This document shows positions 1-64,000 of a stretch of DNA of 64,000 nt, one piece after another (the stretch's first letter is position 1; each line of letters opens with the position of its first letter). The notes under the pieces are model-generated. The model made no database searches, was not told where the DNA came from, and saw nothing but the letters and a program-made list of their open reading frames with translations. This stretch comes from Methanoplanus limicola DSM 2279. GTDB taxonomy: Archaea > Halobacteriota > Methanomicrobia > Methanomicrobiales > Methanomicrobiaceae. The stretch spans positions 594,077 to 658,076 of the forward strand of contig NZ_CM001436.1 of assembly GCF_000243255.1 (NCBI RefSeq), in the 5' to 3' direction. The translations under genes were made by a program, and so were the position numbers.

Positions 1-138
1 CTTCCGGAAGGGAAATACATGAGATACGTATTTACCAATATAACGGAAGATTCGGTGACTGTTGACACAAACAGGCCGCTTGTTGGAAAAGATCTCCGGT
101 TTACAATTACTCTTGATTCCGTCATTAAAAGGGCATGA
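1..138 (+). CDS. FKBP-type peptidyl-prolyl isomerase, C-terminal end (partial)
   Basis: The window opens inside this gene; 45 codons remain before TGA. The tail includes VTVDTNRPLVGKDLRFTITL, which matches the end of SlyD-like FKBP isomerases, where V-x-V-D-x-N-x-P-L-x-G-K-x-L-x-F is conserved just before the last beta strand. Family members catalyse cis-trans isomerisation of prolyl bonds and act as folding chaperones. The N-terminal FKBP half lies outside the window, so neither the start nor any signal peptide can be judged. Confidence 0.72.
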   Translation, partial: LPEGKYMRYVFTNITEDSVTVDTNRPLVGKDLRFTITLDSVIKRA

Positions 139-543
139 TGAATATAATTCAACCCTTTTAATGTTATCAGCCCAAAATTTTCTCTTCAATGTTTTATAAT
201 TACTTTCCCTCAGGCATCCCGCATTGAAATTGTGAGTATCATACCCCAGATATATTTTGCATACGAGATAAATCAAAACAGATTATATCCACCTATAAAA
301 AAGTGCACCGTTTCATCATCATTTGTGAACCAGGTGGTTCATGGATGACTTTTTTTTAATAGTCAGGCTCTCCGGCAAACTGTGTGAGTGTGCTGAACAT
401 GCAGTCCTGAAAAACCGGATTAATTATTTTGAGACCAGAACCGGTTTTTCCGGAAATATATTAATAATATCAGTACTAAAAGGAGAATAAGGCTTACCGG
501 GTCCAGGTTGATAAAAACAAAATTCGGGATGGAGGAATCAGGA
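139..543. other. Intergenic region with repeat remnant and chitinase promoter
   Basis: No convincing gene. Positions about 290-356, read on the minus strand, resemble a segment inside the integrase remnant at about 2300-2350; both give an H-E-P-x-G-S-Q-M reading and contain a GAACC/GGTTC-like inverted repeat. The AT-rich stretch at about 455-480 probably holds the promoter of the chitinase-like gene. The GGAGG at 531-535 is the likely ribosome binding site for the ATG at 544. Confidence 0.45.
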
Positions 544-2181
544 ATGGAAAAAAGAAAGGATAGGAGGATATTCTCCAGAAAATCCTCATTTGAGGGATTT
601 CTTATCATTATGTTGTTATTCATATCATGCAGCACAATGACAGTTTCAGGGGCATCATGGATAACAGAGTCCGGTTATATTTCTGAACAATCCGGATGGC
701 CAAATGAAGTATTTGCACCTTATATTGACACAACACTCTGGAGTACCAGTGCCGGAGGTTACTATGACCTGAAAAATGCATATCTTTCTACCGGGCAGAA
801 ATATTATACCCTGGCATTTATTGTGAGTGACGGAAATGCCAATCCGACATGGGGGGGATATACCAGTCTTGGAATGGATTCAGACCACTTTGTAGATAAA
901 ATAAATTATATCCGCTCAGTAGGCGGTGATGTTGCGATATCCTTTGGCGGGGCAAGCGGAGTTGAAATTGCATTAAACAATACCAATGTTGATACCCTGA
1001 CATCGAAATACCAGCAGGTAATTGACAAATACAATCCAACATGGATTGATTTTGATATTGAAGGAACCGCAGTTGGTGACAGACCTTCCATAGGAAGAAG
1101 GAGTATAGCTATTAAAAGATTACAGGATAATAATCCCGGACTTAGAATCGGATTCTGCCTCCCTGTAACTCCTACAGGACTTGATGCATTTGGACTTAAT
1201 GTAATTGACAATGCTACCGAAAACGGCGTCGAAATTGACATTGTAAATCTTATGGTTATGGATTACTATGATGCAGCTGTCCATGGAAAAATGGGTGATG
1301 CTGCAATTTCAGCAACTGAAGGAGCTTATAGCCAGCTAAAAGAACGAAATGTATCTGCAACGCTGGGTATGACACCAATGATAGGGCAGAATGATGCTGC
1401 CCAGGAAATATTTACCATTGATAATGCAAATCAGGTTGAAAAATGGGCCGAATCAAAAGACTGGGTTACAATGCTTGGCATGTGGTCAATAAACAGGGAT
1501 AACAACGGCAGTGAGGGTACTGCAATATACCAGTGGTCACAACTGGACCAGGAAAACTTTGAGTTCACAGATATATTCAAAAAATTTACGACCGGATTTA
1601 CATCAGCACAACTACTTATTCCGGACATCAGCATCCCTTTAAACTCCACATATGTAATTCCTGTTATGGTCTCCGGGATAACTAATGCAAAGGAGGTCTC
1701 ATGTTCATTAAAATGGGATTCTTCAGTCATAACGGTTAATAAAGTTAAGGCAAACAATACAGTATTTCTTGGATCTTCAATCACACTTAACCTTACAGAA
1801 GAGCGGGCGGATCTGATTCTTGTCAATACAAATTCAATGACAGATACAGACCTGAATGCCTTATTTGACATCTCAGTAGTCCCAAGAGGAAACAGCGGAG
1901 ATTCAGCCATGATATCAACATTTAATGCAACATGGACTGATACGAATATGGCAGAATACAATCTTGAATGTATTAACGGAACTATCAGTTTTTTTGGGGT
2001 TAAAGGCGATTTCAATGGCAACGGAGTTGTTGATATTGGCGATGTATCTAAAGTTGCATATATGGTTGCCAGACTGACATCAAAGAACATGGCCGCAGAT
2101 TTTAACAATGACGGAGATGTTGATACAGGAGATGCTGCCAGAATCTCATGGTATTTTGTGGGAAAAATTAACAGCCTATAA
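544..2181 (+). CDS. Secreted GH18 chitinase-like glycosidase with cohesin-like and dockerin domains
   Basis: The frame is open from a TTG at 508, but ATG 544 is preferred because GGAGG lies 8 nt upstream. The 545-residue product has a basic N-terminus and a hydrophobic segment ending near VSGAS, a signal peptide. The GH18 core is recognised from the DFDIEG motif (catalytic Glu about residue 173), the SFGGASG loop, and the NLMVMDYYD strand that follows in family 18 enzymes. About residues 360-460 resemble a cohesin-like beta sandwich. The last 60 residues are a type I dockerin with two Ca-binding repeats (DFNGNGVVDIGDVSKVAYM and DFNNDGDVDTGDAARISW). It probably cleaves N-acetylglucosamine polymers outside the cell. 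The dockerin closely matches the one in the large protein at 18955-23223, so both may use the same anchoring partner. Substrate is inferred. Confidence 0.85.
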   Translation: MEKRKDRRIFSRKSSFEGFLIIMLLFISCSTMTVSGASWITESGYISEQSGWPNEVFAPYIDTTLWSTSAGGYYDLKNAYLSTGQKYYTLAFIVSDGNANPTWGGYTSLGMDSDHFVDKINYIRSVGGDVAISFGGASGVEIALNNTNVDTLTSKYQQVIDKYNPTWIDFDIEGTAVGDRPSIGRRSIAIKRLQDNNPGLRIGFCLPVTPTGLDAFGLNVIDNATENGVEIDIVNLMVMDYYDAAVHGKMGDAAISATEGAYSQLKERNVSATLGMTPMIGQNDAAQEIFTIDNANQVEKWAESKDWVTMLGMWSINRDNNGSEGTAIYQWSQLDQENFEFTDIFKKFTTGFTSAQLLIPDISIPLNSTYVIPVMVSGITNAKEVSCSLKWDSSVITVNKVKANNTVFLGSSITLNLTEERADLILVNTNSMTDTDLNALFDISVVPRGNSGDSAMISTFNATWTDTNMAEYNLECINGTISFFGVKGDFNGNGVVDIGDVSKVAYMVARLTSKNMAADFNNDGDVDTGDAARISWYFVGKINSL

Positions 2182-2515
2182 TATATTCTTTTTTGAATCT
2201 GCCAATCCCTCCGCAAAGGTCAGGAATTATATTCTCCCTAAAAGGACCTATGAATTTTCTCCAACGGACAAGTGTGTAAACTCCTATGAAAAACTTTGAT
2301 TTTTCATCCACCATCTGTGAACCCGCAGGCTCATGTGTGACTATTTTGTTTACTCGTGTGGAGATAATATCACAGGCTCTCTTTTCAGCTATGAATTCTC
2401 TTATCAGCCGGACGTCATCATCGGTCAGATTTTCTGCTAACAGTCCTTTCTGAATGAACCTTCCGGAGTATTCAGACTTGATTGTATGAAAACTACTGTC
2501 TTCCCTGGGGTGGGT
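2182..2515 (-). pseudogene. Tyrosine recombinase/integrase fragment (core-binding domain only)
   Basis: Reading the minus strand gives about 100 codons that include YSGRFIQKGLLAENLTDDDV, then a helix ending AEKRA, then WRKFIGPFREN. This is the SAM-like core-binding domain of archaeal tyrosine recombinases. There is no start codon, an in-frame TAA lies upstream, and the catalytic domain with R-H-R-Y is absent because the frame runs into the 3' end of the convergent chitinase gene. About 20 extra residues (HEPAGSQMVDEKSK) sit inside the domain and match the repeat near 290-356. The fragment lies next to tRNA-Glu, a typical integration site, so it is probably what remains of an integrated element. 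Confidence 0.6.
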
Positions 2516-2591
2516 GCTTGTTTAAGTATAAGGAATTGTTCAGTTTAGTATTATAAAAAGAGTGTGTCGGATTTGGACACGATGTCTCAAT

Positions 2592-2665
2592 GCTGATATG
2601 GGGATTTGAACCCCAGTCGCAGGAGTGAGAGTCCTGCATGATTGGCCGAACTACACTATATCAGC
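2592..2665 (-). tRNA. tRNA-Glu (CTC)
   Basis: The 74-nt minus-strand sequence folds as a cloverleaf. The acceptor arm is GCTGATA/TATCAGC, the D-arm carries the tRNA-Glu signature GTGTAGTTCGGCCAATCAT, the anticodon stem is CAGGA/TCCTG with loop CTCTCAC (anticodon CTC), and the T-arm is CTGGGGTTCAAATCCCCA. CCA is not encoded. A TATA-like AT run about 35 nt upstream (about 2698-2705, minus strand) is a plausible promoter. Confidence 0.93.
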
Positions 2666-2841
2666 AATACTTGTGCCTCTAAAGATTATCCTGACAGATA
2701 TTTAAGAATTATCATTTCAATCCGGAAAAACTACAATTATGATTCAAAAAATGATGATTAACCGCTATCAAAAGGAAAATCATGCCATATAACGCAGGAT
2801 GTGAGACCCTGACAGCCAAAAGTGCGCAGTAACAACACTGT

Positions 2842-2935
2842 CATCCCTAAAACCATAAACATCCCTAAAACCATAATCATCCACAAAATCATAACCAACA
2901 CCAAATAATCATAACCAACACCAAATAATCAATAT
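2842..2935. repeat. Short tandem repeats (18 bp x3, then 20 bp x2)
   Basis: Three 18-bp units beginning CATCCCTAAAACCATAA (2842-2859, 2860-2877, and a diverged copy 2878-2895) are followed by two 20-bp units beginning CAACACCAAATAATCA. They lie in the 300-nt gap between tRNA-Glu and the Trm5-like gene. There is no spacer between units, so this is not a CRISPR. It is probably a slippage-prone microsatellite with no visible function. Confidence 0.7.
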
Positions 2936-2966
2936 TGCCGATAAGAAAATCTGAAGGCTCAGCCTC

Positions 2967-3812
2967 TCACAAACTCCTCATATCAAATACCCACCTTGAA
3001 ATTCCGGGTGCGACATTTCCGCAGGCAGAATAACTCTCAACTTCCAGCCCGCAACTTTCTGCAAAGCCTATAAAATCCTCCACCTGATTCTCCGGACTGA
3101 AAGAATAAAAATGAATATAACCGCCACTTTTTAAAATTCCGCTGAGAAGAGCCAGAATATCATCCATACCATATGGCGCAGGTGCGATAATCCTGTCAAA
3201 CAGACATCCCGGCGTAGTTTCAGAGATATTACCGGATGCAGATTCCAAAAGAGAGCCAAAGAGAGAGCCACAGCTCCGGACATCGCCGCATATGACATCC
3301 AGACTCTCACAAACAGAATTCAGGCGCACATTTTCCCGCATATAACCGCAGGCCTTCCTGTTCATCTCCATAGCAATGACATTTCCCCCTCTTTTCGCCG
3401 CAGGAACTGCAAAAGGCCCGACACCTGCAAAGGGCACAAATACAGACTCGCCTTTCTTAACAAGAGAAACAACCCTCATCCTCTCAGAAGAGAGCCTTCC
3501 GGTGAAGAAAGAATCCTTAAGATCAAACCTGTAGGAAAAGCCATACTCACGGTGAACTGTCTCAGTCCCTCCGCCACAGATAATATCAAAATCAAAAGTC
3601 CTGAAATCACCTGAAAGAACTGAGCGCTTATTAAGAACAGTCCGGACATTCTTCCGGGAATCACAGACAGCCCCGGCAATGCAGCCGGCATAAGGCTCTG
3701 CACATTCCGGAAGCGAGAGCACCGCAATATCGCCAACGACATCAAAACGGCCTGAAATCCCTTCCAGAACCTCATCCGGCACCTTACCTTTCAGCCGGGA
3801 TTTAAAATCCAT
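2967..3812 (-). CDS. Trm5-type tRNA (guanine37-N1)-methyltransferase family protein
   Basis: 281 residues. The SAM-binding Rossmann core is visible: FVPFAGVGPFAVPAA (motif I, about residue 124), an acidic strand end VIAMEMNR (motif II), NVRLNSV, and DRIIAPAPYG as the motif IV position, where Trm5 proteins usually have N-x-P-P/A-P-x. The N-terminus (VPDEVLEGISGRFDVVGDIAVLSLP) matches the D2 domain of archaeal Trm5, in which F-D-x-x-G-D-I-A-V-L is typical. Known members methylate G37 in the tRNA anticodon loop and prevent frameshifting. The protein is shorter than full Trm5 (about 330-340 residues) and lacks the D1 domain, so it may be a Trm5b/c-like paralogue or a related wyosine-pathway enzyme. 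Confidence 0.75.
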   Translation of the reverse strand: MDFKSRLKGKVPDEVLEGISGRFDVVGDIAVLSLPECAEPYAGCIAGAVCDSRKNVRTVLNKRSVLSGDFRTFDFDIICGGGTETVHREYGFSYRFDLKDSFFTGRLSSERMRVVSLVKKGESVFVPFAGVGPFAVPAAKRGGNVIAMEMNRKACGYMRENVRLNSVCESLDVICGDVRSCGSLFGSLLESASGNISETTPGCLFDRIIAPAPYGMDDILALLSGILKSGGYIHFYSFSPENQVEDFIGFAESCGLEVESYSACGNVAPGISRWVFDMRSL

Positions 3813-3964
3813 CAGAAAAATATTCTACCCTATTGTATTGATTTATTTCCCATCACACAGAGAATACCGGCAATCAGTCAGAAGATAGGAGCAAAACCCC
3901 AAAAAAAGAGCATCAATAACCGAAAATTATGAGATAAATCCGGATAAAAAACCAGAATTTCCGA

Positions 3965-4417
3965 TTATAAATCCTTCTCAAACATCAGATAATGTGACCG
4001 GGAAAAGCCCATCCTCCCGTATACCTCAATAGCATCTTTATTACCATCATCAACATACAGCCGGATTCCGCATACCTTACCTTCAGAACCGGAAATTCCG
4101 GCAATAAACTCATAAATCTTCTTAAATATCCCCATCTTCCGGAACTCTTCCCTCACATAAACACTCTGAATCCACCAGAAATCCGCAGACCTCCAGTCAC
4201 TCCACTCATAAGTTATCATGCACTGTCCGGCAATCTCACCACCGCACCCGGCAACAATATAAAATCCACGGTTCTTATCCTCAAAAAGACCCACCACACC
4301 CTTTAATACAGTATCCGGGTCCAGCACCAGCCTTTCAGTCTCATATGCCATCCGGATGTTATTCCCGGAAATATCAGCTGCATCCTCCGGTTTTGCTTTC
4401 CTGACAGTAATATTCAT
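3965..4417 (-). CDS. GNAT family N-acetyltransferase
   Basis: 150 residues with the GNAT fold order: an N-terminal strand MNITVRKAKPEDAADIS, a central strand YIVAGCGGEIAGQCMITYEWSDWR, motif A in WIQSVYVREEFRKMGIFKKIYEFI (the acetyl-CoA pyrophosphate loop is R-K-M-G-I-F, a variant of R-x-x-G-x-G/A), and motif B in RLYVDDGNKDAIEVYGRMGF. It should transfer an acetyl group from acetyl-CoA to an amine; the acceptor cannot be read from sequence. It lies on the same strand as the Trm5-like gene but 150 nt upstream, so co-transcription is possible but not clear. Confidence 0.8.
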   Translation of the reverse strand: MNITVRKAKPEDAADISGNNIRMAYETERLVLDPDTVLKGVVGLFEDKNRGFYIVAGCGGEIAGQCMITYEWSDWRSADFWWIQSVYVREEFRKMGIFKKIYEFIAGISGSEGKVCGIRLYVDDGNKDAIEVYGRMGFSRSHYLMFEKDL

Positions 4418-4635
4418 ATTAATCCTGCTATAATATGAAACAGAATTACATTTTACAATAACGAAAGATCAGATCATCCCCCCGGAGATTGCATCAAAAC
4501 AGATAAAAGTAATAAAAAAACTGCCGAATGATAAAATATATAACAAAAATAAAAAATATATCAGTACGTACTAAATAGATTAAAATATACATTACTTCGG
4601 CAAAGACTATATTTAGATCAGACGACATTATTCTG

Positions 4636-5520
4636 ATGAAGAAAGATCAGACCTTTAACAAAGGTATAATGCTTGTAGCAGTTCTTGGAATTGTAGCAGC
4701 ATTCGCTCTTGTCTGCGGCTGTACAGGAAGCTCAGACACAACGGCAGCATCTGGCACAGAACAGAGTACTGATATCAGAACAATCTCAGTCACAGGTTCA
4801 ACAACAGTTCTTCCTGCTGCACAGGCAGCAGCCGAATCCTATATGAGAGAGAACAAAAACGCTGACATCATGGTCAGCGGCGGCGGATCAAGTGTAGGAG
4901 TACAGGCAGTAGGCGAAGGAACGGCTGACATCGGAATGGCTTCAAGAGAACTGAAAAATTCAGAGAAGGAAAAATACCCAAACCTTGTCCAGCACGTAAT
5001 CGCACGTGACGGAATTGCCCTTATCATATACAAGGACAACCCCGTAGAGAGCCTCACAATCGATCAGGTCAAATCGATCTACAAAGGAGAGGTCACAAAC
5101 TGGAATGAAGTCGGCGGAGATGACATGGAAATTGTAGTAGTCGGCCGTGACAGTTCATCAGGAACAAGAGAATACTTCTTTGAATCTGTAATGAACAAAG
5201 AGGACTTTGTTGCAACACAGATGGAAAAGAACTCAAACGGTGCTGTTCAGCAGTCAGTCGCACACACACCGGGCGCAATCGGATATGTAGGACTCGGATA
5301 TATTGACGATTCAATTAAAGCAGTAAATATTGACACCAATGGAAACGTAGTTGTCCCGACAATAGATAATGTCGTCAAAGGCACCTATCCTATTGCAAGA
5401 TCACTTAACATGTTTACCAGCGGAGAAGCAACAGGTCTTTCCAAAGATTACATCAACTTTATCCTGAGCAGTGAAGGACAGGCAATAGTTGAAGAAGAAG
5501 GATTTGTAAGCGTAAAGTAA
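4636..5520 (+). CDS. Phosphate-binding lipoprotein of PstS type
   Basis: 294 residues. A lipoprotein signal peptide ends in ALVCGCTG, with a lipobox-like Cys. The PstS family core follows: SVTGSTTVLPAAQAAAE binds the phosphate with its Ser/Thr hydroxyls, then SGGGSSVGVQAVGEGTADIGMASREL, then GRDSSSGTREYFFE, which is the second phosphate-contacting loop. Members deliver phosphate to the PstCAB ABC transporter at the outer face of the membrane. No pstCAB genes follow, so this is a solitary receptor here. PsiE at 6931 and the PiT pair at 14868-16692 are other phosphate-related genes nearby. The preceding 200 nt are AT-rich with an ATATTTAGAT element that could be a TATA box. Confidence 0.87.
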   Translation: MKKDQTFNKGIMLVAVLGIVAAFALVCGCTGSSDTTAASGTEQSTDIRTISVTGSTTVLPAAQAAAESYMRENKNADIMVSGGGSSVGVQAVGEGTADIGMASRELKNSEKEKYPNLVQHVIARDGIALIIYKDNPVESLTIDQVKSIYKGEVTNWNEVGGDDMEIVVVGRDSSSGTREYFFESVMNKEDFVATQMEKNSNGAVQQSVAHTPGAIGYVGLGYIDDSIKAVNIDTNGNVVVPTIDNVVKGTYPIARSLNMFTSGEATGLSKDYINFILSSEGQAIVEEEGFVSVK

Positions 5521-5597
5521 ACTAAAAACATCACAAACATTTTTTTTAAATTTATTCAGAACACCAGATTTCCCGTAAAAAATAACGGAGAAATACA

Positions 5598-6530
5598 ATG
5601 CGCATTACAATTGGCAAAAAAATTTTTATAATAATGCTCCTTGTTTCTGTTCTTCCACTCATAACCCTCGGATACTTTTCAGGCCTGAATGCAGGACAGG
5701 TAGGTTATGACGCCGCAGACGATGCAAGATGGATGGGTACATTTGCACTCAGGGACAGCACAGAAGCGCTCGAAGAACTCGGCGTAGCAATGATCGAACA
5801 GAAGGCGGAGGACGTCTCAAAACAGATCGAAATCTACCTTAATGCACACCCGGATGCAACACTGACAGAACTTCAGTCTGACAGTTACTTTAAGTCAATT
5901 GCAAGCCAGAAGATCGGCGGTACAGGATATACATTCCTATATGAAAAAGATACAGGGATTACACGTTTCCACCCGGACGAACGCTTTGTAAACTATGACA
6001 TGAAAGGGTTAAAAGAAACACTTCCGGAATTCTGGGAGACATTCAGACCGACCCTCAGCGGGAGCACAGTCGGCGGCTACTATGACTGGATAAACCCTGA
6101 CGGAGTGGGAGAAAGAAAGTTCATGTACCTCACACCTGTCAGAGGAACACCCTACATGATCGGTGCAACGGTGTACACAGAAGAGTTCTCAGAACCTGTA
6201 AAGACAATCGATGAAACAATTAACAGGGAAATTGACTACACCATCTCAAAAATAAAAGAATCTACAGAAAGCCTCAGTATGCAGAATACAATTCTGATAA
6301 TCACACTCGTTACAATATTTGCAGCACTACTCGTAAGCTTTCTCTTTGCACAGAGCATCACAAAACCCATAAGAAAACTGACAGAAGTCGCTGACAGGGT
6401 CAGCATGGGAGAACTCGAAGATACAGAAATTGAGATCAAATCAGATGATGAAATCGGAGACCTCGCCGAATCATTCGGAAGAATGGTTGTAAGTCTCAGG
6501 TATTACATGGACAAGCTGAACTCAAAGTGA
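5598..6530 (+). CDS. Membrane sensor with Cache and HAMP domains, no output domain
   Basis: 310 residues. A first membrane helix at about 9-27, then an extracytoplasmic region of about 200 residues with a single Cache_2-type signature (GGTGYTFLYEKDTGITRFHPD and FMYLTPVRGTPYMIGATVYTEEF). A second membrane helix lies at about 232-252, followed by a HAMP domain (ITKPIRKLTEVADRVSMGELEDTEIEIKSDDEIGDLAESFGRMV). It stops 10 residues after HAMP, so there is no kinase, cyclase or methyl-accepting domain. Any signal must therefore pass to a separate partner, and the 79-residue gene 13 nt downstream is the obvious candidate. Cache domains bind small organic ligands; the ligand is unknown. PstS ends 77 nt upstream on the same strand. 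Confidence 0.82.
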   Translation: MRITIGKKIFIIMLLVSVLPLITLGYFSGLNAGQVGYDAADDARWMGTFALRDSTEALEELGVAMIEQKAEDVSKQIEIYLNAHPDATLTELQSDSYFKSIASQKIGGTGYTFLYEKDTGITRFHPDERFVNYDMKGLKETLPEFWETFRPTLSGSTVGGYYDWINPDGVGERKFMYLTPVRGTPYMIGATVYTEEFSEPVKTIDETINREIDYTISKIKESTESLSMQNTILIITLVTIFAALLVSFLFAQSITKPIRKLTEVADRVSMGELEDTEIEIKSDDEIGDLAESFGRMVVSLRYYMDKLNSK

Positions 6531-6543
6531 AAAAGTGATTTAA

Positions 6544-6783
6544 ATGAATGCAGTAGCATATGACAAATACCAGAAGATGATCCTTAATGTGCTTATGAGA
6601 AAGATGGGGCCGGCAGCAAACGATTTTGCAGTCGATCTCGGGAACAATGTAGGCATCCCCTTCCATAAAGCAGCACCTGATAATGTATCACGCTTTGCTG
6701 AGAGAATTGAAGTTGATGCAACCAGATTTGTCTCTGAAAAAGATGCAAAGTTTATGGCAAATGTAATCCGGAAACTTAAGTAA
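6544..6783 (+). CDS. Small conserved-looking protein paired with Cache-HAMP sensor
   Basis: 79 residues, starting 13 nt after the sensor stop codon, so almost certainly co-transcribed. No signal peptide or membrane helix. The sequence is alpha-helical in character (KYQKMILNVLMRKMGPAANDFA, then FAERIEVDATRFVSEKDAKFMANVIRKLK) and I do not recognise a family. Because the upstream receptor has no output domain, a small cytoplasmic partner that reads the HAMP state is a reasonable guess, but it is only inferred from the pairing. Confidence 0.7.
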   Translation: MNAVAYDKYQKMILNVLMRKMGPAANDFAVDLGNNVGIPFHKAAPDNVSRFAERIEVDATRFVSEKDAKFMANVIRKLK

Positions 6784-6930
6784 ATTTTTCCGGAAAAATC
6801 CAGTTTTCAGAATTTATTTTACCCAAAAACAGTGCACCAAATATTATCTTCCTGCACAGAGAAAGTGGGGGCAGCCTTAAAAACAGGAAGAGATATTATT
6901 AATAATAAACTAAATACTCAGGCAGGCAAT

Positions 6931-7362
6931 ATGGAAAAGAAAATTATCAGGATTATCAACAATATTGAGACAGCAGTATATCTATGTCTCCTCGTTCTCC
7001 TCACAATAGTGATAGTCTTTTCACTCCTGGAACTGGCATATACACTTATGGCAGGCCTGGTTTCCGGCGATTTCATGCAGTTAAGCCCGAAAGAGATATT
7101 AGCTTTCTTCGATTTCTTCCTCCTGGTCCTGATTGGCATTGAACTTATGGAGACGATAAAGTCTTACCTTGAAACAAGGAGAATACAGGTGGAGATAGTC
7201 CTGATACTTGCAATTATTGCAGTAGCAAGAAAAATAATTGTAGTGGACACTGAGATAACAGGCGCTCTTATGCTAATGTCAATAGGAGTTATCATATTCT
7301 CACTTACAGCCGGATATTATCTTATTAAAAAAGGAAATTCATTAAAAATAGAGAATAAATAA
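6931..7362 (+). CDS. PsiE-family phosphate-starvation-inducible membrane protein
   Basis: The frame is open from a GTG at 6832, but ATG 6931 gives a 143-residue protein of normal PsiE length and places the first helix at the N-terminus. Four hydrophobic segments are visible (about residues 12-35, 60-78, 90-108, 115-135). The family signature is the second helix, FFDFFLLVLIGIELMETIKSYL, followed by the VEIVLILAIIAVARKIIVVD block. The family is named for phosphate-starvation induction in enterobacteria; its biochemical role is unknown. It follows the sensor unit on the same strand after 147 nt. Confidence 0.78.
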   Translation: MEKKIIRIINNIETAVYLCLLVLLTIVIVFSLLELAYTLMAGLVSGDFMQLSPKEILAFFDFFLLVLIGIELMETIKSYLETRRIQVEIVLILAIIAVARKIIVVDTEITGALMLMSIGVIIFSLTAGYYLIKKGNSLKIENK

Positions 7363-7460
7363 CGCACAAATAATAATTTAATATCAAATGATGGAAATAC
7401 CCCGGAACAGTCCGCAAAACCCATTAAAAATATTATTTTAAAATTTATTATCAGCAGTAA

Positions 7461-8807
7461 TCACTGCCGGCCGTAAGCATCATCAAACCGCACTATATCA
7501 TCCTCTTCAAGATATTCTCCGATCTGAACCTCAATTACTTCCAGGGGAATCATGCCCGGATTTCTGAGCCTGTGCATAAACCCGGCGGGAACAAATGTAC
7601 TCTCGCCATGCGTAAGCGTCCGCACCTCCTCACCAAGTGTAATCTCCGCACACCCGCTCGCAACAACCCAGTGCTCACTCCTGTGATGGTGCTTCTGCAG
7701 GGAGAGCACGCTTCCGGAATTGACCGTAACACGCTTGATCTTATAGAAATTCTTCTCTTCAAGAGTTGTATATGAACCCCAGGGCCGAAATACCGTCTTG
7801 TGTATCTTTGCAATATCATCGCCCTTCTCAAGATAGAAATTCACAAGCTCCTTAACAGACTCTGTATCGTCCAGATTACAGACTAAAACCGCATCTCCGG
7901 AGTCAATTACGGCAATATTCTCAACCCCCAAAAGAGCTATCTTTCTGCCCCCCGAAGAGACAAAATTGTTCTGCGATCTCACGAACAGGGCATCGCCGCA
8001 GTTGCCTGATTCGTCTTTATCACCAACAGCATACATGGACCTGAAACTGCCGAGATCATTCCACGAAAGATTAAGTGGCACAACAGCAACCTTATCCGAC
8101 TTTTCAAGAATGCCATAATCCATAGAGATTCCGTCAATATTGTGATAATTCAGACTTCCGGAGAAGAATTCATCATAAATATCTTTCCGGAATTTCATAA
8201 CCTCGCCAAAGAATACCTTTGTCGACAGCAGAAACATACCGCTGTTCCAGAGATATCCTTCATCAAGGTACTTCTGTGCAGTCTCCGCGTCAGGCTTTTC
8301 CTTAAACTCATCCACAAAATAACCGTTCTTAACCGGAACTCCGGCTTTGACATACCCATAACCTGTCTGCGGGCTGTCAGGCTTTATCCCGAATACAACA
8401 AGGCAGTCCTCAGCCAGACCTTCTGATGATGAAATCACATCAGAGGCCGCAGCATCAAGCATATGATCACTGGGGAATACAGCGGCAGTGCAGTCTCCGG
8501 ACTCATCATATAACACTTTCATCCCCCACATCACAGCCGGAAGAGTATTTTTACCTACAGGCTCTTTTAGAACATGCTCCCGCGGTATGGAATATCCAAG
8601 CTCCTTAATCTGGTTTATTACATGATATTCATACGGCTCACCTGTAACAACGACAATCTCATCGGGAGATGAGAGCTTTAATGAGCGCAGATATGTCTCC
8701 TGAAAGAGCGAGTGCCCGTTCATCTTCAGAAACTGCTTGGGATACTTCTCCCTTGACAAAGGCCAGAGCCTCGTGCCGACACCGCCGGCAAGGATGATTG
8801 ATTTCAT
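7461..8807 (-). CDS. manC: Bifunctional mannose-1-phosphate guanylyltransferase / mannose-6-phosphate isomerase
   Basis: 448 residues, the size of type II PMI-GMP enzymes. The N-terminal nucleotidyltransferase begins MKSIILAGGVGTRLWPLSREKYPKQFL, the GDP-mannose pyrophosphorylase signature (GGxGTRLWPLSR..PKQF). EFKEKPD lies in the sugar-phosphate pocket. The C-terminal cupin (FRPWGSYTTLEE, LQKHHHRSEHWVV, HRLRNPG) is the isomerase domain, with metal-binding His residues. It converts fructose-6-P to mannose-6-P and forms GDP-mannose from mannose-1-P and GTP, supplying mannose for glycans or lipids. It stands alone here, and the phosphomannomutase is not nearby. Confidence 0.92.
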   Translation of the reverse strand: MKSIILAGGVGTRLWPLSREKYPKQFLKMNGHSLFQETYLRSLKLSSPDEIVVVTGEPYEYHVINQIKELGYSIPREHVLKEPVGKNTLPAVMWGMKVLYDESGDCTAAVFPSDHMLDAAASDVISSSEGLAEDCLVVFGIKPDSPQTGYGYVKAGVPVKNGYFVDEFKEKPDAETAQKYLDEGYLWNSGMFLLSTKVFFGEVMKFRKDIYDEFFSGSLNYHNIDGISMDYGILEKSDKVAVVPLNLSWNDLGSFRSMYAVGDKDESGNCGDALFVRSQNNFVSSGGRKIALLGVENIAVIDSGDAVLVCNLDDTESVKELVNFYLEKGDDIAKIHKTVFRPWGSYTTLEEKNFYKIKRVTVNSGSVLSLQKHHHRSEHWVVASGCAEITLGEEVRTLTHGESTFVPAGFMHRLRNPGMIPLEVIEVQIGEYLEEDDIVRFDDAYGRQ

Positions 8808-8928
8808 GGATATAACTCATTAAAAAATTGATACTACAGCTAAAAAAAGATATCCGGAAGAGAGAGCACAGGTAAAATCAGAAGGCAAAATCTTATTGCT
8901 GTATAATGCTTTAAAAATTATTACCCAT

Positions 8929-9336
8929 ATGCCAAAAAAATCAGTGATTGCTATCGTATTTACCATCGCTCTCCTCTTCCTGCTGACCGCAGCTTCAGGG
9001 TGCACTACAGGAGGAACAGGCAGCGAAGAAGATAACGGAATTTACAGCCGGACATTCAGCAGCACAGTCACTCTGCCACAGCAGCATTACAGGCCGGACG
9101 GCACATGCTACTGGGTTTCAGACATCATGGTCACAAATAACGGCTTAAAGGATGAGAAGAATGTAGTTGTCAGATGCAGTCTTAAAGAGGCTGATTCCGG
9201 AACAGTCTCCGATACAGAGACCAGATATTTTGAACTCTTCCCGGCAGGTGAGAATAAAGGTTTCACAGTCGAACTTGACGGTGACTGCGGTAAAAACTAC
9301 GGAATAGGAGTTAATATTAAAACGGAGGATTCATGA
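8929..9336 (+). CDS. Lipoprotein of unknown function
   Basis: The open frame begins at TTG 8896, but ATG 8929 starts a clean lipoprotein signal (MPKKSVIAIVFTIALLFLLTAASGC). The 135-residue product then has about 110 residues of beta-rich sequence with MVTNNGLKDEKNVVVRCSL, which resembles small CARDB/FxLYD-type Ig-like lipoprotein domains. The stop overlaps the start of the next gene (ATGA), implying translational coupling with the flavoprotein. Function is unknown. Confidence 0.7.
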   Translation: MPKKSVIAIVFTIALLFLLTAASGCTTGGTGSEEDNGIYSRTFSSTVTLPQQHYRPDGTCYWVSDIMVTNNGLKDEKNVVVRCSLKEADSGTVSDTETRYFELFPAGENKGFTVELDGDCGKNYGIGVNIKTEDS

Positions 9337-9998
9337 AAATAACAGGCGTTATCGCAAGTCCAAGGGGAAAGAAAGGAAATACATACCCCCTGCTAATAGC
9401 AGCACTGACCGGAGCGGAAGATGAAGGGGCAGAGACAGAAATAATCAATATTGCAAAATCAGATATCAATTACTGCACAGGATGCTTAAAATGCTTCAAA
9501 TCAGGAAAGTGCATCTATGATGATGATTTTGAAAAGGTATTCTCTAAACTTATGGAGAGTGACGGCATAATATTTGCATCTCCGAATTACATCAACTCAG
9601 TCACCGGACAGATGAAGACCTTCTTTGACAGAATGGCGGATGCCATACACTGCCAGATGTTTGAAGGAAAATACGGATTTTCCATCAGCACGGCCGGAGG
9701 TTCAGGTGCAGGCGAAGTTTCGGAATATATGAACCAGACACTCCGGGTGCTTGGAGCAGATACAACAGGCCATATAGGAATGGACATTGCAGAGGCAGAG
9801 GAGGGATTTAAACCCTGGGAAGAGAGAGCATATGAAGAAGGGCAAAAACTTGCATCTGCAATAAAAAATAATGATAAATATCCGGAACAGGAGGAGTTCC
9901 ATAAATATATGCAGGAGAGAATGGAGAACCTCATTCTTGCAAACAAGAAGGAATGGAAACACGAATACAAACACCTGAAGAAAAAGAAGGGGGAATAA
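9333..9998 (+). CDS. Flavodoxin-fold NADPH-dependent FMN reductase family protein
   Basis: 221 residues. The N-terminus KITGVIASPRGKKGNTYPLL is the FMN phosphate-binding loop (S-P-R-x-x-G-N-T). A Cys cluster YCTGCLKCFKSGKC follows, typical of methanogen iron-sulfur flavoproteins and their relatives. FASPNYINSVTGQMKTFFDRM is the conserved second flavin-binding region. Members transfer electrons through FMN, sometimes with a 4Fe-4S cluster. The start codon overlaps the lipoprotein stop. The C-terminus is a charged helix ending KHLKKKKGE. A second member of the family lies at 35951-36532. Confidence 0.85.
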   Translation: MKITGVIASPRGKKGNTYPLLIAALTGAEDEGAETEIINIAKSDINYCTGCLKCFKSGKCIYDDDFEKVFSKLMESDGIIFASPNYINSVTGQMKTFFDRMADAIHCQMFEGKYGFSISTAGGSGAGEVSEYMNQTLRVLGADTTGHIGMDIAEAEEGFKPWEERAYEEGQKLASAIKNNDKYPEQEEFHKYMQERMENLILANKKEWKHEYKHLKKKKGE

Positions 9999-10047
9999 TC
10001 CGGAATTTTATGCCAGCCGGAGACTGAACAGTCATTAAATTTTAAAC

Positions 10048-10617
10048 TCAGACTGAATTATCCTTCAGCCTTAAGAGACCATCCTTAATCTTCTTTTCAA
10101 GGTTTGAAAGATGGGTGCCGGACCAGTATAATTTCCGGCAGAACGGGCACCAGCAGAAACTGAGATCTCTTCTGCCTGAAGGGGCATAATCCGCACCTTC
10201 GATCTCTTCAGGGCTGGCAGGCCTGAGCAGTGTGTTGCAGAGGGTGCACCTCTTCATCTGAACCTTAAGGTCTCCGGATATCAGGCCTTCACCGATGATC
10301 TGGCTGAGCTGACTGAATATATCATCCGATTTAATGTGAACCGCAGAAATGCCCTTTCCCCTCTCAGCAAGTTCACGGTCCCTTGTCAGAAGAATTCTGC
10401 CCTCCTCTTTTGCAATTTCCAGGAGGATACTGTCCTCTCTGTTGTTCCCCGGAATTAATACATCAGCAGATTTTGTGTCATATCCTGTAAAACGCAGATA
10501 TTTTGTGAGGGTTCCAAGCATTCTGTCGGTCAGGAATTTTGTGCAGAAATCATCCCTGCCAAAGCGGCAGTTTTCTGCTCCGCATGGATCTGTGGCAGGA
10601 TAACTGCTCTCATTCAT
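10048..10617 (-). CDS. Mut7-C RNase domain protein with zinc ribbon
   Basis: About 189 residues from ATG 10617 (a TTG two codons earlier is also open). The N-terminal half contains FLTDRMLGTLTKYLRFTGYD and ILLTRDRELAERG, the conserved Asp-bearing motifs of the PIN-like Mut7-C domain. The C-terminal half has two CxxC pairs (RCTLCNTLL and CWCPFCRKLYWSGTH) forming a zinc ribbon. Family members are predicted ribonucleases. It starts 15 nt after the stop of the radical-SAM gene upstream, so the two form an operon, a pairing that says little about the RNA target. Confidence 0.85.
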   Translation of the reverse strand: MNESSYPATDPCGAENCRFGRDDFCTKFLTDRMLGTLTKYLRFTGYDTKSADVLIPGNNREDSILLEIAKEEGRILLTRDRELAERGKGISAVHIKSDDIFSQLSQIIGEGLISGDLKVQMKRCTLCNTLLRPASPEEIEGADYAPSGRRDLSFCWCPFCRKLYWSGTHLSNLEKKIKDGLLRLKDNSV

Positions 10618-10632
10618 AGCCAAAATTCCGGA

Positions 10633-11640
10633 TTAAACAAAAACTGGAATTTTTTCACCGCATGCGCCGCACTCATCGCCGTCAAGATGAACAAACCTGT
10701 CCATAAATCCAACCCTTTCTATCAGCAGTGAACCGCAGTTGTGGCAGTATGTATTTGTATATTCATGCCCTGCGACATTGCCGATATATGGATATCTAAT
10801 CCCGCCTTCTTTTGCACATCGGTAAATCTTCTCAAGGCTGGCAAGAGGTGTAGCCGGGATGTCAGTCATGTTGTAATCCGGATGAAACCTTGTGAAGTGA
10901 ACGGGGGTGTCTTCACCGAGATTTTCATATATCCACTTTATCATTGCCCGGATCTCATCCTCAGAATCGTTCAGTCCCGGAATTACAAGGTTTACGACCT
11001 CAATGTGCATCCCGGCCTCCTTTGCGATTATAGTTGCGTCAAGGACAGGCTGAAGCCTTGCAGAACAGACTTTCCTGTAAAAATCATCAGTGAACGCTTT
11101 AATATCAACCCTGAAGGCATCAAGCATGCCGGAAAGTTCAGCAAGGCCCTCTCCGGTGATATATCCGTTTGTGACATAAATGGTCCTGAGGCCCTTCTTT
11201 TTGGCAATAATACCCATATCAAGGCAATATTCATGCCAGATTGTGGGTTCGTTGTATGTCCATGCAATGGATGAGCAGTCATGCGCAAGTGCCCGCCTGA
11301 CACCCTCTTCAGGATCAATGACCCTGAGATAATCGGCAGTTTTTACATCAACCTGAGATATACGCCAGTTCTGGCAGTGCCTGCACCTGAAGTTGCACCC
11401 GACTCCGCCAAGAGAGTACACCTGAGTTCCCGGAAGGAAATGGTTAAGCGGCTTTTTTTCAATAGGGTCTACAGCCTCTGCCACGACCTTCGCATAACTT
11501 TCAGCGTACAGTGTTCCTTCCCTGTTAACCCTGACCGAGCAGATACCCGACTTGCCATCCCGGATTTTACACCTGTGCGGGCAGAGATGGCATATAACAG
11601 TGCCATCCCCCTCCCTTCCGTAAAGATTTGCCTCACGCAT
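10633..11640 (-). CDS. amrS: AmmeMemoRadiSam system radical SAM enzyme
   Basis: 335 residues. The radical-SAM motif is CNFRCRHCQNW (CxxxCxxC), preceded by the N-terminal Cys motif CHLCPHRCKIRDGKSGICSVR and the stretch EAVDPIEKKPLNHFLPGTQVYSLGGVGC characteristic of AmrS. IAWTYNEPTIWHEY and LRTIYVTNGYIT follow, as in PflA-like activases. A C-terminal zinc ribbon is visible (CHNCGSLL and CGACGEKI). The protein is related to pyruvate formate-lyase activating enzymes and is usually linked to AMMECR1 and MEMO proteins; its substrate is not established. The start is supported by GGTGAG 6 nt before the ATG. Confidence 0.92.
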   Translation of the reverse strand: MREANLYGREGDGTVICHLCPHRCKIRDGKSGICSVRVNREGTLYAESYAKVVAEAVDPIEKKPLNHFLPGTQVYSLGGVGCNFRCRHCQNWRISQVDVKTADYLRVIDPEEGVRRALAHDCSSIAWTYNEPTIWHEYCLDMGIIAKKKGLRTIYVTNGYITGEGLAELSGMLDAFRVDIKAFTDDFYRKVCSARLQPVLDATIIAKEAGMHIEVVNLVIPGLNDSEDEIRAMIKWIYENLGEDTPVHFTRFHPDYNMTDIPATPLASLEKIYRCAKEGGIRYPYIGNVAGHEYTNTYCHNCGSLLIERVGFMDRFVHLDGDECGACGEKIPVFV

Positions 11641-11803
11641 TCAGTCTCACCCCTTAATTATATCAGTGCCGAAAATACGCTCGTCATACCAATATATCTT
11701 TTGATGATATTATCAAAATGGCCGGAGAGGAGAGAATAAAGAGAACCGGAAATGTACATTTTAAAAAACATATATGCTATTGAGGACAATATTTAGAATC
11801 AGA

Positions 11804-12508
11804 ATGAAAACCATTGTTCTTTCTGTAGGGGGGTCAATAATTGTCCCTTCACTTGAATCAAATAAAATTGGCGAATTCGCTTCCGTTTTAAAATCGCTCT
11901 CAGAAAAATTCAGAATTTTTGTCGTCATAGGGGGAGGGGGAGAGGCCAGAAGGTACATTTCTGTTGCGCGATCCCTCGACATTGATGAGGCGACGTGCGA
12001 TGAACTTGGCATTATGGTTACAAGGATAAACGCATCACTTCTGTCATGGGCACTTGGGGATTATGCACACCCGGCAATTGCAGACAATTACAATGATGCG
12101 CTTGCATATTCAAAGACTGCCAAAATTGTCATTATGGGAGGAATAACTCCAGGACAGACGACTGATGCTGTATCAGCTGTCCTTGCAGAGCGCTCAGGTG
12201 CAAATCTCTTAGTAAATGTCACATCAATAGACGGAATATATTCTGATGATCCAAAGAAGGACATTGAAGCTGTAAAATTCGACTCAATGACACATGAAGA
12301 ACTTGTTGAGATTGTATCATCCGGAAGAATGAATGCAGGCTCAAACAATATCATTGACCTTGTGGCAGCCAAAATTGTGCAGAGAAGTGAAATACCACTC
12401 CTTGTAACAGACGGAAGGGATCCGGAAGCGTTTAAATCCGCAATAATGAATGGAACCGGTGCAGGAACAATTGTCAGCAGTGACAGAAAAATGCCAAAAC
12501 TTCTGTAG
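11804..12508 (+). CDS. pyrH: Uridylate kinase (UMP kinase), archaeal type
   Basis: 234 residues from ATG 11804, which begins the canonical KTIVLSVGGSIIVP strand; the upstream ATG at 11774 would add an unsupported 10 residues. The amino acid kinase fold is marked by VVIGGGGEARRYI, IVIMGGITPGQTTDAVSAVLAE and NVTSIDGIYSDDPKKD. It phosphorylates UMP to UDP using ATP, an essential pyrimidine step, usually as a hexamer. It is divergent from the AmrS gene, sharing a 160-nt intergenic region with an AT-rich promoter. Confidence 0.9.
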   Translation: MKTIVLSVGGSIIVPSLESNKIGEFASVLKSLSEKFRIFVVIGGGGEARRYISVARSLDIDEATCDELGIMVTRINASLLSWALGDYAHPAIADNYNDALAYSKTAKIVIMGGITPGQTTDAVSAVLAERSGANLLVNVTSIDGIYSDDPKKDIEAVKFDSMTHEELVEIVSSGRMNAGSNNIIDLVAAKIVQRSEIPLLVTDGRDPEAFKSAIMNGTGAGTIVSSDRKMPKLL

Positions 12509-12785
12509 CCGGAAGATAAGTGGAAGCAAAAGCTGCCCGAGAGTCACTGCGCTTTTTGGCACTCCCGGAACCGATATACCGGAAAAATCTCTTTTTATTC
12601 TGTTTGTGCAGATTTTCAGACAATATTACATCACCACACAAAAAAGCTACATAAACTGTTTAAATCAGGTAAAATGCCCTAAAATGGAATATTTCCCAGA
12701 CATACGGAAGAACAGGCCCTGCAACGAAATTGAGAGCCAAATCGGCAGACATTAATACGCAAACGTTCAATATATGTTGTCCCAC

Positions 12786-12860
12786 GGGGTAGTAGGGTAG
12801 CCTGGTCCATCCTAGAGCGTTTGGGACGCTTTGACGGCAGTTCGAATCTGCCCTACCCCA
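12786..12860 (+). tRNA. tRNA-Pro (TGG)
   Basis: 75 nt with acceptor arm GGGGTAG/CTACCCC and discriminator A at 12860. The D-loop contains AGCCTGGTCCATCC, the anticodon stem AGCG/CGCT encloses TTTGGGA (anticodon TGG), and the T-arm is GGCAGTTCGAATCTGCC. CCA is not encoded. The downstream nth start codon follows after only two nucleotides. An ATTAATA at 12751-12757 is a plausible TATA box for this gene. Confidence 0.95.
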
Positions 12861-12862
12861 TA

Positions 12863-13516
12863 ATGATGAAAGATACTGCATGCAGGATCTTTTCTGTTCT
12901 TTTAAATCAATATATCAGAGAGGATACCAACCTTAATTTCCTTGAATTTGACAATCCTTTCCAGATTCTCATAATGACCATTCTTAGTGCACAGACTACC
13001 GACAGGACAGTCAATTCGGTTAAAGGCAGACTTTTTGAGGCTTATCCCGATCCGCATTCAATGGCAGATGCCGAGATCTCCAAAATCGAGGAGATTATAA
13101 GGCCTACCGGATTTTACAGGGCAAAATCAAAGAATATCAGGGGCGCATCTGAGATGCTTGTCAGGGAATATGACGGAGTTGTCCCGGACAGTATGGAAGA
13201 ACTGATAAAACTTCCCGGTGTAGGCAGGAAAACCGCAAATATTGTTCTGAACCACGCCTATGGAATAGATGCCGGAATCGCGGTTGACACTCATGTAAAG
13301 CGGGTGTCATACCGGCTGGGTATGACGGACAACACTGATCCTGACAAGATTGAGAGAGATCTCACAGCCCTCTACCCTCAGGAAGTGTGGGGAAAGATGA
13401 ACTTCCTGCTCATATCACACGGAAGAGCGGTCTGCGATGCAAAAAAACCTGCCTGTGAGAGATGCTGCATAAAAGATTATTGCAGATATTACAGTAATAA
13501 TAATTTTTTCGGATGA
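12863..13516 (+). CDS. nth: Endonuclease III (DNA glycosylase/AP lyase)
   Basis: 217 residues from ATG 12863; the next codon is also ATG. The helix-hairpin-helix LPGVGRKTANIVLN carries the catalytic Lys (about K123), the catalytic Asp is in AVDTHVKRVSYRLG (about D142), and the C-terminus has a Cys pattern (CDAKKPACERCCIKDYC) for the 4Fe-4S cluster. It removes oxidised pyrimidines and nicks the abasic site in base excision repair. The start lies 2 nt after the tRNA-Pro discriminator and there is no room for a Shine-Dalgarno outside the tRNA, so it is probably co-transcribed with the tRNA or leaderless. The open frame extends into the tRNA but has no reason to be used. Confidence 0.93.
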   Translation: MMKDTACRIFSVLLNQYIREDTNLNFLEFDNPFQILIMTILSAQTTDRTVNSVKGRLFEAYPDPHSMADAEISKIEEIIRPTGFYRAKSKNIRGASEMLVREYDGVVPDSMEELIKLPGVGRKTANIVLNHAYGIDAGIAVDTHVKRVSYRLGMTDNTDPDKIERDLTALYPQEVWGKMNFLLISHGRAVCDAKKPACERCCIKDYCRYYSNNNFFG

Positions 13517-13591
13517 TAAGTAGTTCCAATAAAAAAAGATGTGGGATTTTAAGTTAAATCCACGCTTTGCTCATTATTTTTCCGATTTTAC

Positions 13592-14656
13592 CTACTGCTG
13601 ACCCATGTAGGCATCAATTCTGTCTTTGACATTCTCTTCAAGATTCCTGTACCAGAATGCGTAGTCATAGCGGTGATAAACACCTTCCGGATAGGAACCG
13701 ATGTCCAGATTTTCTCCTTCAGGAATCATTGTTGTCAGTGCCATCGTCTCCATATCAATCTGTGCATCAGAGTAATTCGGGACCTCACGCAGGAACTCTC
13801 CGGTAGAGTCATTGTAAAACCTTGCAGCTATGTTCCCGGATGCCGGGGCATATGTATCATCAGTCTTCCAGTTCAGTGGGTTGATACAGTGTGCACCCTC
13901 CATAAGCATAGGGCCACCAACTGAAGTTGGAGACTGAGTATTATATGTAATTACAACTCCGGTGTCGTTCGCACCTTCTGCTGCTGTAAGACCGGCTTTT
14001 GCCAGATCATCATCAGTTACGGTATAGCCGATGAGATAGGCTGCAACCATCCGGCTGCGGAGTTCCTCATCATCACCGAAGCGGTTCTTAATAAGCTCTA
14101 TGAGTGCCATTGTCCCCTGGCTGTGACCTGCAATGATAAAAGGACGGCCTTCATTGAGATTATTGATATAATAATCAAAGGCATCTGAAACATCGGCAGC
14201 ACCCTGTTTAAATTCTTTTGTATCGGTTGCAAGCATATCTCCCGACATCTGGACACCGGTTGACATCTGACGGTAGTAAGGGGCAAAGACGTTTGCACCC
14301 GGTTCATAAACACTTGCCTGTGCCTCTAAAATACCCTGAGCAAGTGCCCTGTCCACATCGTCAGTTATAAGCATTGAACCGGATGAATTACTGCTGACCG
14401 TCGGATAGACATAAAAGACATCCACTTCCTTTTCTGCGGCCGGCAGAGAGAGCCAGTTGTATGAATCGCTGTAATCAACGCTGTTATCCGGAGGGAGAAC
14501 AACAGCATTCTCTTCACTATCACCTGCCTGAGCAGGACTTTCATTACCAACGCAGCCGGCCGTTAAAATGAGGCATACACTCACAAATACAAACAGAAGA
14601 AGAGCTAAAAACGAACTGTTTGATAAAACAGACATTTTGCCCTGAGTTTTCACCAT
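13592..14656 (-). CDS. DUF3089-type alpha/beta-hydrolase lipoprotein
   Basis: 354 residues. The N-terminal signal peptide ends LILTAGC (lipobox). The domain starts with VDVFYVYPTV, characteristic of DUF3089, and includes FAPYYRQM, DVSDAFDYYI and the nucleophile elbow FIIAGHSQGTMAL with Ser in GHSQG. HCINPLNWK follows later, and the last part has YHRYDYAFWYRN. The family is predicted to be an esterase or lipase; the substrate is unknown. It should be anchored on the outer face of the membrane. No linked genes suggest a pathway. Confidence 0.82.
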   Translation of the reverse strand: MVKTQGKMSVLSNSSFLALLLFVFVSVCLILTAGCVGNESPAQAGDSEENAVVLPPDNSVDYSDSYNWLSLPAAEKEVDVFYVYPTVSSNSSGSMLITDDVDRALAQGILEAQASVYEPGANVFAPYYRQMSTGVQMSGDMLATDTKEFKQGAADVSDAFDYYINNLNEGRPFIIAGHSQGTMALIELIKNRFGDDEELRSRMVAAYLIGYTVTDDDLAKAGLTAAEGANDTGVVITYNTQSPTSVGGPMLMEGAHCINPLNWKTDDTYAPASGNIAARFYNDSTGEFLREVPNYSDAQIDMETMALTTMIPEGENLDIGSYPEGVYHRYDYAFWYRNLEENVKDRIDAYMGQQ

Positions 14657-14867
14657 AATATTATATTATTCCTGTTCTGTATTATAAACAGATTTCTATT
14701 TAGCTGATTTCAGGAAAAAACGAGAATCATAATTTTAAATTGTACATCATCCCTCTCTTCAGGACAATTTAGATTTAAAAGAATCACGCCATATTTTTCC
14801 GGATATGAAATGTATGTAAGCGAATTATATATCAAAGATACAGAAAAAAAACTATTTTAATTTTAGA

Positions 14868-16046
14868 TTACATGTACGTCGCAATCACCAGATATACCAT
14901 ACCTGATACAAATGCCGCAGCAGGAATTGTGAGAATCCATGCAGCAACAATCTCCCTGACAATTCCCCATTTTACAGCTGAGGAATACCCTCTTGATGCT
15001 CCGGCACCCATAATTGCGCCTGACATTGCATGGGTTGTTGATACAGGCACACCAAAAGAGGTCATAAGTGAGAGAACGGCACCACCGGCAGCGGATGCGG
15101 CAAATCCCTGATATGGCCTGATTTTTGTGATACGGTTTGCCATCTTCTCAACAACGCGCCATCCTCCAAGCAGTGTTCCAAGAGATATCATCAGGCAGGA
15201 GGATATAATAACCCAGAAAGGCACTTCAAATTCCGTCATAAAACCACCGGCAAGCAGCATAGCCGTAATCATTCCCATCGCGTTCTGGGCATCATTTGCA
15301 CCATGCCCGACTGCCTGAAGTGCTCCTGCAAAAATCTGAAGCGGTTTAAAAGCCTGATTTAACTTACCGGGATTTGACTTCTGAAAGAGGCGCATAATAA
15401 TAAGCCCCAGAAGCAGTGCAGATATAAGCCCAAGCATAGGGGAGACGATAATGAAGACAACTACAGCTAAAATCCCTTTGACCTGGACGACATCAAATAT
15501 TATCAGAAGGGGCACCGTGAATGTAATTCCGGCAAGGAAAGCCGGAATAAGATATAAGCGCCAGTTTTCTTTTTTATACATACAGACCGCAGAGAAGAGA
15601 AAGGCGAAGAATGTACCGCCCAAAAGCATGTAAAAGAGAAGAGCTTCGGCAGTTCCGGAAGCCGGCCACAATATTGCGCCAAGACCGCCGCTTGCAATGC
15701 CCGCACCAAGAAGACCGCCGATCAGTGCATGACTGCTGGATACAGGGATACCAAAGTATGATGCTGAAAAAACCCAGATGACAGCACCAGACATTGCACC
15801 TAAAAGGAGCTGACTGGTCATAAATGAAGGGTCAACAATGCCTTTGCCAATCATGGCCGCAATTGCGGTTGTGAAAACAAGAGGCCCGACAAGGTTGAAA
15901 AAAGCTGCCATTAAAACAGCTTTTAAGGGCGAAAGCGCCTTTGTTGCAACAATTGTTGCAATGGAATTTGCAGCATCATTTAGCCCGTTTACAAAATTAA
16001 AGAGATATGCCAGGATTATGCCGGCTACGATTATCAGAAATTCCAT
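14868..16046 (-). CDS. pit: PiT-family inorganic phosphate transporter
   Basis: 392 residues with about 10-11 membrane helices. Both inverted halves of the PHO4 family carry the signature GANDxxN: FVNGLNDAANSIATIVATKALSP near the N-terminus and HGANDAQNAMGMI in the second half. VSSSHALIGGLLGAG and VSTTHAMSGAIMGAG are the paired re-entrant serine/threonine loops that coordinate phosphate. It imports phosphate with protons or sodium. It lies 16 nt downstream of the DUF47 gene on the same strand, the usual regulator-transporter operon. Confidence 0.93.
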   Translation of the reverse strand: MEFLIIVAGIILAYLFNFVNGLNDAANSIATIVATKALSPLKAVLMAAFFNLVGPLVFTTAIAAMIGKGIVDPSFMTSQLLLGAMSGAVIWVFSASYFGIPVSSSHALIGGLLGAGIASGGLGAILWPASGTAEALLFYMLLGGTFFAFLFSAVCMYKKENWRLYLIPAFLAGITFTVPLLIIFDVVQVKGILAVVVFIIVSPMLGLISALLLGLIIMRLFQKSNPGKLNQAFKPLQIFAGALQAVGHGANDAQNAMGMITAMLLAGGFMTEFEVPFWVIISSCLMISLGTLLGGWRVVEKMANRITKIRPYQGFAASAAGGAVLSLMTSFGVPVSTTHAMSGAIMGAGASRGYSSAVKWGIVREIVAAWILTIPAAAFVSGMVYLVIATYM

Positions 16047-16062
16047 GAATCTGTTTCAACCT

Positions 16063-16692
16063 CTAAGAGTGCTTAATCGCTATATCGCCGATAACATTCG
16101 CCGCTTCTTCACAGAGATCAGTTGCAATCTCAAGAGTTTCATATATTTCCTTGAGTTTGATAATCCTTATTGCATCATCGCTTAAGAACAACTCACGCAG
16201 TGCCCGGTCAAGGATCTCGTCTGCAAGATTTTCAAGACGGTTTATCTCTATACACTTCTCTTCTATGAAATCCGGCTTTTTGAGGTCCCTTAGAGCAGCG
16301 GTAACAAGAACCAGCTCCTCAGCCTGCAGATGAATAAGCTTTGACATCTCAACCATATAATTATCAGTCTTTTTGATGTTATATGTGTAAAGCTGCCTTG
16401 CAATATCGTCAATATGGTCCAGAATATCATCGAGAACCTTCGCAAGTTTTGAGATCTCTTCCGGTTCAATGGGGGTGATGAAAGTCTTGTTTAATATCTG
16501 ATATATTGTATGAGTAATATCATCGCCCTCATTTTCATAAGCTTTCATCTTATGACAGTCATTCATCGGGTCATTGAAGTTCTGAATCATTGAACATAAA
16601 TGAACAGATGCCTTTTTGAGAACTTCTGCCTGTTCTTCAAAAAGATCGAAAAAAACTTTATCCTGAGGTATTATCCAGTCTCTTAGGCCCAA
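16063..16692 (-). CDS. DUF47/PhoU-like phosphate transport accessory protein
   Basis: 209 residues, mostly helical, with no membrane segment. The family pattern is clear: FFDLFEEQAEVLKKASVHL, then HKMKAYENEGDDITHTIYQILNKTFITPIEPEEISKLAKVLDDILDHIDDIA, with E-x-x-x-D metal-binding motifs in PhoU-like three-helix bundles. DUF47 proteins are encoded next to PiT transporters and are thought to regulate them. It is the first gene of the two-gene unit. The 300 nt upstream, to the IS element, hold only an AT-rich promoter region. Confidence 0.9.
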   Translation of the reverse strand: MGLRDWIIPQDKVFFDLFEEQAEVLKKASVHLCSMIQNFNDPMNDCHKMKAYENEGDDITHTIYQILNKTFITPIEPEEISKLAKVLDDILDHIDDIARQLYTYNIKKTDNYMVEMSKLIHLQAEELVLVTAALRDLKKPDFIEEKCIEINRLENLADEILDRALRELFLSDDAIRIIKLKEIYETLEIATDLCEEAANVIGDIAIKHS

Positions 16693-17004
16693 CCTTTTTC
16701 ACCAATTAAAATTGGTCTGCGGATTACATTAACATTTACTAATGACACCGGGGGAAAACGGGTAAATCATAAATGTAACTAATGAGAATTAATTGACAAG
16801 ACACACGCCCGGGAGATTTAAAAACATGATCTGCCCTTTATTTATCCGCCAAAAATTCCCTGCGGATACTATAGTATAATGCAGATACTTTCCTGAATTA
16901 TCCGGTAAGTTTGCTGAGACTATGAAGTGCACTATAAATGCCGGTAACGGATTACAATTATATCTCATTGAATACATTTACAGATCAACCGAGGCTGACA
17001 TACT

Positions 17005-17025
17005 CCCACGACTAAAGCACGTGGG
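17005..17025 (-). repeat. Right-end hairpin of IS200/IS605 element
   Basis: CCCACG and CGTGGG arms separated by about 9 nt lie just downstream of the tnpB stop. This is the expected right-end structure and the likely 3' part of the TnpB guide RNA. The arms match the left-end hairpin at 18518-18537 in sequence (CCCACGACTAAAG), but the right-end copy has CACG in place of TCG in the second arm. Confidence 0.7.
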
Positions 17026-18052
17026 GTTCTGACGTTTGACATTCTTCAAACATTGCGTCGTGGGGTATCAGTGCTCCCATCGTGTACATCTCTTTCTGTA
17101 CACGATCAACCATGCTTTTTTGACGATTTGCTATGTTGAATGCAGCATTTACATCAGCATGATCAACGTGGCCACAATGTGGACACTTAAACTCTTTTCC
17201 GTTACGAATTCCTATTTTACCACAAATTGAACAGTTTTGAGATGTATATGCAGGATCTATATAATACACCGGAACGCCAAGCAGCTTAGCCTTATATTCT
17301 ACAAATAACTGTAGTTGATAAAATGACCAACTGTTCAAGGCGTATTTAAACGATTTACTCTGTTTCCGGGAGTTACGAATCCCTTTTAAATCTTCAAATA
17401 CAAGACCTGCATTTTGTTCTTTAGCAATATTAACAATCCTGCGACTTATTTTATGGTTTAAATCTTTGACAATTCGGGATTCTTTATCCTTTATCTTCTT
17501 CAATTGTCTGAATTTTCCCTGTCTTTGAAGTCGTTTACGAATTGCAGAATATTTATTGTGGATATGAAGTGCTTTTTTACCAAGCTTTTCAATTTTTCCA
17601 GTATCTGGATTTGCCAATACAGCAATATGGCCCGTAGTGTTCCGATCAACCCCTATAAATGCAGAGGGTATCATCTCGGAATCTTCTTTGACGGTGCACG
17701 ATATATAAGCAAACTCTTTATCAATTTCAATTTGATTTATTTTCTCAAAATCAGGGAATTGATAATTCAATGTTAATTTTAATGGGACTATTTTGATAAT
17801 CCGATTATCTTTATCGACTCTGATTGATTGATTTGGAATAACTAAATTTACATTATGTACTCGTTTAATCTTTTTCTGGTTACCATATTTCCGCAATATT
17901 TGGTTAGATATTGCTGATTTTAATCCAATATCTTTAACTGCTTTAGAAGACCTGCACTTTGGATTCCTGACTGCAAACTCCGCTACTTTAAAGGCTTTTT
18001 TTAGGTCTTCAGTGAAGTCCTGATTGTGACGGATTTTATAGGTCAGAATCAT
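17012..18052 (-). CDS. tnpB: TnpB RNA-guided nuclease of IS200/IS605 element
   Basis: 346 residues. The split RuvC core is intact: Asp136 in FIGVDRN, Glu220 in LVFEDLKGI, and Asp300 in DHADVNAAFN. The zinc finger is CSIC...CPHC (Cys274, 277, 290, 293). TnpB proteins use an RNA from the element's right end to cut DNA next to a short motif and so help retain the element at donor sites. The length is at the short end for the family, with a compact N-terminus. The start overlaps the tnpA 3' end. The guide-RNA scaffold would be the 3' end of this gene plus the hairpin down to about 16990, but its exact edge cannot be set by eye. Confidence 0.9.
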   Translation of the reverse strand: MILTYKIRHNQDFTEDLKKAFKVAEFAVRNPKCRSSKAVKDIGLKSAISNQILRKYGNQKKIKRVHNVNLVIPNQSIRVDKDNRIIKIVPLKLTLNYQFPDFEKINQIEIDKEFAYISCTVKEDSEMIPSAFIGVDRNTTGHIAVLANPDTGKIEKLGKKALHIHNKYSAIRKRLQRQGKFRQLKKIKDKESRIVKDLNHKISRRIVNIAKEQNAGLVFEDLKGIRNSRKQSKSFKYALNSWSFYQLQLFVEYKAKLLGVPVYYIDPAYTSQNCSICGKIGIRNGKEFKCPHCGHVDHADVNAAFNIANRQKSMVDRVQKEMYTMGALIPHDAMFEECQTSEPHVL

Positions 18053-18458
18053 AATTAGTTCTTTTTTGATCTTCGATGTATTTTTTTACAATTTCGTCTG
18101 AAATATGACCACAACTCTCACAATAATAACTTCTGGTCCATAATGTTGGAAGACGGGTTCTCAATGTGCTAAACTCCTGTCTTAAAATTCTTGAAGTATA
18201 ACCTTTAAATTGCTGAATAACCCAATGTGGGCTTGCAGTTGGTTTTGTTTTAACAAATAAATGTAGGTGGTCCGGCATGATTTCCATAACTTCAATTATC
18301 ACATCAATATCAGATGCCTTTTCATGCAATAACTCTTTCAACCTTACTGCAACATCTGGTTGTAAGACATTTCGCCTATATTTAGGACACCAAATAATAT
18401 GATACCCAATATTATATACGCAGGTATTCGCATGAGTCCAGCGTTCTTTTTTTGCCAA
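18036..18458 (-). CDS. tnpA: TnpA HUH transposase (Y1) of IS200/IS605 element
   Basis: 140 residues. The HUH motif is His64-Leu-His66 in PDHLHLFVK, and the nucleophile Tyr127 lies in the C-terminal helix EIVKKYIEDQ, the same position as in well-studied family members. The N-terminus CVYNIGYHIIWCPKYRRNVL is typical. It works as a dimer to excise and insert single-stranded element DNA on the lagging-strand template. All catalytic residues are present, so the element may still move. Confidence 0.92.
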   Translation of the reverse strand: MAKKERWTHANTCVYNIGYHIIWCPKYRRNVLQPDVAVRLKELLHEKASDIDVIIEVMEIMPDHLHLFVKTKPTASPHWVIQQFKGYTSRILRQEFSTLRTRLPTLWTRSYYCESCGHISDEIVKKYIEDQKRTNYDSDL

Positions 18459-18513
18459 CAGTATAATTATCTAGGGGTAAGAATATATAGTTATTGTCGT
18501 GATATAGACGCAT

Positions 18514-18810
18514 TCATCCCACGACTAAAGTCGTGGGCTTTCTGCTGCCATGATCGTAAAACTCAAATTTGCCGTCATCTGATCTGAAGACATCCATATA
18601 CTCACCTTCGGAGATGATACCGTCCGGAGTCCAGGGAACCGTCATCTCTTCTTTATCTTCAGCTGGAGTTTTTGCGGCTGTGGTCTGCACTGCTGTTGGC
18701 TGTACTGTCCCCTGATCTTCACTGACCTGCCCCTCTTCTGTACATCCGCTGATGCATACAGAGAAGAGAAGAAGTGACAGAACTGTCATAATTACAATTA
18801 CCCCTTTCAT
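18514..18810 (-). pseudogene. Lipoprotein gene truncated by the IS200/IS605 element
   Basis: 98 codons. A lipoprotein signal (MKGVIVIMTVLSLLLFSVCISGC) and a Thr/Ala-rich linker precede WTPDGIISEGEYMDVFRSDDGKFEFYDHG, which looks like the start of a DOMON-like ligand- or haem-binding domain (D-G-x-I-x-x-G-E-Y). The last ten residues (SRKPTTLVVG) are encoded by the insertion sequence end. The missing 3' part is not recognisable on the other side of the element (16700-16990), so the insertion may have been accompanied by a deletion. The stump may still be made and exported. Confidence 0.7.
18518..18537 (-). repeat. Left-end hairpin of IS200/IS605 element
   Basis: A 20-nt near-perfect palindrome, CCCACGACT-AA-AGTCGTGGG, 60 nt upstream of tnpA. 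It is the expected left-end recognition hairpin. It also encodes the last residues (TTLVV) and supplies the stop region of the truncated lipoprotein gene. Confidence 0.8.
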
Positions 18811-18954
18811 AATCTAAGATACACTGATGGAATCATAATACTATCTCCGGCTTTAATTCATATACTGTTTTTTTCAGCCGGAAAGGCGTCCGGGTGAACA
18901 GGGATTAAAAAAATTGAGTTAATTTGATTGAAGTTGTATGAAGTGAGATTAATC

Positions 18955-21900
18955 TTAAAGACCGCCTGTCTTCCCGGCAATGTAATAGGCAATCTTTGAA
19001 ACATCACCTATATCCACAAATCCATTGAAGTTGAAGTCAGCACCCGGATCTTCAGGAACTATCTTTACAAGCATATATGCCACCTTTGAAGCGTCGCCTA
19101 TATCAACCACGCCGTTGTGGTTGAAGTCACCTTTTGGATAAACAATAATATATTCAGTCTTTGTCTCCGTGTCAGCCCCTGCATCGTTTGAAACGGTCAG
19201 ATTTACAGTATAATTTCCGGCTGAGCTGTATGTGTACACCGGATTCCGGATGGTGGATAATCCTCCGTCACCAAACGACCAGTTCCATGATTCCGGACTG
19301 CCTGTAGAGAGATCACTGAAATTAACTGCCAGAGGTGATGTCCCTTTTGTCTTATCTGCTGAAAAATCTGCATCAGGGCTTATCATGCCAGATTCAGGAG
19401 CAATTTTTACTACCCAGCCATCATAGTCACCATGGTTTCCACTTACATCCCCATCATTTGATTCTGTATAGCCGGCTACTATATATCCGCCATCGTCTGT
19501 CTTCCGGATACACTTTGCATAGTCATAATCCGAACCGCCAAGACAGCGCTGCCACTCAATAAATCCAAGGAAGTCCACTTTAACAACCCAGGCGTCATAT
19601 CCGCCATGATTTCCGGTGACATCACCATCAATGGATAAAGTTTCATTAGACATGGTTTCTCCGGCTAATATATAACCACCATCAACAGACTGCTGTATAC
19701 TGTATGCACTATCAGAGGCCACCCCTCCCAGACAGCGCTGCCACTCAGAATAACCATCTGAATCCATTTTGACAGCCCAGAAGTCTAATGCACCATGCCC
19801 GAATACATCACCATCGTATGTGTAGGATTCTCCGGCGGTTATGTAGCCGCCATCGTCTGTCTGTATTATGCTGCTTGCCGATTCACCATAAGAACCGCCG
19901 ATGCATCTCTGCCACTGAAGATTTCCTGCTGAGTCCAGTTTCACTGTCCAGGCATCACATACTCCAAGGCATCCGCTTACATCACCGTCATTTGATCCTG
20001 TAAAACCGGTTATTATGTAGCAGCCATCGTCTGTCTGCGTTATGCTGTAGGCATAGTCTGCGCCTGATCCGCCAAGACAGCGCTGCCACTGCAGAATTCC
20101 TGCGGAGTCAAGTTTCACCACCCAGAAATCACCCAATCCATGATTTCCTGTGACATCGCCGTCTTCTGAGTAGGTCACTCCGGCGATGATGAACCCTCCG
20201 TCGCCTGTCCCGCAGAGGCTATATGATTCATCATAATTCCAGCCGCCAAGGCAGTGCTGCCACTGAAGATTTCCGCCGGAGTCAAGTTTCACAACCCAGA
20301 AATCGCTTACTTCCTGAAATTCACTGATATCTTCGTCATTTGATACGTGACTGTTAATCACGGTCCCTTCCGGGATTTTACCCCCGTGGTGTCCGCTGAC
20401 ATCTCCATCATCTGATGTTGTAGAACCGGTTATTATGTATCCGCCATCGCCTGTCTGCTTTATGTCATATCCCCTCTCCGCACCTGTTCCTCCAAGACAA
20501 CGCTGCCACTGAAGAGTTCCGCCGGAGTCAAGTTTCACTACCCATACATCATGTCCTCCATGATTTCCGCTTACATCGCCGTTGCTTGAATTGGTAAATC
20601 CTGTTGCGATGTAGCCCCCGTCTCCCGTCTGCTCTATGCTGTACAGATGATCAATGCCGGTACCACCAAGACAGAGCTGCCATTGCACACCGGGGAATTC
20701 CGTCTTTTTCTTAGCTGAAGGAACTTCTTCTATAAAACTGTTCAAAGTACCTCTGAGGTTGTCCTTCCTCAGTAATCTCCATGATGAATCGGTTTCACTT
20801 CCGGCAGTTGCATTTGAGATGTAAACCGGAAGCATATCAGCCGGAACTGTTGCAGCCCGGCCATAATTAAGAACCCTGCTTTCATTTCCTGTAACAGTAC
20901 AGATAAAGACTTCCGGTTTGTATGTAACATTGTGATATGTTTTAACGTCAATATCGACAGAGAAGTTGTATTCAGCTCCGGATGAGAGACTGTTCACATC
21001 AAAAACAAACTGGTCCCTCTCTTTACCGAATTCCCACGTAACAGGGGCATTGCAATTAATAGAATAAGGTATTTTTGAAGTCGTTACATTTCCGGAATCA
21101 GGGTAACTTATTCTTCCCCAGCATTCAGTAAAACTGAGATTAGCAAATACTACTGAGAATTCAAAATGCTGTACGCCTGACTCCTCAAAGAATGTCCTGT
21201 TAAATGTTCTTGATATGGTAAACTGAAGTTCCATCTCATCTGTCTTTGAAGACTGCGCAGATGTACTCAGGACCTCCCCGACCCCAATATTAAATGACTC
21301 AGGGAACTTCCAGCAAATCCTGTCGCCTGTTATTGAGGCATAATCAGGCCAGGCATATCCGGTAATATATTCCGAAAATCCAGGAATATCCATTGAGAAT
21401 TCCGGGCGTACAAGAACTCTTTCTGAATTATTGTCTTCATCTGAATCTTTTGTACTGAGGTCCCCGGCATAGAATATTTCTTCATTTACAATGGAGAGAA
21501 AATAATTATAAACCCCTGTATAACTTCCGGCAGAAATTATATCTCCTTCACTATCCACCACAAGATTCTGGTTGAGGTAAAAAGTTGCCTGACAGGGTTC
21601 AGGTGCTGTTACAATAATATAATCTGTTTTTGTCTCTGTGTCAGCCCCTGCATCGTTTGAAACGGTCAGATTTACAGTATAATTTCCGGCTGAGCTGTAT
21701 GTGTACACCGGATTCCGGATGGTGGATAATCCTCCGTCACCAAACGACCAGTTCCATGATGTTGTGTTATTTTTTGAGAGGTCAGTGAAATTAACTGTCA
21801 GGGGTGATGTCCCTGTTGTCTTATCTGCTGAAAAATCGGCATCAGGTTTTTTTACGTCAGATTCAGGAGCAGATTTAACCACCCAGAAATCACCGCTCCC

Positions 21901-23223
21901 ATGGCTACCGCTTACATCACCATCGTTTGAGAAGGTAACACCTGCTGTTATGTAAATCCCGTCACTGATCTGCACTATACTGCGTAGAGAATCTCCCTCT
22001 GATCCCCCAAGGCAGCGCTGCCACTCAGGAGTTCCGCCGGAGTCAAGTTTCACTACCCAGCCATCCCATTTGCCATGTTTTCCGCTGACATCTCCATCGT
22101 CAGAATGTGTTTCTCCGGCGATTAAGTATCCGCCACCTTCTGCCAGTTCTATACTGTAGGCAGTGTCCCCGCTGGTTCCGCCGAGGCATTGCTGCCACTG
22201 AAGGGTTCCGCCGGAGTTAAGTTTCACAACCCAGGCATCACCGCTGCCGTGGTTGCCGCTGGCATCTCCATCGTTTGAGGAGGTCCCTCCGGCGATTATG
22301 TATCCGCCATCGCCCGTTTTCTGTATGCTGTATGCTTTGTCACCACCTGCACCTCCAAGACAGTGCTGCCACTGAAGAGTTCCTCCGGAGTTAAGTTTCA
22401 CAACCCAGGCATCACCGCCGCCGTGGTTACCGCCGGCATTTCCATCATTTGAGAAAGTTTCTCCGGTGATTATGTACCCGCCATCGCCAGTCTCCCGGAC
22501 ACACCTTGCGCAGTCATAATCTGAACCGCCGAGGCATTGCTGCCACTCAAGGGTTCCGTTTCTATCCAGTTTTACTATCCAGGCATCTCCGCCGCCATGG
22601 TTACCACTGACATTGCCATCGTTTGAGTAGGTCTCTCCGGCGATTATATATCCTCCGTCACTGCTCTGCTGTATGCTGTATGCAGTATCATCACCGGAAC
22701 CGCCAAGGCACTGCTGCCACTCAATATCCCTGTCCAAATCGACTTTTACCACCCATGCATCGCCGCCGCCATGGTTACCGCCGGCATCACCGTTGTCAGA
22801 TGTGGTCCTTCCTGCAAGTGAATAACCTCCGTCATTAGTCTGTATTATGCTCGATGCAGAGTCATCACCGGTCCCGCCCAGGCATTGCTGCCACTCAAAA
22901 ATTCCGCCGGAGTCAAGTTTCACTACCCAGGCATCGGTCCATCCGCCATGGTGACCGCTGACATCTCCATCGGATGAGTAGGCATATCCGGCGATTATGT
23001 ATCCGCCATCGCCCGTTTTCTGTATGCTGTTTAATAATTCAGTCATTGAGCCGCCCAGACAGCGCTGCCAGTCTAAGGCAGGACCTTCAGGAACAGCGTC
23101 TGGCTGAATTGACGTGGAGTATAATTCAGCATAAGAAGAAGGAAATGCAGATTCCTGAGCAGAAGCAATACCAAAAACGGCAGATAAAGCCATAAATATG
23201 ATGAAACACACAAGTGCTTTCAT
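18955..23223 (-). CDS. Giant secreted protein: two 7-repeat propeller blocks, two PKD domains, dockerin
   Basis: 1422 residues with an N-terminal signal peptide ending GIASAQ. Residues about 50-455 hold seven repeats of about 58 residues, each WQxCLGGxxxDxAYSIxQTxDGGYIIAGxTxSNDGDVSGNHGxxDAWVVKLDSGGxLQ. A PKD domain follows (LTVNFTDLS...WNWSFGDGGLSTIRNPVYTY). About residues 545-840 are a different beta-rich domain. A second block of seven repeats (one enlarged by an insert), a second PKD and a C-terminal dockerin (DFNHNGVVDIGDASKVAYML, DFNFNGFVDIGDVSKIAYYI) complete it. Seven repeats per block suggests two seven-bladed beta propellers. It is surely extracellular and likely adhesive or structural. 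No enzymatic motif is visible. Confidence 0.85.
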   Translation of the reverse strand: MKALVCFIIFMALSAVFGIASAQESAFPSSYAELYSTSIQPDAVPEGPALDWQRCLGGSMTELLNSIQKTGDGGYIIAGYAYSSDGDVSGHHGGWTDAWVVKLDSGGIFEWQQCLGGTGDDSASSIIQTNDGGYSLAGRTTSDNGDAGGNHGGGDAWVVKVDLDRDIEWQQCLGGSGDDTAYSIQQSSDGGYIIAGETYSNDGNVSGNHGGGDAWIVKLDRNGTLEWQQCLGGSDYDCARCVRETGDGGYIITGETFSNDGNAGGNHGGGDAWVVKLNSGGTLQWQHCLGGAGGDKAYSIQKTGDGGYIIAGGTSSNDGDASGNHGSGDAWVVKLNSGGTLQWQQCLGGTSGDTAYSIELAEGGGYLIAGETHSDDGDVSGKHGKWDGWVVKLDSGGTPEWQRCLGGSEGDSLRSIVQISDGIYITAGVTFSNDGDVSGSHGSGDFWVVKSAPESDVKKPDADFSADKTTGTSPLTVNFTDLSKNNTTSWNWSFGDGGLSTIRNPVYTYSSAGNYTVNLTVSNDAGADTETKTDYIIVTAPEPCQATFYLNQNLVVDSEGDIISAGSYTGVYNYFLSIVNEEIFYAGDLSTKDSDEDNNSERVLVRPEFSMDIPGFSEYITGYAWPDYASITGDRICWKFPESFNIGVGEVLSTSAQSSKTDEMELQFTISRTFNRTFFEESGVQHFEFSVVFANLSFTECWGRISYPDSGNVTTSKIPYSINCNAPVTWEFGKERDQFVFDVNSLSSGAEYNFSVDIDVKTYHNVTYKPEVFICTVTGNESRVLNYGRAATVPADMLPVYISNATAGSETDSSWRLLRKDNLRGTLNSFIEEVPSAKKKTEFPGVQWQLCLGGTGIDHLYSIEQTGDGGYIATGFTNSSNGDVSGNHGGHDVWVVKLDSGGTLQWQRCLGGTGAERGYDIKQTGDGGYIITGSTTSDDGDVSGHHGGKIPEGTVINSHVSNDEDISEFQEVSDFWVVKLDSGGNLQWQHCLGGWNYDESYSLCGTGDGGFIIAGVTYSEDGDVTGNHGLGDFWVVKLDSAGILQWQRCLGGSGADYAYSITQTDDGCYIITGFTGSNDGDVSGCLGVCDAWTVKLDSAGNLQWQRCIGGSYGESASSIIQTDDGGYITAGESYTYDGDVFGHGALDFWAVKMDSDGYSEWQRCLGGVASDSAYSIQQSVDGGYILAGETMSNETLSIDGDVTGNHGGYDAWVVKVDFLGFIEWQRCLGGSDYDYAKCIRKTDDGGYIVAGYTESNDGDVSGNHGDYDGWVVKIAPESGMISPDADFSADKTKGTSPLAVNFSDLSTGSPESWNWSFGDGGLSTIRNPVYTYSSAGNYTVNLTVSNDAGADTETKTEYIIVYPKGDFNHNGVVDIGDASKVAYMLVKIVPEDPGADFNFNGFVDIGDVSKIAYYIAGKTGGL
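19141..19277 (-). repeat. PKD-encoding segment, near-identical to 21613-21749
   Basis: About 135 bp encoding SWNWSFGDGGLSTIRNPVYT and the following PKD strands is almost identical to 21613-21749 in the same gene, while the surrounding sequences differ. A long exact match in otherwise diverged repeats indicates recent internal duplication or gene conversion between the two PKD domains. Confidence 0.8.
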
Positions 23224-23493
23224 TTACAATCACCAAACCCTGAACACATGATTTTGTTTCTGCCGGAAATTTTTAAAGTCCGTATTTACGGCATTCAGCA
23301 ACCATCAATATGTCTAAATAGCAGGCATTGTTTTAATATTAAATATTACTTTCCATAATGGAAATAGATCGACTTCTCCCCCGCAAATTCAGTTATCTGT
23401 AAAAGTTCCTTAAAAAATGATTTATAATGTTAATCTGCCTCATTTATCTGATGCAGGTTCTTGCCGGAGGTATAATATCAGAATATCTTCCGG

Positions 23494-24324
23494 TTACAGG
23501 TAATAGTCATCCCTGTTTCTGCCCATTATAATCCTGACAATAACTATCACTGCAACAATGAGGGCAACTGCCGCGATAATCCAGATGTATATGCCGTTAT
23601 CGTCACCATCGCTGCCGGTGGCGTTAAAACTGCCGGCAGAAACCGGCTTTTCCGTATATCCGGCAGCCGGTTTAACTGTTGTTTCTGCTACGCTGCCGGT
23701 TCCGGAATCACCTCCGGAGGTATCAGATGTATATGATCCTGCCGGAACGAACCCTTCGGGAATTGCAGGTGTTGTTTTTGGACTTACAGCCTCAGGTGTC
23801 GGCGTTGGTGTAGGGGTGTAATCGTCATAGACTGTGAAGGTTGTATTGGTTATAAAGGCATAATCCGGAGGATTCTTTGAGTCTTTCTGATTGAAGAAAT
23901 ACTCTACCGTCCATGTCCCTCTCCACGGGATCATATCAGCTTTTGCACCGGCTACGAGGCTGCTGATATTAACTGAGTAATACCCCATACCGCCGTCATT
24001 GAAGAGTCCGCCTTCGTCATCTCCGGGTGGCGTATAAAAAACATCCCTGCCGGGCCGGATGTAGATCTCCTTGCCGTGCGGAGTTTTAAGGGTGCAGATG
24101 TAATCCGATGCAGCGCCCCATTCGTCGGTGTCTGATTCAGGGACTATTTTTATCCATGAGATATGGTAATACTGAAAATCTGCCGGGTATTCATCTTTAA
24201 GTCCGGATATGTCACCGGGAGTATAACCCCATGCTGTGCCGGATTCAAGATACTCAGCAGGGTAGGCAGATGCCACACCCGCAAATAAAGCGATGAACAT
24301 AGCAACAGCCACAACAGCAGCCAC
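23494..24324 (-). CDS. Secreted or surface protein with C-terminal membrane anchor
   Basis: 276 residues from GTG 24324. A hydrophobic signal-like segment (AAVVAVAMFIALFAGVASAYP), then about 150 residues of extracellular domain (GYTPGDISGLKDEYPADFQYYHISWIKI..., HGKEIYIRPGRDVFYTPPGDDEGG), a Thr/Pro-rich linker (TPTPTPEAV), and a C-terminal helix (IYIWIIAAVALIVAVIVIVRIIMG) with a basic tail. This is the layout of DUF3821-like archaeal surface proteins; the assignment is tentative. The frame stays open upstream to a strong Shine-Dalgarno, so a start at a non-standard codon near 24531 is possible and would add 69 residues. Confidence 0.75.
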   Translation of the reverse strand: MAAVVAVAMFIALFAGVASAYPAEYLESGTAWGYTPGDISGLKDEYPADFQYYHISWIKIVPESDTDEWGAASDYICTLKTPHGKEIYIRPGRDVFYTPPGDDEGGLFNDGGMGYYSVNISSLVAGAKADMIPWRGTWTVEYFFNQKDSKNPPDYAFITNTTFTVYDDYTPTPTPTPEAVSPKTTPAIPEGFVPAGSYTSDTSGGDSGTGSVAETTVKPAAGYTEKPVSAGSFNATGSDGDDNGIYIWIIAAVALIVAVIVIVRIIMGRNRDDYYL

Positions 24325-24528
24325 AATTCCGGCATGAAGGATATTTGTGACTGTATCAGTTGTGGCAGCTGACGGATTTTGTCCGCTGAAATTCCAGTTA
24401 CACCTATTGGAATCAAATCTACCGGGAGCAGGGTTATCAGGATTAATGTCACGGGAGTTTAAGGCACAGGAATCCGGAAGAGTTAATGTTAATCCGGAGG
24501 GCTTCTTCCCCGGAGTTTTATTATATGT

Positions 24529-24543
24529 CAGAATATTACCTCC
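24529..24543 (-). promoter_or_regulatory. Strong Shine-Dalgarno with no standard start codon
   Basis: GGAGGT (24543-24538) is followed after 6 nt by CTG (24531-24529), preceded by ATT, in the frame of the surface protein gene. A TATA-like TTTAAATA lies at about 24580-24587 (minus strand), giving a predicted transcript start just upstream of this site. The first standard in-frame start is 205 nt further on. This favours initiation at CTG or ATT. Confidence 0.45.
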
Positions 24544-24735
24544 ATTTAATGTTACATCTACAGAGTGAGAGGATATTATTTAAATATAAGCAGGGGGGGA
24601 TCGGGAAATGATAAAATAATGAGTTCTTTTCAGAGCTTATGTCCGGTGATTAAAGCCTCATTTTAAATCTGACACTATTTATTAATTGTAAACTCATATA
24701 TTAAATAAGAAAATAATAGCGGAAAATGGGTCAAT

Positions 24736-26457
24736 ATGAGAAATTTAAGTTCAAATATCAGTGACAAAGCTAATCTTATCTGGTCAATTGCAGACAAACT
24801 GACCGGAGCATACAAACCACACGAATACGGAGAGGTTATTCTTCCTCTGACTGTAATAAGACGTTTTGACTGCGTTCTTGCGGACACGAAGGATGCAGTT
24901 CTTGCAGAAGACGAGAAGATGAAGACTGTTGCAATGAAGGATGAATTTCTTAAGAGGAAATCCGGCTACTCATTTTATAATACAAGCAGATTTACTTTTC
25001 AGAGACTGCTTGATGATCCGGATAACATCGAGGCGAACTTTAAAAATTATCTGAACGGTTTTTCTCCGAATGTTCAGGAGATTATTGAGAAGTTTAAGTT
25101 TGACGGACACATTACAACGATGGCGAAGAAGGGCATTCTGTATAATGTCTTAAAGGAGTACACAACGCCGAAAGGAAACCTTCACCCGTCAAAAATATCC
25201 AATCTGGAGATGGGATACATCTTTGAGGAGATTATCAGGCGTTTTTCAGAGTCACACAATGAGGATGCCGGACAGCACTACACCCCGCGTGAAGTCATTG
25301 AACTGATGGTAAACATTCTGTTTATTGATGACAGTGATGTCCTGTCCGGAAATAACATCAAAAAAACACTGTATGATCCGGCATGCGGTACAGGCGGTAT
25401 GCTTTCAGTCGCTTCCGAATATCTGCACAGGATGAATTCCGGGGCAGAACTTATCGGGTTTGGTCAGGAGCTTAATGATCATACATTTGCTATCTGCAAG
25501 GCTGATATTCTGATTAAGGGCGGAGGTGCAGAACAGATTAAAAACGGAAATACGTTATCTGATGACCAGTGTGCAGATATGCAGTTTGACTATATCCTCT
25601 CAAATCCGCCTTTTGGCAGGGAGTGGAAGAATGAGAAGAGTGCGATTGAGAAAGAGGCAAAACAGGGCTTTGCCGGAAGGTTTGGTCCGGGAACGCCTGC
25701 AATCGGTGACAGCCAGATGCTATTTCTGTTAACGGCAATATCGAAGATGAAGGATTCAGGATCAAGGGTTGCTATTATTCATAACGGTTCTCCGCTCTTT
25801 ACCGGAGATGCGGGTTCAGGCCCGTCTGAGATAAGGAGATATATCTTAGAGCATGATCTCCTGGATGCTATAATTGCTCTTCCGAATGACATATTCTACA
25901 ATACCGGAATTGCGACCTATATCTGGGTATTATCCAACAAAAAACCGGAGAAAAGGAGAGGAAAGGTTCAGTTAATCAATGCCAATCATATGTTTGTCAA
26001 ACGCAGGAAATCACTTGGCAATAAGAGAAACGACATCTCCCCACAAGCAATTGCTGAAATCACCCGGATTTACGGTGAGTTTAAGGAGAATGACATAAGC
26101 AAAATATTCAGTAACGAGGATTTTGGTTACCACAAAATAACGGTTGAACGCCCGCTTCTGGACGAGAACAATAAACCTGTTCTCTCAAAAGGAAAACCAA
26201 AACCCGACTCATCAAAGCGAGATACAGAGAACATTCCCCTGAGTGAAGACATCAACAAATACTTCGGGCGTGAAGTCCTCCCTTTCGCACCGGACGCATG
26301 GATTGACGAAAAGAAGACAAAAGTCGGCTATGAGATCTCCTTCACCCGCTATTTCTACAAGTACACCCCTCCACGACCAAGCAAGGAGATCATGGACGAA
26401 ATCTTAACCCTTGAACAGGAACTTGAAGGCAGCCTCACGGAGATTTTCCGGAAATGA
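24736..26457 (+). CDS. hsdM: Type I restriction-modification system methyltransferase subunit
   Basis: 573 residues. The N-terminal helical domain (NLIWSIADKLTGAYKPHEYGEVILPLTVIRRFDCVL) is typical of HsdM. The SAM-binding motif I is DPACGTGGMLSVA (about residue 214), and the catalytic motif IV is SNPPFG (about residue 290), of the N6-adenine type. QHYTPREVIELMV precedes the core. It methylates adenine in the sequence recognised by HsdS and forms the M2S complex. It is the first gene of the operon with the linker ORF and hsdS, and its stop overlaps the next ATG. Confidence 0.95.
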   Translation: MRNLSSNISDKANLIWSIADKLTGAYKPHEYGEVILPLTVIRRFDCVLADTKDAVLAEDEKMKTVAMKDEFLKRKSGYSFYNTSRFTFQRLLDDPDNIEANFKNYLNGFSPNVQEIIEKFKFDGHITTMAKKGILYNVLKEYTTPKGNLHPSKISNLEMGYIFEEIIRRFSESHNEDAGQHYTPREVIELMVNILFIDDSDVLSGNNIKKTLYDPACGTGGMLSVASEYLHRMNSGAELIGFGQELNDHTFAICKADILIKGGGAEQIKNGNTLSDDQCADMQFDYILSNPPFGREWKNEKSAIEKEAKQGFAGRFGPGTPAIGDSQMLFLLTAISKMKDSGSRVAIIHNGSPLFTGDAGSGPSEIRRYILEHDLLDAIIALPNDIFYNTGIATYIWVLSNKKPEKRRGKVQLINANHMFVKRRKSLGNKRNDISPQAIAEITRIYGEFKENDISKIFSNEDFGYHKITVERPLLDENNKPVLSKGKPKPDSSKRDTENIPLSEDINKYFGREVLPFAPDAWIDEKKTKVGYEISFTRYFYKYTPPRPSKEIMDEILTLEQELEGSLTEIFRK

Positions 26458-26858
26458 CACCTGAAGATATTCCAGACTCCGATTCTGGTTATGATTCATA
26501 TTCCGGTTATGATTCTGATTACAATTCTGAATCACTTTCTGCCCCTCATTTCCTCCCATCAGACGACATTCACCAGAATGTCCGCAGGAATGTCATTTCG
26601 GCATATAAACAAATATCCACAATAATTTCAATTCGGAACGCACTGCGTTCCAAATTAGATCACTCTTATATAGTACTTTCAATTCGAGACGCACTGCGTC
26701 TCGAATTCAAAACACCCAATTTCCGGCAGCCAATACAGATTCCAGAGACAGAGACAAAGACAAAGACAAAAACAAAAACAAAAACAGACGAATCACATCC
26801 TCACCAATATCCTTACCCTCACTCACATCTTCATCAAAAGATCTCTGGTGGTATCTAA
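26454..26858 (+). CDS. Low-complexity linker ORF between hsdM and hsdS
   Basis: 134 residues; the ATG overlaps the hsdM stop (ATGA) and its TAA overlaps the hsdS ATG, so the reading frame exactly bridges the two genes. The product is low-complexity: a Ser/Asp/Tyr-rich start (DSDSGYDSYSGYDSDYNSES), a middle with two similar stretches (ISIRNALRSK and LSIRDALRLE) encoded by two hairpins, then a run of KTKT, then His/Pro. I do not recognise a family. It may be a translated spacer that couples hsdM to hsdS, or simply an open frame over inserted repeats. Confidence 0.5.
   Translation: MTPEDIPDSDSGYDSYSGYDSDYNSESLSAPHFLPSDDIHQNVRRNVISAYKQISTIISIRNALRSKLDHSYIVLSIRDALRLEFKTPNFRQPIQIPETETKTKTKTKTKTDESHPHQYPYPHSHLHQKISGGI
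26635..26707. repeat. Two tandem covarying hairpins inside the hsdM-hsdS linker
   Basis: GGAACGCA-C-TGCGTTCC (26635-26651) and a longer palindrome, 26681-26707, with arms AATTCGAGACGCA and TGCGTCTCGAATT. Both sit in a repeated context beginning TTTCAATTCG, about 46 bp apart. Between the copies two base pairs differ on both sides of the stem, so pairing is kept. They could form strong RNA stems between hsdM and hsdS. Confidence 0.75.
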
Positions 26859-28198
26859 TGAGAACAATGAAAGATTCCGGTATTGAGTGGATAGGCAAAA
26901 TCCCGGAAGACTGGAATGTCTTTACACTGAAAAGAGTTTTCTCTGAAAGAAATGGTGGTGCTTGGGGAGAAGAAGCAAAAGGTAATGATGGTGATTTAAT
27001 TTGCATTAGAGTTGCAGATTTTAATTTTTCAAATTTGAAAATCTCTATAAAAAACGAATACACAAAAAGAAATTATCCTAAAAACATTATAGACAAGTTA
27101 CTGCTTAAACCTGGAGATATTCTAATTGAAAAATCGGGTGGTGGAGACTTAACTCCAGTAGGACGTGTTGTAATATTTCTTGAAGACTTTCCTGCAATTT
27201 ATGCAAATTTTATTGAAAAGCTCAAAGTAAATAGAGAACATTACCCAATGTATGTTGAGTACTTATTATCAACATTATATAATACAACAATATCATTAAA
27301 ATACATCAAACAAACAACCGGCATTCAAAATTTAGATATATCTGCATTTTTATCTAAAGAAAATGTGGCTCTGCCAAACATAAATGAACAAACCCGCATC
27401 GCCTCATTCCTCGACAAAAAATGTGCCGCGATTGACTCTGCAATCGAAAATCAGCGGGCATCTATTGATAAGCTGAAGGAATACCGGCAGTCGGTGATAA
27501 CTGAGGCTGTGACAAAGGGCCTGAATCCGGATGTGCCTATGAAGGATTCCGGTGTTGAATGGATTGGTGAGATTCCGGAAGGGTGGGATGTAACAAAAGT
27601 ATCAATGCTCTACAATGTAGTTTTAGGGAAGATGCTTAGCAATAATCCTTCAGATGAATCTGATACTTTGGAAAATTATCTGTGTGCGGCTAACTTAAAA
27701 TGGGACGGAATACGGGTTGATGAAGTTAAGCGAATGTGGTTTTCTAAGACTGAAAAATCTCGTTATCTATTAAATAAAGGGGATATTGTCGTTACTGAAG
27801 GTGGGGATATTGGTGTCTCATCAGAATATCTTGGAGAAGCAAGTCCTTGTTATATTCAAAATGCTGTCCATAAAGTAACTGCAAAAGACAAGAATGCAAG
27901 CAATAAATTATTTTACTATTGGATGGGTGCTGTAAAAAATTCAGGATACTTAGATTTAATCTGCAATAAGGCAACCATTGCTCATTATACAAAAGAAAAA
28001 TTATGCACAACTCCTGTTTTAGCTATTCCTATAAAAGAACAAACCGAAATCACCGGATATCTTGATGAAAAATGCACTGCTATTGATGAAGCAGTGTCCG
28101 GGAAGGAGAAACTTATTGAGAAACTTGAGGAGTATAAGAAATCGCTGATATATGAGGCAGTAACCGGAAAGATTGAAATTGCAGAGATTTCAACATAA
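26858..28198 (+). CDS. hsdS: Type I restriction-modification system specificity subunit
   Basis: 446 residues with the two-half HsdS layout. Each half starts with the same motif (MKDSGIEWIGKIPEDWNV at residue 4 and MKDSGVEWIGEIPEGWDV at about residue 228), followed by a target recognition domain of about 150 residues and a conserved helix (EQTRIASFLDKKCAAIDSAIENQRASIDKLKEYRQSVITEAVTKGL, and EQTEITGYLDEKCTAIDEAVSGKEKLIEKLEEYKKSLIYEAVTGKI). The recognition domains are AT-rich compared with the conserved parts, as often seen when they are exchanged. The DNA site is bipartite; its sequence cannot be read from here. Confidence 0.94.
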   Translation: MRTMKDSGIEWIGKIPEDWNVFTLKRVFSERNGGAWGEEAKGNDGDLICIRVADFNFSNLKISIKNEYTKRNYPKNIIDKLLLKPGDILIEKSGGGDLTPVGRVVIFLEDFPAIYANFIEKLKVNREHYPMYVEYLLSTLYNTTISLKYIKQTTGIQNLDISAFLSKENVALPNINEQTRIASFLDKKCAAIDSAIENQRASIDKLKEYRQSVITEAVTKGLNPDVPMKDSGVEWIGEIPEGWDVTKVSMLYNVVLGKMLSNNPSDESDTLENYLCAANLKWDGIRVDEVKRMWFSKTEKSRYLLNKGDIVVTEGGDIGVSSEYLGEASPCYIQNAVHKVTAKDKNASNKLFYYWMGAVKNSGYLDLICNKATIAHYTKEKLCTTPVLAIPIKEQTEITGYLDEKCTAIDEAVSGKEKLIEKLEEYKKSLIYEAVTGKIEIAEIST

Positions 28199-28306
28199 AA
28201 TCTGAAAAATTCAGGTCAAAGCCAAGTTAAATCCAGATTAATTTTATTTTAAATCCGGGTTGAAAAATCTGATCTCTATTTTTACCATGTTCCGTATGGT
28301 TCAATG

Positions 28307-29752
28307 TCACGCCCAGATTGGTACATATTTCATATATCTTGGTGCTGTGTCGGGGTCAAAGGGTTTTATGAGGTCATTGGCAAGGGCGTCTTTAATGAGA
28401 CGGGAAACTGCGGAATTCTTTGAGTTAGAAAGACCAAAACGTTCACGCAGGGATTTATTGGTCATATAATCATTGCTGACCTGCTTTAAACATGCGTGCA
28501 TATAGCAGGCCCACAACCTCTCTTCATGAGTCATCTTATTGTAAGGGATGTGGCTGTACATCGTTACTCTGGTAAACTCGTCATACTCCTCAATCTTAGG
28601 CACCGGGAGCTGTGAGAACTCACAAAGAGAAACCACTTTGTCCCATCCGCTTCCACGCTCTTCACAAAAACCAACTCTTCGCATCAGGGAAGACATTATC
28701 TCATTGCGTGACCTTGGAGGATTGTCAATAATACGCCAGACATCAACAAGCGGTGCCCCCGGATTGGTGATCTCAATACGGCTTTCAAATATCTCAATCA
28801 TAGGGCCTGCACCGGTTATTGATAAGTCCTGATGAATAAGTGCATTTGCAATAAGTTCACGGACTGCATCCATCGGATAAGAAGAGACAGTTCTTCTCAT
28901 ACCTGACACAATAACTTCACCCATCGGCAAAAGCCCGCTTATGTATGTAATAAGACCTTCAAAGCCTGAAGCATAGCCCTTTGATTCCTCATACTCACGG
29001 ATTGCTTCAATCCGGCTGCTGCCCCTGTACTGAATAACCCGAATACTCTTTCTGAAAATCCCCGGAAAATAGGACAGTTTCCGGGCAAACATGATCGCAC
29101 CAAGATTTGTTATTGAATACAGACCGTTGTCCTCCAAAATAACAATACGCTCCTCTGCAAGATAATGAACAATCTGATCAATCTCAGTTGGAAGAGGCAT
29201 TTTGACCAGATCAAAATATGTGGTATAATCCAGACACCTGACAACATCCTCCTTCTTTAGATTCTGCTTTGCAGTCAGCAGTTCATAATCTGAGTTATTA
29301 ATCCTGTTCCAGAGCCTTGTTTCCATTGCAGGATAGGATTTTAATGGCTTTTTGTAACTGCCTACACGGATATAAGCATTATTTTTAAACGTAACCGGTC
29401 TGGATATTGCCTTTCGGATGGTAAGAAGGACAACGTTTTTGCCGTCAACATCAGCCTTCTGAAACTCAAAATCCGCGTTATCACTCAGCATATGCCGGAG
29501 CCAGTTTTCAAGCTCTTCATTGCCGACCTTATAACTCCGGTAATCAAAAGTTGTCCCCACAATCCCGTGTGTATCGTCACTGACACCCCAGATCAAATAA
29601 GCTGAGTTTTTATCATGATATGTTGCCGAATTTCCAAGTGCACTGATATATTCTCCAATATCTTCATGACTGGCATTGTTCTGCTTAAACTCAACCCATT
29701 CGGTTTCAGTTGGAAGTCCTGCAAGTTCTTTGACCAAACGACTCAGATTCAT
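28307..29752 (-). CDS. AlbA_2/Schlafen-type domain protein with HATPase-like domain
   Basis: 481 residues. The N-terminal AlbA_2 (Schlafen-like) domain reads WVEFKQNNASHEDIGEYISALGN, then AYLIWGVSDDTHGIVGTTF, which is the family signature. The centre and C-terminal parts carry AVRELIANALIHQDLSITG (a HATPase_c_4-like N-box with Asn and His) and a terminal winged helix (FGLSNSKNSAVSRLIKDALANDLI). Such proteins are often encoded within type I R-M loci. A regulatory or accessory defence role is likely, but the molecular function is not established. It is convergent with hsdS and shares the divergent, repeat-rich 1.2-kb region with hsdR. Confidence 0.85.
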   Translation of the reverse strand: MNLSRLVKELAGLPTETEWVEFKQNNASHEDIGEYISALGNSATYHDKNSAYLIWGVSDDTHGIVGTTFDYRSYKVGNEELENWLRHMLSDNADFEFQKADVDGKNVVLLTIRKAISRPVTFKNNAYIRVGSYKKPLKSYPAMETRLWNRINNSDYELLTAKQNLKKEDVVRCLDYTTYFDLVKMPLPTEIDQIVHYLAEERIVILEDNGLYSITNLGAIMFARKLSYFPGIFRKSIRVIQYRGSSRIEAIREYEESKGYASGFEGLITYISGLLPMGEVIVSGMRRTVSSYPMDAVRELIANALIHQDLSITGAGPMIEIFESRIEITNPGAPLVDVWRIIDNPPRSRNEIMSSLMRRVGFCEERGSGWDKVVSLCEFSQLPVPKIEEYDEFTRVTMYSHIPYNKMTHEERLWACYMHACLKQVSNDYMTNKSLRERFGLSNSKNSAVSRLIKDALANDLIKPFDPDTAPRYMKYVPIWA

Positions 29753-29926
29753 ATGTCCTTCACCCGGATTCTTTACAATACATATCTATCTTTTACCAGA
29801 TAGTATTTTTCCTGAAAACATCAGAAATGCAAGTTAAATGCAACTTAAATTAAATTCATAAAAATTAGTATTTTAGTTAATAATGGCTACAATGACAGTA
29901 TAATTAAAAATATTTTTGGAACATAT

Positions 29927-30480
29927 TTTACTTTTGCAAGTTAAATGCAACTTAAATGCAGATTAAACAGGCGAGAACAGGCACTTCATGTAACCGACAG
30001 GTGAAAATAACCAAAATGACCATTAAATTCCGGATTTTAACAAAAATTCAGATCTGAATAATGGAAAATACAGGTGAATTCCAGACAATGTGCAGGAGAA
30101 ATGCAAGTTAAATTAAACTCAGGAAAACGTCTGCTTCGAGATATAAAAGACATATGGAAGATTCATGCAAATATTTTTTCAGGACTGATTTTACTTTTGC
30201 AAGTTAAATGCAAGTTAAATGCAGATTAAACAGGCGAGAACAGACACTTCATGTAACCGGCAGGTGAAAATAACCAAAATGACCTTTAAATTCCGGATTT
30301 TAACAAAAATTCAGATCTGAATAATGGAAAATACAGGTGAATTCCAGACAATGTGCAGGAGAAATGCAATTTAAATTAAACTCAGGAAAATGCCTGCTTT
30401 GAGATATAAAAGACATATTGGAGATTTAAGCAATTATTTTATCTGGACCGATTTTACTTTTGCAAGTTAAATTCAACTTA
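29927..30480. repeat. 262-bp tandem direct repeat, two full copies and a partial third
   Basis: Copies begin TTTTACTTTTGCAAGTTAAA at 29927, 30189 and 30452 (spacing 262 and 263 bp). Copies 1 and 2 are about 95 percent identical over their full length by eye; the third is cut by a MITE at 30482 and resumes in diverged form after 30624. No reading frame runs through the repeat. The repeats begin with the AAGTTAAATGCAACTT inverted element, so each copy brings one candidate protein-binding site. Confidence 0.88.
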
Positions 30481-30481
30481 A

Positions 30482-30619
30482 GAGGCTGTTGCACAGTTAT
30501 TTTCCTGTAGACAATAAGATAATTTCATTTGACGAACGGGAATTTTTTGACAAGTTTTGATCAATACATACAAACAATTTATTCATTTGTCCACTATATT
30601 TTATTCACGCAACAGCCTC
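30482..30619. mobile_element. MITE-like element, 138 bp, with TTAA target duplication
   Basis: Perfect 11-bp terminal inverted repeats GAGGCTGTTGC / GCAACAGCCTC bound a 138-bp AT-rich sequence without a gene. TTAA is present on both sides (30478-30481 and 30620-30623), and removing the element rejoins the third 262-bp repeat. Ends and 4-bp YTAR duplication fit the IS5 subgroup, although no matching transposase lies in the window. Confidence 0.85.
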
Positions 30620-30995
30620 TTAAATTAAGATTAAACACAGGTTCGTACAGATGCTAATGATGGCAGAACTGTGATAAGCGCTCACTGAAGAACCGTACAA
30701 AACAACATCGTCTTTCACATATGGTCTGATATATGGACTCAGACTTCCTTAAAACATCGTCACGTATGCTGACATATGAACCGCTCATCCGTATTACCTC
30801 CAAAAATTTCATCTCCGTACCCGATACCGGCGTTAAAAACCTGAATCTGATACTGTTATCTGATATTTACTCTGTATGTCTGAGATCATAAAAAAAGAGT
30901 ACTAATGTTTCATAGGAGATATTTCGGACAAAACAGCGGAGACATCAGGAACACTGAATATATCAAAAGACAAATAAATCATATTTTAATCATTG

Positions 30996-33900
30996 ATGAA
31001 TAATAGTTCAACATACGGGGATTTTAAGCAGATGGCAGCCGGAGATTACACAGAAAAACAGTTTGAGACCGATATAGAATATTCACTATGCACAGACGGC
31101 GGTTATGTCAGGGGAAACCCGGAACAGTTCAACCGCACTCTTGCACTTGACACAGAAACCCTCCTTACATTCATAAAGACAACACAGCCAAAGGAATGGA
31201 AGAAATACACAAGTATCTACGGCAGTGAGAGTGAAAAGGCATTCCTTGAGAGATTCACAAGGGAAACTGCAAGAACAGGCATAATCCGGGTACTCAGGCA
31301 GGGAATAAACGACAGGGGATGCAGATTCAGGGTAATCTACCGGAAGCCGGAGACCGCAATCAACGAAGAGTCAAAAGAACGCTACGAACAGAATATCCTC
31401 CACTGCACAAGACAGCTCCATTACTCACCTGCAAATGAGAACAGTCTTGACATTGTGCTTTTCGTAAACGGAATTCCGGTTGTGTCAATCGAACTCAAAA
31501 ACCAGTTCACCGGCCAGAATGCTGCAAACGCAATCGGGCAGTACAGATTTGACAGAAACTCCCGCGACCCTATCTTTGAATTCAAACAGAGAATTATTGT
31601 CCACTTCGCAATCGATCTCTGCAACGTCTATATGACCACCCGCCTAAACGGGGCAAAAACAAAATTCATACCCTTCAATCAGGGATCAAACGGAGCAGGC
31701 GAGGTAGGAGGAGCGGGAAACCCTCTCACCTATGACAGATACCAGACATCATATCTCTGGGAGAAAGTCCTCACAAAAGACTGCCTCCTTGAAATCCTGC
31801 ACAAATACCTCCATATTAAAACCGAAACTGTAACCGACAGCAACGGAAAGACAGAGATAAAAGAGACCCTTATATTCCCAAGATACCATCAGCTTGACGT
31901 TGTAACAAAACTCCTGTCAGATGTAAAAGAGAATGGTGCAGGCAAAAACTACCTCATACAGCACAGTGCCGGGAGCGGAAAGTCAAACTCCATCGCATGG
32001 CTCGCACACCGGCTCTCAGGGCTGCATGACAGTTCAGACGAAAAAATCTTCAAATCGACAATAGTCGTCACCGACAGAAAAGTCCTCGACAGCCAGCTCC
32101 AGGATACAATATATCAGTTCGACCATGTCCAAGGTGTTGTTGTAAAAATAGACAAAAACTCAAAACAGCTTAGAGATGCAATCAACTCAGGTGCAGGAAT
32201 AATCATCACAACGCTTCAGAAATTTCCGGTAATCTTTAAGGAAATAAGATCAGAAAACAGAAATTTTGCGGTAATCGTGGATGAAGCACATTCGTCACAG
32301 ACCGGAGAAGCGGCAAAAAAGCTCAAAACGGCCCTTGCAGACACAGAAGAGATCCTTGAGGAGTATGCAAAAGCCGAACTCGAAGAAGAGGAGAAACGCC
32401 CGGACGAAGAAGATAAGTTGGTCGCCGAAATTGCAGCACAGGGACAGCATAAAAACCTCTCATTCTTTGCCTTCACAGCAACACCAAAAGACAAAACACT
32501 CCAGATGTTTGGAGTCAGACAGCCGGACGGCACTTACAGGGCATATCACATCTACTCAATGCGTCAGGCCATTGAAGAGGGATTCATCCTTGACGTACTG
32601 AAAAACTACATGACATACAGCATGTACTACCGGATAATCAAAAACATACCCGATGACCCGGAGCTTGACACAGCCGCAGGAATAAAGGCGATAAGACGTT
32701 ATGAAAGCCTTCACCCCCACAACCTCGCCCAAAAGACCGCCATCATGGTTGAGCACTTCAGAAACCGGACTAAAAACCAGATCGGAGGCAGGGCAAAGGC
32801 AATGGTCGTCACACCGTCACGCCTTCACGCAGTCAGATACTGCTTTGAGTTTAAGCGGTACATCAAAGACAAAGGTTACACAGACCTTGATGTTTTAGTC
32901 GCCTTCTCCGGTGAAATAACCGATGACGGGACGACATGGACCGAAGAGAAGATTAACAGAACAAAATCCGGTGAACAGATTAAGGAGAAACAGCTCCCGA
33001 AAGAGTTCCATGAAAATTTCAATATCCTCATAGTAGCTGAGAAATACCAGACCGGATTTGACGAACCTTATCTCCACACAATGTTTGTCGATAAAAAACT
33101 CAGCGGAGTAAAAGCAGTTCAGACACTCTCACGGATAAACAGAACTGCCGAAGGCAAAGAGAGCACATTTGTCCTTGACTTTGTAAACTCCGCAGAAGAT
33201 ATTCAGAAGGCATTTCAGCAGTATTACGAAGCAACCATCCTTGCCGAAGAGACAGACCCCAATGTATTATACGACCTTAAATACACCCTTGACGACTTCC
33301 GGGTTTACAGAGAGCCAGAGATAAACTCCTTTGCTGAAATCTTCTTTGCAGATAAAGAGGAAATGGGAAGACTCTCAGCAACGCTCCGGCCTGCAATGGA
33401 CAGGTTCGCTGCAAAGTCTCCGGAGGACCGTGAAACATTCAGAACAACACTCTCGCGTTTCATCCGGATATATGGGTTCATCACACAGGTATGCAGGATG
33501 TTTGACCCGGATTTGCACAAATTCAGTGCATATGCAAAATTCCTCTCAACCGTACTTCCAAAGGGAGAAAAAGTTACTGTGGACCTGGACGATAAAATTC
33601 TTCTGCAGTACTACAGGCTTGAAAAGAACTTTGCAGGGTCAATCGTCATGGACAGGCATGACGACTATTCCATCGATCCAATCAAAGGAGAGGCCGGAGC
33701 AAAAAAAGAGAAGAAAGACACGCTCACAAAACTTCTTGACCGGATAAATGAAAAGTTCGGCACAGACTTTACCGAGATGGATAAGGTTCTCTTACAGATT
33801 GAAAATGATATCCGGGCCGAAGAGAGCCTTGTCAATTTTGCACAGAACAATGATGAGCGTGTCTTCAGACCGGTCTTTGAAAAAGTGTTCAAAGATATAG

Positions 33901-34028
33901 CAATTCAGAGGTATGAGCAGAATGATGAATTTTTCATCCGCATGTTCAATGATTCTTCATTTATGCAGTACACAATGGACCTGATGCGTTCAGACATATA
34001 CAGAAAGATCAGGACCGCACAGGTGTGA
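30996..34028 (+). CDS. hsdR: Type I restriction endonuclease subunit R
   Basis: About 1010 residues from ATG 30996 (an in-frame TTG lies one codon earlier). The N-terminal nuclease domain has the PD-(D/E)xK layout: LDIVLFVNGIPVVSIELKN. Helicase motifs follow: Walker A HSAGSGKSNS (about residue 324), DEAH box VIVDEAHSSQ (about 429), FFAFTATPKD (motif III), and VAEKYQTGFDEP with QTLSRINRTAEGK (motifs V and VI). HsdR pulls in DNA and cuts away from unmethylated sites. It is separated from hsdMS by 2.8 kb containing the AlbA_2 gene and repeats, but the set M-S-R is complete. Confidence 0.96.
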   Translation: MNNSSTYGDFKQMAAGDYTEKQFETDIEYSLCTDGGYVRGNPEQFNRTLALDTETLLTFIKTTQPKEWKKYTSIYGSESEKAFLERFTRETARTGIIRVLRQGINDRGCRFRVIYRKPETAINEESKERYEQNILHCTRQLHYSPANENSLDIVLFVNGIPVVSIELKNQFTGQNAANAIGQYRFDRNSRDPIFEFKQRIIVHFAIDLCNVYMTTRLNGAKTKFIPFNQGSNGAGEVGGAGNPLTYDRYQTSYLWEKVLTKDCLLEILHKYLHIKTETVTDSNGKTEIKETLIFPRYHQLDVVTKLLSDVKENGAGKNYLIQHSAGSGKSNSIAWLAHRLSGLHDSSDEKIFKSTIVVTDRKVLDSQLQDTIYQFDHVQGVVVKIDKNSKQLRDAINSGAGIIITTLQKFPVIFKEIRSENRNFAVIVDEAHSSQTGEAAKKLKTALADTEEILEEYAKAELEEEEKRPDEEDKLVAEIAAQGQHKNLSFFAFTATPKDKTLQMFGVRQPDGTYRAYHIYSMRQAIEEGFILDVLKNYMTYSMYYRIIKNIPDDPELDTAAGIKAIRRYESLHPHNLAQKTAIMVEHFRNRTKNQIGGRAKAMVVTPSRLHAVRYCFEFKRYIKDKGYTDLDVLVAFSGEITDDGTTWTEEKINRTKSGEQIKEKQLPKEFHENFNILIVAEKYQTGFDEPYLHTMFVDKKLSGVKAVQTLSRINRTAEGKESTFVLDFVNSAEDIQKAFQQYYEATILAEETDPNVLYDLKYTLDDFRVYREPEINSFAEIFFADKEEMGRLSATLRPAMDRFAAKSPEDRETFRTTLSRFIRIYGFITQVCRMFDPDLHKFSAYAKFLSTVLPKGEKVTVDLDDKILLQYYRLEKNFAGSIVMDRHDDYSIDPIKGEAGAKKEKKDTLTKLLDRINEKFGTDFTEMDKVLLQIENDIRAEESLVNFAQNNDERVFRPVFEKVFKDIAIQRYEQNDEFFIRMFNDSSFMQYTMDLMRSDIYRKIRTAQV

Positions 34029-34106
34029 CACTGCTTTTACATAATTTCAAAAAGTAAAAAGGGCACTACGGAAAATCTAAAATTATCACACATCAATTAG
34101 AATAAT

Positions 34107-34355
34107 ATGGCGCAGAGTGCAAACCCTCAGACGCAGAGGAAGACAATAACCATCAGCATAGATACCTTTAACCGCATTAAAGCAAGAAAAGGTGAAAATG
34201 ACACTTATGATGACGTCATATGCAGATTCATTGCAGAACCACGTGAACCTGATGAAATAGATGAGTATCTTGAGGAACTAAAGAAAAACAGGAAAGAATA
34301 TAAACGAATTGCAGGTTACGTCAAAGAAGAAATTAAAGAAGCAGAAGGAGAATAA
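34107..34355 (+). CDS. vapB: VapB-like antitoxin
   Basis: 82 residues. The N-terminal half RKTITISIDTFNRIKARKGENDTYDDVICRFI is a ribbon-helix-helix-like DNA-binding segment seen in archaeal antitoxins paired with PIN toxins. The C-terminal half (EYLEELKKNRKEYKRIAGYVKEEIKEAEG) is a charged helix that would bind the toxin. It ends one nucleotide before the toxin start. It starts 78 nt after hsdR, in the defence island. Confidence 0.85.
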   Translation: MAQSANPQTQRKTITISIDTFNRIKARKGENDTYDDVICRFIAEPREPDEIDEYLEELKKNRKEYKRIAGYVKEEIKEAEGE

Positions 34356-34356
34356 C

Positions 34357-34764
34357 TTGCCCATAATGGATACAAGTTTTATAATCGACATTTTAGAAGG
34401 TGATAATGAAGCCAATGAAAAATATGAGGGGCTATTAAGAAGTAATACAGAACTTTTCAGCACAGTATTTACTAACATTGAATTATATCAGGGAATTGGA
34501 AACAAATCCGGTAAACCCAAAGATGATTATGAAAAACTGCAAAAATTCCTGAGTATGATCAATACCATAGGCTACGAACCCGAAGACAGTGACATTTGTG
34601 CAGCATACTGTTACAAACTCATGTGCCGGAAGAACAGTCCCGTCCGGAAACTAAGAGGGTATGATATAGCCATTGCGGCAATAGCACACCGCACCGGCCA
34701 GGCAGTAATCACAAGGGATAATCATTTCAAAAGCCGCTACAACGTCCCTGTAATATCATACTGA
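34357..34764 (+). CDS. vapC: VapC-like PIN-domain ribonuclease toxin
   Basis: 135 residues from TTG 34357, preferred because GGAG lies 6 nt upstream; ATG 34366 is the alternative. PIN acidic residues are visible: MDTSFIIDIL (first Asp), TNIELYQGI (Glu), RGYDIAIAAIA (Asp) and VITRDNHF (Asp). These metal-dependent RNases cleave tRNA or mRNA when the antitoxin is lost. All four acidic positions are present, so the toxin is likely active. Forms an operon with the antitoxin gene. Confidence 0.9.
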   Translation: MPIMDTSFIIDILEGDNEANEKYEGLLRSNTELFSTVFTNIELYQGIGNKSGKPKDDYEKLQKFLSMINTIGYEPEDSDICAAYCYKLMCRKNSPVRKLRGYDIAIAAIAHRTGQAVITRDNHFKSRYNVPVISY

Positions 34765-34928
34765 ATCAGTCGTAAAGAGTCATCTGCGCAGATAACACAA
34801 CACCTCAGCCGCCATTTTTGCAGCAGTTACCATTCTGACGAACTGAAAAATAAAAGTAAATCAAATAAACCACAGAAAATTATTATTTAACCAGATAATG
34901 AAATATGCGGAGAAATACTTAAAATGAG

Positions 34929-35000
34929 TGGACTGGGCGGGAATTGAACCCGCGGCCTCTACCATGCCAAGGTAGCGATCTTCCCCTGATCTACCAGCCC
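34929..35000 (-). tRNA. tRNA-Ala (GGC)
   Basis: 72 nt on the minus strand. Acceptor arm GGGCTGG/CCAGTCC (one G-T pair), D-arm AGATCAGGGGAAGATC, anticodon stem CTACC/GGTAG around TTGGCAT (anticodon GGC), T-arm GCGGGTTCAATTCCCGC. CCA is not encoded. It borders the defence island, a common place for accessory regions to end. Confidence 0.94.
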
Positions 35001-35119
35001 GCAATTTTAATATTGCCTAATAGAATGTGTGCTTTAAACAGATATACTTTGTTTTTTTACCGGAGATTTATCACCTGAAACCTGGCCGGGAAATGTTACA
35101 TTTACGGGCCGTTAACAGA

Positions 35120-35235
35120 ATACCAACGGAATGATAACGGGAGATAAACAGAATAATAACGGGAGATAAACAGAATGATAGCGGGAGATAAACAGAATGA
35201 TAGCTGGAGATAAACAGAATAATAGCGGGAAAAAA
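35120..35235. repeat. Tandem repeat of about 20-22 bp (five units)
   Basis: Units resembling GGGAGATAAACAGAATGATA recur about five times in a row with no spacer, with variations AATAAT/AATGAT and GCTGG/GCGGG. It lies between tRNA-Ala and the polyprenol-kinase-like gene. The units are contiguous, so it is a minisatellite and not a CRISPR. Confidence 0.8.
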
Positions 35236-35343
35236 AGGACGATAAAGGAAAATAATAAAATAAGATCTCCGGATTAGATACATAACCAAAACCCTCCGGA
35301 AAGAATAGGGAAATAATAAACCTGAACCGGATAAAACTTCTAT

Positions 35344-35898
35344 ATGAGAGAAATTTTCAGAAAGACCTCCCATATGGCATTTGGTCTTCTCATCACCGCA
35401 TTCATATTCTTATCCCCGCATGACCTTGCCGTGCAGGTTATGACAGCAGTTGTTTTTGTATCTGTCGCAATTGCGGATGCGATATCAAAAGGCTACAATA
35501 TCCCGCTTTTCTCAGCGATAGTAAACAGGATGGAGAGGGATGTCAATGTTCCCGGTAAAGGTGCAATAGTATTTTTCATAAGCGCCCTTCTCTGCACAGT
35601 AATATTCTCCAATGATTACGCCGCAATCGCCATCCTGGTACTCTCGGTAACTGACGGAATTTCAACAATAGTCGGGACAAAAGCCGGCAGACACAGACTA
35701 TACAAAAAGAAATCCTGGGAAGGGACAGCAGCCGGACTTATAGCCGGATTTATTGTCCTTCTGCCATTCTTAACACCGGCAACAGCAGTTATTCTTGCCA
35801 TAGCAGGTTCGGCTGCCGAACTGCTCTCACCAATAGATGACAACCTGACAGTGCCTTTTGTGGTATGCATCGTACTGTATGCACTTCAGTTTATCTGA
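35344..35898 (+). CDS. Polyprenol/diacylglycerol kinase-like membrane protein (SEC59/DGK1 type)
   Basis: 184 residues with about six membrane helices. The family pattern is present: REIFRKTSHMAFGL at the N-terminus (R-K-x-x-H), SVTDGISTIVGTKAGRHRLYKKKSWEGTAAG (D-G-x-x-x-x-x-G, then K-K-S-W-E-G) and AELLSPIDDNLTVPF. Relatives are CTP-dependent dolichol and diacylglycerol kinases and phytol kinases. In archaea it may phosphorylate isoprenoid alcohols for lipid or glycan carriers. The exact substrate is not determined by sequence. Confidence 0.83.
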   Translation: MREIFRKTSHMAFGLLITAFIFLSPHDLAVQVMTAVVFVSVAIADAISKGYNIPLFSAIVNRMERDVNVPGKGAIVFFISALLCTVIFSNDYAAIAILVLSVTDGISTIVGTKAGRHRLYKKKSWEGTAAGLIAGFIVLLPFLTPATAVILAIAGSAAELLSPIDDNLTVPFVVCIVLYALQFI

Positions 35899-35950
35899 AC
35901 TGAAAATCACAGGGAAAGATTATATTCTCTCATTTCAATAGAAAGACAAT

Positions 35951-36532
35951 ATGAAAGTAACTGGTTTTGTGGGAAGCCCAAGGAAGAATGGAAACACAGC
36001 CGCACTGGTATTCAAAGTGCTTGAAGGTGCTGAAAAGGCAGGTGCAGAGACCGAACTTGTATATCTCTGCGATTATGACTTCAAAGACTGCCAGGGATGT
36101 ATGCACTGCAAGTCGAGCGACAGTTGCAGGCTTGAAGACGGAATGCAGGAGTTATATGACAAAATCAGATTCTCAGATGCCATAGTATTCGGCACTCCGG
36201 TTTACTTCTCCCAGATGTCAGGACTGATGAAAAATTTCATCGACAGAATGTATGCACTAATCGACAGGGAATACAACTCAAGAATAGATGCCGGAATAAA
36301 ATACTCAGTTGTCATGACACAGGGCAACCCCAACAGGGCAGCATTCAGGGACATTACAAAAACCTTTGACTTTGCAATGCACTTCTTTGAAGGTGTGAAT
36401 TCCGGCTGGGTTGTCGCAGGCGGACTTGCGAAGCCAAAAGACGTCCTCGAACAGGAGGATATACTTGACGAAGCGTTTGAAACCGGAATAAAACTTGCAG
36501 GTCAGAATAACAGTGAAGAAACAGGGATTTAA
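35951..36532 (+). CDS. Flavodoxin-family FMN reductase
   Basis: 193 residues. TGFVGSPRKNGNTAALV is the FMN phosphate loop, DCQGCMHCKSSDSC is the Cys cluster, and VFGTPVYFSQMSGLMKNFIDRMYAL is the second flavin-binding segment. The arrangement matches that of 9333-9998. A role in electron transfer or oxygen or oxidant defence is probable. It stands alone, 50 nt after the kinase-like gene on the same strand. Confidence 0.86.
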   Translation: MKVTGFVGSPRKNGNTAALVFKVLEGAEKAGAETELVYLCDYDFKDCQGCMHCKSSDSCRLEDGMQELYDKIRFSDAIVFGTPVYFSQMSGLMKNFIDRMYALIDREYNSRIDAGIKYSVVMTQGNPNRAAFRDITKTFDFAMHFFEGVNSGWVVAGGLAKPKDVLEQEDILDEAFETGIKLAGQNNSEETGI

Positions 36533-36947
36533 AAGTAAATTCCGGACATCACCACATCAAAAAATATATCTTTTTTTGCAAAGCCTCCTTTGGCCCTTTA
36601 CATCACAAAACAAACGGATAAACCGGCACTGAATCCTTCAGCCGGAGAGGGAAACAAGAGACATATCAGACACATTATAAAATAATCACTCAGATAATAC
36701 AAAACTTTACAAAGCAAACAAATCAACACATTATAAAATAATCACTCAGATAATACAAAACTTTACAAAGCAAACAAATCAACACATTATAATTTACAAA
36801 ATAAATATTCCAGACAGAAAAAATTATTATAAAACCAGCACAAAAAGCATCAATTTAAAAATTAAAGAGTCTAAAGCAGAAATAACGTACAAGAAAAAAA
36901 TAGTCATACATAAATATCATAATATCAACCATAAAATAAGGTGATTT
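36533..36947. repeat. AT-rich non-coding region with 56-bp direct repeat
   Basis: A 56-bp unit beginning CACATTATAAAATAATCACT occurs at 36671 and 36727, exactly repeated, with the first 11 bp of a third at 36783. The rest is AT-rich and shows no reading frame. The promoter of the small ORF and FIST gene is probably at about 36890-36930. Confidence 0.85.
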
Positions 36948-37148
36948 ATGACCGGAAAAATAATTGAATTAATAGATAAACTTGTAGAATTAAAATCAGG
37001 CGGCAATCCCACAGTCGCCAATACAACAAGAACAAAGCTTCTCCTTAAGGGAATAAATCCAAAAAAGTACGACAGAAATTCAGTAGATGACCCTGAAGTC
37101 ATTGATAAAATAAAATCTGTAGCAAAAGAGATGGGAATTGTATTATAA
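36948..37148 (+). CDS. Small protein preceding FIST sensor
   Basis: 66 residues, starting MTGKIIELIDKLVELKSGGN and ending IDKIKSVAKEMGIVL, predicted helical, no membrane helix. GGTGA in AAGGTGATTTATG is a good ribosome binding site for the ATG. Its stop lies 10 nt before the FIST gene ATG, so the two form an operon. No known family is recognised. The layout, a small cytoplasmic protein beside a sensor that lacks an output, recalls the 79-residue gene after the Cache-HAMP sensor. Confidence 0.72.
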   Translation: MTGKIIELIDKLVELKSGGNPTVANTTRTKLLLKGINPKKYDRNSVDDPEVIDKIKSVAKEMGIVL

Positions 37149-37158
37149 AGGGATTATC

Positions 37159-38265
37159 ATGAAAACTTCAACAGCATACTCTATAAAAACCGACATCAAT
37201 GATGCATCTGAGGAGATTAAATCCAAATTTGCAGGAATAAACCCAAAGATGGTTATTTTCTTCTCATCATCAGTTTACCCTGCAAAAGATACCGCCAGAC
37301 TTATGAAGGAGAAATTTCCGGACGCAACTGTAATAGGATGTACAACATCAGGTGAGATTATAAGCAGCGGAATGCTAAAAAACTCCATCGTTGCAATGGC
37401 ATTTCCTGAAGAAATGATCTCAGACATCGCCCTTGAAATAGTCAAAAATCCGGGCGACACCAAAAACACTGAAAAAGCGTTTGAATCCTTCGGCAGGCAC
37501 TTTGGAAAACCAATGTCAGACCTCGAATTTGAGGATTACGTCGGCATCATTCTCGCCGACGGCCTGAGCAATTCCGAAGAAAAAGTTATGGACAAAATAG
37601 GTGATCTCACAAATATAACCTTTATAGGCGGATCTGCCGGAGATGACCTGAAATTTGAGAAAACCTGCATCTTCGCAGACAAAGAGACCTTCACAGATGC
37701 AGTACTGCTTGCAGTAATTAAACCCGCAAACGGATTTGACATAATAAAAACCCAGAGTTTTTCCGCTCTTGATAAAAAAATGACTGCTACAAAGGTAGAT
37801 GAAGAGAACAGGACAGTCATAGAGTTCAACGGCAGGCCGGCTGCTGAAGAGTATGCATCACAGCTCGGTGTGGATACAAAAAAACTTCCCGAACAGTTCA
37901 TGACGCACCCCCTCGGTGTAATTACGGATGACGACATATTTGTCAGAAGCCCGCAGCAGGTTGCCGGCAGTGCAGTGAAATTCTACTGCAACATCATCGA
38001 GGGAATGGAACTGAACATTCTCAAATCCGATGACATAGTAGAGAGCACAAGAAAGGATGTAAATGAGAAACTGTCAGAACTGAAAGAGATTTCGGGCCTG
38101 ATTAACTTCAACTGCATCTTAAGAACCCTCGAACTGGAATCCAAAAACCAGACTGAAGAGTATGCTGAAATATTTGAAAACATCCCTGCAATCGGATTCA
38201 GCACATATGGCGAGGAGTACATCGGTCACATAAACCAGACAGCAACAATGCTTGTATTTAAGTAA
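37159..38265 (+). CDS. FIST N/C-domain sensory protein
   Basis: 368 residues from ATG 37159 (AAGGG lies 8 nt upstream; an in-frame TTG at 37138 overlaps the previous stop). The N-terminal FIST_N region has MVIFFSSSVYPAKDTARLMKEKFPDATVIGCTTSGEI; the middle shows FIGGSAGDDLKFEKTCIFAD; the C-terminal FIST_C has GELSELKEISGLINFNCILR-like and PAIGFSTYGEEYIGHINQTATMLVF. FIST domains are thought to bind amino acids or other small ligands in signal transduction. Here it is a stand-alone soluble sensor. Confidence 0.9.
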   Translation: MKTSTAYSIKTDINDASEEIKSKFAGINPKMVIFFSSSVYPAKDTARLMKEKFPDATVIGCTTSGEIISSGMLKNSIVAMAFPEEMISDIALEIVKNPGDTKNTEKAFESFGRHFGKPMSDLEFEDYVGIILADGLSNSEEKVMDKIGDLTNITFIGGSAGDDLKFEKTCIFADKETFTDAVLLAVIKPANGFDIIKTQSFSALDKKMTATKVDEENRTVIEFNGRPAAEEYASQLGVDTKKLPEQFMTHPLGVITDDDIFVRSPQQVAGSAVKFYCNIIEGMELNILKSDDIVESTRKDVNEKLSELKEISGLINFNCILRTLELESKNQTEEYAEIFENIPAIGFSTYGEEYIGHINQTATMLVFK

Positions 38266-38350
38266 AACAACCCCACTCATTCTTTTTTCAGAGATAATCC
38301 GGACAAAAAGAGTATAATTACCCGTATTTCCGGGCATAAACCGGAATTAT

Positions 38351-40117
38351 TCAGAACAGCAGGACCATATAGACAAGAACTGTTGTCAGCAGTGAGAGAA
38401 AAAGAATTATCACCGCAACCGGAATTAAAAGACCGATCATAGCCCCTGCCGAACTTGCAAGCTGAGAGATCTTATGAGAACCAAATACTCTCACACCATC
38501 ACACCAGGCAGTTGAAACGGCAACCTCAGACGGCGCAAGATCATCTGTCGCTCCCCTTACAGCATCGAGAATATAATCTGAGAAGTCTTCAAGAGGGACA
38601 GCACCGCCAACAGGATTTTTTCCGGAGATTATATTGACAACATGGGTGTCAGTTGTCATAACCTCACAGGCACCGGCATCCGTCTCACCGACAACAAGAT
38701 CAATTATCCTCTCCCTAAGCCCGCTCACCATATTATTCCCGTCAAAGAGAAGATAAACCGAAATTTCCCCGCCGGAACGGACAGCAAATGCCTGAACCCC
38801 GAGGTCACCAAATCCACGTTCCCGCCCGAAAGGAAGTTTTACAGTGAAAATTCCGGTTTCAAAGCTGAAAGTATCCATCCCATGCATACTCCCGGAGGCA
38901 ACCTCTGCCGTACGCATATACTCTATAGCCTTCCTTGAACCTGAATGAACAGCCGGGGCAATATCCTTCATGCTGTTATGACCATCAACAAAGGCGGTAT
39001 TCTTAAAATACCTCCGCCCGCCCTCCATAATTGCAAGACCGACTGAGAAGTCGAGATCATCGGTAACCTCAGGAGAACGTGAGGCGATAATCAGAAGAGA
39101 ATCTCCAAAAACCTGGGCGGTTGCATGAACAGGCTTTTCATCGAAATGAACCATCCGGCTTGCCTTTCCGGAGAAGACAAGATCCTTTCTCGTACTTTCA
39201 ACCGCATCAGCAATCTTTAAAATCTCATCCGGAGATACAGGATTGAAGTCATGCGTAGCCGCCCCGTGCGGAACAAGAGTATCTCTCCCAAGAAGGGCAT
39301 TCAGCTGAAAAGGAAGGTTGCTCCCGCCGATCTCACCAAGAGGGCCGGGATGGACATTCGGCACTGTAAAGATTATCTCATCCTTACCCTCCCTTTTAAA
39401 AAAGAGAGTTACCTGCGGGACAAAGACCTCCTCACCAAGCTCGGTAAATATCGCATCAAGGGCTTTGGAACCGTCATTAACATGCGCCATAAAGGCATTT
39501 GCCATTCCAAGCGCACTCACACCAAAATTTATCTTAAGAGGCCTTTCAATGAGCCAGACGATGAGAAACATACCGCCACCGAAGAATAACTGAAGCAGGA
39601 ATGTAAAGATAAAGAACTCATCCGGAAAAAATATCGTGCCTGTAAATCCGGCAAAGAGGCTCTGTGAAAATGCCGGGAAGAATACATGGGAGAACCTGCT
39701 GTCGGCGAGGACAAGGAGGGTAATTATCCTTAAAGAAAATACAGCGGCAATTGATATCGCAAAGAAAAATTCAAGGTCATCCCAGAATATTGTAAGCGGA
39801 AGAAAAGAAAATATAATACTCACACCGACGCATAAGGCTGAAAGGAGAGCAGACCAGTCACGGCTTATCTTTCGGCCATAGGAAGAGAGTAAAAAATTGG
39901 TCATGAAAACCGAGAAAATTCCCGGCAGTGTGAAGCATGCTATCCCAAAGAAAGGCAGGACAAAGTTCTCACTCTTCATAGTGAATATGCCGGCGTATCC
40001 GAGCAGGTCGATGCAGATTCCGGCAAGTACAATAAATAATACAGACTTTTTCCAGTCCTGCGGTGTGACAATGAGGCGTGACAGCCCCTCAAGCATGCTC
40101 TCCTGTGAACTTCCCAT
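38351..40117 (-). CDS. DUF2070 membrane protein
   Basis: 588 residues from ATG 40117; an in-frame GTG at 40147 adds 10. The N-terminal third contains about seven membrane helices, the remainder a soluble domain with PNVHPGPLGEIGGSNLPF, VPHGAATHDFNPVSPDE and TDTHVVNIISGKNPVGG, patterns typical of archaeal DUF2070. The His-Asp-rich stretches suggest a metal-binding enzymatic domain. A final hydrophobic helix is at the C-terminus. The function is unknown; the family is confined to archaea, which supports the host assignment. Confidence 0.88.
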   Translation of the reverse strand: MGSSQESMLEGLSRLIVTPQDWKKSVLFIVLAGICIDLLGYAGIFTMKSENFVLPFFGIACFTLPGIFSVFMTNFLLSSYGRKISRDWSALLSALCVGVSIIFSFLPLTIFWDDLEFFFAISIAAVFSLRIITLLVLADSRFSHVFFPAFSQSLFAGFTGTIFFPDEFFIFTFLLQLFFGGGMFLIVWLIERPLKINFGVSALGMANAFMAHVNDGSKALDAIFTELGEEVFVPQVTLFFKREGKDEIIFTVPNVHPGPLGEIGGSNLPFQLNALLGRDTLVPHGAATHDFNPVSPDEILKIADAVESTRKDLVFSGKASRMVHFDEKPVHATAQVFGDSLLIIASRSPEVTDDLDFSVGLAIMEGGRRYFKNTAFVDGHNSMKDIAPAVHSGSRKAIEYMRTAEVASGSMHGMDTFSFETGIFTVKLPFGRERGFGDLGVQAFAVRSGGEISVYLLFDGNNMVSGLRERIIDLVVGETDAGACEVMTTDTHVVNIISGKNPVGGAVPLEDFSDYILDAVRGATDDLAPSEVAVSTAWCDGVRVFGSHKISQLASSAGAMIGLLIPVAVIILFLSLLTTVLVYMVLLF

Positions 40118-40197
40118 AATATCCCTGATTATCAGAATTGCTTCCACAAATTAAATAAATTGTCAAAGTAATCTAATTGTATGAATAAGGAGGAGAC

Positions 40198-40704
40198 ATG
40201 GAAGAAAAAAGCCTGTTTAAGTATCTCATAATTGCAGTTGTCCTTCTTGCAGTATCAGCACTTGGCAATATCATCCTCTATACATCATTTATTGATGAAC
40301 AGGATAAAGCGCTCAGATGTACAGTATCCGGAAATACGATTGAGGATAAAAAAGAGGACATTCCAAAGGAACTGTCATATCTCGATTACTCCGGCACTAT
40401 GATGGAAGGTGCAGACCTCTCAAATGCCGCGGGCTATAAAGCAGTCTTTACCGGAACTGACCTCAGAAATGCTGACCTGCACGGTGCAAGATTTACACTT
40501 GCAGACTTCTCAGGTGCAGACCTGTCAAATGCGGATTTAATAGGTACAAAATTTGATTACGCCAACCTTAAAGGTGCAAATCTTAAGAATGCAGATTTAA
40601 GATATGCAGATCTCAGGGGCGCAGAGCTTGACAACGCAGACCTTACAGGCGCTATCATTGAAGGAGCGGATATACGCTGGGTAACAGGCAATTATACAAA
40701 GTAA
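40198..40704 (+). CDS. Membrane-anchored pentapeptide-repeat protein
   Basis: 168 residues. An N-terminal membrane helix (YLIIAVVLLAVSALGNIILYT) is followed by about 16 pentapeptide repeats of A(D/N)LxX type (GADLSNADLIGTKFDYANLKGANLKNADLRYADLRGAELDNADLTG). The repeats form a right-handed quadrilateral beta helix. The anchor puts the helix outside the membrane. The function is unknown. GGAGG lies 6 nt before the ATG. Confidence 0.87.
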   Translation: MEEKSLFKYLIIAVVLLAVSALGNIILYTSFIDEQDKALRCTVSGNTIEDKKEDIPKELSYLDYSGTMMEGADLSNAAGYKAVFTGTDLRNADLHGARFTLADFSGADLSNADLIGTKFDYANLKGANLKNADLRYADLRGAELDNADLTGAIIEGADIRWVTGNYTK

Positions 40705-40765
40705 AAACTGAAATTAAGCATAATTCCGGCATAATTTATCATCCGGAAAAAAATATTAATATGAT

Positions 40766-41047
40766 TTATTCTTCCTTTCTCTTCTTCCCGCCCTCAACAG
40801 ACTTTATTGAATCCATGCTGTAGTCTCCGGCTTCAGTCGTTGTTCCTTTCATAATATACGCAGGAATAGCTATAATTCCGGTGAGGAAAGCCGCGGCAAC
40901 CACAATGATCAGGATTACAACCAATGCAATAAATACACCGAAAAGTATAGATTCAAGGAAATAAAGGACGACCAGAAGGGCCAGAATCACCAGAAAGGCG
41001 ATGAGGAGAATTCCTCCTGCCCTTGAAGCTCCCGTATTCTTCTCCAT
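40766..41047 (-). CDS. Small two-helix membrane protein downstream of AIM24
   Basis: 93 residues from ATG 41047; GGTGTG lies 7 nt upstream. Two long hydrophobic segments (ILLIAFLVILALLVVLYFLESILFGVFIALVVILIIVVAAAFLTGIIAIPAYIM) are followed by a basic tail KSVEGGKKRKEE. It starts 10 nt after the AIM24 stop and is co-transcribed with it. No family recognised. Confidence 0.75.
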   Translation of the reverse strand: MEKNTGASRAGGILLIAFLVILALLVVLYFLESILFGVFIALVVILIIVVAAAFLTGIIAIPAYIMKGTTTEAGDYSMDSIKSVEGGKKRKEE

Positions 41048-41057
41048 AGACACACCC

Positions 41058-41774
41058 TTAGATATTAAATCCAAATCCGCCGCTGTCGCCGGATGAATTA
41101 CTGGTCTGCGGAATGAAAGGAGTCAGCGCATTTGCAAGCTGCGGCAGAGTCATCGACTGGATGTAAACCCTGCCCGGCCCTGTAAGCGTTGTCACAAAGA
41201 AGCCCTCCCCTCCGAAGAGTGCGGTCTTTACGCCGCCCGCCGCCTGAATGTCATACTGGACAGTTGGCTCCCATCCGACCACATGGGCGGTTGAAACTTT
41301 ATACACCTGCCCGGCTTTAAGGTCAATTTCAACTATATCTCCTGCTGCGTGGCAGAATACAAGCCCGCTGCCGGAGAGGTGCTCAAGGATGAGGCCCTCC
41401 CCGCCGAAGAAGGTTGAACCAAGCTTCTTCTGGAATGCGATCTCCCATTTTACGCTCTCTTCCGCACAGAGAAATGCGTCCTTCTGGACAATGAGGTCGC
41501 CGTCACCCATATCACGGGTGATGATCTTACCCGGGCAGTTGCCTCCGAAAGCGACATTGCCGGGGCCGCCCGTGCTTGTGAAATGAGAGACCATGAAGGA
41601 CTCACCGGCGAGCTTTCGCTTAATGCCCGTAAAAAGTCCGCCCTGAAGCTTTGATTCCATATTGATATTGCCGCTCATGTAAACCATTGCCCCGGCTTCG
41701 GCGTAGATTAATTCACCGGGATTAATTGCAAGGTTTACAAACTGTAGATTGTCTCCTATTATTTTATAGTCCAT
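41058..41774 (-). CDS. AIM24 family protein
   Basis: 238 residues from ATG 41774, which follows AGGTGA by 4 nt. The fold is a trimeric-type beta barrel; signature parts are NPGELIYAEAGAMVYMSG, KLAGESFMVSHFTSTGGPGNVAFG, GEGLILEHLSGSGLVFCHAAGDIVEIDL, GGVKTALFGGEGFFVTTLTGPGRVYIQSM. The family includes yeast Aim24, which is needed for mitochondrial inner membrane structure, and bacterial members of unknown function. The partner here is the small membrane protein downstream. Confidence 0.88.
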   Translation of the reverse strand: MDYKIIGDNLQFVNLAINPGELIYAEAGAMVYMSGNINMESKLQGGLFTGIKRKLAGESFMVSHFTSTGGPGNVAFGGNCPGKIITRDMGDGDLIVQKDAFLCAEESVKWEIAFQKKLGSTFFGGEGLILEHLSGSGLVFCHAAGDIVEIDLKAGQVYKVSTAHVVGWEPTVQYDIQAAGGVKTALFGGEGFFVTTLTGPGRVYIQSMTLPQLANALTPFIPQTSNSSGDSGGFGFNI

Positions 41775-41952
41775 TTTCTCACCTGAAAATAGATTTAATC
41801 TCAATATATAATTAAATATCCCGGATTCATGGAATCAAAAAGAGGCAGACAATCTGATCAGGGACGGAACGGAAAAGATGACGGCCGGGGAATGCCGGAG
41901 ATCATCAGGACAAAAATAAAAATAATAAAATGCCAGTTACTGACGGCAATAA

Positions 41953-43071
41953 TCAGGCAGACTTCTCAAGATATGCAAGAAGCCTTGCCCTTGACTTGTT
42001 CATATCCGGAAGCGAGAGTATCTGTCCTTTTCTGATGAAATTTTTCAGCATGGGTTTTGCACCCTCAGGCGGGACAGCTCCCGCAGGAAGGAGAAGGTGT
42101 TCGCCGTCCTCAAACTCATATATCTCCTTCACACCGCTCTTCTTTCCCCTCTTCGACACCGGCAGCCCTTCAATCTCAATAATATCAAGTGAGAAATCAA
42201 CAACAGGCGCATTGGCGATCGCACCGCCCACACCAAAAGAGTCCACAATATCCCTGTACTCCAAAACATCCTCAGCAGTCAGACCTCCGGAGAGAAAGAT
42301 CCCGACATCAGTAAAACCATTGACATCAAGCTCCCACCTGACCTCCTCAATGATACTCCTCATATCCCCTTTTCTTGACCTTGGCGTGTCAAGGCGGACA
42401 GATGCTGCCCCCGCTCTTGCCGCAGAGAGTGCCTCCCTCTTCTCATCACAGTATGTATCACAGAGCATTGTCCTTGAAACCTCAGGCGGAGCATGCCGCA
42501 TAAAGGCATTCCAGGCATCAGCAGGTTTGTCAAAGCACATCACATAGGCGTGCGGCATAGTTCCTGCAAGCGGTATCCCCGCAGGTGCTGACGTATTACT
42601 TACACCCTCAACGCCTCCGATCCATGCAGACCGCTCAATCATCCCGGCAATGGCAGGATGCTGCCTTCGTGAACCAAAGGAGTACACCGGAACATCTCCG
42701 GCACAGATTTTAATAAGGGCGGCGGATGACGCAATTCCGGAGGCATGGCAGATCATACCGAGAAGTGCAGTCTCATAACGGGCAAAATCCCGGTAATTGC
42801 CTGAGATTCTCATAACAGGCTCACCGGGATAGAAGACACTGCCCTCCGGGATGGCATATACATCAATATCCAGCCCCTCAAGGAGATTTAAGGCATCACT
42901 TAAGCCGCAGAAAACCCCCCAGTCATTGCAGAGCGACGAGGCTGTAATCTCTACGGTAACAGCCGGATTTTTGTCCTCAATCGTTAAAATATCCTCAGTC
43001 CGTATAAAATATATATCAGTGGACTGGCCGGACTTAATCTCTTCTTCTCCGACGATCTGAAATATTCCCAT
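41953..43071 (-). CDS. Nicotinate phosphoribosyltransferase
   Basis: 372 residues from ATG 43071, which gives the usual N-terminus MGIFQIVGEEEIKSGQSTDIYFIRT; the frame opens 18 codons earlier. YSFGSRRQHPAIAGMIERSAWIGG, GTMPHAYVMCF, RLDTPRSRKGDMRSIIEEVRWELD and FLSGGLTAEDVLEY are the conserved phosphoribosyl-pyrophosphate and nicotinate contacts. It forms nicotinate mononucleotide for NAD salvage. This is the archaeal-type enzyme, single-gene transcript. Confidence 0.9.
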   Translation of the reverse strand: MGIFQIVGEEEIKSGQSTDIYFIRTEDILTIEDKNPAVTVEITASSLCNDWGVFCGLSDALNLLEGLDIDVYAIPEGSVFYPGEPVMRISGNYRDFARYETALLGMICHASGIASSAALIKICAGDVPVYSFGSRRQHPAIAGMIERSAWIGGVEGVSNTSAPAGIPLAGTMPHAYVMCFDKPADAWNAFMRHAPPEVSRTMLCDTYCDEKREALSAARAGAASVRLDTPRSRKGDMRSIIEEVRWELDVNGFTDVGIFLSGGLTAEDVLEYRDIVDSFGVGGAIANAPVVDFSLDIIEIEGLPVSKRGKKSGVKEIYEFEDGEHLLLPAGAVPPEGAKPMLKNFIRKGQILSLPDMNKSRARLLAYLEKSA

Positions 43072-43292
43072 AAAAACAGATTCAACCAGATTACAGATTA
43101 AATCTTCTGTCAGATTCTGCAGCAAAACCCACAGTCTTTCAGAACTCCGGATAAAATAAAGGCATAAAAAGAGAGAGAGACAACTATATCAGAGAATTAC
43201 TGAACCGCTCCGGAAATCGCATATTAAATCCGGGAAATCAACGGATCAAAGAGCTGTTCTGTTCAATATCATAATTTACAGGATAAATAACA

Positions 43293-43961
43293 ATGCTTGG
43301 AATAATCGGCGGAACAAGTCTCCTATATGCAGACATTCCCAATCTTAAGAAAAAAACGGTGAGCACACCATTCGGTCCGGCTGAAGTATATCTCGGTGAC
43401 ATTGCCCTCCTGATGAGACATCAGTTCAGCACCCCGCCGCACAGAATCAACTTTGCCGCGACAATATCGGCCCTGAAACTATGCGGGGTTGACAGAATAA
43501 TCTCAATAGGCTCAACAGGCTCACTAAAAGACGAGATCGCACCGGGAATGTTCGTAATTCCGGACGACTACTTCAGCTATGCGGAGATCCCGACAATATA
43601 CAACAACAGTATCGGGCATGCGGCAACCTCGGTGGACTATGATATGAGGTGCAGGCTGCATGAGATTATTCCGGACGCAGTCATGGGCGGCACATATGTC
43701 CAGACAGCCGGGCCGAGGTTTGAGACGCCTGCCGAGATAAAAGCACTGAAAGGCACAGGAGATGTTCTCGGTATGACGGTTGCAAGCGAGGCAACGATAG
43801 CAAATGAGCTGAATATCCCCTTTGCAGCGCTCTGTTCGGTTGACAACTACTGCAACGGACTCTGCCATGAGAAACTAAGCTATGAAGCGATACTGGAGAG
43901 GTCAAAAGCCGGAAAAGAGAGGATGGAAAGGACTGTCAGGGAAATTGCAGAGAAACTCTGA
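43293..43961 (+). CDS. S-methyl-5'-thioinosine phosphorylase (MTAP/PNP family)
   Basis: 222 residues. GIIGGTSLLYA at the N-terminus, FAATISALKLCGVDRIISIGSTGSL, GGTYVQTAGPRFETPAEI and GMTVASEATIANELNIPFAALCSVDNYCNG follow the family pattern. The enzyme splits methylthioinosine with phosphate to hypoxanthine and methylthioribose-1-phosphate. The next gene encodes a DadD-type deaminase that makes methylthioinosine from methylthioadenosine, which supports the inosine-specific reading over direct MTA cleavage. Confidence 0.85.
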   Translation: MLGIIGGTSLLYADIPNLKKKTVSTPFGPAEVYLGDIALLMRHQFSTPPHRINFAATISALKLCGVDRIISIGSTGSLKDEIAPGMFVIPDDYFSYAEIPTIYNNSIGHAATSVDYDMRCRLHEIIPDAVMGGTYVQTAGPRFETPAEIKALKGTGDVLGMTVASEATIANELNIPFAALCSVDNYCNGLCHEKLSYEAILERSKAGKERMERTVREIAEKL

Positions 43962-44080
43962 ACCGGAATCAGAGACAAAGCCACGGCAGGGAGATCTCCG
44001 GTGCAAAAAATACAAAAACTTATCAGACATCTTATTAATTCCGGATATAAATAGCTTAAACAAATAATGGAAGTTATATT

Positions 44081-45406
44081 ATGACCCCCGATGATCTTGA
44101 CGATGATATATTTAAAGGCGGAATGTCGGTTTTCCTGAAGGATGCAAAGACTGCTGACGGAAGGTCAGGCATACTGATAGACGAAGACGGAATTATTGCA
44201 GCCATTGGATTTAAATCCGACAGAAAACCTGAAAACGAGGCAGACATCGTCGTTGAAGCCTCGGATATGATTGCAGTGCCGGGTTTTGTGAACACTCACA
44301 CCCATGCGGCAATGTCACTTCTGAGAGGATATGCGGATGATATGCACCTTCAGGAGTGGCTTTCAGAGAAGATCTGGCCGCTTGAGGCACACCTTGTGGC
44401 AGATGATGTGTACTGGGGCACAAAACTCGCCTGCATGGAGATGATCAGAAGCGGAACAGTTGCATTCAATGATATGTATTTCTTCATGGAATCGGCTGCA
44501 AAGGCAGTAGATGAGACCGGGATGAAGGCTGTCCTCTCACACGGATTCATTGACTTTGGCGATGCTGAGAAGAGGGAGAAAGAGATCAGGGCAACAGAAA
44601 GTCTTGTCTCGCATATAAAATCGCTCAACAACCCGCGTATCAAAGCGGCAGTCGGCCCTCACGCCCCCTACACAGTATCAAAGGACGCCCTGAAATGGTG
44701 CGCCGGTTTTGCGGAGGAAGAGGAGATACTCCTGCACATTCACTTAAGCGAGACCGAACAGGAAGTCAAGGACTGCATTGAAGCCAACAAAATGCGCCCA
44801 TCAAAGCTCCTGGACGAATGCGGATGCCTCTCGGAAAGGACAGTCGCCGCTCACTGCTGCTGGCTTAACGGGGAGGAATGCGAACTTTTAGGCAAAAGAG
44901 GAGTTTCGGTATCCCACAACCCTGCAAGCAATATGAAACTTGCAGTAAACCGGGCTATGCCATATAAAGAACTCAGGAATTCAGGCGCGAATGTAACTCT
45001 CGGCACAGACGGATGCTCATCAAACAACAACCTTGACATACTCGAAGAGGTAAAATTCGCAGCTCTGCTGCAGAAGTTTTACTGGAATTCAGACACAATC
45101 CTCCCTGCCGGGGAAGCACTTGAGATGATCACTTCTTCCGGTGCAAAAGCGCTTGGGTTTGGAAGCGGAAAGATCGAAGAAGGACAGTATGCCGATATCG
45201 TTCTTCTTGACAGAAAAACGCCCTGCATGACTCCGCTGTATAATCCTGTCTCGAATATAATCTACTCAGCGGGAGCAAACGCTGTGAATACTGTCATCTG
45301 CAATGGCAGGATATTAATGGCAGACGGATATATACCCGGAGAAGAGGAGACGCTCAGGAAGGCATCCGAGATTGCCGGAAACCTTGTATCAAGGTCAGAG
45401 AAGTAG
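44081..45406 (+). CDS. dadD: 5'-methylthioadenosine/S-adenosylhomocysteine deaminase
   Basis: 441 residues of the amidohydrolase superfamily. Metal ligands are visible: NTHTHAAMSLLRGYADDMHLQEWL, LLHIHLSETEQE and LGTDGCSSNNNLD (the catalytic Asp). It deaminates MTA, SAH and 5'-deoxyadenosine to their inosine forms. Methanogens use this route to clear radical-SAM and methylation by-products. Gap from the phosphorylase gene is 119 nt, so co-transcription is possible. Confidence 0.93.
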   Translation: MTPDDLDDDIFKGGMSVFLKDAKTADGRSGILIDEDGIIAAIGFKSDRKPENEADIVVEASDMIAVPGFVNTHTHAAMSLLRGYADDMHLQEWLSEKIWPLEAHLVADDVYWGTKLACMEMIRSGTVAFNDMYFFMESAAKAVDETGMKAVLSHGFIDFGDAEKREKEIRATESLVSHIKSLNNPRIKAAVGPHAPYTVSKDALKWCAGFAEEEEILLHIHLSETEQEVKDCIEANKMRPSKLLDECGCLSERTVAAHCCWLNGEECELLGKRGVSVSHNPASNMKLAVNRAMPYKELRNSGANVTLGTDGCSSNNNLDILEEVKFAALLQKFYWNSDTILPAGEALEMITSSGAKALGFGSGKIEEGQYADIVLLDRKTPCMTPLYNPVSNIIYSAGANAVNTVICNGRILMADGYIPGEEETLRKASEIAGNLVSRSEK

Positions 45407-45434
45407 CCGGAAAACCCTGGCTTTAGAAAAATAC

Positions 45435-47265
45435 TCTGACCTTTCGCCCATTTCAAAAGGCAAATAATCAAATTGTAAACGAAAACCCCAGCATAGTGGA
45501 TTATTTTTGTCATCAGAGCAATATATGAGATACAATGGCTAAGTTAGTGACTAATGAAAGAGTAGATGACATTCCTGTTTTACTTACTACTTTACAAACT
45601 ATGAATCTCCCCGGAATCATAAATGATATTTGCCCTGCTCACGGAAACTGGGGTGGTCTTCCAATTGGTGAGACGTGTGCCGTTTGGATTACTCATATAA
45701 TTAGTCAGGCCGATCACAGATTATGTCATGTTCAAAAATGGGCAAGTCAACATATCCATACATTAAGACTTTTTTTTGGAATGGAGGTGCGAGAGCTTGA
45801 TTTTACAGATGACCGATTAGGAATCATACTTGAAAAATTATCCGATGATGATATTTGGGAACAGATTGAATCCCGACTAAATCAGGAAAGTCTGCGTGTT
45901 TATGATCTTGATAATCCTACTGTGAATTGACTGCACAACTGTCAACTCAAATTGTTTAGTGACGGAGGACGGTTTGATTCAATTTGGAAGATCAAAAGAC
46001 AGGCAGGATATGCCTCAGGTTAAAATTGCTCTTGCAACAATAGATCCTCTTGGTTTGCCCGCAATCATTTCAACTTTACCCGGTAATCGTGCTGATGATC
46101 CCACGTACACCCCAATAATTCAAAAAGTCCGTAAATCGCTTAATAAATCCGGACTCCTGTATGTTGGAGACTCTAAAATGAGCGCGATGTCAATACGGAC
46201 AGAAATTGTCCGGAATGGTGATTTTTATCTCACACCGCTCCCGAAAAAAATAATTCCGACTTCACTTCTGAGAGAAAAAATAAAAAATTTTGGAGAATCC
46301 AGCAGTTCCCTTATTGAAGTCACAAGAGAATATTCGGATGGTGAAATTCGCCCAATTGCAGAGGGATTTGAAGAATGTACATCTCAGATTTCTGTTGAAG
46401 ATGATGTTGAATTTCAATGGGAGGAGAGAAGAATCTATGCACGTTCCTTTACCTACGCTGAAGCTCAAAAAAAGGCACTGGACAAGCGCATTAAAAAAGC
46501 AACTGAAGAAATTGAGAAGATGAATTTAAGAGGAAGGGGTAGGAAACCACCAAAAACAATAGAAGAAGCCTTAGAGAAAGGGGATGAGATTCTTAACAAT
46601 TACTCCCTTATCGGCATCCTGGAAATTATCTTTGAGGAAAAAGAGGAAAGGATTACCAGGAGAAAATATCAGGATAATCCGGAACGTGACATTGTTAAGA
46701 AAATAATAAAATGCAACGTAAATCTAAATAAAACGGCGTATGATGATGCATGCCAGACCATGGGATGGCGTGTTTACGCGACAAATAAACCTGAGAGCAG
46801 CTTTTCTCTTGAAAAAGTGGTACTGGCATACAGAAATCAGTACATTATTGAAGATAAATTCCACCGGCTGAAAAATCATCCAACATCACTCAGTCCAATG
46901 TTTCTAAAGCGTGATGATCATATTGATGGTCTGATCAAACTTGCGTCACTTGGATTAAGAGTACTGATATCAATTGAGATGAAAGTTCATGAGTCTCTTG
47001 AAAAAAGTGGGGACTGCCTTGCAGGAATATATGAATACAATCCCAAACAAAGTACAAAAAAGCCACGTGCTGAAAGAATGTTGAAAATTTTTGAACATAT
47101 TACTTTGACAATAGTAGATATTGATGGCGTAAATACGGTTTTAATGAGTGAATTGACCGATTTACAAAAGAGAATATTGAATCTTCTGGGGACAGACGAA
47201 AGAATATTCATGAGAATTTGTGAGAATCTATGATTTGCTATTTAGGATCAGCGAAAGGCCAGATA
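45435..47265 (+). mobile_element. IS1634-family insertion sequence with frameshifted transposase
   Basis: About 1.83 kb bounded by imperfect inverted repeats: TCTGACCTTTCGC at about 45435-45447 and, reversed, TCTGGCCTTTCGC ending near 47263. The target duplication is not clear (TAC occurs on both sides). It has landed between dadD and the acyl-CoA synthetase gene without breaking either. Confidence 0.75.
45535..47233 (+). pseudogene. IS1634-family transposase, single frameshift at about 45926
   Basis: The N-terminal part (131 codons, TTLQTMNLPGIINDICPAHGNW... LPIGETCAVWITHIISQADHRL) stops at a TGA (45928-45930). The frame starting within GTGAATTGACTGC, one base shifted, continues IDCTTVNSNCLVTEDGLIQF and then the full catalytic part (LATIDPLGLPAIISTLPGNRADDP, LLYVGDSKMSAMSIRTEI, YRNQYIIEDKFHRLKNHPTSL). 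Together they make about 565 residues, the normal size. The first catalytic Asp is in the shifted segment. It is therefore a one-base frameshift; a programmed frameshift or a sequence error are alternatives. Confidence 0.85.
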
Positions 47266-47299
47266 CTGATAAAATATTATAACATTTTCTGCCTGATTA

Positions 47300-49000
47300 T
47301 CAGGCAGTCTTTATATCCGCTTCTTTTTCAAGGCCAAGCTCTTTTATCGAGATTTCCCTCATCTCGCCCTTCCTGATCTTTCCGGAGACTGTCATCGGGA
47401 AATCGTCCACAAATTTGACATATTTCGGGATCTTGTATCTTGCAATCTGGCCGTCGCAGAACTCCTTTAATTCCTCACCAGCCATTGTAAGGCCTTCATG
47501 CAGTTTAACCCAGGCCATAAGCTCCTCACCGTATTTCTCATCCGGAACCCCGATTACATAGGCATCGAGGACTTTAGGATTTGTATGGAGGAATTCCTCG
47601 ATCTCACGCGGATAGATATTTTCGCCGCCGCGTATGACCATCTCCTTTAACCTGCCGACAATCTTGACAAAACCTTCCCCGTCCATTATTCCGAGATCAC
47701 CTGTGTGGTTCCATTTATCTGCGTCAATGGTCTGTCTTGTGGCGCTTGGGTTGTTGTAGTAACATTTCATCACAACATAACCCCTTGCACAGATCTCTCC
47801 GGGTTCTCCTCTCAAAACGATCTTCTGTGTTACAGGATCGACTATCTTTATCTCGACATGCGGGAATGTCCTGCCAACCGTAGAGACTCTCATTTCAATA
47901 GGGTCATCCGTTGTTGTCATGGTAACTCCGGGAGATGTCTCAGTCTGGCCGTACACAATGACAATATCACGCATATTCATCTTCTGGTTTACAGCCTTCA
48001 TGACCTCTATTGGACACGGAGAACCGGCCATAATTCCGGTACGGAGGCTGTCATACTTGTATTTGTTGAAATTGGGGTGCTTAAGTTCGGCGATGAACAT
48101 TGTCGGAACGCCGTGCACCGCAGTGCATTTCTCCTTATCAATGGTTCTTAAGACTGCCTCAGGATCAAATGCAGGTGACGGGATGACCATTGTTGTGCCA
48201 TGCGTGACACAGGCAAGGTTTGACAGGACCATTCCAAAGCAGTGATAGAATGGCACGGGAATACACAGCCTGTCTTTTTCGGTGAATTTCATTCCGTTGC
48301 CGATGGTGTACCCGTTATTTAAGACATTGTGATGGGTGAGGACGACACCTTTCGGATAACCTGTTGTCCCGCTTGTGTACTGGATATTAATTGGATCATC
48401 AAAAGAGAGTGAATTACCACGCTCAGTCAGCTCATCCCGGCTTATGTTTTTGCCCTTCGCAATAAATTCATCCCATGTAAACATGCCGTTGTACGGGACA
48501 TCACCAAGGAAGATGACATTTCTGAGGAATGGAAACTTTTCTGTGCTTATTTTGCCGGGCCTTGACTCAATAACCTCCGGACATGCCTCATAGAGCATGC
48601 CGACATAATCCGAACTCTTGAATCTGCCCTGAAGTATAAGAGTATTCACCTCTGCCTGTTTGAGTGCGTATTCCAGCTCAAACGTCCTGTATGCGGGATT
48701 TATATTGACCATAATTGCGCCGCATCTGGCAGTTGCAAACTGTACGACTATCCATTCAGCATAGTTGAGCGCCCAGATAGCAACACGGTCACCTTTGTTG
48801 ACTCCTATGGCCATAAGGCTAAGTGCAACTTCATCCACTTTCTTCAGAAATTCGCTGTATGTCCATCTTATATTCTGATCAACTGACACAAGTGCCTCAT
48901 TATCCGGATATGTATTGCTGATTCTCTCCAGCATTTCGCCTATTGTCTCCCCGATAAGAGGTATTGATGAAGTGCCGTTTGCATAGCTGATATTGGCCAT
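47300..49000 (-). CDS. Acyl-CoA synthetase (AMP-forming)
   Basis: 566 residues. Adenylate-forming motifs: INIQYTSGTTGYPKGVVLTHHNV (P-loop, about residue 205), VIVYGQTETSPGVTMT, WNHTGDLGIMDGEGFVKIVGRLKEMVIRGGENIYPREIEEF, and the C-terminal Lys in TVSGKIRKGEMRE. The chain matches medium- or long-chain acyl-CoA synthases of the FadD class. It would activate a carboxylic acid with ATP and CoA. The natural substrate in a methanogen is unclear, and the gene is solitary. Confidence 0.9.
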   Translation of the reverse strand: MANISYANGTSSIPLIGETIGEMLERISNTYPDNEALVSVDQNIRWTYSEFLKKVDEVALSLMAIGVNKGDRVAIWALNYAEWIVVQFATARCGAIMVNINPAYRTFELEYALKQAEVNTLILQGRFKSSDYVGMLYEACPEVIESRPGKISTEKFPFLRNVIFLGDVPYNGMFTWDEFIAKGKNISRDELTERGNSLSFDDPINIQYTSGTTGYPKGVVLTHHNVLNNGYTIGNGMKFTEKDRLCIPVPFYHCFGMVLSNLACVTHGTTMVIPSPAFDPEAVLRTIDKEKCTAVHGVPTMFIAELKHPNFNKYKYDSLRTGIMAGSPCPIEVMKAVNQKMNMRDIVIVYGQTETSPGVTMTTTDDPIEMRVSTVGRTFPHVEIKIVDPVTQKIVLRGEPGEICARGYVVMKCYYNNPSATRQTIDADKWNHTGDLGIMDGEGFVKIVGRLKEMVIRGGENIYPREIEEFLHTNPKVLDAYVIGVPDEKYGEELMAWVKLHEGLTMAGEELKEFCDGQIARYKIPKYVKFVDDFPMTVSGKIRKGEMREISIKELGLEKEADIKTA

Positions 49001-49093
49001 ATCCTATTACATTAGCCGGTTAAAAAAATAAAAATGCCGGAGATTAATATCAAAATTTTTAAATCAACATATGTCATTATAGTATAGGCACTA

Positions 49094-49280
49094 GGGGTCG
49101 TGGCCTAGTCCGGCATGGCGACGGGCTCCAACGGTCTTTGCGTGTGATGAACAATGGGTCTGCTGATTTGATGATGATCCGTTGGAGCGCTGATGTAATA
49201 ACCAATTGATGAGTTTCAGCGTGTGAGCATGCATATTCGGAGAGACCCGTCGATCGTGAGTTCAAATCTCACCGACCCCA
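49094..49280 (+). tRNA. tRNA-Trp (CCA) with 113-nt intron
   Basis: Exons 49094-49131 and 49245-49280. Acceptor arm GGGGTCG/CGACCCC, anticodon stem ACGGG/CCCGT, loop CTCCAA-intron-A with anticodon CCA (49128-49130), T-arm GTGAGTTCAAATCTCAC. The intron lies between positions 37 and 38. A bulge-helix-bulge is formed by CTCC (49126-49129) pairing GGAG (49239-49242) with 3-nt bulges AAC and AGA, cut after the second base in each, which gives exactly 49131/49132 and 49244/49245. CCA is not encoded. Confidence 0.95.
49132..49244 (+). ncRNA. Box C/D guide RNA in the tRNA-Trp intron
   Basis: The intron contains box C (GTGATGA, about 49143), D' (CTGA, in TCTGCTGATT), C' (TGATGAT) and D (CTGA, in GCGCTGATG). 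The guide before D is CCGTTGGAG, complementary to CTCCAACGG spanning the anticodon; the fifth base before D pairs C34. The guide before D' contains GGGTCT, complementary to AGACCC; the fifth base before D' pairs with position 39. This predicts 2'-O-methylation of C34 and C39 in the precursor, the same sites known for the homologous intron of Haloferax volcanii. Confidence 0.88.
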
Positions 49281-49372
49281 CCTTTTGTTAAAATTATTCT
49301 TTCAGAGACATCTGTACCAAGCATCTATTTTTACCATTAAAAACCATAATATAAGACAGGTAGGAAACTTCA

Positions 49373-50563
49373 ATGTATTTAGTAGGCGAAGCCCTGGAGG
49401 GCGAAGGTGCAGAACTTGCACATATAGATCTTTTAGTCGGCGACAAGACCGGCCCGGTCGGCATGGCTTTTGCAAACGCAATGTCACAGCTCTCACCCGG
49501 ACACACACCACTTCTGGCAGTAATAAGGCCTAATCTCTTAACAAAGCCTGCAACACTCATCATACCTAAAGTGACTCTTAAGACAGGAGAACAGGTCAAT
49601 GCAATGTTTGGCGCAGTTCAGGCAGCAGTTGCAAAGGCTGTTGCAGATTCAGTTGAAGAGGGCGCATTCGGCGATGCCGATTTAGAGGAGATTGTACTCC
49701 TTGTAAGTGCATTCCTTCACCCTGATGCAAAGGACTACAACAGGATTTACCGCTACAACTACGGTTCAACAAAGCTTGCAATCACCCGTGCACTCGCAGG
49801 ATTCCCTGACAAGGAAACAGTTCTCAAAGAGAAAGACCGTGCAGGACACGCTGTTATGGGATTCAAAGTACACAGGCTCTGGGACCCGCCATACCTTCAG
49901 GTGGCCATGGACCTTGTTGACATGAAGTCTGTAGAGAGAGTACTGACGTCAGTGCCCAAGAATGACCATGTATTAATTGAGGCAGGAACACCTCTGATTA
50001 AGCAGTTCGGACTTTCAGTAATTGGTGAGATCAGAAAGATCAGACCTGATGCGTTTATCATCGCTGACTTAAAGACCCTTGATACCGGAAACCTTGAGGC
50101 AAGGATGGCAGCAAACGCATCCGCAGACGCTGTTGTTGTATCAGGGCTTGCACCTGTGCCGACAATTGTCAAATTCATCCAGGAAGCAAAGAAGACCGGC
50201 ATCTACTCAGTCATTGATATGCTCAATGTTGATAAACCGGCAGAGCTTATAGAAAAGCTTGCAAAAGAAGGCGCAGTTCCAAGCATTGTTGAGATGCACC
50301 GTGCCATTGACGCTGAGGGCGATGACTACAACTGGGGCGACATTCCGGCAATCAAAGAAGCAGCCGGCGGAAAACTCCTTGTCGCAACCGCAGGCGGTGT
50401 CAGGCAGCATGTTGTAAAGGACGCTCTTAAGGCAGGCGCTGATATTTTAGTTGTCGGAAGGGCAATCACTGCATCCAAGAACATCCAGAACTCGGCAGAG
50501 CAGTTCCTTGAGGAAATGAACAAGGAAGAGATTGATCAGTTCAGGATCATGACTGATTTCTGA
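49373..50563 (+). CDS. fae-hps: Bifunctional formaldehyde-activating enzyme / 3-hexulose-6-phosphate synthase
   Basis: 396 residues. Residues 1 to about 165 are Fae: MYLVGEALEGEGAELAHIDL places the catalytic His at 17, with PVGMAFANAMSQLSPGHTPLLAVIRPN following. From about residue 170, GFKVHRLWDPPYLQVAMDLVD starts Hps, an orotidine-decarboxylase-fold barrel with EAGTPLIKQFG, DLKTLD, and ATAGGVRQHVVKDALKAGADILVVGRAIT (phosphate loop). Fae condenses formaldehyde with tetrahydromethanopterin, and Hps makes or splits hexulose-6-phosphate; in methanogens the pair supplies ribulose-5-phosphate and recycles formaldehyde. Its 3' part is copied at 50637, 56627 and 58152. Confidence 0.96.
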   Translation: MYLVGEALEGEGAELAHIDLLVGDKTGPVGMAFANAMSQLSPGHTPLLAVIRPNLLTKPATLIIPKVTLKTGEQVNAMFGAVQAAVAKAVADSVEEGAFGDADLEEIVLLVSAFLHPDAKDYNRIYRYNYGSTKLAITRALAGFPDKETVLKEKDRAGHAVMGFKVHRLWDPPYLQVAMDLVDMKSVERVLTSVPKNDHVLIEAGTPLIKQFGLSVIGEIRKIRPDAFIIADLKTLDTGNLEARMAANASADAVVVSGLAPVPTIVKFIQEAKKTGIYSVIDMLNVDKPAELIEKLAKEGAVPSIVEMHRAIDAEGDDYNWGDIPAIKEAAGGKLLVATAGGVRQHVVKDALKAGADILVVGRAITASKNIQNSAEQFLEEMNKEEIDQFRIMTDF

Positions 50564-50571
50564 TTCAGTCA

Positions 50572-50606
50572 TACAATATTTTTTTAAAGAATTTCTTTTT
50601 TTAGCT
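50572..50606 (+). terminator. Poly-T terminator after fae-hps
   Basis: Two runs of T (TTTTTTT and CTTTTTTT) within 35 nt after the fae-hps stop, as in archaeal T-tract termination. The duplicated copy has the same feature at about 57468-57500. Confidence 0.55.
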
Positions 50607-50636
50607 CCTTTTCACAACACAAGTATTGATAAACAG

Positions 50637-50785
50637 CACGTCGTTAAGAACTCACTTAAAGCAGGTGCTGACATCTTAGTTGTCGGAAGGGCAATCACTG
50701 CATCCAGGAACATCCAAAACCCGGCAGAGCAGTTCCCTGAAGAGATGAACAATGAAGAGATTAATCAATTTAGAATCATGCCGGG
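50637..50785 (+). pseudogene. Degenerate copy of the fae-hps 3' end
   Basis: Reads CACGTCGTTAAGAACTCACT onwards and matches the last about 140 nt of fae-hps (GADILVVGRAITASRNIQ... EQF) with substitutions, for example NPAEQFPEEMN for NSAEQFLEEMN. No start codon or complete domain. A related remnant, with the same diagnostic changes, lies at 58152-58312. Confidence 0.85.
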
Positions 50786-50916
50786 GAATAATTTCACCGG
50801 CAATAATAGTTTAAGGGCATAGTTAAATACCATAAATATCATAACTGCAATTTTACGCGATAAACTGACCTAACATATATATTATATCACTATGTCCCTG
50901 AACAAAAAGAGGAACA

Positions 50917-50950
50917 GTTCAGGACTATAGTGAGAGAACGATTATACATC
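50917..50950 (+). promoter_or_regulatory. Palindromic operator and TATA box upstream of P-domain gene
   Basis: A 23-bp imperfect palindrome (50917-50939) with outer GTTC/GAAC and centre ACTATAGT, directly followed by an AT-rich TATA-like stretch (ATTATACATC). The same palindrome occurs at 52537, 59637 and 63515 and in diverged form at 53079 and 60187, always before a TATA-like element. Confidence 0.7.
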
Positions 50951-51003
50951 TTATTTCATATTATTAAATGCAGTTTCCTTTGCGAAACTCAGAAGTGGAT
51001 TAT

Positions 51004-51450
51004 ATGAAAAAGATTATGTTTATACTTATAGCTTTAGCTATGCTTACAGCATATGCAGCAGCAGAAGAATTTGAGACAGAACAAATTGAATCCGTAGAGG
51101 GTTACACAGTATCGTGGATTGAAGACAAAGAGATAACAGATAATTACCAGACAAGAACAGTGTACGAAACTATAGTCCAGGGAGAGACAGACTGGCTTTC
51201 CAAAACAGTAAACAGTTATACCACTCAGCTCCATATTGATTTAAACTGGGGTGATTCATCAGATTCTCTTAGGTTAAAGATTTATTCTCCAGATGGCCAC
51301 ACATTCGGATATTACTATGACAACAGTGATGGTTCAAATGACGGAAGAATTCAGTTCAATATCAATAATCCGGATGGCATTGCCAGAGGCACCTGGCGCT
51401 ATGAGGTTTATGGATACGACGTATCAGGAACAGAGGATTATACCATATGA
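51004..51450 (+). CDS. Secreted P-domain-like (pre-peptidase C-terminal-like) protein
   Basis: 148 residues from ATG 51004. Signal peptide MKKIMFILIALAMLTAYAAA. The domain after about residue 70 reads LHIDLNWGDSSDSLRLKIYSPDGHTFGYYYDNSDG, then GIARGTWRYEVYGYDVSGTEDYTI, a jelly-roll pattern like P-domains and pre-peptidase C-terminal domains that flank secreted peptidases. It is upstream of the regulator gene by 15 nt in one transcript controlled by the shared operator. Its 3' half is repeated at 58313-58551 and 62268-62428 without a start. Confidence 0.75.
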   Translation: MKKIMFILIALAMLTAYAAAEEFETEQIESVEGYTVSWIEDKEITDNYQTRTVYETIVQGETDWLSKTVNSYTTQLHIDLNWGDSSDSLRLKIYSPDGHTFGYYYDNSDGSNDGRIQFNINNPDGIARGTWRYEVYGYDVSGTEDYTI

Positions 51451-51465
51451 TGTATTAAATAAAAT

Positions 51466-52227
51466 ATGATGGATCTCCACCAGAAATTAGTAATCTTTTT
51501 TTTATTGACTGCTCTGCTCTGCATTTATCCCGGATGCTGTGAATACACAGTCACATTTGGTGAAAGTAACAGCCCGGATGCAGATATTTCTGGAGCAGAT
51601 AAATCCACGACCTTCCGGGAACTGCCGCTCTGGATTAAAATATCATATGTTGCATCAATTATTGCCGGATTTTTTGCAATTGTCAAATTTTTGCCCCCAA
51701 TAGTTGGGAGAATTCGTTATGTTCTTGCCAATGAAAAAAGAAAGGAAATTATGGATTACATATCAGCAAATCCCGGAAAATCTGTCGGTCAGCTTGCTGA
51801 GGAACTTAATACCAAACGTGAGACTATCCGGTACCATCTTAATCGCCTCGAAAAAAATAACCATATAGTTTCTGAAAAAGACAGTAATTCCAAGAGAATT
51901 TTCATCAACCAGAACAGGTTTACAGGCCCGGAAAGAAGAATTATTGCCTTATGACATAACCCTGTTAAGGCCAGAATTGTTGCAATTATCCTGAAATATC
52001 CGGGAATAAAAAATTCCGAACTGAAAGAAGAACTTAACATTTCAAAAAGCGCTGTGACGTGGCACATCAAAAAGTTAGATGGTGCAGATCTGTTATCCAC
52101 AAGGATCTCAGGAAAATTCAGGCATTATCATATCAGATCAGAGTTTGAAACTCTTTTCATCGAAAACCTGCCTGATGAGATAAAAGATGAATATAATCTG
52201 AAAGCTAATAATCAGGAAGATAAATAA
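51466..52227 (+). pseudogene. Membrane-anchored double winged-helix regulator, nonsense at codon 163 (copy A)
   Basis: Same as the intact copy at 62444-63205 but TGC (Cys) is TGA at 51952-51954, so translation ends after the first winged helix (162 residues) unless reading through. Downstream codons remain open to 52227. The N-terminus has a signal/membrane helix, an external loop, a second membrane helix, and HTH 1 (KSVGQLAEELNTKRETIRYHLNRLEKNNHIV). The truncated form could still bind DNA through HTH 1, so a shortened functional product is not excluded. Confidence 0.8.
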
Positions 52228-52536
52228 AAGCAAATTATCAAATTGGATAATATTTCCCGGATACTTATAAGCTGACTGATCAATTACCTCAACAAATCAA
52301 ATTATGAAACATTATAATTATACACCCATTCAATGAATTGTAACCCGGAAAGTCAGATTATTAGGGCAGTTCTGAATCTATTATGCACAAAATTAGCGCA
52401 TCAATTAATTTAGTCGAATAACTGAATAGGATTACTCCATTTTATCAAAAATCAGTCCGCAAATAATAATTTCACCAAAACTTTATTGCCCGAAATATCC
52501 TGATCGCAGACAGTATTTACTGACATTGCACTATCA
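52228..52536. other. Conserved non-coding spacer downstream of the regulator (copy A)
   Basis: About 300 nt with no gene, present at near identity after all three regulator copies (also 59329-59636 and 63206-63514). AT-rich. The conservation is best explained by recent duplication of the block. Confidence 0.7.
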
Positions 52537-52567
52537 GTTCAAGACTATAGTGAGAGAACATATAATC
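52537..52567 (+). promoter_or_regulatory. Palindromic operator plus TATA box, leader 1
   Basis: Palindrome 52537-52559 (GTTC...ACTATAGT...GAAC) with TATAATC right after it. A transcript start is expected at about 52590, just before the conserved leader. Confidence 0.72.
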
Positions 52568-52600
52568 ACTTACATCAAATTATTTATTTGAAGGGCAATC

Positions 52601-52805
52601 GAAGGAGTGATCTTTTGATTAAATCTTCCTAAACAGATCCAGTGATAATTGAAAGGAGAGAATAAGGGCCGTTTTAACCAATCCAGTCTCCTTATCCTGC
52701 CCTGTTGTCTGCCTAGTTATAGTCAACCGGCATTTAACTGAATCCACATAAACTCTGATTAAGGTTTGCATGCCGGTTTTTCCCGAAAAACTAAGAGTTA
52801 AAACT
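52601..52805 (+). ncRNA. Conserved structured leader 1
   Basis: About 205 nt, shared by five signal-peptide genes in this window. It starts with a strong ribosome binding site (GGAGTGATC, 52604-52612) and TTG (52615) opening a 5-codon leader ORF, then has an ATAAGG/CCTTAT pair and a 9-bp stem AACCGGCAT (52725-52733) with ATGCCGGTT (52770-52778), ending in a T run. The stem plus T run looks like an attenuator. Confidence 0.6.
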
Positions 52806-52946
52806 ATGAAATTAAAGAGAGTCATGCGGGCCTTGAGCCTGATATTAGTAATGGCATTGCTGACGACGATGTTCGTTCCGGCGGTTAGTGCTGTCGATAC
52901 GGATTTTATTTCCCCCAACTATGCAGGAAAAATTATTCCGTTTTGA
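52806..52946 (+). CDS. 46-residue secreted stub with the shared signal peptide
   Basis: MKLKRVMRALSLILVMALLT continues TMFVPAVSA, a signal peptide with an A-x-A-like cleavage site. Only 17 residues follow (VDTDFISPNYAGKIIPF) before TGA. It has the same leader and signal as the peptidase genes but almost no cargo. It is either a mature peptide of 17 residues or what is left of a former cargo gene. Confidence 0.6.
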   Translation: MKLKRVMRALSLILVMALLTTMFVPAVSAVDTDFISPNYAGKIIPF

Positions 52947-53078
52947 GATAGGCGCAGTGATATTTTAGAGAGGAAAATCCAATATTTATTAAAAATAAGC
53001 CATCAGCGATGATTTTACAAAAACATTGTCACCCAAAATCTCCAAATCCCGGATATTGCTGTCAATATTACAATAACA

Positions 53079-53110
53079 GTTCAATGATGTGGTGAGAGGT
53101 CTATATATAG
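53079..53110 (+). promoter_or_regulatory. Diverged operator plus TATA box, leader 2
   Basis: 53079-53101 aligns with the palindrome (GTTCAA and GTGAGAG kept) and is followed by TATATATAG. Same distance to the leader as in leader 1. Confidence 0.6.
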
Positions 53111-53140
53111 TCCTACTTTCTACTTTTAACTGAGGGGTAA

Positions 53141-53338
53141 CAAAGAGTGATCTTTTGATTAAACCTTCACTAAAAAGTGGTAACTGACAGGAAAGAATAA
53201 GGGCCATTTTAACCAATTCAGTTTCCTTATCCTCCCCTGTTGTCTGCCAATTGTAGTCAACCGGCATTTACCTGATTTCACATAAACTCTGATTAAGGTT
53301 TGCATGCCGGTTGCTCTTAGAAACTATGAGGTACAACT
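53141..53338 (+). ncRNA. Conserved structured leader 2
   Basis: Same architecture as leader 1: GAGTGATC and TTG (53155) opening a 10-codon ORF, the ATAAGG/CCTTAT pair and the AACCGGCAT/ATGCCGGTT stem, then the signal-peptide ATG. Sequence differs from leader 1 at scattered positions but both stem arms are unchanged. Confidence 0.6.
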
Positions 53339-54487
53339 ATGAAATTAAAGAAAGGCATGCGGGCCTTGAGCCTGCTATTGATAATGGCACTTATTGGGGC
53401 GATGTTCGTTCCGGTGGTTAGTGCCGTCAAAGATGTAAATATTATTGAAAAAAATTATGTCTCAACTGATGATGCTTATAAAGCATCTTTAAAAGCTCTT
53501 AATTTATTTTTATCGGCCGGGGCAATTAGCGATGATAACTATTCACCCCAAATGTTGCAGAAACAACCTGTAGAAATATATGATTTAAACGGATTGATCA
53601 TTTATTATCAGTTTCCAATTGAAAAAAATGGCAAAAACGAGGGATTTGTTCGTGCGGCAGCAAGTAAAGTCCTTGGAAGTACTGTTACAATGATAAAAGA
53701 CAGACCGGATAATGTTGATTATTCATCTGTTCTCGAAAATACAGAAAGGGTTATTCAAAATAAGTATTCAGTAAAAAAAGATCCTGATCTAAAAATTGTT
53801 TGTTATGATTACCCGGAATTGGGTGTAATGTATAGCTTCAGGGATGAAAGGGATCAATTTGTAAAATTGATATTTGATCTGGAACAGAATCTAATAACTG
53901 ATGTTAATACTCAAACCAACGGACCGGGATATTATTCATTATACAATGAAATAAACGAAGATGAAATTTATACTAATATCTTCAAATGGAATGAAGAATA
54001 TGACAATGAATTAGAAACCAAATCTACAACATATAAAGATCTATGGAATTCCGCAAATCATATTACACAACCAAACAATGTTTGGTGTGCTGTTACAACA
54101 GGAAAAATGATTGCATATTGGTTTGGTGTTACAGATACCTTTTCACATATTGCAGAGGAAATGAATTCAGGAACACCTCTAGACCCATTAGCCACATCCG
54201 ACACCGACGATGAACTTGATTACTATGAAAATTCTCCAACAGGACTTTGCTGTGATGCCGAACTAAAAGAAGGAAACCAGATAACATTTTATACAGGAAT
54301 GTATCAGATTTATCATGATGAAAACCCAATCGCTTCCACAGTGGGGAATCATTCCAGAGCATGTGCAGGAGTTTTAGAATCATCTAATGGCAAATATTTC
54401 CATATTTATGATCCTTCATCGGATGGAAATATATATTGGGAAAACTTCGATTCAACAACATACCTTACATGGATATTAGTTGATTAA
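53339..54487 (+). CDS. Secreted papain/C39-like cysteine peptidase
   Basis: 382 residues. The shared signal peptide (MKLKKGMRALSLLLIMALIG...VVSA) precedes a region of about 200 residues that may act as a propeptide (DAYKASLKALNLFLSAGAIS, GFVRAAASKVLG). The catalytic domain has Cys250 in NNVWCAVTTGKMIAYWFGV, His338 in GNHSRACAGVL and Asp358 in FHIYDPS, matching the Cys-His-Asp order of papain-like/C39-like peptidases. It has no match to its counterpart in copy B beyond the signal. The coding sequence is AT-rich. The next gene follows by 14 nt and is a likely partner. Confidence 0.75.
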   Translation: MKLKKGMRALSLLLIMALIGAMFVPVVSAVKDVNIIEKNYVSTDDAYKASLKALNLFLSAGAISDDNYSPQMLQKQPVEIYDLNGLIIYYQFPIEKNGKNEGFVRAAASKVLGSTVTMIKDRPDNVDYSSVLENTERVIQNKYSVKKDPDLKIVCYDYPELGVMYSFRDERDQFVKLIFDLEQNLITDVNTQTNGPGYYSLYNEINEDEIYTNIFKWNEEYDNELETKSTTYKDLWNSANHITQPNNVWCAVTTGKMIAYWFGVTDTFSHIAEEMNSGTPLDPLATSDTDDELDYYENSPTGLCCDAELKEGNQITFYTGMYQIYHDENPIASTVGNHSRACAGVLESSNGKYFHIYDPSSDGNIYWENFDSTTYLTWILVD

Positions 54488-54501
54488 GTGAGAATCGATA
54501 T

Positions 54502-55701
54502 ATGAAAAAAATAATATCGATAGTTACTCTATTGGCCTGTATTTTTATATTATCATACGGGTTTTTACAATATACTCACTTTTTTTATCCGGAATCAAAA
54601 AAAACTGACAATCTGTCAGAATATAATCCATTAATCATATATGAAAATTATTCATTTTCTTCAGATGACAAAAAAACATTATTTATAGCACCGGATGGAT
54701 GGGGTCCAATATTAGTATTTGATTCTGATACATCATATAAACAAATTAATAGTATCATGAAAAAATATTTTAATAACTCAAATATATCATGGAGAATTAT
54801 GTACGACGAAATCTACATGAATTATATACTTCATTCGAATGATAAAAAAATCAATAATGACATTATCTTCTTCGAAAATCAATCCTGCTATAACTATAAT
54901 CCTGATTTCATCAGTGGCATCAATGTACTTGAAAACCCAAAGGTTACATCCAATGGAACTATAGCATATGCCTTTTCATTGATCTGCCCAACAGATGAAC
55001 TAAATGATATAACACATAATGACAAATTCAAAGAACTGGAAATTTCAGAAACAACTCTTGTTTACCTCTTCCCTGAAGATGGTAAAACCATAAATAACTC
55101 CAATGTCATATTAAATATTAATAATCTTAATAATAATGAAGACTCCATATTTGCACTAAAATCAAACATTGGCATTTATTATCCACAAATATTTAAAGAG
55201 AAAAACATAGAATTAAACAATTCTGATAGATTATGGGAACCTTCAGTTTATTTCAAATATACTATACCTGATGAAGAAATAGAGAATATTTTGATTAACA
55301 ATATTCCTAATGGAGTATCCTTGGAGGTTCAAAATGATAATTTCATTTATGCCAATTATTATTTTGATTATTCAACAGGCAATTTAACTGATAAACTCAA
55401 AATGCTCAATCATTTTAATGATATAATAATTTACGAAAATCACTATTATGAAGAATTACAGTTTAAAGGGGATAACACCGGGAAATGTTATTATCCTGTC
55501 ACCATTCTTGCCAATGAGGAATCTATATTAAAAGAAATGGATGAAATGGGCTTATATCTTAAAAAAACAAAGTGTGCAGACCTTAAATGCCAACCTTCTC
55601 CAAATGAAAACAGGACAAATCATTTGAATTATATGAATAAAACATATGCCAATGGAAATGTACTATTTATAATTAAGAAATTCTGCAAATATTGCACTTG
55701 A
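54502..55701 (+). CDS. Secreted or membrane-anchored companion of the peptidase
   Basis: 399 residues with an N-terminal hydrophobic segment (MKKIISIVTLLACIFILSYGFLQYTHFFYP) and then a polar, Asn-rich extracellular region with many N-glycosylation motifs. Several Cys in the last 80 residues (GKCYYP, KCADLKCQPSP, KKFCKYCT) suggest a disulphide- or metal-bound end. No family is recognised. It starts 14 nt after the peptidase stop, so it belongs to the same transcript. It could be an inhibitor, anchor or substrate; only the location supports this. Confidence 0.6.
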   Translation: MKKIISIVTLLACIFILSYGFLQYTHFFYPESKKTDNLSEYNPLIIYENYSFSSDDKKTLFIAPDGWGPILVFDSDTSYKQINSIMKKYFNNSNISWRIMYDEIYMNYILHSNDKKINNDIIFFENQSCYNYNPDFISGINVLENPKVTSNGTIAYAFSLICPTDELNDITHNDKFKELEISETTLVYLFPEDGKTINNSNVILNINNLNNNEDSIFALKSNIGIYYPQIFKEKNIELNNSDRLWEPSVYFKYTIPDEEIENILINNIPNGVSLEVQNDNFIYANYYFDYSTGNLTDKLKMLNHFNDIIIYENHYYEELQFKGDNTGKCYYPVTILANEESILKEMDEMGLYLKKTKCADLKCQPSPNENRTNHLNYMNKTYANGNVLFIIKKFCKYCT

Positions 55702-55805
55702 AATTCTTAATCATTAATTTATCTTACAATCCGCAGGTATGAATTAATTTCAAAATGTAAAATAGAAAGATCTATATATTACAATCAATATATACATTAC
55801 CTCCT

Positions 55806-56625
55806 ATGGAAATCTTAGATGGTTATGTTGAGGGTTCAATTGAGTCAATATATCACCTTGGCCTGGTAGCAGGAATATTTGACTCTCTTAATATTGGAAC
55901 AATTGCTGACAATGCTATCCCAAAAAAACGTCCGTGCAATATGTCTCATGGACAGGTCCTTAAAGCAATGGTCCTGAATGGTCTTGGTTTTACAGAGCGC
56001 CGGCTTTACCTCTTTCCTAAATTCTTCAATGATCTTGCTGTTGAAAATTTACTTGGCGATGGAGTTAGACTGGAGCATTTAAATGATGATGTAATAGGCC
56101 GTACCCTTGATGCAGTTTACGAATATGGTCCGACTAGGAGACTGTCTGGCAATGCAGTTTATCAAAAAAACGATGATAAATGAAGCATAATTTAAGCCTT
56201 AAATTAGAAAAGAAGCAAAATTTATTTTGTCACTTTTTATTCTCGGACAGCCTCCTAGATTATTCAATGAAATTGTAGTCCAATCTTTAATCAAAGATGA
56301 ATTTGCAACTAAACTGATCCATGTTGACACCACCAATTTTAGTGTTTATGGCAAATATAACCGAAATTCTGATAATACCATCAATATTACGAAAGGGTAT
56401 CCAAAAGACGGAAGATGGGACCTTAATCGATTTGTGCTTGGAATAGCAACTAATCAAATGGGAATTCCGCTATTTACGGAGGCCTTTTCAGGCAATAAAC
56501 AAGATAGCGAAAGCATTATCGAGATGATTCAAAACTTTCAAAAATCTCTTATTTTCGATGAAAAAGTCTATTATATTGCTGATGCTGCGTTTTATTCAGA
56601 AGATAACATAAAACAGATAAGTGAG
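55806..56625 (+). pseudogene. IS1634-type transposase fragment, split by a MITE and truncated
   Basis: The N-terminal DUF4277-like part (GYVEGSIESIYHLGLVAGIFDSLNIG, HGQVLKAMVLNGLGFTERRLYLFPKFF) reads to YGPTR, where the MITE intervenes. After the MITE the same frame continues as LFNEIVVQSLIKDEF, then HVDTTNFSVYG (catalytic Asp), TKGYPKDGRWDL, and YIADAAFYSEDNIKQISE. The gene is then cut off by copied fae-hps sequence at about 56625. The C-terminal half with the catalytic Glu is missing. Confidence 0.85.
56138..56254. mobile_element. MITE-like element, 117 bp, with CTAG target duplication
   Basis: Inverted ends GAGACTGTCTG and (reversed) GAGGCTGTCCG, 9 of 11 matching, bound 117 bp. CTAG flanks both sides (56134-56137, 56255-56258). 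Removing the element and one CTAG restores the transposase frame exactly (...GPTR-LFNEI...). Its ends resemble those of the MITE at 30482 (GAGGCTGT), and both fit YTAR target duplications. Confidence 0.88.
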
Positions 56626-56747
56626 ACTACAACAGGATTTACCGCTACAACTACGGTTCAACAAAACTTGCAATCACCCGTGCACTCGCAGGATTCCCTG
56701 ACAAGGAAACAGTTCTCAAAGAGAAAGACCGTGCAGGACACGCTGTT

Positions 56748-57455
56748 ATGGGATTCAAAGTACACAGGCTCTGGGACCCGCCATACCTTCAGGTGGCCAT
56801 GGACCTTGTTGACATGAAGTCTGTAGAGAGAGTACTGACGTCAGTGCCCAAGAACGACCATGTATTAATTGAGGCAGGAACACCTCTGATTAAGCAGTTC
56901 GGACTTTCAGTAATCGGTGAGATCAGAAAGATCAGACCTGATGCGTTTATCATCGCTGACTTAAAGACTCTTGATACCGGAAATCTTGAGGCAAGAATGG
57001 CAGCAAACGCATCCGCAGACGCTGTTGTTGTATCCGGACTTGCACCTGTGCCAACCATTGTCAAATTCATCCAGGAAGCAAAGAAGACCGGCATCTACTC
57101 AGTCATTGATATGCTCAATGTTGAAAAACCGGCAGAGCTTATCGAGAAACTGGCAAAAGAAGGCGCAATTCCAAGCATTGTTGAGATGCACCGTGCCATT
57201 GACGCTGAGGGCGATGACTACAACTGGGGCGACATTCCGGCAATCAAAGAAGCAGCCGGCGGAAAACTCCTTGTCGCAACCGCAGGCGGTGTCAGGCAGC
57301 ACGTTGTAAAGGACGCACTCAAGTCAGGCGCTGATATTTTAGTTGTCGGAAGGGCAATCACTGCATCCAAGAACATCCAGAACTCGGCAGAGCAGTTCCT
57401 TGAGGAAATGAACAAGGAAGAGAGGGATCAGTTCAGGATCATGACTGATTTCTGA
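56748..57455 (+). CDS. Stand-alone Hps domain copied from fae-hps
   Basis: 235 residues beginning MGFKVHRLWDPPYLQVAMDL, which coincides with the start of the Hps domain; it is intact to its own stop. Differences from the parent are few and mostly silent (for example NVEKPAEL for NVDKPAEL, GAIPS for GAVPS, LKSG for LKAG, EERDQF for EEIDQF), with phosphate-binding loop and DLKTLD unchanged. The copied sequence actually starts about 120 nt upstream, in the Fae part, which is out of use. Whether it is expressed is unknown, since no promoter was copied. Confidence 0.7.
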   Translation: MGFKVHRLWDPPYLQVAMDLVDMKSVERVLTSVPKNDHVLIEAGTPLIKQFGLSVIGEIRKIRPDAFIIADLKTLDTGNLEARMAANASADAVVVSGLAPVPTIVKFIQEAKKTGIYSVIDMLNVEKPAELIEKLAKEGAIPSIVEMHRAIDAEGDDYNWGDIPAIKEAAGGKLLVATAGGVRQHVVKDALKSGADILVVGRAITASKNIQNSAEQFLEEMNKEERDQFRIMTDF

Positions 57456-57589
57456 TCTGGAAAGACAATATTTTTTCAGAATTTCTTTTTTTAGCATTAA
57501 TATCATCAGATTACGCCATAAATGGCATTATACTCTGTTTAGCAGAATGTATGAGAATTAATATAACGGAAAAACAAATACTCATAATT

Positions 57590-57805
57590 ATGCGGAACTT
57601 AAAAATTATCGTTGAAAAACATGAAGATGGTTATATTGCATACCCCATTGGCCTGAAAGGGGTAGTAATTGGTGAAGGCGACACATATGAAGAAGCACTT
57701 TCAGATGTTAAATCTGCAATTGTGTTTCACATAGAATCGTTTGGAAGTGATGTATTTGAAAATGAGGAGATACTGGAAACCTTTGTGGCAGAGGTTGCAG
57801 TCTGA
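57590..57805 (+). CDS. hicB: HicB-family antitoxin
   Basis: 71 residues from ATG 57590; an upstream in-frame ATG at 57551 adds 13. LKIIVEKHEDGYIAYPIGLKGVVIGEGDTYEEALSDVKSAIVFHIE is the partial RNase-H-like HicB fold. It neutralises HicA. The stop overlaps the hicA start (TGATG). Confidence 0.85.
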   Translation: MRNLKIIVEKHEDGYIAYPIGLKGVVIGEGDTYEEALSDVKSAIVFHIESFGSDVFENEEILETFVAEVAV

Positions 57806-58038
57806 TGAAGTTTCCACAGGATGTACCAATTGCAAAAGTTCTTAAAACATTTGAATTACCCGGGTTTGTAACAGTCAGGGCAGGAAATCACATCTCAATG
57901 CAACGGAGTAATCCTGACGGTACAAAAACTCCGCTCACACTTCCCAATCATAGTAAAATTAAAGGTTCAACACTAAGGGCAATATGTAATCAGGCCGGCA
58001 TATCAAGGGACGAATTCCTGAAATACTTCAATCAATGA
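57805..58038 (+). CDS. hicA: HicA-family mRNA interferase toxin
   Basis: 77 residues. KVLKTFELPGFVTVRAGNHISMQRSNPDG...TLPNHSKIKGSTLRAICNQAGISRDEFLKYF has the dsRBD-like HicA pattern. The usual catalytic His is in GNHISMQ. It should degrade mRNA when free of HicB. The antitoxin-first order is the reverse of the commonest hicAB order but is known. The pair occurs only in copy B of the duplication. Confidence 0.87.
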   Translation: MKFPQDVPIAKVLKTFELPGFVTVRAGNHISMQRSNPDGTKTPLTLPNHSKIKGSTLRAICNQAGISRDEFLKYFNQ

Positions 58039-58151
58039 CACATCAATAGAATAAAATATATAATTTCTTTGTGTTCTCCTCTTAAATGTCAGTTTACAGA
58101 AGAGACTGATTTACTACCCTATCGCTAACGTCATTTCTCCTTTTCACACCA

Positions 58152-58312
58152 CAGGTAGTGTCAGGCAGCATGTTGTTAAGGACGCACTTAAAGCAGGTGC
58201 TGATATCCTCCTTGTCGGAAGGGCAATTACAGCATCCAAAAACATCCGGAACCCGGCAGAGCAGTTCCCTGAAGAGATGAACAGGGAAGAGATTAATCAA
58301 TTTAAACAGTAA
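58152..58312 (+). pseudogene. fae-hps 3' remnant joined to P-domain fragment
   Basis: Contains GGTAGTGTCAGGCAGCATGT onwards and matches the end of fae-hps (VRQHVVKDALKAGADILLVGRAITASKNIRNPAEQFPEEMNREEINQF). It shares NPAEQFPEEMN with the remnant at 50637, so both descend from one older remnant. It runs directly into AAACAGTAAACAG of the P-domain gene. Confidence 0.85.
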
Positions 58313-58551
58313 ACAGTTATACCACTCAGCTCCATATTGATTTAAACTGGGGTGATTCATCAGATTCTCTTAGGTTAAAGATTTATTCTCCAGATGGCCA
58401 CACATTCGGATATTACTATGACAACAGTGATGGTTCAAATGACGGAAGAATTCAGTTCAATATCAATAATCCGGATGGCATTGCCAGAGGCACCTGGCGC
58501 TATGAGGTTTATGGATACGACGTATCAGGAACAGAGGATTATACCATATGA
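58313..58551 (+). pseudogene. P-domain gene 3' fragment (copy B)
   Basis: Identical to 51212-51450 (from NSYTTQLHIDLNWGDSSDSL to the stop) but lacks the signal peptide and promoter because of an approximately 425-bp deletion. Therefore not exported, if made at all. Confidence 0.85.
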
Positions 58552-58566
58552 TGTATTAAATAAAAT

Positions 58567-59328
58567 ATGATGGATCTCCACCAGAAATTAGTAATCTTTT
58601 TTTTATTGACTGCTCTGCTCTGCATTTATCCCGGATGCTGTGAATACACAGTCACATTTGGTGAAAGTAACAGCCCGGATGCAGATATTTCAGGAGCAGA
58701 TAAATCCACGACCTTCCAGGAACTGCCGCTCTGGATTAAAATATCATATGTTGCATCAATTATTGCCGGATTTTTTGCAATTGTCAAATTTTTGCCCCCA
58801 ATAGTTGGGAGAATTCGTTATGTTCTTGCCAATGAAAAAAGAAAGGAAATTATGGATTACATATCAGCAAATCCCGGAAAATCTGTCGGTCAGCTTGCTG
58901 AGGAACTTAATACCAAACGTGAGACTATCCGGTACCATCTTAATCGCCTCGAAAAAATAACCATATAGTTTCTGAAAAAGACAGTAATTCCAAGAGAATT
59001 TTCATCAACCAGAACAGGTTTACAGGCCAGGAAAGAAGAATTATTGCCTTATGCCATAACCCTGTTAAGGCCAGAATTGTTGCAATTATCCTGAAATATC
59101 CGGGAATAAAAAATTCTGAGCTAAAAGAAGAACTTAACATTTCAAAAAGCGCTGTGACGTGGCACATCAAAAAGTTAGATGGTGCAGATCTGTTATCCAC
59201 AAGGATCTCAGGAAAATTCAGGCATTATCATATCAGATCAGAGTTTGAAACTCTTTTCATCGAAAACCTGCCTGATGAGATAAAAGATGAATATAATCTG
59301 AAAGCTAATAATCAGGAAGATAAATAAA
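58567..59328 (+). pseudogene. Membrane-anchored double winged-helix regulator, frameshifted (copy B)
   Basis: One A is missing from a run of A (CGAAAAAATAACC versus CGAAAAAAATAACC) at about 58953-58958, giving ITI then a stop after 133 residues, within the first winged helix. The remaining sequence matches the intact copy to 59328, including TGC where copy A has TGA. Confidence 0.85.
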
Positions 59329-59636
59329 AGCAAATTATCAAATTGGATAATATTTCCCGGATACTTATAAGCTGACTGATCAATTACCTCAACAAATCAA
59401 ATTATGAAACATTATAATTATACACCCATTCAATGAATTGTAACCCGGAAAGTCAGATTATTAGGGCAGTTCTGAATCTATTATGCACAAAATTAGCGCA
59501 TCAATTAATTTAGTCGAATAACTGAATAGGATTACTCCATTTTATCAAAAATCAGTCCGCAAATAATAATTTCACCAAAACTTTATTGCCCGAAATATCC
59601 TGATCGCAGACAGTATTTACTGACATTGCACTATCA

Positions 59637-59667
59637 GTTCAAGACTATAGTGAGAGAACATATAATC
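59637..59667 (+). promoter_or_regulatory. Palindromic operator plus TATA box, leader 3
   Basis: 59637-59659 is identical to the palindrome at 52537 and is followed by TATAATC. Confidence 0.7.
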
Positions 59668-59700
59668 ACTTACATCAAATTATTTATTTGAAGGGCAATC

Positions 59701-59905
59701 GAAGGAGTGATCTTTTGATTAAATCTTCCTAAACAGATCCAGTGATAATTGAAAGGAGAGAATAAGGGCCGTTTTAACCAATCCAGTCTCCTTATCCTGC
59801 CCTGTTGTCTGCCTAGTTATAGTCAACCGGCATTTAACTGAATCCACATAAACTCTGATTAAGGTTTGCATGCCGGTTTTTCCCGAAAAACTAAGAGTTA
59901 AAACT
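59701..59905 (+). ncRNA. Conserved structured leader 3
   Basis: Identical to leader 1, including the ribosome binding site, TTG leader ORF at 59715 and both stem arms. Confidence 0.6.
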
Positions 59906-60056
59906 ATGAAATTTAAAGAAGAGTCATGCGGGGCCCTTGAGCCTGATATTAGTAATGGCAATTGCTGACGACGATGTTCGTTCCCGGCGGTTAGTGTTGT
60001 CGATACGGATTTTATTTCCCCCAAACTATGCAGGAAAAATTATTCCGTTTTGAGAT
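59906..60056 (+). pseudogene. Copy of the 46-residue stub with several one-base insertions
   Basis: Relative to 52806-52946 it has about seven single-base insertions, each repeating or neighbouring an equal base (for example AAATTT, GGGGCCC, TTCCCGG), and one more just downstream. The reading frame is lost after three codons. Flanking DNA is almost identical to copy A, so the changes are confined to about 160 bp. Confidence 0.8.
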
Positions 60057-60186
60057 AGGCGCAAGTGATATTTTAGAGAGGAAAATCCAATATTTATTAA
60101 AAATAAGCCATCAGCGATGATTTTACAAAAACATTGTCACCCAAAATCTCCAAATCCCGGATATTGCTGTCAATATTACAATAACA

Positions 60187-60218
60187 GTTCAATGATGTGG
60201 TGAGAGGTCTATATATAG
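60187..60218 (+). promoter_or_regulatory. Diverged operator plus TATA box, leader 4
   Basis: 60187-60209 is identical to the diverged palindrome at 53079 and is followed by the same TATATATAG. Confidence 0.6.
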
Positions 60219-60248
60219 TCCTACTTTCTACTTTTAACTGAGGGGTAA

Positions 60249-60433
60249 CAAAGAGTGATCTTTTGATTAAACCTTCACTAAAAAGTGGTAACTGACAGGA
60301 AAGAATAAGGGCCATTTTAACCAATTCAGTTTCCTTATCCTCCCCTGTTGTCTGCCAATTGTAGTCAACCGGCATTTACCTGATTTCACATAAACTCTGA
60401 TTAAGGTTTGCATGCCGGTTGCTCTTAGAAACT
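60249..60433 (+). ncRNA. Conserved structured leader 4
   Basis: Nearly identical to leader 2 but 13 nt shorter just before the signal-peptide ATG. Stem arms and leader TTG (60263) are retained. Confidence 0.6.
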
Positions 60434-61189
60434 ATGAGATTAAAGAAAGGCGTGCGGGCTTTTTGCCTGCTATTGATAATGGCGCTTATCGGGGCGATGT
60501 TCGTTCCGGCGGTTAGTGCCGGGACAGGTGATGACAATGACGCATCTTTTCCTGAGGTGGGAGTGGAATGGGTAAATGATTATTGGCCTAATCCACTTTC
60601 GCATTCTGATGAAAGCGCAACTGATTTTTATAATACATTAGGAAATGCAGGTTGGACAAAGCGATTTTGCCTTGGAGACAGGCAAACAGCAGTAAACCAG
60701 TGGAGTGATAATGATGAAAATTATGTAGATGGTGTGGATATTACATGGTTTTCAGGTCATGGACATCAGGCTTATCTTTTGTTGACAAATAATCCTTTGG
60801 ACTGGGTTCAATTTAACCTTGTTGAATGGGGAGACTACGATGCAGAATGGATGCTGTTGCACAGTTGTCATACTACCGAAATTCCCGGAAACTTCAAAGG
60901 AATTCTTCATAAAGCACTTAACGGCGTTCATCTGATCTGTGGATTTAATACAATTGGTTATGATTTTGCAGATGATGGGGAGAATTGTGCACAAAGATTG
61001 CTTAACAGTGAAAAAGTCAGATTAGCTTGGTTTAACGCAATGGATGAGACACACCCAGATACAATTAAAGTAGGAATAATCGGCGAAAATTCTAATTGTG
61101 GTAATGACCGCATCTGGAAAGAGGGGACAGTAATTGCTGATCCTACTGTAGATGACACAACATATTATTGGCTATATTATTGCAATTAA
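60434..61189 (+). CDS. Secreted clan-CD-like cysteine peptidase (DUF6345-like)
   Basis: 251 residues from ATG 60434. The shared signal peptide (MRLKKGVRAFCLLLIMALIG...AVSA) is followed by a domain with VGVEWVNDYWPNPLSHSDESATDFYNTL, ITWFSGHGHQAYLL (His109) and WMLLHSCHTTEIPG (Cys145). A His-Gly after a hydrophobic strand and a Cys at the end of the next strand is the dyad of clan CD (caspase/gingipain) enzymes; DUF6345 proteins have the same spacing. The match to the copy A peptidase ends exactly at the signal cleavage site. A lipoprotein gene follows by 11 nt. Confidence 0.72.
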   Translation: MRLKKGVRAFCLLLIMALIGAMFVPAVSAGTGDDNDASFPEVGVEWVNDYWPNPLSHSDESATDFYNTLGNAGWTKRFCLGDRQTAVNQWSDNDENYVDGVDITWFSGHGHQAYLLLTNNPLDWVQFNLVEWGDYDAEWMLLHSCHTTEIPGNFKGILHKALNGVHLICGFNTIGYDFADDGENCAQRLLNSEKVRLAWFNAMDETHPDTIKVGIIGENSNCGNDRIWKEGTVIADPTVDDTTYYWLYYCN

Positions 61190-61200
61190 GGAGGATTTAT

Positions 61201-62169
61201 ATGATTAATAAAAAATTAATTGTTGGAACATTGCTTGCAATTACATTGTTAGGAGGTTGTGCAATATCAATGGAAATAATGGGCAACATCTCTGAACAGG
61301 CTGAAATATCTGAATATTCTTCTGGTCAGATTTTAAATTCACTTGATAGCTCAAATCCAGACATTATTTTGAATGCTAAATTTACAAAAGATAGAACAAC
61401 AGTCCCGTTATATGATATTAAATTTGAAAAATTGGACACAGATAATATTAAAAAAATTGCAGAATCTTTTGACATAAAAGGAGTTTTAGAGCCCTATATA
61501 AAAAATACGGGGGAAATGCGAATAGTGGATGATTCTTACGATCCACAAAGGCAGATATCTTATTACTCTAAATCAGGTGCAATAGTCTATTCAATTCCAG
61601 ATAAAGAATTTCCAAACAGTGTTGAAGTACAACCAGTTCTTCCTTCCAAAGAAGAAGCAATAATAATTGCGGATGAATTCCTTGAAAAGACCAATACTTA
61701 TCAAAAAGATGCCTTTATTAAAAATGTAGAAGTAAATCAAAAACAACAGGTCTGGAAAAGTGGAGCTACCAAACCGGAAAAATCTTATGATGTAACGACT
61801 GCTGTTCGTTATGCCAGAAATTTTGATGGAATTCCAGTTTATGGAGATGAATTTTCGGTAATTATAGGTGACGGCGGAGAAGTTGTAGGAATGGTGAAAA
61901 ACTGGAGAGAGGTCGAACCGTCAGGAAATGTTCAGTTAAGAACAGTAGAAAATGCATATGAAGACTTGTGTAATCAAAATACTGTATATCCGGTAAACCT
62001 TGCTGAATTTGATACAGTTACTATCAACGACATTTCTCTTGGTTACTGGATGGAACCGAGGATCTACGAGCAGAATAAAGTAGTTCCCATATATGTTTTT
62101 AGTGGAACTGCAACAAGAGGTAAATTAACAGATCCATTTATTGAATATGTGTATGCTTTGGAATCATGA
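61201..62169 (+). CDS. Lipoprotein companion of the clan-CD-like protein
   Basis: 322 residues; AAGGAGGA lies 6 nt before ATG 61201. The signal peptide ends LLGGCAIS (lipobox). The rest resembles extracellular YycH/YycI- or PepSY-like beta-alpha units: EEAIIIADEFLEKTNTYQKDAFIKNVEV and IPVYGDEFSVIIGDGGEVVGMVKNW, a pattern seen in propeptide-like inhibitors. This may be a cognate inhibitor or chaperone. Only co-transcription supports that. Confidence 0.65.
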   Translation: MINKKLIVGTLLAITLLGGCAISMEIMGNISEQAEISEYSSGQILNSLDSSNPDIILNAKFTKDRTTVPLYDIKFEKLDTDNIKKIAESFDIKGVLEPYIKNTGEMRIVDDSYDPQRQISYYSKSGAIVYSIPDKEFPNSVEVQPVLPSKEEAIIIADEFLEKTNTYQKDAFIKNVEVNQKQQVWKSGATKPEKSYDVTTAVRYARNFDGIPVYGDEFSVIIGDGGEVVGMVKNWREVEPSGNVQLRTVENAYEDLCNQNTVYPVNLAEFDTVTINDISLGYWMEPRIYEQNKVVPIYVFSGTATRGKLTDPFIEYVYALES

Positions 62170-62267
62170 AAAACATAGAATTATAATAATGAATTATACA
62201 TAAATGTATTGTGATAAATACAAAAAGTCCACCTTTTTTTATCAACAAATAAAAAGGGGTTCTTCTC

Positions 62268-62428
62268 CGGATGGCCACACATTCGGATATTACTATGACA
62301 ACAGTGATGGTTCAAATGACGGAAGAATTCAGTTCAATATCAATAATCCGGATGGCATTGCCAGAGGCACCTGGCGCTATGAGGTTTATGGATACGACGT
62401 ATCAGGAACAGAGGATTATACCATATGA
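62268..62428 (+). pseudogene. P-domain gene 3' fragment (copy C)
   Basis: SPDGHTFGYYYDNSDG to the stop, matching 51290-51450. The left junction is at about 62267; upstream sequence (62170-62266) is unrelated. No signal peptide. Confidence 0.85.
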
Positions 62429-62443
62429 TGTATTAAATAAAAT

Positions 62444-63205
62444 ATGATGGATCTCCACCAGAAATTAGTAATCTTTTTTTTATTGACTGCTCTGCTCTGC
62501 ATTTATCCCGGATGCTGTGAATACACAGTCACATTTGGTGAAAGTAACAGCCCGGATGCAGATATTTCAGGAGCAGATAAATCCACGACCTTCCGGGAAC
62601 TGCCGCTCTGGATTAAAATATCATATGTCGCATCAATTATTGCCGGATTTTTTGCAATTGTCAAATTTTTGCCCCCAATAGTTGGGAGAATTCGTTATGT
62701 TCTTGCCAATGAAAAAAGAAAGGAAATTATGGATTACATATCAGCAAATCCCGGAAAATCTGTCGGTCAGCTTGCTGAGGAACTTAATACCAAACGTGAG
62801 ACTATCCGGTACCATCTTAATCGCCTCGAAAAAAATAACCATATAGTTTCTGAAAAAGACAGTAATTCCAAGAGAATTTTCATCAACCAGAACAGGTTTA
62901 CAGGCCCGGAAAGAAGAATTATTGCCTTATGCCATAACCCTGTTAAGGCCAGAATTGTTGCAATTATCCTGAAATATCCGGGAATAAAAAATTCCGAGCT
63001 AAAAGAAGAACTTAACATTTCAAAAAGCGCTGTGACGTGGCACATCAAAAAGTTAGATGGTGCAGATCTGTTATCCACAAGGATCTCAGGAAAATTCAGG
63101 CATTATCATATCAGATCAGAGTTTGAAACTCTTTTCATCGAAAACCTGCCTGATGAGATAAAAGATGAATATAATCTGAAAGCTAATAATCAGGAAGATA
63201 AATAA
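62444..63205 (+). CDS. Membrane-anchored regulator with two winged-helix domains, intact (copy C)
   Basis: 253 residues. A signal or membrane helix (LVIFFLLTALLCIYPGCC), a short external loop, a second helix (about residues 54-78, WIKISYVASIIAGFFAIVKFL), then two winged helices: about 85-130 (RKEIMDYISANPGKSVGQLAEELNTKRETIRYHLNRLEKNNHIV) and about 170-215 (RIVAIILKYPGIKNSELKEELNISKSAVTWHIKKLDGADLL). The DNA-binding part is cytoplasmic. It lies next to four to six palindromes shared by the cassette promoters, so it is the best candidate to bind them. Copies A and B are broken. Confidence 0.85.
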   Translation: MMDLHQKLVIFFLLTALLCIYPGCCEYTVTFGESNSPDADISGADKSTTFRELPLWIKISYVASIIAGFFAIVKFLPPIVGRIRYVLANEKRKEIMDYISANPGKSVGQLAEELNTKRETIRYHLNRLEKNNHIVSEKDSNSKRIFINQNRFTGPERRIIALCHNPVKARIVAIILKYPGIKNSELKEELNISKSAVTWHIKKLDGADLLSTRISGKFRHYHIRSEFETLFIENLPDEIKDEYNLKANNQEDK

Positions 63206-63514
63206 AAGCAAATTATCAAATTGGATAATATTTCCCGGATACTTATAAGCTGACTGATCAATTACCTCAACAAATCAAATTATGAAACATTATAATTATA
63301 CACCCATTCAATGAATTGTAACCCGGAAAATAAGATTATTAAGGCAGTTCTGAATCTATTATGCACAAAATTAGCGCACCAACCATAATAGTAGAATAAT
63401 CGAATAGAAACACTCCATTTTATCAAAAATCAGCCCACAAATAATAATTTCACCAAAACTTTATTGCCTGAAATATCCTGATCGCAGACAGTATTCACAG
63501 ACATTGCACTAACA

Positions 63515-63545
63515 GTTCAAGACTATAGTGAGAGAACATATAATC
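63515..63545 (+). promoter_or_regulatory. Palindromic operator plus TATA box, leader 5
   Basis: 63515-63537 is identical to the palindrome at 52537, followed by TATAATC. Confidence 0.72.
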
Positions 63546-63579
63546 ACTTACATTGAATAATTTATTTGAAGGGCAATCA

Positions 63580-63783
63580 AAGGAGTGATCTTTTGATTTA
63601 ACCTTTCTTAAAACAATTTAGGTAGTAATTGACAGGAAAGAATAAGGGCCATTTTAGCCAATTCAGTTTCCTTATCCTGCCCTGTTGTCTGCCAGTTATA
63701 GTCAACCGGCATTTAACTGATATCACGTTAACTCTGATTAAGGTTTGCATGCCGGTTGCTCTTAGAAACTATGAGGTACAACT
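63580..63783 (+). ncRNA. Conserved structured leader 5
   Basis: Same plan, with more substitutions from leader 1 than any other copy. GGAGTGATC and TTG (63593; leader ORF only two codons), ATAAGG/CCTTAT and AACCGGCAT/ATGCCGGTT are unchanged. Confidence 0.6.
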
Positions 63784-64000
63784 ATGAGATTAAAGAAAGG
63801 CGTGCGGGCCTTGAGCCTGCTATTGGTAATGGCATTGCTGACGGCGATGTTTGTTCCGGCAGTTAGTGCAACGGAAACACAGAGTAGTTCTACGCAATCA
63901 TCAGTGGACATGGACAAAGATATAAATTCACATGAAAATTATATTACACCAGAATATTTCAAAGATTCAAAACCGGCAGAACCTTTGCATGAATCAGAAA
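63784..64000 (+). CDS. Secreted protein with the shared signal peptide (partial at window edge)
   Basis: 72 codons visible. MRLKKGVRALSLLLVMALLT...AVSA, then a new mature sequence starting TETQSSSTQSSVDMDKDINS and then ENYITPEYFKDSKPAEPLHESE. Unlike the others after the signal. The cargo continues beyond the window. Confidence 0.8.
   Translation, partial: MRLKKGVRALSLLLVMALLTAMFVPAVSATETQSSSTQSSVDMDKDINSHENYITPEYFKDSKPAEPLHESE

Follow-up and report, generated by a model that had tools for sequence, protein, structure and literature searches.

A short open reading frame (ORF) lies between hsdM and hsdS at 26454-26858 of the window (the whole stretch of 64,000 nucleotides of the Methanoplanus limicola DSM 2279 genome that was analysed) and carries two in-frame palindromes whose arms differ by paired changes, raising the question of what such an ORF is and what its palindromes serve. 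The first-pass annotation had the ORF overlapping both neighbours by a few bases, and the overlap was found to be 4 bases long at the hsdM stop (26454-26457) and a single base at the hsdS start (26858). The features of the locus are as follows.

24736..26457, + strand: hsdM (HsdM_N and N6_Mtase; Pfam)
26454..26858, + strand: putative decayed YhcG (DUF1016) gene, 134 codons open (no Pfam match of its own; homology to the same-genus genome G001)
26518..26633, + strand: homology to N-terminal codons of G001 yhcG, from the 5' part of that gene (nucleotide alignment)
26630..26656, + strand: palindrome 1, half-site GGAACGCA, coding for IRNALRSKL
26661..26750, + strand: piece homologous to G001 yhcG codons ~97-126, comprising the recognition-helix end, the palindrome and the next stretch (alignment)
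26677..26711, + strand: palindrome 2, half-site GAGACGCA, coding for SIRDALRLEF
26858..28198, + strand: hsdS (two Methylase_S stretches; Pfam)
30993..34028, + strand: hsdR (Pfam)

Elsewhere in the window, the opposite strand carries a SLFN_AlbA_2/RecG-C-like gene (28307-29752, - strand) between hsdS and hsdR, a 1422-aa ORF with many DGGYIIAGxTxSNDGDVSGNHGG-type repeats (18955-23223, - strand) is likely to encode a surface protein, and a tRNA gene match (49094-49280, + strand) is interrupted by an sR3 box C/D RNA (Rfam), like intron-borne archaeal guide RNAs.

The ORF at the hsdM-hsdS junction

The two palindromes lie 51 bases apart and have the core CGCACTGCG in common. The arms of palindrome 1 (26630-26642 and 26644-26656) pair at 12 of 13 positions, and its half-site is also present in the intact yhcG genes L025, L042 and L130; those of palindrome 2 (26677-26693 and 26695-26711) pair at 16 of 17, with CAATTCGAGACGCACTGCGTCTCGAATT common to this palindrome and the G001 yhcG gene. 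As the first-pass annotation had described, the arms covary: one palindrome has GGAAC/GTTCC where the other has GAGAC/GTCTC, so that two bases are changed on each side with pairing preserved. Searching the window for ACGCACTGCGT with at most one mismatch gave 4 matches, these being the two sites on both strands, where 0.35 were expected and none of 100 shuffles reached 4; the core is no chance motif of the window. A search for further copies in the host genome, which the annotation had proposed, revealed no scattered REP-like copies, as the only exact matches in the whole 3.2-Mb genome were the two palindromes of the ORF, and four further places with 2 mismatches were about as many as a reversed control pattern gave (3). 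The ORF had no match in Rfam, no Pfam family (DUF1016_N and YhcG_C domains were not over the cut-off) and, by tblastn, no match in plasmids.

When the ORF protein was searched against 150 genomes of the order, the best match outside its own genome was in G001 (E 2.2e-4), with weaker matches including one in G025, of the same family (E 0.03). Comparison of the hsdM-hsdS junctions of relatives, also suggested by the first-pass annotation, revealed an intact yhcG gene of ~350 codons in both of these genomes, encoding DUF1016_N and the YhcG PDDEXK nuclease domain well over the Pfam cut-offs; the intact junction protein (~350 aa) consists of a ParB-like N domain and a PDDEXK nuclease. Aligned to the G001 gene, the window ORF has the 5' part, then a deletion, then codons ~97-126, the remainder being low-complexity. 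In a survey of close hsdM relatives, those of 94% and 89% identity had an intact YhcG at the junction and three of 76% identity (G065, G082 and G030) had another gene there; the junction therefore appears to be an insertion place, and the window to hold a YhcG wreck. On this alignment evidence the window ORF is best read as an internally deleted YhcG gene that keeps its 5' end and two copies of the site. Both domains of the YhcG/DUF1016 family (PF17761 and PF06250) are present in the junction relatives and recognisable pieces in the window ORF, but the window copy is without the recognition helix and the whole nuclease domain, and would be a remnant, not a working member. Such an origin would explain the presence of a covarying palindrome between hsdM and hsdS. 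The protein would be gone with two orphan sites left behind, and the frame probably persists because overlapping codons join hsdM to hsdS. For a role of the ORF in setting the ratio of HsdM to HsdS, which the first-pass annotation had also considered, the analysis gave no evidence.

An in-frame palindrome at a fixed codon of yhcG genes

In intact yhcG genes, one palindrome was found in frame directly behind the predicted recognition helix, at a constant codon position; it codes for the stretch between helix 'NLRKMRQFY' and 'LSWTHYR'. Scanning 80 bacterial loci (genome_contigs) and the archaeal loci revealed different arms at the same codon, for example CCAATTCGTCACGCACTGCGTGACGAATTGG and AATTGTGCAGACACTGTCTGCACAATT, in a collection that covers remote subfamilies thinly, because an archaeal query was used to gather it by similarity. 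The strongest palindrome of the gene was at this site in 172 of 208 yhcG genes (ORFs with at least 200 aligned residues; 33 of 241 ORFs dropped) and elsewhere in the other 36, with only 17, 16 and 13 of 208 at the site when synonymous codons were permuted within the gene. Leaving out genes fetched via the DNA pattern gave 168 of 204. By source, the strongest palindrome was at the site in 90/109 genes from archaeal genomes, 62/74 from genome_contigs, 13/16 from plasmids, 5/7 from viral contigs and 2/2 from phage records. Among 200 genes, 34 were listed as being without a palindrome at the site, of which at least four (L230, L080, L090 and L063) have one that was displaced by the alignment. In one plasmid, pLM6 (L228), yhcG lies between pglX and pglZ of a BREX-1 system, in parallel to the order hsdM-yhcG-hsdS.

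The palindrome also exceeded what the encoded peptide demands. Synonymous recoding of 125 segments (27 of 152 domain segments were dropped because they had fewer than 20 aa or did not span the site) left 90 that beat all 100 of their recodings and 110 that were reached by at most 5. The palindrome was centred on codon position 1 in 187 of 190 cases, the arms came in 103 distinct 9-nt versions, and of 160 silent four-fold third bases in the left arm, 151 could pair with the second base of the partner codon, against an expectation of 61.7. The silent bases and the permutation controls therefore point to a constraint on DNA, and protein constraint alone was rejected on the recoding, codon permutation and silent-base controls. 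Taken from these sequences, the palindrome would belong to the YhcG family across bacteria and archaea, including plasmids and phages. We found no description of an in-gene yhcG palindrome in the literature searched, which mostly did not cover subscription journals and bioRxiv preprints; the accessible text of PMC4316617 has both DUF1016 and palindromes, without linking them.

Covariation of helix residues with the half-site

The alignment columns found to change with the half-site were 103 (0.62), 107 (0.57) and 106 (0.27). The test set 713 gene pairs that share a half-site against 3932 whose half-sites differ, the two sets being matched by nuclease-domain identity, after 20 of 187 genes had been dropped for having no more than 200 aligned residues. 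In the helix that precedes the palindrome, residues 103, 106 and 107 lie at the beginning and on the same face. Changes with the half-site were also seen in columns 119 and 123, which are encoded by the palindrome itself, and the remaining columns of good coverage reached at most 0.22. Linkage between neighbouring residues was rejected as the cause of the coupling, since columns 108-118, from the helix face to the palindrome, tracked the half-site at 0.11 at most.

Of 77 genes with Arg103, 76 had G at half-site position 7 (5/100 for other residues), and Ala103 went with C at that position in 32/32; at position 8, Glu106 went with C (17/17) and Trp106 with T (22/22), and Tyr107 went with A at position 5 (70/71). 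Arg-guanine and Glu-cytosine are classical contacts. With whole clusters left out, residue 103 predicted base 7 correctly in 149 of 173 cases, against 42 by majority, and was the best of 295 columns; residue 107 predicted base 5 in 163 of 172 (baseline 143; best of 297 columns) and base 6 with a slight gain (88 against a baseline of 81, of 160). For base 8, several clade-marking columns predicted better than 106, and columns 156, 131 and 128 also tracked bases 3-4, possibly as a clade signal. In a silent control, Ser at the second codon after the central Leu was coded TCN with Arg103 (14/14) and AGY with Ala103 (27/27), in few clusters (Arg-TCN 4, Ala-AGY 1), and the four-fold third base of the left arm was G with Arg103 (69/70) and C with Ala103 (26/28). 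That the same amino acid is seemingly coded differently according to a residue ~20 codons upstream lends support to the coupling, though not proof. From this coupling we predict, with considerable confidence, that the palindrome is read by its own YhcG protein. Against the trend, two broken yhcG copies at one locus (L097, G025:C1:2115500-2125000) pair a Thr103/Lys107 helix with GGAACGCA and are possible recombinants.

The full-length YhcG model found mainly nuclease-domain neighbours (NucS/EndoMS, Can2 and SduA), and the N domain was therefore modelled alone (pLDDT 93.6). In second-look alignment the 12 best matches were all Noc, ParB or Spo0J, with Z 7.6-9.6 over 95-103 residues, and the next row had Z 5.3; Foldseek matches were weak (E 0.45 at best), with 17 of the first 18 in the Noc/ParB/Spo0J family, these E-values and Z-scores all referring to predicted models. 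Pfam HTH_ParB matched 15 of 33 YhcG members at E <= 1 (best 1.2e-4), the score of member 1 being 17.6 bits, below the cut-off of 22.6. A search of solved structures by sequence with A2 gave no relative, and a lone ParB sequence was not matched by the A4 profile. The modelled N domain has the ParB-type HTH fold, as predicted structures go. Because the half-sites of the palindrome vary together with residues 103, 106 and 107, which are exposed in this ParB/Noc-like domain, YhcG most likely binds it as a symmetric dimer.

The likeness to ParB/Noc with parS/NBS lies in the modelled N-domain fold and in a palindrome as the site, which ParB/Noc bind and YhcG is predicted to bind. In Caulobacter ParB, according to the accessible text of Jalal 2020 (PMC7383237), R173 bonds a parS guanine, with the recognition helix inserted into the major groove of the palindrome; the corresponding feature of YhcG would be Arg103 with G7, in the recognition-helix region, a likeness that does not establish superposition of R173 on residue 103. 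YhcG differs in being fused to a PDDEXK nuclease, with no ParB N-terminal domain seen: the CTP-binding domain was not among the 4 Pfam families of member 1, nor among 25 of the 28 families listed for the 33 members, which have the nuclease domain instead. A further difference is that the predicted site, whose sequence is highly diverse, occupies a constant codon position within the gene for the protein itself. The available portion of Kosinski 2005 (PMC1189080) gives no function for YhcG and no fold for its N domain.

Natural E. coli alleles could be compared over the same stretch. The yhcG gene of strain 2FA has three tandem in-frame palindromes at the site, and the laboratory strains ER1709 and NEB Turbo, which we take to be K-12 derivatives, have the same 180-base cassette. 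A second allele, ~91% identical, has another helix and other palindromes, and 64 of the 100 nucleotide differences fall within nt 241-420, the helix-plus-palindrome cassette. The first palindrome of both alleles fits the base-7 trend (Lys103-C and Arg103-G), and the third palindrome of the first allele is off it, as the sole Lys103-G case. The tandem E. coli sites (three at L305:2501-3628 and two at L306:1501-2613) resemble the pair in the window. One yhcG allele matches 4414 of 5426 complete E. coli genomes at the DNA level. At L311:2501-2905, an E. coli yhcG is cut at nt ~406, adjoining the palindromes, with a transposase ORF following it, and the same 1-406 match recurs in other listed E. 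coli genomes.

Each site tested was private to its gene. The genes L132 and L133 have lost the palindrome from the in-gene stretch; instead, two palindromes with half-site GGCACACA lie upstream of each, and L132 has one variant in addition, all at distances of 145-289 bases from the first ATG. This is the half-site expected, because genes with the same residues (T101, R103, R106 and A107) carry GGCACACA in 5 of 5 in-gene palindromes. L101 has upstream palindromes too, and in G083 all four genome copies of GGTACGCACTGCGTACC lie within 1.7 kb around the YhcG gene. The upstream sites of L132, L133 and G083 look like operators. Intergenic palindromes AAAAAGGGTACGCAGTGCGTACCCTTTTT were seen near yhcG or other defence-type genes (L099:3077-3103, L099:4212-4238 and L100:3466-3494), and may double as terminators. 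One short contig (L139) has two DUF1016 palindrome sites with different arms, in ORF fragments at offsets 62 and 521.

In the genome of the window, another palindrome type has two copies, both lying within YhcG paralogs, and a further type has a single copy, in its own YhcG gene. None of the readable YhcG paralogs of this genome has a helix like those that match the two window sites, which therefore look orphaned.

Candidate roles of the palindrome

The palindrome is probably the DNA-binding site of YhcG (DUF1016), placed inside its own coding sequence, and autoregulation is a plausible use of it on which we are evenly divided. By binding the palindrome within its own gene, YhcG would block transcription as a roadblock and so hold down a potentially harmful nuclease. 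Gene and operator would move as one cassette into foreign operons, as in hsdM-yhcG-hsdS and pglX-yhcG-pglZ, travelling and changing specificity together because ~50 bases separate the operator from the codons for the reading helix. A joint change of specificity would spare a newcomer repression by residents, as in phage heteroimmunity. We favour, from the sequence patterns, such an intragenic operator, which would give self-contained feedback to a nuclease gene entering foreign operons, with a target in cis as its main rival. Against it, operators need not lie inside genes, and autoregulation alone would leave the constancy of the codon unexplained.

The main rival, which we judge unlikely, is that the self-site is a nuclease target where YhcG would introduce a nick or cut into its own gene, or into a copy coming in, and so drive recombination or spread of the cassette, by analogy with origin- or transfer-type proteins that act in cis. 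The PDDEXK domain, the carriage of yhcG by phages, plasmids and several operon types, the restriction of the E. coli allele difference to the cassette and the tandem sites are all consistent with it, and initiators with sites in their own gene exist (accessible text of PMC5703833). However, a lasting perfect target in its own gene would be self-destructive unless cutting were conditional, no sign of cutting at the site was seen here, and the upstream sites of L132, L133 and G083 are operator-like. According to the same partial source (PMC5703833), pT181 RepC and pSK41 Rep have binding sites within the rep coding region, the pSK41 site coding for a linker, and they are the closest functional precedent for a site inside its own coding sequence as predicted for YhcG; their sites are replication origins, whereas yhcG encodes a nuclease, is often found on chromosomes and shows no sign of having its own replicon. 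More broadly, we suggest only tentatively that YhcG, a large family present in both prokaryotic domains, is a self-addressed nuclease whose action in cis targets the gene itself or rival copies that come in, so as to spread, exclude or regulate them. If true, helix and address would be swapped as one cassette, with new specificities arising by swapping or co-mutation, in a class of self-recognising genetic element with no known counterpart among nucleases.

Control of yhcG or the downstream gene by a hairpin in the mRNA is very improbable. The RNA of the window palindrome region does fold well (z = -6.2) and the palindrome lies within transcribed coding sequence, but arm mismatches at positions 1-12 of 190 palindromes (score >=6, columns 113-126, a choice that biases paired fractions upwards and leaves this comparison unbiased) were G.T in 45 and A.C in 53 cases. 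As there was no G.U excess, the site was taken as a DNA site and a regulatory RNA hairpin was rejected; the dependence of half-site bases on recognition-helix residues and the sites outside coding sequence in L132, L133 and L099 also stand against it. Quasi-palindrome mutation (template switch) changes both arms together, and a functionless palindrome kept perfect by such repair would explain paired arm changes without selection, but we give this little credence, as it would leave unexplained the fixed codon in distant subfamilies, the link to residues 103, 106 and 107 and the sites reappearing upstream.

Hardly any weight is left for a mobile palindromic element tolerated in frame, of the REP or Rickettsia type, which the first-pass annotation had entertained and which in-frame palindromes and the tandem copies in E. 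coli yhcG and the window would suit: the window's type has two genome copies only, both in the ORF, the palindromes of the paralogs are confined to their own genes, LSWTHYR-type genes have the site in an ungapped stretch without lengthening of the protein, and no scattered copies were found in the genome or in unrelated genes. Rickettsia palindromic elements do likewise lie in frame in protein genes (accessible text of PMC4316617), but they insert into coding and intergenic regions generally, whereas the sites here are private to one gene family and lie at its fixed codon.

YhcG-like genes occur in thousands of genomes, with no function given in the literature searched. Read as a binding site for the protein that its own gene encodes, the in-gene palindrome supplies a readable residue-to-base code and points to a likely DNA target for this family and to a first function open to test. 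If true, this would be a rare case in which the specificity of a protein and its target lie within one short coding stretch, where their joint change may be tracked in natural alleles.

Follow-up and report, generated by a model that had tools for sequence, protein, structure and literature searches.

Five leaders and the genes behind them

The window, meaning the whole stretch of 64,000 nucleotides that was analysed, lies at 594-658 kb of a 3.2-Mb archaeal genome, that of Methanoplanus limicola DSM 2279. A sequence check of the window located five leaders, at 52601, 53141, 59701, 60249, and 63580, and each of them contained the 9-bp AACCGGCAT/ATGCCGGTT stem described in the initial annotation (5/5). 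Leaders 1 and 3 were 100% identical, leaders 2 and 4 were 94.8% identical, and leader 5 showed 76-84% identity to the other window leaders. Since a 2.2-kb block is duplicated in the window, the five copies counted earlier, all of which exist, amount to only three independent leader sequences.

From 5' to 3', these leaders, designated class A, are composed of P1, a conserved ATTAAACC-like stretch, P2, P3, usually GAGGT, and ATG. P1 is a hairpin, usually with a GUGA loop, and P2 is a long stem that contains ATAAGG/CCTTAT. P3 consists of AACCGGCAT/ATGCCGGTT around the near-invariant core GATTAAGGTTTGCATGCCGG. All leader parts and the genes behind them lie on the + strand. In leader 1, P1 (AATCGAAGGA-GUGA-UCUUUUGAUU, 52597-52620) is a perfect hairpin with a z of -3.96 and 0/200 shuffles as stable. 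P2 of leader 1 (52651-52713) was obtained by folding and is weak, and the ATAAGG (52662-52667) / CCTTAT (52690-52695) pair noted before was confirmed within it. P3 of the same leader (52725-52778) has its arms at 52725-52733 and 52770-52778 and the conserved core at 52757-52776. A T-run follows at 52777-52781; as previously noted, it occurs in leaders 1 and 3 only, and it is not conserved. The alternative pairing AGGGC/GCCCT proposed for leader 1 is present in leaders 1, 3, and 5, and leaders 2 and 4 have CTCCCC instead.

Leader 2 has P1 at 53142-53155 (AAAGA-GUGA-UCUUU), and its P2 and P3 (53165-53314, P3 arms 53259-53267 and 53304-53312) are supported by homologues and by folding (z -3.98, 0/200 shuffles). 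Leader 3 (59697-59878) lies 7100 bases downstream of leader 1. Leader 4 (60249-60420, P3 arms 60367-60375 and 60412-60420) shares 95% identity with leader 2, and the GAGG site in front of its ATG is lost. In leader 5, P1 (AATCAAAGGA-GUGA-UCUUUUGAUU, 63575-63598) was better than 199/200 shuffles (z -3.69), and P2 and P3 (63610-63759, P3 arms 63704-63712 and 63749-63757) gave a z of -3.47 with 0/200 shuffles. The P2-P3 fold was clearly better than shuffled sequence in leaders 2 and 5 (rounded z -4.0 and -3.5), and that of leader 1 was not (z -1.2).

All class A copies in this genome precede genes starting with M-K-x-K-K-G-M-R-A-L-S-L-L...F-V-P-A-V-S-A, one of which is frameshifted, and the mature parts of these signal-peptide genes are unrelated. 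A profile of the signal peptide found it in 27/99 genomes of the class, beyond the family of this organism. Leader 1 is followed only by a 46-aa ORF (52806-52946) encoding the shared signal peptide and VDTDFISPNYAGKIIPF, which is probably a remnant. Leader 2 precedes a secreted protein of 382 aa (53339-54487) with no Pfam match, leader 4 a secreted protein with DUF6345 (60434-61189; PF19872, E 4e-39), and leader 5 a secreted-protein gene that runs off the window (63784-64000). Because leader 1 is followed by the 46-aa ORF and the gene after leader 3 is frameshifted, leaders 1 and 3 look decayed. Equivalents of the 46-aa ORF at loci L049, L050, and L051 combine the signal peptide with the identical 17-residue tail VDTDFISPNYAGKIIPF. 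At several loci this ORF recurs ahead of a full gene, as either a remnant or a secreted peptide.

Other genes in the region were also observed. Directly upstream of leaders lie three gene copies encoding a membrane-bound winged-helix regulator (51466-52227, 58567-59326, and 62444-63205), which is a candidate for control of the secreted genes. Only the third copy reads through as one ORF. A HicBA-like toxin-antitoxin pair (57605-58035; HicA_toxin, PF07927) lies between the duplicated blocks. A Fae-Hps fusion gene (49373-50563) has a partial copy at 56748-57455 and a short fragment at 58137-58304 downstream, and these copies mark repeated rearrangement of the region.

Class A leaders in related genomes

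A DNA search found class A leaders at 18 places in this genome and matches in 11/40 genomes searched, own included, all of the same family. A covariance model of class A P3 (model R1) was built from alignment A1, in which one row that was used in the model, G13_12928m, had been edited by removal of one G. R1 recovered the 18 copies and matched 7 more family genomes (8/28 family genomes including this one) and 0/204 other genomes of the class. The presence of class A is patchy, since no copy was found in the sole other genome of the genus. The core GATTAAGGTTTGCATGCCGG was also found in two database records, both from Methanomicrobiaceae.

P1 in the relatives has other letters that still pair, as in GAAGG-AGTGAT-CCTTC, GGTGGAGGA-GTGA-TCTTCCACC, and CAAAGG-CATAAT-CCTTTG. 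In pair counts over 19 distinct P1 sequences, the covariation score was 0.394, compared with 0.282 in shuffled alignments (0/500) and at most 0.274 when the pairing was slid. The letters of P2 diverge completely between class A groups, and each group folds P2. The z of the whole-leader fold was -6.2 and -5.4 in two relatives and -1.5 to -1.8 in others. Coevolved sequestration of the ribosome site was not detected in class A, where 824/2000 permutations were as good. A helix over the ribosome site was thus not supported for the window leaders, and leader 4 is without GAGG. No Rfam family matched the class A leaders, or the class B leaders described below, at the gathering threshold, and none matched leader 1 at a permissive threshold either. 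The suggestion of a possible new cis-regulatory RNA was supported by the homologues, the compensatory changes in P1, the conserved placement before one class of genes, and the lack of an Rfam match. The refuting outcome named in the initial annotation, a lack of homologues with compensatory changes, was therefore not obtained. These results indicate that the repeated leaders are real structured RNA elements before many different secreted-protein genes that share one signal peptide.

The resemblance to leader-ORF attenuation proposed in the initial annotation fared less well. In such a scheme, ribosomes on a TTG-started peptide of 2-10 codons would choose between the ATAAGG/CCTTAT pair and the 9-bp stem acting as a terminator. 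The TTG ORFs do exist behind the GGAGTGATC site, with 5, 10, 5, 10, and 2 codons in leaders 1 to 5, and TTG together with GTGATC, a near-match to the archaeal anti-SD, occurs in 5/5 window copies. However, the letters read as a ribosome site are part of the P1 hairpin. Neither the length of the ORF (2, 5, or 10) nor its codons are conserved, and in class A relatives the TTG, the short ORF, and the SD reading are lost while the same letters remain a covarying hairpin. No conserved translated ORF overlaps the alternative stems, so that leader-ORF attenuation is mostly refuted and we regard it as barely credible. P3 could also be an intrinsic terminator for transcription attenuation, as the T-run in leaders 1 and 3 might suggest. 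A T-run follows P3 in only 10/45 class A leaders and is thus not conserved, P3 of class B is not followed by one, and the ribosome site lies just downstream of P3. A stem and T-run terminator before the gene was rejected on the count of 10/45, and this explanation is very improbable.

A further hairpin was found within the coding sequence. In the family of this organism, signal-peptide codons 8-12 form CRGGC-NNNNN-GCCTG, as in CGGGC-CTTGA-GCCTG after leader 1 (52827-52841). The 53339 gene has the hairpin at 53360-53374, in both cases with codon constraint, and further copies lie at 60455-60469 and 63805-63819. The Ser codon of the stem is AGC in 38/38 cases, compared with 13% in long ORFs of the genome, and the Leu codon is CTG in 59/61, compared with 19%. 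Leu codons a few residues past the hairpin are mixed (CTG in 19/179), the pairing is preserved with either Arg CGG or Gln CAG, and codons in the loop are variable. Because stem and loop positions contrast in this way, the codon pattern argues for an RNA constraint on the hairpin, and common descent by gene conversion could contribute to it.

Class B leaders and a putative switch

Another conserved leader, designated class B, is found on signal-peptide genes of other genomes. It has a P2 (such as GCGGAGGTTCACCCGG...GGATGGGTGAACGTCCCGC) and a P3 in which CCCGGAGGCA is followed by TACTTGAAGGTATGCC and then TGCCTCCGGG, and GGAGG-ATG comes next. Of 232 genomes of the class, 77 contained class B according to model R2, as did 28 sampled genomes from two other families of the phylum, and this genome has one class B copy beside its 18 class A copies. 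At one of the loci in these other families, the presence of PYLIS_5, a pyrrolysine insertion-sequence RNA, suggests Methanosarcina. By sequence comparison, class B is a cis-RNA family unrecorded in Rfam.

In alignment A3 (43 class B sequences aligned with MAFFT and not fitted to structure), 58 cells of P2 were changed on both sides, compared with 23.0 +/- 3.7 in shuffled alignments and 15-27 when the helix was slid. With 95 distinct matches in a structure-fitted alignment, 215 cells of P2 were changed on both sides; shuffling gave 67.9 +/- 6.2 and sliding no more than 84. In a Methanosarcina-like set, P3b, the inner helix of P3, was likewise above shuffles. P3 varies mostly on one side, and its support is therefore complementarity more than covariation. 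A hydrophobic N-terminus is encoded by the ORF behind 41 of the 45 class B matches, nearly all of which came from the RNA model alone. This evidence is weaker because the background is high (12/32 ORFs in the rest of the window). Most ORFs behind class B matches start within 5 bases of the model end, and the close ATG spacing and the visible signal-peptide motif are the stronger evidence. TATA-like sites lie at preferred distances, and their scores before class B leaders did not exceed those of shuffled sequence.

Both the 5' arm of P3 and the ribosome site are complementary to the 3' arm (TGCCTCCGGG), and we call the pairing of this arm with the ribosome site P4. The letters beside the GGAG core change together with the 3' arm, as in GCCTCA/TGAGGT, GCCTCG/CGAGGT, and GCCTCT/AGAGGC, and further pairs are GTCTCC/GGAGAC, CCTCTTG/CAAGAGG, and CTCCTAG/CTAGGAG. 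The true P4 pairs had a mean duplex energy of -10.4 kcal/mol, compared with -8.2 +/- 0.23 when SD regions were exchanged between leaders (0/1000). When exchange was restricted to the same genome, 7/5000 were as good; this restriction lessens the influence of relatedness without eliminating it. The two helices, P3 and P4, are mutually exclusive since both use the 3' arm. Class B thus combines what is expected of an SD-sequestering switch, namely a covarying structure and an exclusive helix over the ribosome site, and on this comparison it carries the hallmarks of a translational switch in which the ribosome-binding site is either hidden or exposed.

P3 was usually predicted to be much stronger than P4, so that the OFF state would need an active trigger. 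As P3 is predicted to be stronger and is made first, the default state of class B is probably ON.

Proposed regulation of secreted-protein genes and relation to known systems

The reading that we hold to be reasonably probable is that the leaders act as RNA elements in the 5'-UTRs of a secreted-protein regulon, with class B as a three-strand switch and class A as its counterpart. The regulon would comprise secreted, partly peptidase-like methanogen proteins with a common signal peptide and unrelated mature domains. In class B, the 5' arm of P3 (CCCGGAGGCA), the 3' arm (TGCCTCCGGG), and the Shine-Dalgarno site (GGAGG...) would be three competing strands. When P3 is formed, the ribosome site would be free and the protein made. 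When P3 is broken or prevented from forming, its 3' arm would pair with the ribosome site as P4 and translation would be shut. A ligand or a protein would act on P2 and on the inner P3 region, which has a conserved TA(C/T)TTAA segment. The class A leaders of the window would be the counterpart of the class B element in the same regulon. Covariation in class B P2 and P3b and in class A P1, coevolution of class B P4, and the gene families held in common come from comparative sequence. From these patterns we infer the direction of the switch, the existence of a trigger, and an action of class A on translation.

Classes A and B occupy the same place and have a similar order of helices. TTAAGG(T/C)TTGC followed by TGCC is common to both by eye, and ten mature-protein families are found behind A leaders at some loci and behind B leaders at others. 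Homologues of the 53339 protein elsewhere carry leaders of class B or of a third type, class C, and its matches to proteins led by class B reached E 6e-72 and 3e-65. The mature proteins elsewhere included C39-like cysteine peptidases, M12-like metallopeptidases, and one transglutaminase-like protein in Pfam/NCBIfam searches, and no metabolite is suggested by the genes downstream of the leaders. The window leader serves the same gene set as class B, and its membership in the class B family was not supported. Models R2 and R3 gave no match to the window leaders, and R1 does not convincingly match class B. Since the models do not recognise each other, common descent of A and B was not supported by them in either direction. 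A candidate for a leader intermediate between the two classes is L079 (G008:C1:303666). At L062, L156, L147, and L148, class C leaders were noted together with an inverted repeat near ATTTAGACGATTTGGTC / CATCGAAATAG. The repeat is situated upstream of the promoter region, in front of genes of class C and many of class B, and it looks like an operator common to the regulon.

Two other explanations were weighed against the regulatory reading. The leader and signal-peptide region may be a DNA-level cassette, a platform for recombination or gene conversion that swaps mature domains, with RNA folding secondary. Such swapping would fit mature proteins that are unrelated yet have the same signal peptide and leader, the exchange of leader types among homologous proteins, the hybrid P3 arms at L053_5895, and the recent duplications within the window. 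The patchy distribution, with no copy in the second genome of the genus, is also in keeping with it. A cassette does not account for compensatory changes that keep the RNA pairing of P1 and P2 while the letters diverge, nor for the coevolution of P4 with the ribosome site, and neither an integrase nor conserved ends associated with the leader were observed. Carriage of the leader by a mobile element was also rejected, as there was no plasmid match and the sole viral match was antisense inside a glycosyltransferase-like ORF. We consider a cassette with secondary folding unlikely as the explanation; it is not exclusive of an RNA element, and gene conversion may spread the leader. Slightly less unlikely is that the leader and the codon hairpin bind a protein that stabilises or directs the mRNAs of exported proteins, with no switching. 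The close link of the leaders to exported proteins, the retention of the signal-peptide codon hairpin at the RNA level, and class A leaders without evident SD sequestration fit a role of this kind, which leaves the coevolving pairing of the P3 3' arm with the SD site in class B unexplained.

Beyond the regulatory reading of the leaders as 5'-UTR elements, a wider proposal is tentative and rather doubtful. Classes A and B (and C) would be diverged forms of one large archaeal RNA-switch superfamily across Methanomicrobia and Methanosarcinaceae, which would govern export-bound proteins and sense secretion capacity or an extracellular cue. The codon hairpin would be an additional part, and the leader and signal peptide would move as a module between unrelated mature domains.

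Class B is present in several copies per genome in organisms with genetics (Methanosarcina), and it is attached to secreted, partly peptidase-like genes and not to metabolism. Existing transcript-end and Ribo-seq data therefore allow direct tests of translational control by RNA in archaea and of how methanogens regulate their exported proteome. In the literature outside subscription journals, no element of this kind was found described for methanogens.

Leader-peptide attenuators of the trp/erm type have alternative hairpins before the start codon. Alternative hairpins likewise precede the start codon in the leaders described here, but there is no conserved leader peptide and what looked like an ORF is one arm of a hairpin. 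Predicted riboswitches are few in archaea, and fewer still have been validated (PMC11549558); synthetic tetracycline and theophylline switches have been used in these organisms (PMC11549558, PMC8241225). One of the few reported in archaea is the crcB/fluoride riboswitch (RF01734; PMC2864571). It is a cis-regulatory 5'-UTR RNA, as the leaders here putatively are, but it is found on different genes, and no Rfam match to it was obtained in the window or at class B loci. The long 5'-UTR of MM_1687 (mtbC) in Methanosarcina mazei was once suspected to be a riboswitch and was found to act at the transcript level (PMC11549558). It is also a long structured leader in a methanogen, but unlike the present leaders it belongs to a single operon of methylamine metabolism (PMC11549558). 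Class B resembles translational riboswitches and SD-sequestering leaders in having mutually exclusive helices, one of them over the ribosome-binding site. It differs from them in being absent from Rfam and in lying on many unrelated secreted-protein genes and not on one metabolic pathway.
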